Shown: positions 1 to 64,000 of the stretch, one piece after another
Layout of the letters: each line of letters opens with the position of its first letter
How positions within the stretch are numbered: position 1 is the first letter of the stretch
From: Halichondria panicea
Lineage: Eukaryota > Porifera > Demospongiae > Suberitida > Halichondriidae
DNA: 64,000 nucleotides
NCBI RefSeq assembly: GCF_963675165.1
Contig: NC_087378.1
Coordinates: 62,001 to 126,000 of the forward strand
Direction of reading: 5' to 3'
The notes under the pieces: generated by a model
The model's database searches: none
What the model was told of the DNA's origin: nothing
What the model saw: only the letters and a program-made list of their open reading frames with translations
Position numbers and translations under genes: made by a program

Positions 1-224
1 CTGTGTTTATTGGCACTGCTTTTCCATCCTCAAGTGTGTGTCTAGTGTTACCCACAACATCAGGCCCCCTAAGTAGTTTAATGGTTGAAGCCTGCTTGTG
101 TTTGGCATGAAGTGGTGAAACTATGCCTGTCTTTGTGGTTTCTGTGTTGATGGAAGTGGTCTTATAGGTTAATTAGAGTGTGTTCTCAACACAATTCATT
201 GACTTCCCTCTCCCCTGCACACAG

Positions 225-1372
225 ACTCGAATGATGGCCCTCAATCCTAACCCTAAAGCACAGTACAAGAATATCTTCCAAGCCTTCAGCACGATAGTGT
301 CTCAAGAAAAGCCCCGGGCTCTTTTCCGAGGGATAGGAGTGGTTGCCACAGGGGCTGGTCCAGCCCATGCACTATACTTTGCCTGTTATGAGTATTTCAA
401 GAAGCTGTTGAGCAGAGGAAATGGGAGCAATGTTCTAGCACAGGGTAAGGTGGTGTGTGTGTGTGCTCATTACTGGTATTGTAGGATACCTCTTCTAGCC
501 TTCTACATGTACTAACATCTCCACACACACACACACTCCCCCTCCACACACACACACTCACACATACACACAATTGATGATATGTTTTTTCTGTGCAGGA
601 GGAGCTGGAGCACTGGCCAGTGTTGTCCACGATGGCTTCATGAACCCAATAGATGGTGAGACATATCACTAGCTATATCCTCAACCTTGAACTCCAAAAC
701 AGGAAATTATTCAATGGCTTTTTAGATGTCATCAGACACCTTTGCACCAACATACAGTAACTGTGTGTATACATTATTTGCTGTGACAGTGTGTTTAATC
801 ATGGCGTCCCGAGCATAATGACACCACACCCCCTCATAATGACACCACACCCCCTCTCTGCAGTGATCAAGCAGCGGCTACAGATGTATAACTCTCCCTA
901 TAAGAATGCAATCCACTGTGCCAAGACTGTGTTTCGTAGCGAGGGACTGGCTGCATTCTATCGTAGCTACACGACACAACTGAGTATGAACGTGCCCTTC
1001 CAAGTGGTCCACTTCATCACGTACGAGTTTCATCAGGACATTTTGAACAAAGAAAGAAAGTATGACCCCGTCTCTCACATGTTATCTGGCGCTGGTGCTG
1101 GAGCATTTGCAGCCGTAGTGACCACACCTCTGGACGTTGCCAAAACATTATTGAACACTCGCGAACAAAGATTGGACCTCCAGAAGGAACGACAAATTCA
1201 TGGGATGTTGAACGCTATTAAGACTATTTACAAGACCACTGGCATGAAGGGTTACTTCAGAGGAGTGACTGCTAGAGTTGTTTATCAAATGCCCTCTACC
1301 GCAATTTGTTGGTCTGTATATGAATTTTTCAAGCATATACTTAGACTGAAACCAGAGGAAAATTCAATCTGA
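225..1372 (+). CDS. SLC25A37: Mitoferrin (SLC25A28/37-type mitochondrial iron carrier), 3' part
   Basis: Mitoferrins import iron across the inner mitochondrial membrane for heme and Fe-S cluster synthesis. Three exons are visible: 225-444, 599-655 and 864-1372, each with AG/GT borders and matching phases; the stop is TGA at 1370-1372. The first carrier repeat and the start lie upstream of the window, and 1-224 reads as intron. The protein keeps [14 protein letters not shown], the [16 protein letters not shown] junction formed by splicing 655 to 864, [28 protein letters not shown] and [18 protein letters not shown], all typical of mitoferrins rather than other SLC25 carriers. Two mitochondrial carrier signatures (Px[DE]xx[KR]) are present. 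I cannot say whether it is orthologous to SLC25A37 or to SLC25A28, since invertebrates usually have one gene; the symbol stands for the family. Confidence 0.93.
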
Positions 1373-1536
1373 TGATTCATTTTTTGTTTTGTTCTTCTCT
1401 CTCTCTAATTTATGTAATCATCTGCACACAGTCATTCTAGCGTTGTCTGTCACTATTTAGTATTATTATTTTTGTGTGCAACATTATAATTTAATTGCCT
1501 TTATAAATATTGATTTAATCACAACAATATTTTGAA

Positions 1537-1542
1537 AATAAA
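1537..1542 (+). terminator. Poly(A) signal of the mitoferrin gene
   Basis: AATAAA lies 165 bases after the mitoferrin stop in an AT-rich 3' UTR. The P450 stop on the other strand is at 1599, so the two genes converge tightly. Confidence 0.55.
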
Positions 1543-1598
1543 TTAAACATCTGATGATGTGTATGATTAAAAAATATATATTAATAGTCAATTTTTGG

Positions 1599-1983
1599 TT
1601 AAGGTTGTTTGTCACTGAACACTACTGAGATGTCGTCCTTGGGCCTTGAAACAGGCAGTACTTTGTAGGCTAGGTTTTGACCTGGTGCTAGCTGCCAAGT
1701 GAACCTCCTAGACAGCTCCTGAAGGCACTCCTGCATGTGTGTGTAGGGGGGGTGCCGGGGGGGGGGGGGAGTAGCATAAGAGGTGTTTGAGATATAGATA
1801 CAAAGATTATGTAATGAATAATAGTATAACTAATATACAATAAACATTATAGCTTCTCACCTTGAGGATTCCACTAGATAGAAGGTGTCCAATGCAGTTT
1901 CTTGGGCCACTACCAAACGTCCACACTTTGTCTTTATCCTCCGAATTCCTACACACAATCACAACTATCACACACCACACACA

Positions 1984-2014
<31 letters not shown>

Positions 2015-4072
2015 CACATTAAGAATAGACTTACTCGAGACTCCATCGCTCTGGTTTGAAGCTGTCAGCATTAGTAAAAACTGTCTTGTCCCTATTAGCA
2101 GAATAAGACACGTAAGCAACAGGACAATCCTTTGGTATCACATAGCCTCCGACTTCACACGTCTGCATGTTGTAGGGTACAAAAGCAAGAATCATAATAA
2201 CTATACATGTTCATGTACCGTTAGTCTAACTGGCCATTCAAATCTACGCTATAGAACAGTTTTCACGATGATTAAACAAGTTGACAAAATAAACATTCAC
2301 ACACCTGTGTACACACTCGTCTTCCTCCGAAAAATGGTGGCCATAACCTCTCCACCTCCAGAATGATGTGCTCCAGCTTGCTGTCATCCTCCATAACAAA
2401 CCTCCACATCAGCTGCAAACACAAACAGTATCAAAACTGACTATTCTGCCTTAAATTGTGAGTAAATTTTCCCACAAAAATCATAACTTAATATGTGGAC
2501 AATGTTTTACATGGTGCTGTACTGTATGGTATATAAGATACAGTAGATCAGCATCTTAGGTACATTCTCTGGCTTTGACAGCTCAATGACACAGGAGGTG
2601 AGGAGAGAGGCCATGGCCTTCGGGATGAGGGCGGAGACAAAGAGGAGGAGGTTCCTGGCCACCAGCTCTGTATCAGCTACACTCTCCAATACGCCAGATG
2701 CAATACTAAAGGAGAGAATGCCACTACAGTAATATCAAAACAGGCTGACAATATGAAAATTGAACTATTGTTGAAATGTACCTTGAAGGGTTTGAGTTGA
2801 GTTTCTCTCTGATGATGACCAGGAGCCTGTCTTTGGCTGTGAGTGCTTTACTGTAGCCAGATTTCCAACTCAGCCATGGAACTCTAATTGGCAGGGGCAC
2901 TGAGATTATCCCCCTCCAATGGACGGTCAGTAGCTCAGAGATCTCTCGAGCGTCTTGATCACTGATGTCTTTATCCAGGAACAGAGCTATCGTGATCCGT
3001 GTAACCATCTCTTTGAAGAGCTTGTACACTACAACACTCTTCCTGCACCGGGAAACACAATGTCACTCGAATAGTCAATCAAATCGTTATTATCTAATTA
3101 GCTTACCCAGTCTTTATCTTGCTCAGGTACTCGCTAATTATTCTGCAGAAGTATAAATAAATGACAAGCAGTAAACTTCATTCGTGACTTCCCCACCGTC
3201 TAATGAGATCCATGCACTGCCCTATAGAGTCTTGACTGAACATGGCCTCCATACTCCGTCTCAAGTTAGACCAAGAGTCTCCTGCAGACAATGATGGTAA
3301 TAGTAGGGACTCTACTACTCTTTAATATGGGATAACAGTGTTATGGACAATTGATGCTTACCATCAACAAAAATGATATTTTCTCCAAACAGCTCGAGCA
3401 TGAACTCCTTGTATCCCATCGTGAAGTTGGAGGATTTTTCTGTATGAAAACAACAACATAGCCGTCAAATATAGAATGTCATTTGCTGTCTTCAATTGGC
3501 AGCTAAGCTGAGATCATGACACACACAGGTGTGCACTAGCAGCTTGTCAGTGTCGATAGCAGCTATATACACCAAACCGTTAGAATGCACACAGTTCAAT
3601 CCACCTTGTTAATAATAGGGACAACAATACGACTCGACCTAGCGTTCAATTAGAGACGGATCGACACTTGTACGTGGTGTGCATGATAACAGACATGACA
3701 CATCTCCTTTGCATGGGACCTAAAAAGCAGCTACTAGCTTGCATTATAGGCCAGCTACCATCATGCATCATTGGTAGTAGACAGAGGAGGGGGAGTGTCT
3801 ATGCTAACATTATACCATAGTACCGTGGTGGTTATTGCACTCTGTGCATGTAAGTATAGATCTAACACCACCTACATAAGCAGCTCACCAGTGAGCAACT
3901 CGTGCACTGCAGCGCTCGAGGTGAGTATGATGTGATGCTTGTTGAGGAGTCTAGTCTGAAATACTGCTCCATGGCTCTCCTGTCGCTTCTTGATATAGTC
4001 ACGAGGTGAGCGCACGAACTCCAAAGACTCATCTCCCAGCACAGAGTAGCCAAGACTACCAGGGACATCCAT
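1599..4072 (-). CDS. Cytochrome P450, CYP26/CYP120-like, with an atypical I-helix
   Basis: Heme-thiolate enzyme assembled from about ten exons: roughly 3889-4072, 3361-3440, 3199-3282, 3105-3144, 2782-3044, 2566-2706, 2308-2412, 2038-2164, 1862-1951 and 1599-1729. The start is MDVPGSLGYSVLGDESLEF, a proline/glycine hinge without an obvious membrane anchor. Helix K has E-V-E-R (ExxR) at about 2340. A PERW-type motif (FKPERWS) ends the exon at about 2040. The heme loop FGSGPRNCIG with the cysteine ligand lies at about 1900. The N-terminal third resembles retinoic-acid hydroxylases (CYP26) and cyanobacterial CYP120. The exon at 2566-2706 should hold the I-helix A/G-G-x-D/E-T-T motif but reads LLLFVSALIPKAMASLL, so the acid-alcohol pair is missing. 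The substrate cannot be predicted. The gene is head to head with the tetraspanin. Confidence 0.85.
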
Positions 4073-4280
4073 GTCTGCAGCGCAGCTAGCTATATTATTA
4101 TAGCCTCAAACTGTTTCAGCTATTGAAATAAAGGAAAAGGTCGTCTTTAGCTTATCTAGTGAAACTATGGGAAAGGTCGTGTGAAAAAAATAACTGTTTC
4201 AAACAAAGTAATTTTTGAAGGACCTACGTGACATCACATAATTGGATCTATTATTAATTTTGTCAAAGAAGCAGCCGACC
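4073..4280. promoter_or_regulatory. Shared 208-bp promoter region, P450 / tetraspanin
   Basis: The two start codons face away from each other and only this interval separates them, so both promoters must overlap here unless an undetected 5' exon exists. It is AT-rich; I see no convincing TATA box or factor site. Confidence 0.4.
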
Positions 4281-5117
4281 ATGGAGTTAGAAGAACCTTC
4301 CAAGAGATCTTTCTGGTCCTCAATGAAAGCTAATGCTTTCCAAATATGTATGCAAGCTGTCCAAGTGTGTGTGGGAGTGACCATAATTCTGTTCGGCCTG
4401 GCTGTGGGAGGAGTGGGGCTCTGGGCCATGCTCTCCCAGAAGGAACTCATTGTCATCAGTGATGGCGACTCGCAATTGTCCAGACTACCTCTCTCAATGA
4501 TAGTGGCCGGCATCATCGTGGCTCTGTTAGGTCTGATTGGAGTGGTTGGAGGGTTGTTTGTTCGTACTATCACTGGGCGCATTCTCATTGGAGTGTATGC
4601 GTTTGTCCTGGTATTACTCATCATCAATGAGATAGGAGCCGGTGTGTCGGCCGTTGTTTTCAGAGACCAACTGAGGAATGTCTTTGTTAAGAGTGCGGAA
4701 CGATCGCTGATGAACTACGGCCGCCCTAACTACACGAGTGTGACTCATGAGTGGGACACTTTCCAAAATCATCACAAGTGCTGTGGAGCTGACAATTTCA
4801 CTTCTTATCGGAATGTCTTCGATAACGGCACTGTCCCTGCGTCTTGTTGCCATGCCAATCTGGAAGAGGCCGACTGTACGATGGCTCGTATGAATGCGAC
4901 CTCAGGGGCTTCAAACAAACTCTACCTCACCGGATGCCCAGACTCAGTGATCGGAACGTTGAAGGAACACGATCTGATTATTGCCATAGTGGTGATTGTG
5001 TTTGCAGCTGCTCAGTTCACGGGAGTGTTGTTGGCATGCTCGATGGTTTACGCTAGCTCCAGAGCTGAGAAGAAGAGTAAATACAGCTACAAAAGACTGC
5101 TACAAGAACAGACCTAG
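4281..5117 (+). CDS. Tetraspanin-family membrane protein
   Basis: Intronless ORF of 278 codons. The ATG at 4281 (MELEEPSKRSFW) is chosen because the frame upstream of it has no ATG. Four hydrophobic segments fit the tetraspanin plan: about residues 20-45, 72-94, 100-122 and, after a large extracellular loop, about 236-262. The loop carries the diagnostic CCG (HKCCGADNF) followed by a CC pair (ASCCHA) and later single cysteines (EADC, TGCPDS), enough for the conserved disulfides. Several N-x-S/T sites lie in the loop. The short C-terminal tail ends KRLLQEQT after a lysine-rich stretch. Tetraspanins organise membrane microdomains with integrins, proteases and receptors; which subfamily this belongs to is not clear. 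A single-exon gene stands out in an intron-rich window and could be a retrocopy. Confidence 0.88.
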   Translation: MELEEPSKRSFWSSMKANAFQICMQAVQVCVGVTIILFGLAVGGVGLWAMLSQKELIVISDGDSQLSRLPLSMIVAGIIVALLGLIGVVGGLFVRTITGRILIGVYAFVLVLLIINEIGAGVSAVVFRDQLRNVFVKSAERSLMNYGRPNYTSVTHEWDTFQNHHKCCGADNFTSYRNVFDNGTVPASCCHANLEEADCTMARMNATSGASNKLYLTGCPDSVIGTLKEHDLIIAIVVIVFAAAQFTGVLLACSMVYASSRAEKKSKYSYKRLLQEQT

Positions 5118-5432
5118 TTAATAGGACTTTGTATTCAATATTAATATTGTCACTTTTAATATCACCTCTCTCTATATCTCGCTATGTGGTATATGTATGT
5201 CTCATTTATTTGTCTCTTCACTTAATTATAATTTTTTGAAATGTTTACAAGTTCGAATGCCAATCAATGAGCAAGTGCATGAATGTTTTGGCAAGGTCAC
5301 ATACAAAACATGGAGGGTAAATAAATGAAGATGAATAACATGACTGCATTGAACATGACACACACTACTACATACAAATAACTAAACAATTTGAGCATTC
5401 TCTCAAAAAAGGTACGATCAGATATGAAATAG
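5118..5432. other. Convergent intergenic stretch
   Basis: Holds the 3' UTRs of the tetraspanin (+) and of the next minus-strand gene. It is AT-rich, and no gene is visible. Confidence 0.6.
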
Positions 5433-8400
5433 CTAAGTATCATCGGAGTTTGTGTACAGTCCCAATTCGTGGACCATATCAGAGGAGTACACGCGGACCC
5501 TCGGCATGAGGCTGGCTACTATGGCAGCAATGTCACTGTCCATTGCCTCCAGGAGAGGAGCTTCTTGAGTCCGCAGTGTCTTGAAGTATTTCAGTGAGAG
5601 GGTTTTTATTAAGTGTTTGTAGTCGCCCTGTAGGGGGGGGTAACGAAGGTGGCAAGGGGTGTGGTTTGGGGGGTACTTACCGGGGTTTTGAACTTTTTTG
5701 TTTGATAGTAAGGCTTCAAATGATTGATGAACAGTTGGCACGCTGTGTGTTTGAGCTCCTTATCAACCAGCGGTTTCTGTGGCAACCCAATATTTTATGA
5801 CAATAATTATACTGTGGTATGACCATATGCTCACCTTTGTGGGAGGAGGGCGGGTGTCTTGTGGGAGTGGCTCTGTGTCACACAATGTCCTCTTCCTCTT
5901 CAGTCGAACAGGTCTCTTCCCAGCCACGCCCACGCCCACATCACTCTCAACAGGACATTGCTCACCAGGGACAGTCGGCAGTGGACAAACTCTCGAAGAG
6001 TCTGAAGCAGAGTCATGTGATAGGTCATGTGATTCCACCTTCCTCTTATTAGAAGCCTTCAACAATGGCTTTGCTGTCCTGACTAGCTCTGTAATACTGT
6101 GAGCCTGCATGGGGGTGACAGGAAGTGGGCGTGGTGATACAGAGGGTCTAGTGAGCTTGTGCTGAGATGCCCAGATTGCCAGGGAGGACGGAGAGATAGA
6201 GAGCGAGCTGCCTTTAGCCAGGAAGTGGACCGTCAATGGAGGGTCAAAGTCTGTGGAGAATACTTGTTCCAGGTACGAGCGAGAATCTGCATAATGAATG
6301 TATAACATTGCTAAGCAACATTCTGACATGTGCGCTAGTGTTCTAACTGAATTATACTATATACTAGCTTAAGTATTTATGGTCATGTACATGCATGTTA
6401 CTTAATGGGGAGGAATGTGCCTGAGGCCACAGCACACACTCACCTGTGTTGAACTGCACTAGCAATGGCTGTAATGTGTCCACAGTCTGTATGACCTTCC
6501 GAAGGTGGTCCTCTAGCAAGAGATGCAGCTCCAGGCGAACCAGACCAGCTGGCAGGGTGACCTGGAGGAGGTTGTCTCCACTCAGAGAACAATAGAAGCT
6601 GTCTGAAATGGCCGTCTTACAGAGCTCCTTAGCAACTAACTCCTGAGGGAAGACGTGGCATGGAATGGTTGGATATAAACACCATTTAGATTTCATGTAC
6701 GTCGCCCGGTTTCCTGTACATGTAAGCTCGCACTTTTATTAGGGCCAACCCAAAAGTGCACATGATATACAGCAATGCACGAGTATGACAACCCACCTGG
6801 TTATCACTGCAGAGGCTCCGAAGGAGACAGCTAAAGTAGACAGGTAGACATTGCAGTTTATTGGTTCTCATCACCTGGTACACACTCAGAGCAAGGCTGA
6901 CATCTTTAGATGAGAGCAGTGTCTGAAGTAACTTGTTGTGAAGGTTGATGACAGCGTGTTGATAGTTCTTCACAATTGACTCCGAGTCTATGGCTAGTAA
7001 ACACTTCCAAGCTTTCTGAGTTTCCCGCAAATGAAGGAACTTTTCAACCATCTCTGTGAGCAACTTTGTCCTTAAGAGAAGCTCTTCATTGTTGGAGGCT
7101 TGTATCCACTCACAGCCTTGCAGGACCTCTAGTGCCCCGTTCACCTGGTCCATGTGCATACACACGTTGATAGCGGAGAGGGCAACAGTACAGGGGGTGG
7201 GAGGGACAGGGGAACACGGGGGGAGGTGGGCACTAGGCTCAGACAGTTTCACATAGTGGATACCATAACGATGAAGATGGTGTAACACCACAAAACCACT
7301 CTGCCAATCTTCCTTGGTTTCGTAAATCTTTAAGATTGCAATACCGAGTTGACTGACGAGCCATTTGTCTGATGGCAGCAGTGCTGATTGTGGGGGTGAG
7401 GAGAAAGCGTGTGATCGGGACTGTGCTAATGCTGCTAGTAAACTGGAGAAGGCGTTGGCTGTTTTGAGGGAAGAGTTATTGATGGCCCTCCACACCACAC
7501 CCACCGTTTGGTTGTCATAGTGACTCTGAGAGTCGGGGAAGGACACAAGGACGGAGGCCACTGCTCCAAACTGACCCAGTGAACCATTCACCTGAAACAA
7601 TGACAAGTGTGGTTACTAGTACATGTAGCTTTGTACATGTGATGCAATCATGTATGTATAGTGTTAAATAGAGCATCTTTGAACAGCCATAACTTTAGTT
7701 TCGTTGGTCCAATAACGTTAATTTTATGATTTCCTAAAAGCTTAGAAAGAGACTTTTCAGGTGATGTGTTAAAATCAAATGTCTATTTTTGGTCTGTTTT
7801 TGACAAAATACCATGGGCTATAGCTCACAGTCTTTTTCCGAAAATAGGAAATTATGGCCAGTTCCAACTTCGGGATTTGATCATACCATTTGAAAAGGGT
7901 CTTTCTAAGCTTTCAGAAAATCATAAAATTATTGTTATTCGACCAACAGAACTAAAGTTATGGCCGTTTAAAGATGCTCTATTATATGCAGACTACATGA
8001 ACACAGTGTACTAGGTTAACAAAATGCACGTATTTCCCATAATTTAGCATTCTGTATATCTCACAATCAAAACTCCCACCCCCCTGGCCTCACCTCGATG
8101 AGCTTGATGAGAGAGCTCTGATCTTGTGAGGTGCTTGCTTTCATCATATTCTCCAGGGACAGACTCCCAGCAGCCTTGGCCACACCTCCTCCACTAACGG
8201 CAGGAATCGAGGTGGGAGTTGATAGAGAGGTAGTGAGCAGGGTCTTGGTGGTAAGAGCAGTTGGTACCGAGGGGCTGATACTACCCCCAGTGGGGGGCCA
8301 GGGCGGAGGGGAGGGGGGGCTCTGCAGGACAAGGAAATTGCCAGTAGACTAGAACGAAGTATTTAGCACACAGGCGTTTCAAAGGCCACTCAACGTAATC

Positions 8401-8862
8401 ACTGATATTAATAGAATGATGATTTACAATAGTAGAAATCAATCATATGCAAGTCACGTACATCCAAACTGCTGGGGATACTAAATCCCTCGTCACTGGT
8501 CTCGAGGTTCTCCACTCTCCGCAGAGCCTTGTATACAGTGGAGATGGCGTCCTGGTCCCTGCCCCACTGCCGCAGCTCAACCAGCACCTGGAGGATAAGG
8601 TCATTAATACTTGACAATAAACATCAAAATTTAGGCCACGAGAACTGAATTTACAGTTACTCAAATAGTGTAGTAATGTACTCTCAAATTAAACTGCAGT
8701 ATCCTGAGGCATGCGTGTGAATAGTACCTTCTGATAGAACAGTTTGTCTAGCACCGTGTTGTAGTCCAGAGAGAACGCGACCACCTCCGCCAGTCTCTTG
8801 TAGGCCTTCTGTTTGGAGTGGGCATTCAGTAGGCTCTGCAGGACAGCTGGGGGTGGCTGTGC

Positions 8863-8893
<31 letters not shown>

Positions 8894-8901
8894 ATGTGGG
8901 T

Positions 8902-8946
<45 letters not shown>

Positions 8947-11900
8947 TGTGGGTGGTGTGGGTGTGATGTGTATGGATAACGTTTCAGAAGAATAAATAGT
9001 TTCTGCTGCTTACTGTGGTATTGGTAACAATGAGAGTTTTGATGACCAGCTGTAAGTCACTGGGAGTGTCCATGACATCACAGAGTTGGGTGAGGAGTGA
9101 GAGAGGGGGTGGGGCAAAGGGTGTGGTCTCAAGACACTGCTTGAGTACACCCACAGCCTCAGAATGCTCGCCTTGTGACATGAGCAGCCTCAACAGAGCA
9201 GACGATGTCTGTACATGTGTGTGTGTGGGGAGGTACAATAGGAACTACACAGAATTTAAACCTTGAACTCACATGTACAGAGAATTGTTTCTTGTGTGTG
9301 GCAGCCACTCGGTAGAATCTCCGTGCCCTTTGAACCTTGCCCTTTTCCGCACAATCAGTAATCATCCTATTCCACACCTACCAGTAACAACGATAGCTAG
9401 TACACATTCATCCTATAGCTGTTAGCGATGTCTCACCTCCGATGATATTCCAGCCAGCTGTTCGTCACTCAGCATGCTCAGGATGTCAGCCATCTTGTCC
9501 GAGGGCCCTAACACGGTCACTGAAGTGTGAAGAGCCTCGGAGATCTGACTGCCCTCCAGAGTGGCCGCATGCTTAGGACAGCTGTGATACAGAGTAATCA
9601 GCGGGCTCCAGTTCTGCTCTTGAGTGAACAGAGCTGCTAGTTTGATGAATGCTGGTCCAGTGATCTTGCTGGTGATTGAGAGGGAGGTGTGCTCCAACCA
9701 TTGCCCCAGCCGCTTTATGTGCGTCAATAACAGTGCAGAGTCAGCAATATCAATGAGGCGATTGACACACCTGCACGTACATACACGCATGAATGCTGTG
9801 ATCCTAATAGCGTATGCAAGTCACCTGGCAGCCTCCATGCTCGTGAGGGGAGGGACACACTTCTCAATATCATCAAGAAGGTCAAATACTCTATATATAT
9901 GCAAGCACACGTTACCATGGAAACACACAACGTCATTATATATAGTTACCGTTGTCCTAGAGTTTTGCTCAGTCTTAACATGAGCAGGAAGATGTCGTGA
10001 TTAGGGGGTTCCCCCAGTGACCTCATCACCTTGTATCCCTCCATCAACCTAACAGAACAAATACAAAATAGCATCAAAACAAAAATATCCGAGCATCTAC
10101 GGTACAGCACATGATATGCACATGACCTACGTACACTGTACACGAACATATTACACTTACTTCAAGGGGACGTCAAAATTAGAGAGAGTTTTTAAATAGA
10201 AGTAGCAGATATCTCGACCGAAACGTCCTCTCTTTCTGAGGCCAGCAAAGATGTTCTCTGCGAGGGCGAGTGGGTTTCCATGGTGACCAGTGGGAGGCTG
10301 GAGGGAACACAGCTCCAGGATACGCTTGAGCAGTTCAAGAGTAAACTGTACACTGAAGCTGAAATACTGGTAGGCAGTGGACACAGCACCTGTAGTGTAA
10401 GACACTGAATATATAGAGCACTGTACTGTTACACACGAGGCTCTGAACTCACCAAAGTTCTTGTACAGCAATCCGTGTATGAGATCAATGAACTGTTTCC
10501 AGTTAGCCGAGAGCTGGGAGCAAGAGGGGGGGTCGTTGCCATAGTGATAGAGCACCTCCATTGGTACACTGTCGACAGGAGTTCCTTGAAACTGCACATA
10601 AGAGATTAAAAACAATTAATTAATCAACTAATTTATAGCTCCTTCATTACCAAGGCAACCTCGAGGATGTGCAGTGGGACAAGGTTGAGTGGTGTGTGTT
10701 TGAAACGACAGTTGTTGAAGTCACAGCGTCCTCTGAGGAAGTATTGACAATGGCCTCCCAATAGTGACCGTGGGAACAAGTCCTTATTACCCCTGTAGAG
10801 AAGGGCAGCTATAAACCACACGTACTCCATACAATATACACGTGAAAATATTTAGTTAATTCACACTAGTAAAGAAAAACTCTTTTTAAGAGCTGCAGTA
10901 GCAAATGTGTGTGTGTGTGTGTGTTTTTACCCCTGAGGCTTGCCGGCTGGTGAGATTGGTCGTGGTTGAGGCTCATCAAATCGTAGCCGTTCATTTGAAG
11001 AGTTTCCATTCCTATTTAGGACCCCCCCCGAGGGGTCGAATGAGCCCGGGACATGCGCAGTCCTGTGTGGAGTGGGCGGGAAGAAACCTGTGTGCCTCTG
11101 TGCCTCGGCCACCCACTGTGACACCTGTTCCTTCTTGTAGGGCATCAAGGCAGGAGGATGATTGTATCCAGGTGATGAACCACCTGGGTGGGGTATTGTA
11201 CAAGACACCATCACAGTGGGTTATGCAGTACAATGTGTACAATGTGTAGTAGCCATCAGTTGCGAACAGTCTAGTCAGCACACAACTTAAAAGTTGTATG
11301 AACGGCAAACGACAAGTTTTATTATTAATTTTTGCCACAACAATACACACATACACAATGCATGTACATGTACTATACAATTATGTGGGTATAAGTTTCA
11401 GCTTTGCAGTGAAAGTTAGGGTCTGTGTAACTTAACCGGCATCACTCACCTTCATCTGGTGACACTGGGTGAGAGTGGGGTCGCTGCTTCTGTCTCCAGG
11501 GGGGTGGGGTGGGTGTGGTTTTAATAAAAGGAGGCTTTATACGAACATCAGTTTTCTTAGGCAGTGGTGGTCTCTTGAATAATATGCTGGAGAGAGGCGT
11601 GTCCTTCACATCAGAATCAAACATATCAAAATCATCGGCATGGAGATCAATCGCATCTTCATCAGGGGATTCCCCCTTTGGAGGGGGTGTGGCCACACTA
11701 CTGTCATCCTCAAATGAATTACTTGGTGAGAGATTGAAACAGAATGGTTCCTCTGCTGTGCTACAGTCATCGTCACCGTCACCACCATCCTCCTCCAGTT
11801 TAAACCGCACCTCTCTGACCTTGACAGGGCTAGCATCATTGCTTGTATCTATAACTACTCTCAGTGGTCCTGTATCGGGTGGTCCTTTATCGGCTGGTTC

Positions 11901-14329
11901 AGGTCCAAACAAACTGTCCCCTTGTAGCACTTGTTCCAACGAGGTCTCAACATCGAGTGGGGAGAAGAGATCACTGATGTCATTGTCCGTGAGAGAACCA
12001 TCGAAGTCTGGAGTTGTGAATCTAACCGTCCTTTCCGAATCAAGACGCTGATATATCGGAGGGTCTGCAGGGTTCACCGTGACAACTCGTGCATCACTCG
12101 ACACTATCTGCTCTGCAGCTTTTGCTTGGTCCATTTCCTTGAGTATTGCGTCTAGAGACATGTTTAATGTGTTATTGTTGTTGGGGGTTGATGCCTCCGT
12201 GCTGGGGGGCATCACTGTGGGGGGATTAAATGCTACCCCTTGTTTAGGAGCCGGAGGGGGGGTGCTCTCAATCGTCACTATTCTAGCACAGCTGGTGTTC
12301 CCCACACTAGCCACACTGGACAGTTTGGGAAGTTTGAAACTGAAGCTTCCTAGCCGCTGTGTAACAGGACTGCGAGGAATGGACAATCGCAAGTCCTTGA
12401 GTTTCAGTTTCAATTTAGAGTCAATGTGGGGGGTCTGAGTAGCAGCCCTGGGGGGTACTGGTGGAGTGGCAGTGTAGGCACCGTCACTGACAACAGAGGC
12501 TTCTTCTTCACTCACATCGTCTAAAGGTTCAATTTCTTTTTTCTTAGGTATCAGAACTTCTTCTTCACTTTCATTGCTGCCTCCCTGATTGGGAGAAGTG
12601 GGCAGCGAGTCGTCTAACAAGGTATCCGTGCCATTACTGAAATCCATCATTCGAGGAGTTGGCTTGATGGTACGTCCAGACTTAGTGCGTGAGTTGACCA
12701 TGGATGGAGTTGACTTGTGTCGAGGAGTTACTGCCTTCGTGTTAGTCACTGACCTCTTGACCTTTTGCCCTTTGAACTGTTTGACCTTAGTCTGGATGGA
12801 GCCGGCCACCTGGGAGGGGGACAGTGTAACAATCTGTACAAGTACAAGCCGTACAGATACTGTACATGTGCAAAGCAGGCTACTAACTGCATCAAGTGTA
12901 CGAATAGCCTAAAATACACCCACACACACACACACACACACCCACGCACGTGTACCCCTTGCTTGGACACCAGATGAGTTGCCCCAGTGATACGCCCACA
13001 CTGCTGCAGCTTCACCAGACAGCCAGTGACACTCTCAGAGCTCAGAATGGCCTCTTCATCTTCATACGTTGTCACCTCCTGTGTCTCACCAATTATCATA
13101 TCGTCCAATATATGAGCACCTTCGTCACTAAGCAAAGCGTCCAGCTGGCGGATTAGCTCTACATCAGATGGCTCATTTGGTAGGGCAGCCTGCACATCAC
13201 ACTGTCCTGACTCCACCAGTACACTGACTGAAATGTCCTGGTTTTGGTTTGCAAGTGGTTCCTGACCAAGCAGTATGGGATCTTGTATCAACACAGACGG
13301 CTGGCTCCTAATGAAGTCCGGACTGAGCATGTTGTCCAGAGGAGAATGGGATACTGGGATGTGGGAGCTCCTGGAGCTGGAGTCACTCCCTGAGATGCAC
13401 GTGTAATAACCTTGATCCTCAACCGTTGTCTGGTGGGGGAATTTCCGTTTCTCCCATCCCTGGCCAAACACTTGAGTGATGAGTTGAGCAGCTGCCTTGT
13501 CGTGCTTCTTCTTTTTGTTCTTTGTTGCCGGCTCTGCTAAGAGTGGGTGTGGCTGGCTGATGTCGGGAGGCTCTATCTTTACAACAGGCTGACCAGTAAG
13601 GGAAAGGGGGTGTTTCCTTGGACGCCCTCGCTTTCGTTTTATGGGATTTCCAAAGCTGTCCAAAACGATAGCAGGTTTCATCTTCACGAGTTTCTTGCGG
13701 GGTTGTTTTTCCTTCCGTCTAAGCTTGGGCAATGTATCAGCTGCCATTGAGAGGTTCCCTGCATCTGGTGATACCCTGACAGCTGGTGTTGGAATGCGTG
13801 CCACATCCTCGGTGGAGTGTGGTACAGCGGGATGACTCATTAACTGTGTACTAGTAATATGCTTGCTGCTCTCGTGCGGCTCTATAGCTAGCTGCTTGGT
13901 AGCCGTTTGAATCTGGTCTTCAAAATCAAACCAATCTGTAATGCCATCGAAATCACTCCCGAGTGTCACATTGGGTGAGGTCAATAGTGAGTTGGTGGTG
14001 AGGGGGCCAATGTAAGTGGAGGGGCTCTCAAAGATGGAGGGGTCATTGGTCGACTTGGTGGGGGTGCTGTACACACTGGACAAAGAGTGGCCACTGTTCA
14101 ATATAGACGAGTTACTATGGGCAACAGGTACGTCAGACTTGAAGCTGATTGGTTTATTAAGGTAAACATTTGAAGACTCCGCACCGACGACTGCTGCACC
14201 ATTTTCTACTATACTGGATTTCGAACTTCGTTTTTGTTTCAGCAATAATTTCTTCCTCTTTTTGGACGATTTCACCGCACTTCTTTGACTGGGCACAGTG
14301 GCAGGTCTGGTGAGTACTAGGGGGGTGGC
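5433..14329 (-). CDS. Disordered AT-hook region plus CCCH zinc finger and helical repeats (TOPAZ1-like?)
   Basis: About 20 exons read from 14329 down to a TAG at 5433. Two large exons come first (about 12960-14329 and 11450-12812). They encode disordered, acidic/serine-rich sequence with a classic AT-hook (KRKRGRPRKHP, about 13630) and basic clusters. An exon at about 10640-10797 has a CCCH finger: C-x5-C-x5-C-x3-H in GGHCQYFLRGRCDFNNCRFKH. The rest, down to about 6450, is alpha-helical with TPR/PPR-like repeats (for example KGRFGRDICYFYLKTLSNF-like and VQRARRFYRVAATHKK). A CCCH finger followed by helical repeats is the layout I recall for TOPAZ1, a germ-cell protein, but this is a tentative match. 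No ATG starts the first exon: it joins in phase to the exon ending at 14466, so it may continue the upstream DEP-protein gene. Confidence 0.5.
7667..7983. repeat. 317-bp foldback element (long terminal inverted repeats)
   Basis: Begins AATAGAGCATCTTT and ends AAAGATGCTCTATT. The inverted similarity continues inward for about 110 bases per arm (GCCATAACTTTAGTT / AACTAAAGTTATGGC; GAAAGCTTAGAAAG-like / CTTTCTAAGCTTTC). It lies in an intron of the minus-strand gene and belongs to a family with other copies at 16709, 22010, 40981 and 47030. Confidence 0.7.
11247..11318 (-). repeat. Sense-oriented intronic repeat, reverse-strand copy
   Basis: The reverse complement matches the repeat in the EIF3A introns (CCGTTCATACAAC, AGTTGTGTGCTGA, CAACTGATGGCTACTACA). 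It lies in the intron between 11186 and 11449 and, like the EIF3A copies, is in the sense direction of its host gene. Confidence 0.75.
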
Positions 14330-14465
14330 CTGGAGAATGACACACGCAAAATATAAATTTACAAAATTTAAACTATCACAATACTATAAGATACAGGCTC
14401 TCCCGCTTTCAATTCAGGTTATAATCAAGTGAACCCCCCCCCCACACACACTCACACACACTCAC

Positions 14466-26837
<12,372 letters not shown>

Positions 26838-27299
26838 CTGTGTCCATGACGAGGGAACAATGACACATCCACCAAATAATGAGTGTTGTATACAAACACG
26901 CGCGTACTGTACATACATCACATTACTACGTATTTATATATTTAAAGCGCTAGAGAAAGTAATCGATCACACAAAGACAACAGGTCTGTGTATAAAGTCT
27001 AGGTACAGTAAGTCTGAGTGTATGCAGAGTAGTAGAGATATAGAGATATAGATACCTTCACTCGTGCTGTGATTGGTGCTCTCTGGACAGCATTAACAGG
27101 ATCGTCTGTGCTTGCCTTGATACAAGCATAGGGTAGTCTAGAAGGCTACTAACAATCGCTAGCCGGCTAGATGGCTGGTAGAACACTCCCTTCTCTTCTG
27201 TTGTGGGCTGCTGTATTAATGATATTCATAGTCACATGAATGACTGTACCGTTAACCTTGAAGACACCACCCCCTCTGTATTATATATATCATGGCACT
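26838..27299. promoter_or_regulatory. Head-to-head promoter region, DEP protein / BOD1-like
   Basis: A 462-bp interval separates the divergent start codons. Both 5' UTRs and core promoters should lie here. No TATA box or factor motif is convincing. Confidence 0.4.
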
Positions 27300-27303
27300 A
27301 TGA
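27292..27303 (+). promoter_or_regulatory. Three-codon upstream ORF overlapping the BOD1-like start
   Basis: ATG-GCA-CTA-TGA; its stop overlaps the main start codon (27300-27302) in the tetranucleotide ATGA. It can affect initiation only if the transcript begins upstream of 27292. Confidence 0.4.
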
Positions 27304-28999
27304 GCAAGAAAAAAGCGCCAGAACCCTCTCTCCCCAGCGTGGACTCCGTGCTGAACAAGCTGAAAAGTGATGGAACATTTGACCAGTTCAGAAGGACCTG
27401 CTTGGGGTACATTCAAGGAGAGGTAGGTGGTCTCACAGATAAGAGAGATAGTGTCTTAGCTTGTGTTTCTCTTGCAGCCATCTTTCAGGTCGTATAGCGA
27501 GCATCTTGAGGTGGTCTCCAGAAGGTACTTGCAGAGCTACAAGTGGAGAGATAGCAGTACCAAGAATGAAGTCAGAGGGAAACTGAGGGATCACGCACTA
27601 GGAGTGATAGTAAGGTACGGGATAGCGTAATATTTAATAATCCTTGTCGTTCTCAACGTACATTCTACTGAGCTACTAGGTCATGGCTAGTATATGAGAT
27701 GCTGGCTGGTATGACTATTTAGAACACATTTTACTCTGCTGCAGCCCAGACATCCAGGTGGGGACACCACTGATAGACATTGTGGAGAAGGTACTTGAGT
27801 CCAAGGCTAAAGAGCTACTGCCCAAGATCTCAGAATCTGTCGAGTTCTTGTGTGAGGCCAGAGCCAAGCAACTAGTGGAGGCTCAAGCAGCTAAAGAAGC
27901 TCAAGAAGCTCAAGAAACTATCATATTACCCATTACAGCTCCTTTGGTTGCCAATACACCAAAGTCAGACTATGTTGACCTCTCTCTACCAATAGACCTC
28001 CCTGGACTAAACACTCCACCACCTGCTAAACCTGTCAAGCCTCAGGGGGTGGCCGGAAAGCAAGAGAACAAGCCCAAGGCTATAAAGAAGGGAACAATAG
28101 ACCCACAGAAAGCAAAGGCCAAACCATTATCTGGTTTAAAGACAGTCAAGGATGACAGTAAACTGAAGAGCGATAGCAAAGAACAAAAAGTAATTGCTGA
28201 AAAAGAGAAGCCGAAAGTGTACAGAATACCCAAAAAACCCAAAGTTGATGAGTCTATCAAAGAAGTGAAAACTATCGATGCTTCATTAAGCAAAGAAAAT
28301 AACAGTTCAATTGACGGACCCAAACCTTTGTCCAAGCGTAGAAGTACTCGATTAGCATCTCAGACTGACTCTAAAGCCAGCTCTGACAATGAGCACAGTG
28401 ATGGTGAGGCCACACCCACCAGAAAGAGACGCAGAGCCTCCGGAGGAACAAGAGCAAGGATCCACTCCAGCTCTGAAGAATCAGAGATCAGCTCAGAAGA
28501 CTACGAATCAGACACAGATCAACAAAGTGAGGGTGAAAGTCCCCGAGAACAGCACAAATCTAGCAAAATATCTCGTCATGATGGTAATAAAACCTCAAGA
28601 AAAAAGCCAAAACAGTCCAAAAAGATGCGATTGTCGAAGTCCCCTCCGATGATTGTAACACGATATAATCGGTCGGTGAAGCCCAACAAGCGCTATTACG
28701 ATGCATGCACGGTGACAGAGGATGACTCTCAGAGCACGTTGGAGGAGACTACCGAGTGTTCCCAGGGCGAGGATGAACCACCTCCTCTCACTCGGACGCT
28801 GGACACCACCAGACCCTGTGACAATGGGGAGATGGAGATACAAGATAATGCCATATTAGCGGGAGATGAGAGGGTGGACATAGCATATGAGATGCTCAAA
28901 CCCAAACCCAGACCACTCAAAGTTAAGAAAATTTTGCTCAGAGGAATACGATCGAGAAATAGGACAAACTCTAGAATCAATTTCTTTCAGCATAGGTAG
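27300..28999 (+). CDS. BOD1L1: BOD1/SHG1-domain protein (BOD1 / BOD1L1-like)
   Basis: Three exons (27300-27422, 27478-27614, 27745-28999) give 504 residues. Residues about 14-110 match the SHG1/BOD1 domain: VLNKLKSDGTFDQFRRTCL, then PSFRSYSEHLEVVSRRYLQ, then KNEVRGKLRDHAL, as in human BOD1 and the N-terminus of BOD1L1. BOD1 proteins inhibit PP2A-B56 at kinetochores; BOD1L1 protects stalled forks and, like yeast Shg1, associates with SET1/COMPASS H3K4 methyltransferases. The remaining 390 residues are lysine-, serine- and acid-rich, apparently disordered, with several basic nuclear-localisation-like clusters (TRKRRRASGG, KKPKQSKKMR). The tail is longer than in BOD1 and much shorter than in vertebrate BOD1L1, so it may represent the pre-duplication state. 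The symbol is provisional. Confidence 0.85.
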
Positions 29000-29159
29000 T
29001 TGAAACACATTGTATATTTAATATTATTGTGGTCGTGTGTATTTATATTGTGAGGACTGGAAACTGCTCGGTAAAGATCGTTGCTACCAGTAATATTATT
29101 TTGGGGGTGGGGCTGCTAATGTGTGACCTCCATTTTACAAGCTGGTGAGAGAACTAGAA

Positions 29160-32030
29160 ATGGCAGACCAAGAGGAGGCTAGTGATGATCGACAAATGAA
29201 GGTGGTTGTCCTGGGTGATGGAACCACGGGCAAGACATCACTGACCACCAGGTTCTCTCAGAATCATTTTGACAAGGATTATCATCAAACTATTGGACTG
29301 GACTTCTTTATGAAGAGACTCAAGATGCCAGGTACTAACAAGCCTACTGGCCCTATGGCCGTGTGTGGAAGTCTATTACTTGTGCAGGTGATGTGAACGT
29401 GACTCTACAGGTGTGGGACATTGGAGGGCAGGCTATTGGTGGGAAGATGCTTGACAACTACATCTATGGAGCTCATGTGAGTAGTAGTTGCCTTGGTATC
29501 TCTGTGCTGTACCCTCCCCCCCCCCCCGGCCCTTGTGAGAGACTGTGCTATTATTGGTGTGTGTTTATGCTGTAATAATGATCTGCCATGCACAGTTGGT
29601 GCTGTTGGTGTATGACATCACCAACTACTCCAGCTTTGAGAACCTTGAAGACTGGCTGGCTGTGGTCACTAAGGTGTTTGCAGGAGCAGAGTCTCTACCA
29701 CATATTGCACTAGTGGGGAATAAATGTGAGATAGCTAGTTCACACAATTATTGGTATTATTAAATGATACTCCTTCAGCTGACATGGAACACATGCGTAC
29801 TGTGAGGAAGGAGAGACACACTAGTTTTGCAAAGCAGCACAAAATGTCAAGGTTGGTATATCAATGCGACTGAAGCATTCATTAAATTTTGTCATACACA
29901 ATTTGGGGAGTTGTTTTGTACACAACTGTTTATGCATGTGACCTGTGTGCCTGGACTCTAATCAGAGGAGGTACGACATCCGCGTGTCATCCACTCACAC
30001 ATACTACATTATATTGAACTTTGACCTAAGGAATATAAAACATCTCCTTTGACACGCGATGTCGTACCTCCTCTGGACTCTAATATCACACGCGATGTCG
30101 TACCTCCTCTGGACTCTAATATCACAGTTTGGCCTTTTTGTAGTAGTAAAAGACTGGTGGGTAATTTTTGTTGGTGCACATTTTCGTATGAACTATTATA
30201 ACTAAACATTCGTACAGCTCAGGATAGTGGGCGTGGCCCGACCGTCTCCCGCCTACAGCTCAGGATAGTGGGCGTAGAACCTATTGCAGTAGATGCTGTA
30301 CAATACACCATACGAAAATAACTCGCTAGAACGGTATTTATTTTGCGCTGTAAAATATCACTACAATTTATACAGTGGATTGCAGTGCACTTGCAACAGA
30401 GAATTGCCTAACAGCAAAACCACAATTATTCCATGTAATAGCTAAAATAGCCTAAACGCTAAACCTGTATCTGTACAGGCTTACAAAGATCTCTGGGAGT
30501 GGCTTAGTGGTTAGGGTGGTGGCTTCGTAGATCATGTTATAGATAGTACATGGGCATGAGGTATCTATGTGTTATAGTGTCCCATATCACGAGGGCTTTG
30601 CCCGAGGGATGAGGGACACTATAACCATAGATACCGAATGCACATGTGCTAACTGATTTAGATCCCACTTTTCATTGGCTGCCTCAGGCAAGAAGTGTAT
30701 CTATAAAAGCAGCAAGCCTTAGCAACAGATTTATTTTTGAAAATGTCCTGTTTTGACAAGCTAGATGATTTCTGCTTCTCTGCTAAATAACCTTTCATTG
30801 GCCTTGCTTCAACATTCGAATGGAAAACTAGTGACTCCACCTTGTGCAGGAAGCACTCTGCAACAAATGAGCCCAGCCTCCTCTTTTCTCTGCACTCAAG
30901 CCCCACCCCCAGCTCAGTAAACTGTTCTGATATGTACAGCTAGCTAGCAAGGAACAGCTTGCAGCAATGCTACAGTGCACTATCGTTCCCAAAAAGACAC
31001 AGGAGTCTACTGTTTGAAACATGGCTGCAGGATAGAAACAGAAGTCAGGAGGACGAAGTTGACAAATGCTACAAGTTGAAGACATGCTTTCATGCTTGTG
31101 ACAATGGACCCAGAACTGTTATAATCATTGGCTCTTAGTGTTCCTCGTAGAGACAAGAAAAGATACTGGTGAACCCTACCATCAACCCAGCAAACGCTAT
31201 AGAAACTGGTAGTGAAAAAACTGAACAGCCATAGCTAATTATCATGCAGCTAGCTACAGCTTTATTATCATTTCTGTGCATTCAAAAAAATTATACTTGT
31301 ACTTTATACCCTCAAGCTTATAATTCCCTGGGAAACTATGAGATTATGGCTCATAATTCCCTGCTAAACACACACAAGTGGGATCTAAATGATAGATAAG
31401 GCGTGGGTTCAATTCCCTCTTGGGGGACTTTTCTTCATTTCTTTACAAATCAATAAGTAATTTCCCTAACTTTTGAATGCATCATGCTCCCTCCTGTCAA
31501 GTAAATAATCAAGTTGGGGCGTCGCCCGGTTTCTGTGAAACGAAGTTTCACAGAAACCGGGCGACGACCCAACTTTCCCTTTTTGGTAGATTAGGTTTTG
31601 TTTTTTTTTCTTCTCAGATATGTGCTAGAATTATTCATTTTGTAGAATCAGAAGTGACCAAAATAACTATGCTAAGTATAATTTCCCCTTTCACCTGATT
31701 AATGATTATTCATATCTAACTAAATTGTGGTTTTGCTGTTTGCATTTTGTTGCAAGTGCACTACAATCCACTGTTACAGTTGTTATTGTGTTAACTTTAT
31801 ACCGTCCCCCTCCGTACAGCTTCTTTGTGTCTGCCAAGAATGATGACCTCATCAACAACATGTTCATGAGGATGGTTGCACATGTACTCAAGATCAAACT
31901 ATCTAGCTCAGATCTGTCCAGGGTGGCCACCGTGGTTACTGCTAAGATAATGTCACATGACAATGGAGGGACGACCAAGATAAGACAACCCGTAGAGAAA
32001 ACTAAGAGTTCTTTCTGTACTGTTCAATGA
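29160..32030 (+). CDS. RAB28: RAB28 small GTPase
   Basis: Five exons (29160-29331, 29388-29476, 29596-29725, 29779-29851, 31820-32030) encode 224 residues, against 221 in human RAB28 as I recall it. The nucleotide-binding motifs are intact: P-loop GDGTTGKTS, switch [10 protein letters not shown]3 WDIGGQ (the RAB28-type GG in place of the usual AG), G4 NKSD formed across the exon 3/4 junction, and G5 VSAKN. It ends in the CaaX box CTVQ, predicted to be farnesylated; RAB28 is unusual among Rabs in having CaaX rather than CC/CXC. Known roles are in cilia, photoreceptor disc shedding and IFT/BBSome-linked trafficking. The last intron (29852-31819) is the longest and holds several mobile-element remnants. 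FNTA, the prenyltransferase alpha subunit, is encoded 23 kb away. Confidence 0.97.
29963..30120. mobile_element. Short foldback element with 9-bp target duplication
   Basis: CAGAGGAGGTACGACATC is mirrored by GATGTCGTACCTCCTCTG ending at 30075. GACTCTAAT flanks it at 29954-29962 and 30076-30084. The right end plus flank is then repeated once more, ending at 30111 with GACTCTAAT at 30112-30120. A 9-bp duplication is typical of Mutator-like elements. Total length is about 113 bp, so it is non-autonomous. Confidence 0.65.
30495..31416 (+). mobile_element. tRNA-derived SINE head, split by nested insertions
   Basis: 30500-30514 (TGGCTTAGTGGTTAG) fits a Pol III box A, and 31406-31416 (GGTTCAATTCC) fits a box B within a weak T-arm, but they are 900 bases apart. 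Removing the material between them brings ...GTAGATCATG... next to ATAGATAAGGCGTGGG, which restores normal A-B spacing. No tail repeat was identified. Confidence 0.45.
30656..31391. mobile_element. Nested element with 15-bp terminal inverted repeats
   Basis: ATTTAGATCCCACTT at the left end and AAGTGGGATCTAAAT at the right end are perfect inverted repeats bounding about 735 bp without a transposase ORF. I found no clear target duplication. Just upstream (about 30570-30640) is another hairpin, GGTATCTATG..GTGTCCC / GGGACACTATAACCATAGAT. Confidence 0.55.
31511..31575. repeat. Long near-perfect palindrome
   Basis: Two 31-base arms with one mismatch are separated by a 3-base GAA loop. The arm core GTCGCCCGGTTTC also appears at 6700-6715, next to a TGTACA palindrome, so it is part of a repeated sequence. 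It lies in RAB28 intron 4. Confidence 0.9.
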
Positions 32031-32140
32031 TGTAGAATGTTTACATGGCAACCCATTCACTCTTTGTTTTGTGCAATTGTTTTTGTGTCTGAAGAAAATT
32101 TAATTATTGCTGGCAACTTCTGAGCCACTCCCCCAATTTT

Positions 32141-32176
32141 ACTGCGCATGTGCTAACATCACTGGGCATGCGCAGT
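32141..32176. promoter_or_regulatory. Paired NRF1-like sites upstream of EIF3A
   Basis: ACTGCGCATGTGC and, 10 bases on, GGGCATGCGCAGT form an inverted pair of NRF1-type GCGCATGC motifs, 43 bases before the EIF3A ATG and 110 bases after the RAB28 stop. NRF1 sites are common in promoters of animal housekeeping genes. Confidence 0.45.
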
Positions 32177-32218
32177 AAGGACAGCGACCTCGTGTACTGA
32201 AGAGAGAAAGGAGACGAA

Positions 32219-38626
<6,408 letters not shown>

Positions 38627-38763
38627 TAAAGAACTGATCTTTAATAGTGACTCAAAACTTTAAACTTTTAATTATTAGGTACGATTTGTGTGTTCATGTG
38701 CATAGAAATTATTCAGATTAAGTTAATTATTATAATAGCTAACGAAGTACTCACCAGATTCTC

Positions 38764-38769
38764 AATAAA
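38764..38769 (+). terminator. Probable EIF3A poly(A) signal
   Basis: AATAAA lies 138 bases after the stop. A second AATAAA at 38625-38630 overlaps the stop codon and is too early to be the main signal. Confidence 0.5.
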
Positions 38770-39039
38770 AGTGGTGCCTCTTCATATATATATACAAGAC
38801 ACAAAAAGGGTAAATCTCAGGGAAAGCTCTGCGTCTGCGTGTTTTGCACAGTCATGCCTCTATAAGTAGAATCATAATTCTTACCATCTAGTGACTCTAA
38901 TTATCACCTTGAATTAATCATGAGATGTAATTGTGTTATGACTGTTTTACAAACGAATAATCGTGATCTGTCTGCACATGTAAAACACTTGATATAATTA
39001 TATATAGTTGGGGTAAAAATTGACTGACAAACAACTAGT

Positions 39040-39738
39040 CTAACATTGAGAATTTGTGTCATTTTCTGTTATCTGGGACTGTCCTTGTTTCCGTGTTTGT
39101 AACGCTATTACTAATAATATTATAATAGCTATTATTACTAGAGCAGTTATTGTTCCTCCAATTGCAATGACAAGAACTACTGGCTGTGCTGGGAGGTTAG
39201 CTTCAGTAGTATTGTTCATTGGAGGTGGCTCTGTCGAGTTGGCACAGTTGATGATGGGTGTGTGTATCACTGGTGATGAGCAGTCTGAGTTGGTGTTGCA
39301 GCATTGTAGAGTGATGTTGTCATCGGTGTAGTTGTCTGGTATGGTCAACACTGACTCAAAATGGTGTGTGTTTGAATCACTTGATTGATACGACACCACT
39401 GAAATAGGGGAGTTGGTCAGGTTCAATGGTGTGTCATTTACTGTCCAGTTGACAATTGACGTTTCGTTAGCACGGCAGCTGTATGAGGTATTGGTGACTT
39501 TATTGATCAGTGGTTTCTGGGCTGCTGTGATTCCTATGCATGTGAACGATGAAAAGTTGTATAATTATTATGTGCATGCGAGTATACATATAGTAGTACA
39601 TAAACACAGTCTGCGCATGCCCTCACTCATTTGCCTACATGTACAATACTAATATCTACTCACTCACATGTACTTACCACCAGTTGTGATGGTGATGATA
39701 TACAGGCAGAGCAGATGCTTGTAATGTAAAAGGAGCAT
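39040..39738 (-). CDS. Small type I membrane glycoprotein with Ig-like ectodomain
   Basis: Two exons (39678-39738 and 39040-39533) join in phase to give 184 residues. The start MLLLHYKHLLCLYIITITTG is a clear signal peptide. The ectodomain of about 105 residues has the spacing of one Ig-like domain: YSCRAN early, then NWTVN, then DNITLQCCNT, with cysteines that could form the intersheet bond. There are many N-x-S/T sites. A single membrane segment (VVLVIAIGGTITALVIIAII) is followed by a 20-residue tail ending NDTNSQC. No signalling motif is visible in the tail. I recognise the architecture (adhesion or recognition receptor) but no named family. It converges on EIF3A. Confidence 0.65.
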
Positions 39739-40236
39739 TCTTGAGTATACTTCTATACATTTTTAGAACTACTGGAGAAGCTATATAGCTTATATATATA
39801 CTATTGGGTTAGTTTGGGTTAATAACCTGGGGATCTTATCTTATTCTGGGTGGCCGTGTAAGTCTATTTTAAACTGTATTACGTGTGAATTTTATATTTG
39901 ATTCATGTCATGTTAGCATTATTATATTATTCACATCTATTTTAAGATATTTTCCTACATATGTATTCAAAACTTGATATCATGTGCCATGTAAGTGCAA
40001 TAATAGTGTGGATGAATATCACTACATGACCATGCAGATGCACTGAAACTAAAAAACCTGTTTTGCATTATTCAGGCTAATACTGTTATAAAGTGGCATA
40101 CCAACTACCGTATCTATTTTTAAAACAACATTACAGAACCACATTAATCTATAGCTACTATTCATGAATATTTGTTCCCATTAAAAACCTGTACATTGTA
40201 TATATTATTGCAATCATAATTTAAAAAAAGCATTAT
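39739..40236. other. Intergenic AT-rich stretch
   Basis: Between the Ig-like gene start and the HPS1 stop. It is AT-rich with short ATATAT runs and holds the HPS1 3' UTR and the promoter of the Ig-like gene. No gene is visible. Confidence 0.5.
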
Positions 40237-43200
40237 TCAGTTAATGAGGCTAAAAGGGGCTACTGATTCTCTAGAGTTAGGCCACAGCTGATCTGCCAAC
40301 CCTCTACAATGATCTGACGCTTCCTTGATGGACACTTTGTTCTCAAACATGGCGTACAATTCGTACATGTAGCCCTCCTTCAGATTATGGACATCCCTGT
40401 GCATGTGAATGTGTGTGTGAGTGAGTGGGTGTGTGTGTGAGGGGTATGTGAGTGTGTGTGTGGGGGTGTGCATGTAGGGGGAGTATGTGAGTGTGTGTGT
40501 GGGGGTGTGCGTGTAGGGGGAGTATGTGAGTGTGTGTGTGGGGGTGTGCGTGTAGGGGGAGTATGTGAGTGTGTGTGTGGGGGTGTGCGTGTAGGCAACA
40601 TTTGACAGCATTTGTAATTCCAAGGGATGGCAGACTAAACTAGTTAGCTGTTGCTTTTAGCAGTGCACAGTGCAGGTTGTGTACTCACGCATAAAAGGGC
40701 GTCCCGATGACCCCGGGGATACTGTAGTCCCCTGCCTTGACATTGGACAGTGAGTAGAACCGAATGGGAGTCTGTGGAAATGGTCATTAAGTATGGGCAA
40801 AGGCTTATAAAGAGTCTGTGGAAATGGTCGAGAGGTAAAATAATACACGTACGGGACAGCTTAAGCAACCACTGTTACTGACAAATACTGTCAGTAACAG
40901 TAGATCACATGCACAGAAGGCCCACTATAAGCATTCTCTTTATATAGCTCAAAATCTCTGCACATGTAGTAATAATTTTCCGGCCTCGGACCATGGGCTA
41001 TAATCCATGGTACGGCTTAATTAGAAAATACTTTTATCTCTCGAATATCAACTTTGATGGTACCATTTGAAAGGTCTCTTTCTAAGCTTTCAGAAAAACC
41101 TAAAATTTTTGATTTTCAATCCACAGAAGTCAAGTTATGACAGCTGAAAGATTCCCAAAATCACGGATGGGGGGGGGTGTCTTTCAACAGCCATAACTTG
41201 AGTACAGTTGATCCAATTTCAAAAATGTTAGGATTTTCTGAAAGCTTAGAAAAATTCGTTTCAAATGATGTGTTTCAATCCAAAATTTAGTCGCGGCCTA
41301 ATTTGTCATTTTCCGGCCTCGGACCATGGGCTATATAATCCATGGTACGGCTTAATTAGAAAATACTTTTATCTCTCGAATATCAACTTTGATGGTACCA
41401 TTTCAAAGGTCTCTTTCTAAGCTTTCATTCTCGATCCACAGAACTCAAGTTATGACAGCTGAAAGATTCCCAAAATCATTGATTAAACGGAGGGGGGGGG
41501 GGGTGTCTTTCAACAGCCATAACTTGAGTACAGTTGATCCAATGTCAAAAATTTTAGGATTTTCTGAAAGCTTAGAAAAATTCGTTTCAAATGATGTGTT
41601 TCAATCCAAAATTTCGTCGCGGCCTAATTTGTCATTTTCCGGCCTCGGACCATGGGCTATAATCCATGGTACGGCTTAATTAGAAAATACTTTTATCTCT
41701 CGAATATCAACTTTGATGGTACCATTTGAAAGGTCTCTTTCTAAGCTTTCAGAAAAACCTAAAATTTTTGATTTTCGATCCACAGAAGTCAAGTTATGAC
41801 AGCTGAAAGATTCCCAAAATCATTGATTAAACGGAGGGGGGGGGGGGGGGGGGGGGGTGTCTTTCAACAGCCATAACTTGAGTACAGTTGATCCAATGTC
41901 AAAAATGTTAGGATTTTATGAAAGCTTAGAAAAATTTGTTTCAAATGATGTGTTTCAATCCAAAATTTCGTCTCAACCTAATTTGTCATTTTCCGGCCTC
42001 GGACCATGGGCTATAATCCATGGTACGGCTTAATTAGATTTATCTCTCGAATATCAACACATTGCTACTGCTACCACTAGAGAAGGGGGGCTTACTCCGA
42101 GGGGGCACAAGTAACACAGAGGGGGGTGGGCTTACTCCGAGGGGGTTGTTGGGGATGTTGATCCAGAGGAAGTAGACGTACAGGAAGTCTTCATCAAGCC
42201 ACGTCTGAATGGTGTAGCTGTGACCAAGGAAACGCTGGACGCGCTGCACCATCCCCCATATCTGCAAGAAAGCATAATGATTAACAAGATGGATATTAAT
42301 AAAACCACCACGAACTGTGGGCAGTGTAATGCATCTCTAATGCCACCAACTTCCCGCTCACGTACCTTTCTTCTGAGGAAGACGCTGCCACTCTCTCCTG
42401 TTTTCTTAGCAGCCTTCTCCACATACGGGTTGCCCTGGCAACACAACAGTTAGCATGGGTCAATGGATCAACATTGTAGTAGCTCTAACTCGATCTATCA
42501 GATCAAGTGCAGTAAACATAGTTGGGGCATCTCCCCCGGCAGAACAAGTGGCTAGCCAGGGCGACATGCTTATGTAGGAGTACTTGTGTTATGCAATACT
42601 GCTCTGTAAGCATCATGAATATAATTATATACTGTGACCTAGCAATTTTGCGTCATAAATACAACCTATATAAGCGTGTCCCCTGGCCACCCGTTGGCTG
42701 GGCCACGCCCAGCTAGTCAAAATCCAAAAAAACAAACAAGATTTGCATAATTATGCTGATCATGTGACCTTACAGCCAATGACATTCATCAAATGCATTC
42801 ATGTGAATGATGCAATGATGCTCTCCATTGAGTCACTATGTGAGCATTACTTAACCTGGAGCATTATTGCATCATCCTCGCAATCGTGCACACATTACTT
42901 ACTGCTGCTAAGTGTAAAAACCGGACCAACTTTGGCTATAACCATAACTTGAGTTCAATTTCAATTGTTAAATGAGACATGTGTACACAAGGTAGCTGTA
43001 GGTCAAATCTATGATCTATAATAGACACGCACTCACTGCGTGGCCGTCCATAGTGAGGGAGGGTGTGGTCGAGTCATCAAAGGAACGATCCACATAGATA
43101 AAGTGCACCATGCCAGGGAATTGCATCGAGAAAGTGGGAGGAGTCAAGGACACACACGCACACGCACACGCACACGCACACGTACACACTGTTATGTTAC

Positions 43201-46200
43201 AAGGCTGCCCTGACAAGGATATCTGACCATGGGTATGTTGACCTCCCCCTTGAGGGACAAGAAGTCACTGTAGTCCTTGTTGAAGTTTGCAAAGTGTCTG
43301 ACTAGCTTGGACATCACCAGCACCTCGTTGTACTCCTTCTTCTGCAGAGGGGGGTGGTAGTTGTATGGCCTCATGCAGTACACAAGTCACCATACCTTGG
43401 GCACTAGGTAGAGTATGTCAAACACTTTCATCAGCTTCTCTCTGAGGTCAGTGGCACACGCATCCATCCTGCAGGGGTCAAAGTACAGTACATACTGGGA
43501 CAACAAATCAACCACCTTACTGTGTGCTCACCGTGTGAAGTTTCTCTGTGCGTCTGGTCCCTTGTTCCTGTCACTGGGTTTCTTTTCCATGTATCCTCGA
43601 AAATTATGCTTCTTGAGGTTGGCCCATGCATTCAGGACTTGTCGAGTTGTCTTGGTCAACTTATCCAACTGTGGCAGGGGAGAGAAGGGAGAGGTTACAA
43701 AGGGAAGGAAGAGGTTACAAAGCAGCTAGAGGTATACAAGTACAAGAAGAGTATAAGCAAATGACTACACTATTACAATACAGGACATTACTGTAGGGGA
43801 CTGACTAACCACTTCTCTGTCTGTGATGCTGGACGCTTCTTTCGATATCTGCTCCTTCAATCTCCTGTGAAATGAATTTTGCACGACTATTAGACTACAT
43901 TATAAATGGTTACTTGACAGAGTCCTCGAGTAGATCAGCTGTCGTGAGGGTCGTGGTAGCAGCCATGGCTCTGTTACTACCAAACACGTGGCCAAGGAGG
44001 ACCAAGATTTGACAGATATTACCAGCGCAAGGCCCTGCCCCCTGATCCCCTATCATCAGCAGTACTATGTTCTGATACACCTACACACACAGTGATCAGA
44101 ATTAAGCACATTAATCTAAGCCCTCCATTACATTGCAAGTGTACTTACTCTACAAGCCTCTACTTACCTGATAGCAGTATAGGGTGTGTGGAATCAGCTG
44201 ATCCTTCTGTGGCTGGAGGAACACTGTCATCTCAAAGAACTGCATGGGACACACACACACACACATGTGATGACAGGGACACACACACACACACGTGATG
44301 ACAGGGACACACACACACACACGTGATGACAGTATTGCTACTAGAGTTGGTCTCTGTACCGCATTCTCTGGTTGAGTGCCAGTGGGGAGGGTGTAGTCAG
44401 CTTGACCACCTCTCTTGAGTAGCGAGGAGAGAGCATTCTTTATCCGAGACACACCTTTTGGCCCCGGGCTATTGAGGGACCTCCCGACCACCTGCCGTGG
44501 TTATTAGTGTATCAGTTATTATTATATTGTACTCTTGTGATTATCTTACTTTGGACCTTTTGAGTGATTCTGCCATTTGTGGTTGTCGTCTTGGCAACGG
44601 TGGTGCCTCCAGAGGCCCGCCCACACTGTCCACAGCTGCTGGTTCTGCTCCCTCCATCTCATCAATACTCTGAGGGGGTGGGATGTGTGATGAGTGAGGG
44701 GGTGGGTGTGTGTGATGAGTGAGGAGGCGTGCATGAGTGAGGATGTCATTAGAACCATACATACCTCATAATCAGGGTCACTGGAGCGTGCTGTGAGACC
44801 AGGAGTGGAGCAAGGCGTCTGAAACTACAGATATACACACATGTACATGTAGCGGGAAATGTTCGCTATTTGGCTCACACTCAAACAATAGATTAACTTA
44901 CACTCACAGTGACCTCCTCTCCTCCCTCGGCAACTAGGGGAAATAAATATATGGTGTGTGTTCACAAGAGAGGGAACAGCTTGCCACTCACCAGGTGGTG
45001 TGTTAGTCTCATTCTCCTCAGGTGGTGTGCTAGTCTCATCCTCCTCTGGTGTCTCCCTGTCCACTGAACTCTCTTCTTCCGTCTCCTCCTCCTCCTCTTC
45101 TAATTATGGGAATTATATTGAAATTATGTACTGCCAGTATATAGACACACCCACTCACCGTCGTCATGGTTATGGAAGTGATGGTACACCAGAAGGGTGA
45201 GCATCAAGATGTCCGATGTTTCTAATCTGGGTGACCTGTATTATATTAGCTCGTTACCCAGGCAACATACAGATATACTCAATATACCGTCCATACGTAG
45301 TTAGAAGTTTTGTGTTGACCAGTAGCATCACATGCCTTATACCAGACAGACCACCACTGTGAAGATAACGGGGAGGGGCTTAATAGCGTACTCAATACAT
45401 GGAGCTACCCCACCCCCTGTAAGACTTACTTGCAATTGGAGTCCATGATTTCCCTTGCCAGTCGCTGTACAACACTAGAGGCAGTCACCAGCTGACCAAA
45501 CTGGACATGCTCCAGCGCCTCTATCAGGAAGATCTGGTCTGTGAGGTAGAGGGCTTCGTATGTCCTGTACACAGAGGAGAGCCGCGCCCACACACTCTTA
45601 CGCATGTTGACATCTGGTGAGCTTAATCTGGGAGAGAGAGGGTTAATCAATAATTAGACTAATCCACAATCCTCTACAGCCGTTATAATTATAGTACTAT
45701 CAGCTACGAGTGACGGTACTGAAATACATACTTATTGTGCACTGGTCCGTAGAGAAGAGTGACTATTCTGTTGAAGACGAGCAACTTCTTTGTCAGTACT
45801 TCCTCCGAGTCCCCCTCCTTGCTCAGGGCTATGTACACGTGCTCGTCAAACTGTGTGTGGGGGCGGGAGGGGGCGGTTACAGTTATCGTACTTCTTCTAT
45901 AAGGCGCCGCTTTTTAAAATAATTACGTTTTCGAGACTAGTGTATGCAAAACAAGAAATTTATATGGTGCCTTACGGGAGAAATCTCCAGGTGGCGCCTT
46001 ACTAGAAAGGGGCCTCTTTTAGAAGAAGAGTACGGTATGTATCAACTTCAAGCGAATGTGAGTTACCTTTCTAAAGACTAACAGGAATCCGTCCCCTACT
46101 GAAATGCTGAAGATGGGCTTCCTCAGCGATTGGAGCACATCCTGCAGCAGGTGGTGTGTGGAGGGTGTGATGTGTGTGGGTGTGGTGTGTGGGTGTACTC

Positions 46201-46451
46201 ACAAATGAAGTGAAGAAAGGCAGACAGAACGCACTCAGGCAATCCCTGAGATCCCTCGTTGGGATATCGTCAGCCTAAACAAAGCAAGAGATATAATCAG
46301 TGTACTCCACCGAACTGTGTGGACTGCTTACATTGGAGCCAGCCTCAATGTCTAGTGTTCTGATCCTGTCAATAACATATCTCTTCATCTCTTTGTCCAG
46401 ACAGAAGAAAGCCAAATCTGACTTGTCGTCAAAGATGAGTATGCCCTTCAT
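40237..46451 (-). CDS. HPS1: HPS1, BLOC-3 subunit
   Basis: About 22 short exons run from ATG 46451 (MKGILIFDDKSDLAFFCLD) to the stop at 40237. With HPS4, HPS1 forms BLOC-3, the guanine-nucleotide exchange factor for Rab32/Rab38 in the formation of lysosome-related organelles. The N-terminal block (DGFLLVFRKFDEHVYIALSK) is the longin-like CCZ1/HPS domain 1. A disordered acidic middle follows (about 45.1-44.5 kb). The C-terminal part matches human HPS1 best: FPGMVHFIYVDRSFDD (about 43.1 kb; human FPGLVHFIYVDR), DEDFLYVYFLWINIP (about 42.15 kb; human FYCSYFLWFEN) and the C-terminal GLADQLWPNSRES (human QLARRLWEASR). The introns contain a tandem repeat block, a small MITE and microsatellites. It lies head to head with the PPT2 pair. 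Confidence 0.88.
40981..42058. repeat. About 330-bp tandem array with expanding poly-G tract
   Basis: CGGCCTCGGACCATGGGC recurs at 40981, 41314, 41640 and 41994 (spacing 333, 326, 354). Each full unit contains a G-run of differing length (about 10, 12 and more than 20 G), which explains much of the spacing change. The units are related to the foldback family (CCATGGGCTATA; CTTTCTAAGCTTTCAG; CAGCCATAACTTGAGT). It lies in a HPS1 intron. Confidence 0.85.
45887..46034. mobile_element. MITE-like element in a HPS1 intron
   Basis: CGTACTTCTTCTATAAGGCG at the left end pairs imperfectly with CTTTTAGAAGAAGAGTACG at the right end, and GGCGCC occurs inside both arms. About 148 bp; no clear target duplication. 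Confidence 0.45.
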
Positions 46452-46558
46452 ATTGAGCGCTGCAGTGGTGAGTAGCGTGTCTTGTGTCTTATTCAGAGGT
46501 CGAGGCCTTCAGCATTCAATTTTCATTGTTTACATGTACTGAACTGCACATGACTAGG

Positions 46559-46626
46559 CCCCACCCCCCTGCCAGTTAGGGGAATTCCCTAGACTAGGGA
46601 ATTCCCCAACTGGCCTGGGGGTGGGG
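46559..46626. repeat. GC-rich hairpin about 110 bp upstream of HPS1 start
   Basis: CCCCACCCCC..GCCAGTT.GGGGAATTCCCTAG meets its mirror ACTAGGGAATTCCCCAACTG..GGGGGTGGGG with no loop. Each arm is about 34 bases with few mismatches, around a CTAGACTAG centre. Confidence 0.8.
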
Positions 46627-46693
46627 CTGCTCAGGAGAGGTCACAAGTGTTTTTAATATACACAGTACAGGAGAATGTAAGCATCAATTGTTT

Positions 46694-46905
<212 letters not shown>

Positions 46906-47029
46906 GCACGTGAGTGGATTCAATTCACTAGCAATAGTTAAAGTTTTAGGCTACTAAAGTGGCATACTAAAGTGGGCTGAATGTGCCAGCAAAAGTCTTA
47001 GGGTCCCGCGAGAGGACTGAATGGGCCAT

Positions 47030-47370
47030 CAAAAATGTTATGAAAGCTTAGAAAGAGACCTTTCAAACGATACCATCAAAGTAGCCTCGTTCCCAGGCCG
47101 ATACTATCAAAGTTGATATTTGAGAGATAAAAGTATTTGCCAATTTAGTCATACAATGGTTTGAGGTCTAAAAATGACAAATTAGGGCCATGAAAAATTT
47201 TGGATTGAAACACATCATTTGAAGGGAAGCTTTCAAAAATTTTGACATTGGATCAACTGTACTAAAGTTATGGCTGTTGAAAGACACCCCCCCCCCCCCT
47301 CCGTTTAATCAGAGATAGAGTAATCCTTACTTTATCTCTGGTTTAATCAATGATTTTGGGAATTTCAGAC
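47030..47370. repeat. Degraded copy of the foldback / HPS1-intron repeat family
   Basis: Shares GAAAGCTTAGAAAGAGACCT, GATATTTGAGAGATAAAAGTA, ATTTTGGATTGAAACACATC and a C-run before CCGTTTAATCA with the reverse complement of the 40981 array. It is interrupted and rearranged. It occupies the HPS1-PPT2 intergenic interval; no gene is visible from 46452 to 47724. Confidence 0.6.
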
Positions 47371-47724
47371 TTTCAGACAACTACCACGTGGTAGCCCTTG
47401 TTCTAAACTTTCTTTTCTATTCTCTTTATTAGAATATAGGGCTGCCTTTGCAGCTTGTGCAGCAACATGTGAAAACTGCAAATTCTACTTACAAGTCAGA
47501 GCAGAGATAAAGTAAGGAAATTACTATTACTCTATCTCTGGTCAGAGGAGGGAGGACACGATTAACCTTAGCTCTAATTAGCTAATTATCGCGACCTTTT
47601 TCTTTCTTCTTTATGTAGAACCAAGTAGTAATCAACACTAATTGCATTCTTCAGCTCTATTAGTGACCGTATATCAGTGAGGTGTTTTTATTTCTACAAA
47701 AACGGACAATGTACTTAACTGGCA

Positions 47725-49057
47725 ATGGCTGATATTCTCACAAAGTCTCTGGGTTTTTTGGTGGGTGGGTTGGTGCTGCTCTTGGCTGTGATGTCTTATT
47801 ATATCTCCTCATATCAACCTCCACCACAAGACTTCAATGGGGAATGTAAGTGCCCTTAAGCATCAGTAATATCTCCCTCACAACACACACACGCACACGC
47901 ACACGCACAGTGAACCAGGACAGCAAGTACCGTCCTGTGATCATTTTTCACGGCATCTTCTCCTCCTCTAGCTACATGGAGGATCTGGTAGCCCTCATAC
48001 ACAGTGACTTCAATGGCACTGAGGTGTACAACATTGATGGCTATGATGCAGAGTACAGTCTGCTGCCCATGTGGAGACAGGTGAACGAAATCAAGGGGAG
48101 AATGCTGCCTATAATGCAGAATGCAAAAGATGGTGTCAACCTGATCTGTTTCTCACAAGGTGAGTCCAGAGCCTTCATTGTAGCGTTGTCTCTAATAATG
48201 TATTTCTCTGCAGGGGGTCTAGTTTGCCGAGGTATTCTTGAGACCACCCCTGAACACAATGTCCACACCTTTGTGTCTCTCTCAAGTCCCCAGGCTGGAC
48301 AGTTTGGAGGTACAGTACTAGAGTGTGTGTGTGTGTGTGTGTGTATTAGCCTTCTCCCTGCAGAGAGTGTGTACCTGGACAACATCTTCCCAGACCATGC
48401 CACGGACGGTCTTTATGAGTGAGTGTAGTTTTGCGTGGTTGGTCAGAATAATGCACAATCCAATTTCCTCTCAAGAGTGTTATACTCAAGATTGGGGCAG
48501 GATATTTCAGTGGCCAACTATTGGAGGGGTAGGTTTCATCTGAGTGTCTATATAATATAATATACCGTCTTCTCTCAGATCCCTATCAGTGGGAGCTCTA
48601 CAAGGAGTACAGTTCCTTCCTCTACCCCCTCAACCATCCAAGTGACTCCTCCCACAAGACCAACTTTGAGCGCATTGAGCAGCTAGTGTTGATTGGTGGC
48701 CCTGGCGATGGTGTCATCACTCCCTGGCAGTCAAGGTGAGCTGCTGGAATCATTTCATTCATTCACGATGACAGCTATCGATCCTCTTTCCTGCAGCCAA
48801 TTTGCATTCTATGATGAGAACGAGATAATTATTGACATGGAAAATCAAATGGTGTGTAATTAGCTAATTGCATGAAAATTCTACGAATGTGAGTGGAATG
48901 TTTTCCTTTGCAGTATTTTGAAAAGAACACGTTTGGTCTCCAAACTCTCCACTCAAGAGGGGCCATCCACAGCCACATCATCCCTGGGGTGCAGCACACA
49001 CAGTGGCATGGAAACAAGGATGTATTTGACTGTTGCATTGCCCCCTACCTAAAATAA
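47725..49057 (+). CDS. PPT2: Palmitoyl-protein thioesterase 2-like, copy A
   Basis: Eight exons (47725-47845, 47911-48159, 48214-48309, 48364-48418, 48476-48528, 48579-48735, 48797-48851, 48914-49057) encode 309 residues; human PPT2 has 302. PPT2 is a lysosomal thioesterase that hydrolyses acyl-CoA-type thioesters. Visible landmarks: PVIIFHGIF (oxyanion region); the nucleophile Ser in LICFSQGGLVCR, with the intron splitting the codon after FSQ; SLSSPQAGQFG; GGPGDGVITPWQS, where the Asp before GV is the presumed catalytic acid; and the catalytic His in GVQHTQWHGN. The residue before that Asp is Gly here but Asp in copy B. The N-terminus MADILTKSLGFLVGGLVLLL is a signal or signal-anchor sequence. 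It is a tandem paralogue of the next gene with a shared conversion tract. Confidence 0.93.
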
Positions 49058-49205
49058 CTGTATTCATTTTGTGATCAATAATTATTACACAGACACTGTG
49101 TTTACTTAGTAGGGCTTCTTTTCATGATTGTGTGGGCGGTGCATGTGATGTACTTCAGCACAACTCCAGCTGTAGCTATAGCTAGCTAGATATAAATTAT
49201 CGAAG

Positions 49206-51038
49206 ATGAGAGGTCTGGTCTGTATCTGTGTTTCTTTGCTGGTCATTTGTGGAGGTAATGTACAGCTACTATATTGACATTCCTACAATCAATATCTAGT
49301 GTGGAGTATGAATTTTGTGTTGAATTTGGAAAGCAAATGTTTTTGATCTGATAATATTGCTATATAAAATGTCACACGTACTTCTCATATTTCCACCTTG
49401 GCTTCAGCTGCTGCCTATCGTCCTGTGATTATCTTTCACGGGATTTTTGGCACCTCCGCTCATATGGATGATTTGGTGGCGCTGATCAAAGGGGCCCACA
49501 ACGGCACTGAGGTACACAATATTGATGGCTACGATGATCTACAAAGCCTCACTCCAATGTGGGAGCAGGTGACCAACATCAAGGCCGAGATGCTGCCTAT
49601 AATGCAGCAGGCAAAAGATGGCGTCAACCTGATCTGTTTCTCACAAGGTGAGTCCAGAGCCTTCATTGTAGCGTTGTCTCTAATAATATATTTCTCTGCA
49701 GGGGGTCTAGTTTGCCGAGGTATTCTTGAGACCACCCCTGAACACAATGTCCACACCTTTGTGTCTCTCTCAAGTCCCCAGGCTGGACAGTTCGGAGGTA
49801 CAGTACTAGAGTGTGTGTTTATCAGATATGTCACTACTTTTTTGCAGATACTGTCTACCTCGAACATTTCTTCCCAAACTTCACCAAGGACCATATTTAT
49901 GAGTGAGTGATTGTGTGATTGTGTGCATTGTGAAATACTGAAAATGTATCATCTCCTAGCTAGTATCATCCATTACCATCTGCTTGGTTATTGCAGGTTA
50001 TTCTACACAACATTTGGACAAAAGTATTCAATTGCCAACTATTGGAGAGGTTAGACACGCACGCACACACACACACACCCCCACACCCCCCCCCCACACA
50101 CACACGCATGCACGCACACACACACGTCCTGTAACTGTTGGTCTGCCCCAAGTTACTGGCTCCTGTCTCTGTCTCAGATCCTCACCAAGAGCAGCTGTAT
50201 GCCAAGAGCAATGTGTTCCTCTACCCCCTCAACCATCCGAGTGACTCCTCCCACAAAACCAACTTTGAGCGGATTGAGCAGCTGGTGTTGATTGGTGGCC
50301 CTGACGATGGTGTCATCACTCCCTGGCAGTCAAGGTGTGTGTGTGTGTGTGTGTGTGGGGGAGGGGGGGGGCGTGGGTGTGTGCGTGTGTTGGCTACCAA
50401 CTCATGACATTCTGCTTCTACAGCCATTTTGGGTTCTATGATGACAATGAGCAGAATATTACAATGGAGGATCAAGAGGTAAGCATATGTAATGAACTCC
50501 TGGTTGGAGAGGTAAGCATATGCAATGAACTCCTGGTTGGAGAGGTAAGCATATGTAATGAACTCCTGGTTGGAGAGGTAAGCATATGCAATGAACTCCT
50601 GGTTGGAGAGGTAAGCATATGTAATGAACTCCTGGTTGGAGAGGTAAGCATATGCAATGAACTCCTGGTTGGAGAGGTAAGCATATGTAATGAACTCCTG
50701 GTTGGAGAGGTAAGCATATGTAATGAACTCCTGGTTGGAGAGGTAAGCATATGTAATGAACTCCTGGTTGGAGAGGTAAGCATATGTAATGAACTCCTGG
50801 TTGGGCTGTAAATGTAATACTGTACTATATACTTTGCATATACCATGCACTGTCAATACCATGTTGTCATAATTTTTTATGCATACACTGACAGTTCTAC
50901 AAGACGGACAGTTTTGGTCTCCAAACACTTGCCTCGAAAGGGGTCATTAAAGTCCACTCAATTCCAGGGGTGCCCCACACCACGTGGCATGGGAACAAAG
51001 ATGTCTTCAACTGCTGTATTGCCCAATACCTACAGTGA
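49206..51038 (+). CDS. PPT2: Palmitoyl-protein thioesterase 2-like, copy B, with reiterated splice donors
   Basis: Eight exons (49206-49254, 49408-49647, 49702-49797, 49848-49902, 49997-50049, 50178-50334, 50424-50478, 50895-51038) give 282 residues with the shortest form of exon 7. The start MRGLVCICVSLLVICGG is a compact signal peptide, so this copy looks like a conventional soluble lysosomal enzyme, whereas copy A has a longer hydrophobic leader. The catalytic landmarks are intact: FSQGGL (Ser), GGPDDGVITPWQS (Asp) and GVPHTTWHGN (His). Exon-intron boundaries match copy A one for one. Intron 7 begins with ten tandem 33-bp units, each starting with the same GAG|GTAAGC donor and open in the exon frame, so exon 7 could be lengthened in steps of 11 residues. 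Confidence 0.93.
50479..50807 (+). repeat. 33-bp minisatellite, ten units, each with a splice donor
   Basis: GTAAGCATATG recurs at 50479 and every 33 bases to 50776. Units differ only at one T/C (T C T C T C T T T T), suggesting a 66-bp expansion step. Read in the exon frame each unit encodes VSICNELLVGE; the frame ends in TAA at 50809-50811. The equivalent intron of copy A is 62 bases and has no repeat. Confidence 0.97.
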
Positions 51039-51263
51039 TGACTGGACTCTGTTATACAAATTATCACTATTTTTTTTATTCTCAGCTAGTTTATTATGAC
51101 ACTGTTAGTATCTGTTATAGATAACAATGACACTAAGTAGTTGTGTGGCCTGGAGCTCTTTAAAGTACTGTAGTTTTTGTACAATGGATAATAATATATC
51201 TTTTAACATTCGATATCAACATAATTTATATAAACAGACGTGTACAGCATTACATTGAGTTTA

Positions 51264-53493
51264 TTACATTGATTTCAGAACATTCTTGATGATTCCACAA
51301 GCTTCCCTCATTTGTTCCTCTGTGATATTGAGTGGCGGTGAGAGGCGGAGGATGTGGTCATGAGTAGGCTTGCTCACTATGCCATTGTCCCTCAGTCTCA
51401 GAGCAACGTTCCACGCATTCACATCTGCACACAATCAAGACACACTATAAATAGACTATGTACACACGGTACATGTGCAGACTGTTCAATATCATGAGAA
51501 ATTAAACACTCTTTTTAACTATGACAGCAATATACACTAAAGTCTATTTGTGTTGAGTTTGACCTTCATAAAGTTGTCATAACTTTGTCATACTTTACTG
51601 AAATTCAAAAGCGCTTCTATCTATATGCTGTAGAGCTGGTAAGCTCCAACCAGCCATTTTCCATGAAGTCCCAGGCATACTTGTCCACCACATAAAGCAT
51701 AAATGAAGCCATAATTAACCACATAACTTCCGGGGTCGAACTCAACGCAAATATACTTTTAGGCATTAATTCCACTTCTTATATATAAGCCATTAGCCTA
51801 TATTAGCCTATAGATCCCATTAGCCTATATTAGCCTATATTATTAGCCTATAGATTCCATTAGCCTATATATTCCATTAGCCTATAATTATTAGCCTATA
51901 GATCCCATTAGCTTACCTCCCTCTGACTTTATGACCACTGCCCAGAACAGTCCTCTGCCTCGTATCATCGTGACAATGTCTGGCAGATTTGTCATCTCGT
52001 TCTTGAACACCTCTCCCATCCTCCGTGCATTCTCATACATGCCCTCCTCCTCAAGCACCTATGCGTGGGAGGATGGGAGTTGGTAATGGTCATCAAAAAA
52101 AGTTACCTTCAAAGAAGCCATGGCAACCTTGCAAGCCAGAGGGCTACCACCATAAGTTGAGCCATGCTGTAAGGACAAAGACATGGCTAGGATGTGTACA
52201 ATACGTGTAGACTACACACCCACACACATACCTGCCCAGGCTTGATGGTTAGCATGACTTCATCATCAGCCAAAACACACGACACCTAATAAACCAGGGA
52301 TGGGGTATACAATCAGTGCAGTAGTTAGACAATGGTGATATTCTCACTGGGAACATTCCTCCAGAGAGTGCTTTGCCAAGGACAACAACATCAGGCCTCA
52401 CTGAGTCATGATCACACGCCAGTCGCCTTCAAGGTATGAAATGATGACGACAAGACACTAGTGTGCAATCTATACACACAATGGATTAGTAACTATACCT
52501 GTCTAAGAAAGCTGTCTATGAAAGATATTAATTATGGGCAATGGCCACATGAACATACTTTCCAGTCCTACCCAGGCCAGTCTGAATCTCATCAGCAATC
52601 CAAAGCACCTACAAGACAGACAGGTGGTGGTCAATGGACTGCTACTGTACACAGCTAGTCACTGCAAGCAGGGGAAAGAGTTCCTACGGGTTTTTACATT
52701 GTTTCTGGAGCAGATGTCGCGTACTCCCCTCAGATATCCCTCGCTGGGGATGACTACTCCATTCTCCCCCTGAATGGGCTCTATGTGGAGAGCAGCACAG
52801 TGAGGGTCCGACACAGCTGTCTGCATATAACACACAATCCACAATTATTACACACTCCTTCTTTCTTACCTCCAAAGCATCCAGGTTGTCGTACTCTATA
52901 ACCTCAAAACCGGGTACAAATGGTCCAAACCCTCCATAGCTGTCCGAGTCAGTCGATGATGATATAGCTGCAATAGAGCGTCCCCAGAAGTTTCCCTCAG
53001 CAAAGACGACCTTGGCTTGGTTATGGGGAACCCCCTTCACATCATACGCCCACCTCCGAGCTAGCTTCACTGATGTCTCGGCTGCCTCCACTCCACTGTT
53101 CATTGGCAATAACTTGTCATATCCAAACAGCCTGGTTGTGTACTCCTCGAATTCACCCAACGCATCGTTGTAGAAAGCTCTGGAGGTGAGCGTCAGTGTG
53201 TCCAGTTGGTTCTTGAGAGCTTCAACAATCTTGGGATGTCTATGGCCTTGGTTGACGGCCGAATAGCCACTGAGGAAATCAAAGTATTGCTTTCCTTCCA
53301 CGTCCCACACATACACACCCTCAGCTCTGCACAGTGCAACAGGTATAGGCTTGTAGTTCCATGCTCCATACTTCTTCTCTTTGTTGAACACAGCCTCACT
53401 CTTGGAGCCAGGAGGACCTGGTGGAGTGATGTAGCCTCTAGCAGACACCAGCCTCATGTAAGAGGAGCGAAGGACGTGCTTACATAGAGCCAT
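51264..53493 (-). CDS. OAT: Ornithine aminotransferase, mitochondrial
   Basis: OAT is the PLP enzyme that interconverts ornithine and glutamate-5-semialdehyde in the mitochondrial matrix. About eight exons: 52870-53493, 52698-52820, 52559-52608, then about 52346-52430, 52239-52287, 52108-52167, 51916-52060 and 51264-51425. The start [20 protein letters not shown] is a plausible mitochondrial presequence; another Met lies in frame 18 codons upstream. Landmarks: [79 protein letters not shown], the PLP lysine in [24 protein letters not shown] and the C-terminal [14 protein letters not shown]. It shares an approximately 220-bp upstream region with B4GALT7. Confidence 0.96.
51785..51915. repeat. 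ATTAGCCTATA short tandem repeat
   Basis: ATTAGCCTATA, with AGATCCC or TATTCC spacers, recurs about eight times in an OAT intron, up to the splice acceptor region. Confidence 0.85.
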
Positions 53494-53714
53494 GATGAAG
53501 CAGACACACTTGCAACTTGATCTTTGTATTAACAATGCCTTGAACAATGGAGGCCAATAGTCTCGTAAATTAGCCGCCCTAGCCCAGTTGTATTTTAGTT
53601 ACTTGTTAGTCGACCCTTTACCATTGTACAAGGCACAGGATCGATTAACAACAAACGGAAACTGATGCATCATAGATACTATTATAAATTACATGTAATT
53701 TATAGTATCTATGG
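53494..53714. promoter_or_regulatory. OAT / B4GALT7 divergent promoter with a start-site palindrome
   Basis: The start codons face away from each other across 221 bp. A palindrome at 53665-53720 (ATGCATC-ATAGATACTAT..AAATTACATG / CATGTAATTT-ATAGTATCTAT-GGATGCAT) runs into the B4GALT7 start. A three-codon upstream ORF (53711-53722) overlaps the ATG at 53715. Confidence 0.5.
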
Positions 53715-55181
53715 ATGCATAAGATGATTTTCAGAGCCAAGCTAACAAGTTGTCGCTCCTTTATACTCCTAGTCACCATTGGACTAGTGTTTCTAACAGT
53801 CAACTTCCTCCTAATATGGAACCAGCAACAGGGGCCCCCTCAAAACATCTGTGTGTGTGAGCCATCCTTCAATGTGCCTGGCCTTGGGGACAATGAGAGA
53901 GGCAAACCACCCACTGAAGAAGTGATACAGCCAAAGGATGAGGAAGATCTGATACCCAATGAGCCTCACCTCACCACTGACACTACTCAAGACCATTCTG
54001 AAGTGTACACTCATCAGTTGGCGGTAGTCGTACCGTTTAGAGATCGCTATGAAGAGATGATGGAGTTCGTACCTCACATACATAAGTTCCTGAAGAGACA
54101 GAAGGTCCAGCATAAAATCTTAATCATCAACCAAGCCGATCGACACAGGTAACGTCTGTCTGCTGATTCAGGTATTGATGATTGTGATACAAAGTTCGTT
54201 ATTTCAATAGCCGCTATTATTAAATGCATGCATGGAAAACTTAAGTATCTTAAAGTTGTGTGAGGTACTTAAGCAGTGTAGGTTTAATGCTGCCCATTGG
54301 CCACCCTTACAGGTTTAATCGTGCCTCTCTTCTGAATATTGGTTTCCTCCTGAGTCGTGACGAGTGTGACTACATGGTGATGCATGATGTGGACCTCCTC
54401 CCTCTTAATGATGACCTCCATTATAGCTACCCTGACAGAGGACCACTCCACATCTCCTCACCTGAGCTCCACCCACTATATCACTATCCAACTTTTGTAG
54501 GAGGGATCCTCATCATGTCTAGAACACAGTTCGAACAGGTAGGAGTGATTGATTGACTGATTTTGAGATCTTATTCAGATACTGTTAATTCTCCGGGCAG
54601 GTGAACGGCCTCTCTAATCTGTTCTGGGGGTGGGGGAGAGAAGATGATGAGTTGTATGTCAGAATGAAAGAGAAAAAAATGGAGGCAAGTGTGTCTCAAT
54701 ACAAGGGAGAGCATTACATTCAAATGTAGCTTGCTGTGATTCTTGTGGTGTTTCATTCTCTCCTGCATATGATTATTGGGTGTGTCAATACATGTGTAGG
54801 TGCAGTACCCTCAAGGCATCAAAACTGGTACCGGCACATTCAGACACTTACACGACAGAGAAAAGAGACCCAGGGACCAAAAGAAATACTTCAACCAGAA
54901 AGAGGCAAGTAATGGGAGCCTTAGTGATAATTATATACAGCTAAATGTTGGCTGAATTTTGTGTAGAAGTTTAATAGTAAATTAAACATTGCACTAGTGT
55001 TTGTGTGTCGTCTCTCCAGGTATCACGGAAGAGAGATCGGAAGACAGGGCTCAACACGGTGGCGTACTCTGTCGTTAGCGATGTTGCCATGACAATAGAG
55101 GGTGCTCCAATACGCTTTGTGAACGTGGACTTAGTGTGTGATTATGATCTAACTCCATTCTGTGATAATCCCACCAGCTAG
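53715..55181 (+). CDS. B4GALT7: Beta-1,4-galactosyltransferase 7 (xylosylprotein galactosyltransferase I)
   Basis: B4GALT7 adds the first galactose to xylose in the glycosaminoglycan linker, in the Golgi. Five exons (53715-54148, 54313-54538, 54601-54684, 54800-54904, 55020-55181) give 336 residues (human 327). It is a type II membrane protein: a short cytosolic tail, a membrane segment ([20 protein letters not shown]), a stem rich in Pro/Glu/Asp, then the GT7 fold with [25 protein letters not shown], the metal-binding DVD in [40 protein letters not shown] and [11 protein letters not shown]. The C-terminus [22 protein letters not shown] matches the family. ATG 53715 and 53724 are both in frame. 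Introns 3 and 4 both begin with GCAAGT rather than GT. Confidence 0.97.
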
Positions 55182-55366
55182 TTTAGTTTATCATCACATT
55201 TTCATCCAACTTGCTATATATACATGAGAAGAATTTTGGCATTCATTTATGACTGTGATATTAATTTTAATGTTGTGGTTTCAATCAGAGACTTAAGTCA
55301 TTATCTTAATTCAACAAAATAATACGTACATGATTTGCATAATCAATATTGATCAAACAGATGTAA

Positions 55367-57118
55367 TTAGTCGGTTAAGAGAGTTTCTTGAAGCTTGGCT
55401 GAGATGTAATCCCAGTATTGCTTCCGGATGGTATCGTACTTGCTGGAGAGTTGGCCACACAGCTGCAGGGAATGCTAGTACAACCACCATTGCTTCAAAC
55501 CACCACCACATACCTCAACAGCTTTAGCTATGATCTCTGGAGCAGAGCCACTGTTCTTACTAGCTTCTTCTTCGTAGATGTCGATTTGGAGTGAGAGTAG
55601 AAATGGAGAGCAAATGTTTTTAGCTTTTAGCTCATCGCAAAATTCTTGCAAACCTGGCCACTCAGAAAGGGACTTTCCCTTCAAAACCCTGAGAGAACAA
55701 AAGGTTCAGCAATAATTATAATACTTGGTTTCACAGACCCACCCACTCACCCCTGAAGGTAGTTCCATGCACTCTCATTGTTGGGGGCTTTGCTGATATA
55801 GCTCATGGCGTATCTGTACAAGGGACAGGAGGGCAGTCAATTATATCCACACAATTAATGAGCAGCAAATATAATAGCTACAGGTTGCTATGCTCGCTTG
55901 AATACAGTTGCTATGGGTTACGCTCACTTGACTTCTCTTTCGATGACACTGTCTGTGAATTTAGTGGTGTTGGCAATGACAAAGTATCTTTGATTCCAGG
56001 CCGAGTTGTTCCTCAGGTCCAACTGAAGTAGACTATCCACATAGTCCAACTCACCCTCCCATAGGTTGAAGGTCTGAGAAAGAAAGAAAACGATAATAAT
56101 TATGCTCAACTACTAAACTACCATGACATGATATCTACCATACGTGGAAAACACTTCATTAGCTACAGCATGTATATACATTGTATTGTCACCTTGATGA
56201 CCCACTGCCTGTGTTGCCAGGCATGATAGTTCTTGCCGTCCTCACTAAACACTGCAGCTGTCAGTATCAGCTCCTCTGATGGATCTCCAGCCCACTCCAC
56301 CAACTTCTGTCGATGGTACCTACAGATGAAGCGTGACCTCAAATGTATTACAACTGTTACTATCATTGGACATTTGAAGACAAATCATAATTATATATAA
56401 CACATTTAGTTGTCGAATCAAAAAATGAATGCGAAGAAGACCTGATGACTTTATTTATTAGTGTACGTACATACTATATGAAGTACCACGGACTCACCAC
56501 ACTTGGTAATTCTTGGGTTGCTCTTCGATGGTGTCTGCAATGAACTTCATCTCTGCCTTCAGATCTTTGTTGAGTGACTGCAACAGTTGTCGACGATAGT
56601 GCCTGAGGGACATGAGGTAACCTATCAATCGTTGTTAAAGTTATAATAAAAAATTGGAAGATTTGGCCATTGATACTTCACACACACCATCAACTATACG
56701 AGACTCCACACTAGTGAGCCGAAAATAAAATTCTGACGAGATAGATAAAGAGCGATTAACAAGTTGCTCTTAGGATAGTTAAACGTACCACACAGTGTAG
56801 TTAGCGGCATTGCAGTAGATTGCATCGGCAGTGAGCTGATATGCCCTCTCACTTCTTTCATCAGCCTGCCACATGGCTCGCAAGTAGTCGTACACATCAC
56901 GGACTGCAGGAGTATGTTATAAAGGTGTCTGGTATTGCAGTGTAGTTATATTTCTAGTGCTCACATTTTTCAGTATAAGCAATGGCTACCACAGGATTGG
57001 GCCCCTCATCTTGAGGCACTGGCTTGACATCCTTCCACTCTGGACGGTCCCGATAGAACACGTATGGCTCAGCTGCCGCGCCAGAGGACTCATCAGAACT
57101 ACTACTACTGGCAGCCAT
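55367..57118 (-). CDS. FNTA: Protein farnesyl/geranylgeranyltransferase type I alpha subunit
   Basis: FNTA is the common alpha subunit of the CaaX prenyltransferases FTase and GGTase-I. About eight exons: 56965-57118, about 56788-56904, 56500-56603, 56196-56320, 55929-56073, 55750-55814, 55515-55690 and 55367-55457. The start [13 protein letters not shown] (57118) leads into [19 protein letters not shown], typical of FNTA. The PFTA helical-repeat signatures follow in order: [66 protein letters not shown] and [15 protein letters not shown]. The C-terminus [17 protein letters not shown] is also conserved. It diverges from VPS33B across 359 bp. Confidence 0.97.
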
Positions 57119-57477
57119 TCTAGTAGCTATCTCCAGCAAACTAGGGGAAAGGTCGCGTCAGTAACATTATTAGGAGGGTGTGTCCTCTGACGATGTTTAC
57201 CTATCTATTAAATAGGCCTTGCCAAGAACAACTAACCACAGCCACAGCTACTAGTCAATCTCAAGGACTCTTCAGTTGGTTGTCACTGTTTATCTGGACT
57301 TGTGTCACTCACCTACTGCTCCACTCTTCATAAAATTTATCTAGAGGTAAAACCTGATCCTGTATATCTGAGATTGTATGGGCGTGTCACGTAAACATTG
57401 TAGCTATATACAACACCACCACCCCCCCACACACACACCACACCCCCCCCACACACACACACACACACACACAGATA
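57119..57477. promoter_or_regulatory. FNTA / VPS33B head-to-head promoter region
   Basis: 359 bp between divergent ATGs. A C-run plus CA-repeat (57421-57472) abuts the VPS33B start. No specific factor site is convincing. Confidence 0.4.
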
Positions 57478-60401
57478 ATGGCCGGACTGGAAGACCCACT
57501 GGACGTACAGTGTGTGGCTGATGCAGCTCGAGATCAGTTGAGTAACATACTTTCAGAGGTGGACGGTCCGAAAGATGTTGTCATCCAAGCTGACCTTATG
57601 TCCCTGCTCAATCATGTCACTCCTTTCTCCTTCCTCAAAAAGTGAGTACATGCACAACTTGCTAGCATGTGTGTGCTTGACTGCATGGACATTGTACTAA
57701 ACTTATAGCACATTCATTAATGATGACGGTTGTATCCACTTGCTATATCTGCTTGTAAGGTTGTGAACATTGTTCCCTGCCTGAGGACTATTGCTAGGAG
57801 AATGTTTGCATGCTTGATTGGTGTTAGCATTGTAGTGAGAAGCAGGTGTTCCATTGATTCCAAGTGTGCGACAGCTACTCCCTCTGTTACCAGACATTAT
57901 TAACTACATTTCCAGAATGGATATTAAGAGAGTTATTTTGTCTGGTACAAAGTGTAGAAGTTTGCACACTGTATTATGGGCTACATTCACTGCATTCCTG
58001 CCTCACGTAATCATCCTAACGAGCTCTAGCTCCGTGTGTATCTGTTTATTTGCAGAGGCTTGCATATAATTATAAATAGATCAATTGAGAATACTCCTTG
58101 TAAGTAGATAACGACTTGGCAGATGCTGTACTGGTCTATGACATTATGGTGTGATCCAGTGTCCATAGTCTAGTCCATAGTTTCCCTTTGGGGACATTAG
58201 AATGTATTGTAGAAGATCATGGTTCACACGGTGATAGCTTTCCTTTGCCCACTAATGGTGGTTGGCTTCCCACCTAGTGTCACATACGCACTTCTTGTTT
58301 CCTCCACTGTGATCGTAATTACTCCAATTATTCCATGCCTTTTATTGAGGGGTAGCCAATGGCAACTGCTCTTACAGATTGTTAGTAAGCATGACTAGTA
58401 CCGTAGTTACCATTTACCATGTCAACCCTGTAAGATGATCCAAGCGTTTCTAATTGGATCAATTTACCTCTAAATTGAGTTTAAAGTCCATTTATTGGAT
58501 ACTTTGGCTTCACTTGCAGAGGCTAACAGCATGTCAATAGATGTTACTTTTTAATAGTAGAAATACTGGGAGGTCTCCAATAATCTATATCCCTAACAAA
58601 AGTTGTGCTTTAGTCTATAGCTATGAACTAACCTCTCTATAATAGATAGACTGTGCAAGTCGTTGCTCATAGAGACTAGAAGTCTGAGAGCTGGTATATA
58701 TAGGGATGCATGTCCTGGTAGGGTTTGCATAGCTCTATCATTGGTCTGTTTGTGTTCTGTTTGACATTTAGATTAACCGATCTACTTTCCACATGCACAT
58801 GCAGGTTGGGTGTGGACCATGTGTTCAAGCTGGAGCCTACTATGAATATGGGGGGAACACATCGCTATTACATCACACGACCTGACCTACATGCTGTCAG
58901 TCAGATAGCCACACACATTGTCAGTGACCATAATGACCAGCAACAACGAGACTATTGCATCATCTTTGTCCCCCGGCAATTAGCATCGTGTGAGAGCATT
59001 CTCGAAGCTGAAGGTGTGTACGGATTTGTGCGGATACTTGAATGGAACTTGCATCTGATCCCATTGGACGCTCACCTGTTATCTCTCGAGAGGTACGACA
59101 CATTTCGATCTCTCTATGTGTCTCAGGACTTCACTCATCTTCATTCCATTGCACGTTCTTTGCTCCTTCTTGAGGGCCTATTTGGGACCTTTCCCCTGGT
59201 GCACGGTAAAGGCCATTTTGCTCAGATGGTTTGGGACCTTTTCAAGCGCCTGAAAGAGCTTGGAGACACACCCTCTTTTGGCCAGCTGTCTGAACAGGGG
59301 ATTTCTGAGGTTGTGTTGTTCGATCGTCAGTGTGATCTTATAACTCCACTTTGCTCGCAATTGACGTACGAAGGAATTTTAGATGACGTGTTTCGAATTC
59401 AGAGTGGTTATGTCGAAATTTCTAGCGATATCACCCAGAAAGAACAAGAGACCAAAGTTCTGTTGAATTCTAAAGATCCTGTATTTACCGAAATTCGTTC
59501 TCTCCATTTCTCAGCCACTTCTCTGATACTCACCGAAATTTCGAAGAACCTCAGACACACGTATCGTGAAGGAAAATCACATGACTCTATTCCAGCTCTG
59601 AAAAGTTTCGTGAAACGACTTCCCGAACTCACTAAGAAGCACGATTCTCTAGCTACCCATGTGCAAGTGAGCGAACATATTATGGCGAAAAAGAAAAGAG
59701 AAGATTTCCAACGACAGCTGTTCTATGAGCGAGCCATCCTCGAGGGCGCAGACAAGACGTCAGTGACTGACTATATTGAAGAGCTCATCCAGTGTCAAGC
59801 TGACTATCGCCTTCCATTGCGTTTGCTCTGTCTTATGTCCATAACCAACAATGGCATCAAAGACAAGTATCTATCCAGCCTCAAGGACCAGTACTTGCGT
59901 AGCTATGGCCACAAGCATCTGGTGACATTCCACAATCTCCAAAGAGTGGGTCTTATTCAACACAAGGCCGAAGAGCAAACTCCTCACAAAAGCACTTTCA
60001 AGCTACTGACCAAACAGCTTAAGCTAGTCCCCAAAGATCCTTCATTGTATGACATCTACTCCCCCAAGGACATGTCATACGTGTATGGGGGCGCGTACAA
60101 GCCACTCAGCTGTGCTGCCATCGAGCATATCGTCAAGACAAGAACCTGGAGAGGATTGGACGATGTTGTTCGGTCATGGAAAGGCCCCGCCTTCTCCCAC
60201 CCTCAGCACACCTCCAGAGATGCTGCCCTGGCCGCTCATCAGAAGATAGTGCTCGTGTATTTCATCGGTGGATGCACGTTTTCTGAAATCAATGCACTGC
60301 GGTTTCTTGGGGAGAAAACGAACACTAATTACCTCATAGCAACCACAAACATTATCAACCCAAACACTCTCATTGAAAGTGTTGTGTTTAGCGAAGATTA
60401 G
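57478..60401 (+). CDS. VPS33B: VPS33B, Sec1/Munc18-family trafficking protein
   Basis: Two exons, 57478-57641 and 58805-60401, join in phase (KK-LGVDHVFKLE) to give 586 residues (human 617). VPS33B pairs with VIPAR (SPE-39) in the CHEVI complex for late-endosome, alpha-granule and collagen-related traffic. VPS33B rather than VPS33A is indicated by ARDQLSNIL, QADLMSLLNHV, SILEAEGVYG, LFDRQCDLITPLCSQLTYEG, KVLLNSKDPVFTEIR, YLRSYGHKHLVTFHNLQR, the MSYVYGGAYKPLSC segment and the C-terminal GGCTFSEINALRFLG. The single intron (57642-58804) is 1,163 bases and has no element I recognise. The remaining 531 codons form one exon, so most of the original introns were lost, in contrast to the neighbours. 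Confidence 0.96.
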
Positions 60402-60829
60402 ATGCTCTCAAGTTAATAAGTTATTCTTTCAATGTGATTACTTCCCTGCAGTTTGTACACAGCCTAGCTATTTTTGTCAACATAGATATAAATACTAAAA
60501 CGATTTACTGTATAACTTTTATTGATGGGATAGAATAATTTTTATTACAGGAAGGGAATTCTTCATTGGCCAATGATTGATTAATTTCCATGCATGCACT
60601 AGACCAAAAGCTTGGTATATAGCTATAATTATTAAGCTGCAGCCTTAGAAGTGGTTTCCACAAAGGACATCGACAGTGCACAGCAACGGATGTGCTGACT
60701 GTGTTATGCATCAATCACATCTATAATTGGAGTCAATTCGGCATCTGTGCATGCAGTCCACTAGCTAGTACTAATGCTCCACAGACTCAGTGTGTTGTCT
60801 GAACTAAGCTACTGACTGAGAGGCTGAAC
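60402..60829. other. Intergenic, VPS33B to sulfatase
   Basis: 428 bp of AT-rich sequence holding the VPS33B 3' UTR and the sulfatase promoter. No gene or repeat is evident. Confidence 0.5.
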
Positions 60830-63482
60830 ATGGACTGCAAGTTGTGCTACAGTTGTGTTCTAGTGTGGATGCTGCATTCCCTGTCAACAAGTGAGTATAA
60901 TTATAGTCTATAGCTTCCATATAATGATTTAATACTGTATAGTCTATATAAATCATAGCTATAATTAGTTTACATTCTGCATGCATTAACTGTATCCCAC
61001 TGTATGTTTGCTGCATGCTGTAGCTAGCTAGGTGGTGTACCACATTAACTGTATCCCACTGTATGTTTGCTGCATGCTATAGCTAGCTAGGTGGTGTACC
61101 ACATTAACTGTATCCCACTGTATGTTTGCTGCATGCTATAGCTAGCTAGGTGGTGTACCACATTAACTGTATCCCACTGTATGTTTGCTGCATGCTATAG
61201 CTAGCTAGGTGGTGTACCACATTAACTGTATCCCACCAGGGGCGGATCCAGGGGTGATTTTGAGGGGCTGAAGCCCCCCCCTTTTGAAAAAACTACCGTG
61301 TGTTGTAGTCTGACTCTACAACAATTTTGCCACCAATTATGCATCTGTAGACTCACTTGAAATCACTTGAGAGATGCTAGACAACAGCTACTAGGAGTAT
61401 AAAGGATCTAGGGTAGCTAGCTGGACGTACCTAGCTAGCTAGCTAGCTGTACGTACGTACGTACATTTGATCAGTACAGTATCACCATAGTATTAAAAGT
61501 AAGTGCAGAGGTCAACGTATTCTACTCATTAATATGAAAGTTCAAAGGTCAAATCTTGCAAAAAAAATTCGCCTCCGGCGAGGCTGCCCTTGTACAGGGC
61601 TTCGCCCCTTTCTAGCTAGTCTAGCCCCCCCCTTTTGTTTTTCCTGGATCCGCCCCTGCCCACTGTATGTTTGCTGCATGCTGTAGCTAGCTAGGTGGTG
61701 TACCACATTAACTGTATCCCACTGTATATGTTTGCTGCATGCTGTAGCTAGCTAGGTGGTGTACCTAGCGCCTGAGTGGAATGCTTAACAGAAACATGTG
61801 TTTATCGGTACACAATCAGTTGTAAATATCGCCTCCATCCCATGCAAGTGCATGCAAAGAGAGTATTCCAGTATACCAGACTGTAGACATATGTGTACCC
61901 TACAAGTATATAGATTGTGGTGAACCACATCATAAAACTGAACAGTTGGTTTTTGGCTAGTGCTAAACATAGAAACCATGTTTACTGCATGGATACCACT
62001 CATGCAGATGCTGCCCCAGGCCAAAGCCATACAAATCCAAGACCACCCAACTTCATATTTATCCTCGCTGATGATCTTGGCTACGGAGACGTTGGTTACA
62101 ATGGAGGTAGGGCACACACCCCTCACATAGACACACTCTCGAGAGGCCCACACAGTGCAAGATTCAACCGTTTCTACAGTGGCGCTCCAGTTTGTACGCC
62201 CACGAGAGGAACACTGTTGACAGGACGCAACCACAACCGTTACTGTCTCTGGAAAGCAAACACTCCCGGGAAAAAGTGTCGCTCCCGGAGCGATGACTTT
62301 AACTGCCCAGCCCAAGTGCTCTTACCGGACTCTGAAATTACAGTCGCTGAAATTCTCCAAAAGGAGGGCTACCGAACGGCTGTATTTGGAAAATGGCATC
62401 TTGGAGATCTAAAACAGCTGCCTGGAGGAAAACTGCCCTCGAGCCCAGGAAACAATGGATTTGATGCATGGAAAGTTACAGAACGCTCTGCTCCCACCTC
62501 CACTCCAAACTGTGCCTGTTTCGACAAGTCGCTATGCAACCTGGGCCATTACTCGAGTATTAGCCCACCCCCGTGCACCAACTATCATTCCCGCTCACCA
62601 GGTTCTGACACACTGACAGCACACGCAGAACCTATACTCAAAGATGACTCAGAATTTGTTGTTGATCTGTTTGAAGAATTCCTACAAGATGTTGTTTCAA
62701 GTCAAGAAACAAAACCATTTTTTGTTTATCTACCACTTCATGGAGTACATCAACGATTCATTGCAACCTCTCCATATGATTCTCCCTACAAAAATAACTT
62801 AACTCTTAGTACAGAAGAAATTGATTATTTTGCTACCGTAACAGCCATTGATAGTGCAGTTGGGAGAGTGAGAGACATGCTTAAAGCATACAACCTGAGT
62901 GACAATACGATGCTCTGGTTCGCAAGTGATAATGGACCAGAAAACGGGACACCTGGCGAGACAGGTGGCCTCAGAGATAGGAAAGGAAGTTTACACGAAG
63001 GTGGTATTCGTGTTCCAGGCATAATCGAATACCCAGCCCTAATGAACACTAATTTAGTGTCGGACATCCCTATAATTACAAATGACTTCCTCCCCACAGT
63101 GTGCGATGTATTGAACATACCAGTACCCACAGACAGGCCGTTAGATGGCATCTCAATTCTACCCTTCTTGAGTAAAGATGCCGAGAAACGAAATTCAACT
63201 ATAAAATGGGCATTCAAGATCAAAGGAGATTTCAATCAAGGACGATACAGTGCTGCTATACTGGACGATAACTATAAACTTGTTGCTAACTATTCGAAAG
63301 GAATTTTTCAGAAAGCAGCCTTGTATGACCTCAGTGTTGACAAGAGCGAACAATCTAAGATCAACTTTTTGCTGAATTATAAAGAAATGAGCATGTATAC
63401 AAAGCTAACGAAAGAACTAGAAGAATGGAGACAGTCAGTGGAACACAGCGCATCAGAATGTCTTAAAAAACAAGATACTTAA
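60830..63482 (+). CDS. Secreted or lysosomal sulfatase
   Basis: Two exons, 60830-60890 and 62008-63482, join in phase (61 + 1,475 nt) to give 511 residues. The short first exon is the signal peptide MDCKLCYSCVLVWMLHSLST. The metal site ADDLGYGDVGYNGG follows directly. The sulfatase signature is intact: the Cys in VCTPTRGTLLTGR is the residue converted to formylglycine. Further active-site motifs are GKWHLGD and SDNGPENG, with LPLHGVHQRF between. The sequence is of the arylsulfatase A / GALNS type rather than the ARSB type, but the sulfate ester it cleaves is not evident. There is a cysteine-rich insert (NCACFDKSLCNLG). No C-terminal GPI or retention signal is visible; it ends LKKQDT. Confidence 0.92.
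60986..61764. repeat. 59-bp tandem array in the sulfatase intron
   Basis: TTAACTGTATCCCACTGTAT begins units at 60986, 61045, 61104 and 61163. The fifth unit (61222) is broken after CCCAC by the element at 61237-61658 and resumes at 61659; one further unit follows. Confidence 0.95.
61237..61658. mobile_element. 422-bp MITE with CCCAC target duplication
   Basis: The ends CAGGGGCGGATCCAGG and CCTGGATCCGCCCCTG are perfect inverted repeats. CCCAC flanks both sides (61232-61236 and 61659-61663) and restores the 59-bp unit when the element is removed. There is no transposase ORF. C-rich runs (CCCCCCCC TTTTG) sit inside both ends. Confidence 0.9.
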
Positions 63483-63812
63483 TATAATTATGCTATCATT
63501 TTTTTGATTCATACTCCTCCTCTCACGATACATGCCAATCAACTATAACATAGAAACAAGCAGGTGTCCCGGTGTGTTAATTATGTGCTAATAATTGCTC
63601 AAGATTATTGTCATTGTGCGTTCTGTTGTTTTTTGATTCCTTAGTGTTCATAATTATTACAAATTAAAATCAGCCATAAATTATGTCTTGGTTTATAATA
63701 CATCAAAGACAGAGAGGGTCATAGTTAGACATAACAATATGTGTATATTGCACAGTACTTCAAGTCTCATTGAGCACACTAAGGACAGCTATGTAGCTAT
63801 ATAGTCGAATAC
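63483..63812. other. Convergent intergenic stretch, sulfatase / CCT7
   Basis: 330 bp of AT-rich 3' UTR sequence from both genes. No other feature is seen. Confidence 0.5.
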
Positions 63813-64000
63813 TTAACGAGGTCTTCCCCTGCCACGCCCCCTTGGACCGGGTAGAGCGGCGGTGGGGTCATTACCTCCGGAGCGTGGGTTCTTTATTGTC
63901 TCGTCAACAGACAGAATGAGAGCAGCTGCCTCCGAGGCACCAGTAAGAGCGTTGATCTTTACCATGGCAGGTTCCCACACAAAAGCCTCAAAGTTGTCAG
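63813..64000 (-). CDS. CCT7: T-complex protein 1 subunit eta (CCT7), 3' end
   Basis: The last 62 codons of the gene in one open exon, cut by the window edge; the stop is TAA at 63813-63815. It reads [20 protein letters not shown], then [20 protein letters not shown], which is nearly identical to human CCT7. It ends in a Gly/Arg tail ([11 protein letters not shown]), like the human [13 protein letters not shown]7 is one of eight subunits of the TRiC/CCT cytosolic chaperonin that folds actin and tubulin. A GGTAAT inside the exon looks like a donor, but reading through it gives the conserved tail, so it is unlikely to be used. Confidence 0.95.

Follow-up and report, generated by a model that had tools for sequence, protein, structure and literature searches.

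The window, which is the whole 64,000-nucleotide stretch of Halichondria panicea DNA that was analysed, contained two PPT2 genes on the forward strand, here called copy A (PPT2-A) and copy B (PPT2-B), and a tandem repeat at the end of exon 7 of copy B. The features of the locus, in window coordinates, were as follows (the slash in GAG/GTAAGC marks the splice point).

47725 to 49057, + strand: PPT2-A, eight exons, Palm_thioest match at 1.8e-61.
48852 to 48913, + strand: intron 7 of PPT2-A, 62 nt, without the repeat.
49206 to 51038, + strand: PPT2-B, eight exons, 282 aa with donor 1, GT-AG introns and an intact frame.
49206-49254, 49408-49647, 49702-49797 and 49848-49902, + strand: exons 1 to 4 of PPT2-B.
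49997-50049, 50178-50334, 50424-50478 (with donor 1) and 50895-51038, + strand: exons 5 to 8 of PPT2-B.
50424 to 50478, + strand: exon 7 of PPT2-B when spliced at donor 1, phase 0, from the exon model and the alignment to 1pja.
50475 to 50804, + strand: minisatellite of 10 x 33 bp, with GAG/GTAAGC in each unit; peptide in the exon 7 frame VSICNELLVGE in units 1-9 and VSICNELLVGL in unit 10.
50479, 50512, 50545, 50578, 50611, 50644, 50677, 50710, 50743 and 50776, + strand: GT of donors 1 to 10.
50809 to 50811, + strand: in-frame TAA closing the exon 7 frame just past unit 10, met only on intron retention.
50812 to 50894, + strand: remainder of intron 7 on the 3' side of the array, with the acceptor ACACTGACAG intact at 50894.
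50895 to 51038, + strand: exon 8 of PPT2-B, entered in phase 0 and holding HTTWH.

PPT2-B matched the Pfam family Palm_thioest (PF02089) at 4.3e-67 and human PPT2 (1pja) at E 3.5e-86, whereas the best PPT1 chain reached 2.7e-14; judged by these matches, the host gene of the array is a true PPT2, nearer to PPT2 than to PPT1. When exon 7 was joined to exon 8 through donor 1, the junction aligned with human PPT2 (1pja) without a gap, which argues that donor 1 is the ancestral site and that donors 2-10 would insert residues into a conserved stretch. The alignment also placed the insert, as had been predicted, between an Asp and a His that we take to be the catalytic residues; the HTTWH segment of exon 8 is presumably the catalytic-His segment. 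Copies A and B had the same seven intron phases, and their exons 3-8 were equal in length. Intron 7 of PPT2-B measured 416 nt from donor 1, and the other 13 introns of the two genes measured 50-153 nt. The gene model of copy A, with its 62-nt intron 7, agreed with the earlier statement that this copy has no repeat there. The dN/dS between the copies was about 0.3 overall, and for the 47 codons of exon 8 it was 0.16 (NG86) or 0.21 (YN00), so that this pairwise test gave no sign of relaxed constraint in exon 8, which lies downstream of the array.

The two copies were nearly identical in intron 2 (53/54) and exon 3 (95/96), while the rest was less alike; this near-identity, at window positions ~48100-48310 and 49600-49800, is probably a gene-conversion tract. 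Another contig carried a third, copy-A-like PPT2, split by about 16 kb into a part with exons 4-8 (G000:C12:6446113-6446775, L029) and a part with exons 2-3 (6463139-6463440, L030), and 4 of its 6 matched pieces were 94-98% identical to the copy A protein.

Analysis with TRF showed 33 bp x 10.0 copies at 50475-50804 on the + strand, with 97% matches and no indels. The donor word GAGGTAAGC was found in 10/10 units, giving ten + strand matches at 33-bp spacing (50476 to 50773), with one more match in the window at 51911 on the - strand, against a mean of 0.35 in window shuffles. Both results bore out the original prediction of ten tandem GAG/GTAAGC units of 33 bp. The array that it had set at 50476..50811 is real, but the repeat starts at 50475 (AGAG) and so includes the final four exon 7 bases. 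From -4 to +11 the ten donors did not differ. Unit 10 had a deviant tail, GGGCTG where the other units ended in GGAGAG; otherwise a single base varied among the units (T C T C T C T T T T), and this T/C change was synonymous (TGT/TGC), which left the units uninformative on selection within them. T and C alternate in units 1-6, which points to growth in pairs of units (66 bp).

The exon 7 frame was open from 50305 to 50811 (168 aa), up to the stop TAA at 50809. Exon 8 was entered in phase 0 from each of the ten donors, and the ten donor choices gave ten single intact ORFs of 282, 293 and so on to 381 aa, each 11 aa longer than the one before. The frame had indeed been expected to stay open through the array, with the same phase into exon 8 from any donor and 11 aa added per unit for up to nine units. 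When intron 7 was kept, the reading frame reached a stop at aa 346. The opposite strand, also predicted to be open, had three open frames across the array (240, 121 and 126 aa), which we read as a by-product of the repeat unit.

A search of the 131-Mb genome for the unit with up to 3 mismatches gave ten matches, all at this one place and none at a second one, which rules out a dispersed repeat family. The 11-aa repeat was also rejected as a protein family; its Pfam matches were repeat artefacts, such as MftA at 4.9e-12 with 0 stretches passing singly. Elsewhere in the window, a CA run and a GT run, each perfect and about 100 copies long, were found at 46698-46903 and 35195-35393, the former about 0.8 kb upstream of PPT2-A, and two long-unit tandem arrays with 99% matches were found at 18182-18861 (113 bp x 6) and 60984-61236 (59 bp x 4.3).

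Taken from the DNA, the array is probably a donor-spanning minisatellite in intron 7, with donor 1 mainly used and rare leakage of +11 aa. We infer that it began with a short tandem duplication of the last four exon 7 bases and 29 intron 7 bases, which would then have grown to ten copies. The spliceosome would mostly pick the ancestral donor 1, and the array would be removed with the 416-nt intron, leaving a normal PPT2-B of 282 aa. Occasional use of donor 2, and rarely of a later one, would give an in-frame protein with 11 more residues and not message decay, because 33 is 3 x 11 nt and the unit has no stop. By analogy with the human ABCA7 VNTR described below, most PPT2-B transcripts would be expected to splice at 50479 and a few percent to carry +33 nt. 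Use of downstream donors at a detectable level (1% or more) is possible, at clearly less than an even chance.

Arrays of donors elsewhere were examined in the genome assembly (131 Mb, 39 contigs). Triple AGGTGAG with starts 15-45 bases apart occurred 199 times genome-wide, against 140 in the reversed control, and triple AGGTAAG 42 times, including 8 from the PPT2-B array, against 62. Together this was 241 vs 202 in the control, no good case for minisatellites that seek donors, and in a sample of 101,704 bases AGGTGAG (27) and GAGTGGA (28) were about equal. Minisatellites are common in this genome in general and are not clearly aimed at donors.

Among the matches listed, AGGTGAG arrays lay at 29 places, all of which were fetched, and 6 of the 19 AGGTAAG places besides PPT2-B were fetched; 9 of the 13 unfetched AGGTAAG places were one dispersed GGATCGACTCGATG repeat. 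The homology scan covered 20 of these 35 fetched places. Upstream of the arrays at the 29 AGGTGAG places, 27 ORFs had 22 codons or more; 20 of these were compared with Pfam and 4 of the 20 with PDB; a further 7 ORFs (5 around scanned arrays and 2 at AGGTAAG places) were compared with Pfam, and 2 of the 7 with PDB. A supported exon before the array was found at 7 of the 20 scanned places among the matches listed, 3 of them firm and 4 weaker:

L065, SMC4: 4 donors; PDB match at 7.5e-6, running to the last residue of the exon; firm.
L078, PIGK: 8 donors; chain 7w72_K matched to residue 125, the last of the exon, at 5e-6; firm.
L087, RPA2/POLR1B: 5 donors; PDB match at 1.2e-9; firm.
L079, dsRNA-binding protein: 4 donors; Pfam dsrm at 1e-5, above the cut-off.
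L071, dymeclin-like: 14 donors; Pfam E 0.041 before and 0.0029 after the array, both below the curated cut-off.
L073, STK11IP-like: 3 donors; Pfam 0.0046, below the cut-off; weak.
L070, cytochrome b5 reductase-like (G000:C5:298600-300900): array from about 1097 with a period of 42; weak.

The next exon of PIGK, VTVENFLRVLTG, was in phase 0 and resumed at residue 126 of 7w72_K (E 0.067), while the frame through its array met TAG after four codons. For the dymeclin-like gene, profile positions 65-97 were matched before the array and 101-164 after it, which are neighbouring stretches. The cytochrome b5 reductase-like exon alone matched FAD_binding_6 at 0.0025 and 18.6 bits (cut-off 21.1), and a longer ORF matched it at 5.4e-5 and 23.9 bits with the match extending into the array; the PDB match was 0.61, and 0.82 for the longer ORF, where it ranked below a chance-level lipocalin. 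Its frame was open through the 42-bp-period array and beyond, so that intron retention might also be in frame, and we read LYKDGRVSEMIRAW as its probable next coding part.

At 12 of the 20 scanned places there was no homology match, and L094 gave only unspecific coiled-coil Pfam models under the cut-offs. Pfam comparison of the ORFs following L077 and L078 gave no match, nor did that of L092, and after L073 only weak unspecific zinc-ribbon or HypA matches were obtained. Two dispersed repeats were also seen. One had a tandem unit of ~44 bp from AGGTAAGGATCGACTCGATG at 9 places (G000 C5, C7, C8, C10, C11 and C13) and is perhaps part of a mobile element; the other, a 30/45-bp repeat close to AGTCCTCAAGAGGGGATTCCAGGTGAGC, occurred at L069, L072 and L081 (C4, C5 and C12).

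In 6 of the 7 supported arrays, among the matches listed, every downstream donor led to a stop or a frame shift, so donor 1 must supply the protein in these six. These genes suggest that splicing in this organism can still take the first donor when 3 to 14 similar ones line up after an exon; SMC4, PIGK and RPA2 would otherwise fail. The six frame-breaking genes are a filtered sample, because such arrays survive only where donor 1 is used; PPT2-B is outside the filter acting on them. Besides PPT2-B, one of the seven supported arrays (L070) was in frame in this small sample of 20 out of 35 places, which is near the chance rate of roughly 13% by our arithmetic (1/3 for the period x ~2/3 for the phase x ~0.6 for no stop), and an in-frame excess is not clear.

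The array was compared with known systems. The human ABCA7 intron 18 VNTR (De Roeck et al. 2018, PMC5954066) has a 25-bp unit and opens with the GT that serves as the canonical donor of exon 18. Like this VNTR, the PPT2-B repeat starts at a genuine exon donor at the end of the exon and carries a donor in every unit, and donor 1 leaves the exon unchanged. In ABCA7, retention of one unit was 2 +/- 1%, out of frame and with a premature stop, and a translation block raised the premature-stop transcripts substantially, so that use of the second donor would be above 2% (PMC5954066). In 90% of BA10 samples, alternative splicing, for the most part skipping of exon 19, was more abundant than canonical splicing; VNTR length acted mainly on this skipping, which increased with it (PMC5954066). 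The one-unit step through the next donor was observed for ABCA7; in PPT2-B it is predicted from the sequence. Unlike the ABCA7 VNTR, which is very long and polymorphic with a 25-bp unit, the PPT2-B array has a 33-bp unit, is in frame and has ten copies in one assembly.

Other comparisons were with repeats at splice sites. Minisatellites with units of ~30 bp at exon-intron boundaries alter gene structure among paralogues in human segmental duplicates, with novel introns or varying exons, whereas the PPT2-B repeat multiplies donors at an old intron (PMC2812944). Tandem duplication of an AGGT segment can lead to intron gain (Rogers 1989; Hellsten 2011, cited in PMC4974935), and in fission yeast, where a 24-bp AGGT segment has been duplicated several times within a gene, an intron reportedly lies across the duplicates (PMC4974935). 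The duplicated segment of PPT2-B likewise holds AG/GT, but its intron is old and common to copy A, and the old acceptor is intact. Tandem alternative 5' splice sites are usually two, a few bases apart, unlike the ten identical donors of the PPT2-B minisatellite. They share with it the close donors and the small differences between isoforms (e.g. PMC2423196). In the literature searched, with partial coverage, an in-frame multi-donor minisatellite was not found reported.

An alternative to the first donor is the last one. Intron definition would take the donor nearest the acceptor, and the main protein would then contain nine units (99 aa). An intron-length preference could favour late donors: the last donor gives an intron of 119 nt, inside the range of 50-153 nt seen for the 13 others of the two genes, and the first gives one of 416 nt. 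Where mammalian test genes carry duplicated donors, the nearer one is often preferred. Last-donor use is nevertheless impossible in 6 of the 7 supported arrays among the matches listed, and of the 12 or more ABCA7 donors it is the first that is canonical (PMC5954066); we regard last-donor use as unlikely in PPT2-B.

The original prediction went further and proposed a length ladder of isoforms. Its in-frame anatomy stood (ten ORFs), but as the likely main behaviour it did not, in view of the six frame-breaking arrays and ABCA7; with donor 1 obligatory in 6 of the 7 supported arrays and ABCA7 retention of ~2%, the ladder becomes a hypothesis of minor leakage. In its full functional form, several donors would be used appreciably, and steps of 11 aa through unit number and splicing would alter the properties of the enzyme. 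The ten like donors, in frame and free of stops with ten valid ORFs, are consistent with this, as are the second in-frame array at L070 and a single-sequence AlphaFold2 prediction of exon 7 plus the array alone as one helix (residues 9 to 127, pTM 0.40). However, the in-frame share of 1/7 besides PPT2-B is near the chance rate given above, and the insert sits at the junction that is gap-free against human PPT2. The five AlphaFold2 models also disagreed, with mean pLDDT from 87.4 in the best to 23.6 in the worst, and the helix is given little weight. If it were true, a straight helix of as many as 99 residues would hold its two ends far apart within a single domain, and the longer isoforms would hardly be tolerated. 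The functional ladder is considered very improbable.

RNA folding was considered as a mask of donors 2-10, and the predicted folding gave no clear reason for donor 1. In 80-nt windows, donor 1 had an unpaired probability of 0.055 at +1..+6, where donors 2-10 had 0.067-0.123, and of 0.032 at -3..+6, where donors 2-10 had 0.003-0.015; in 150- and 250-nt windows, the -3..+6 openness of donor 1 was within or near the range of donors 2-10. The array fold was more stable than shuffles (z -3.66), which the GCATATGC-like palindrome of the repeat and its CTCC/GGAG arms would bring about in any case. The units (window 50479-50774) carry GCATATGC or GCATATGT with these arms, so that adjacent units can pair. 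No match to Rfam RNA elements was found in the window at the gathering thresholds.

An assembly or sequencing artefact in the unit number is hardly to be expected: the units are near-identical and come from a single assembly, but the T/C variant pattern, the intact flanks, an assembly of only 39 contigs for 131 Mb and the many like arrays with other units in the genome all speak against it, although the exact unit number of PPT2-B may be off. Least credible is intron gain by tandem duplication with a new acceptor inside the array, which would agree with the GAG/GTAAG at every joint, the 33-nt multiples that stay in frame and the reported fission-yeast precedent (PMC4974935), but would have to rely on a polypyrimidine tract that is weak by inspection before the unit AG (CTCCTGGTTGGAGAG) while a normal acceptor is present downstream at 50894.

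The reading of a donor-spanning minisatellite with donor 1 mainly used differs from known donor-spanning repeats in that the PPT2-B unit is a multiple of three and free of stops, so that leakage would be in frame. It is unlikely that PPT2-B carries a heritable series of isoforms in 11-residue steps, with the length set by unit number and donor choice and no decay, for which L070 would be a second case. Natural genes make it difficult to study how a spliceosome picks one of many identical donors. This genome offers a natural set for it, in which PPT2-B and seven supported arrays, among the matches listed, have 3 to 14 donors at exon ends, six of them frame-breaking and two (PPT2-B and L070) in frame. 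If the downstream donors of PPT2-B are used, the array would be a donor minisatellite that directly changes protein length.
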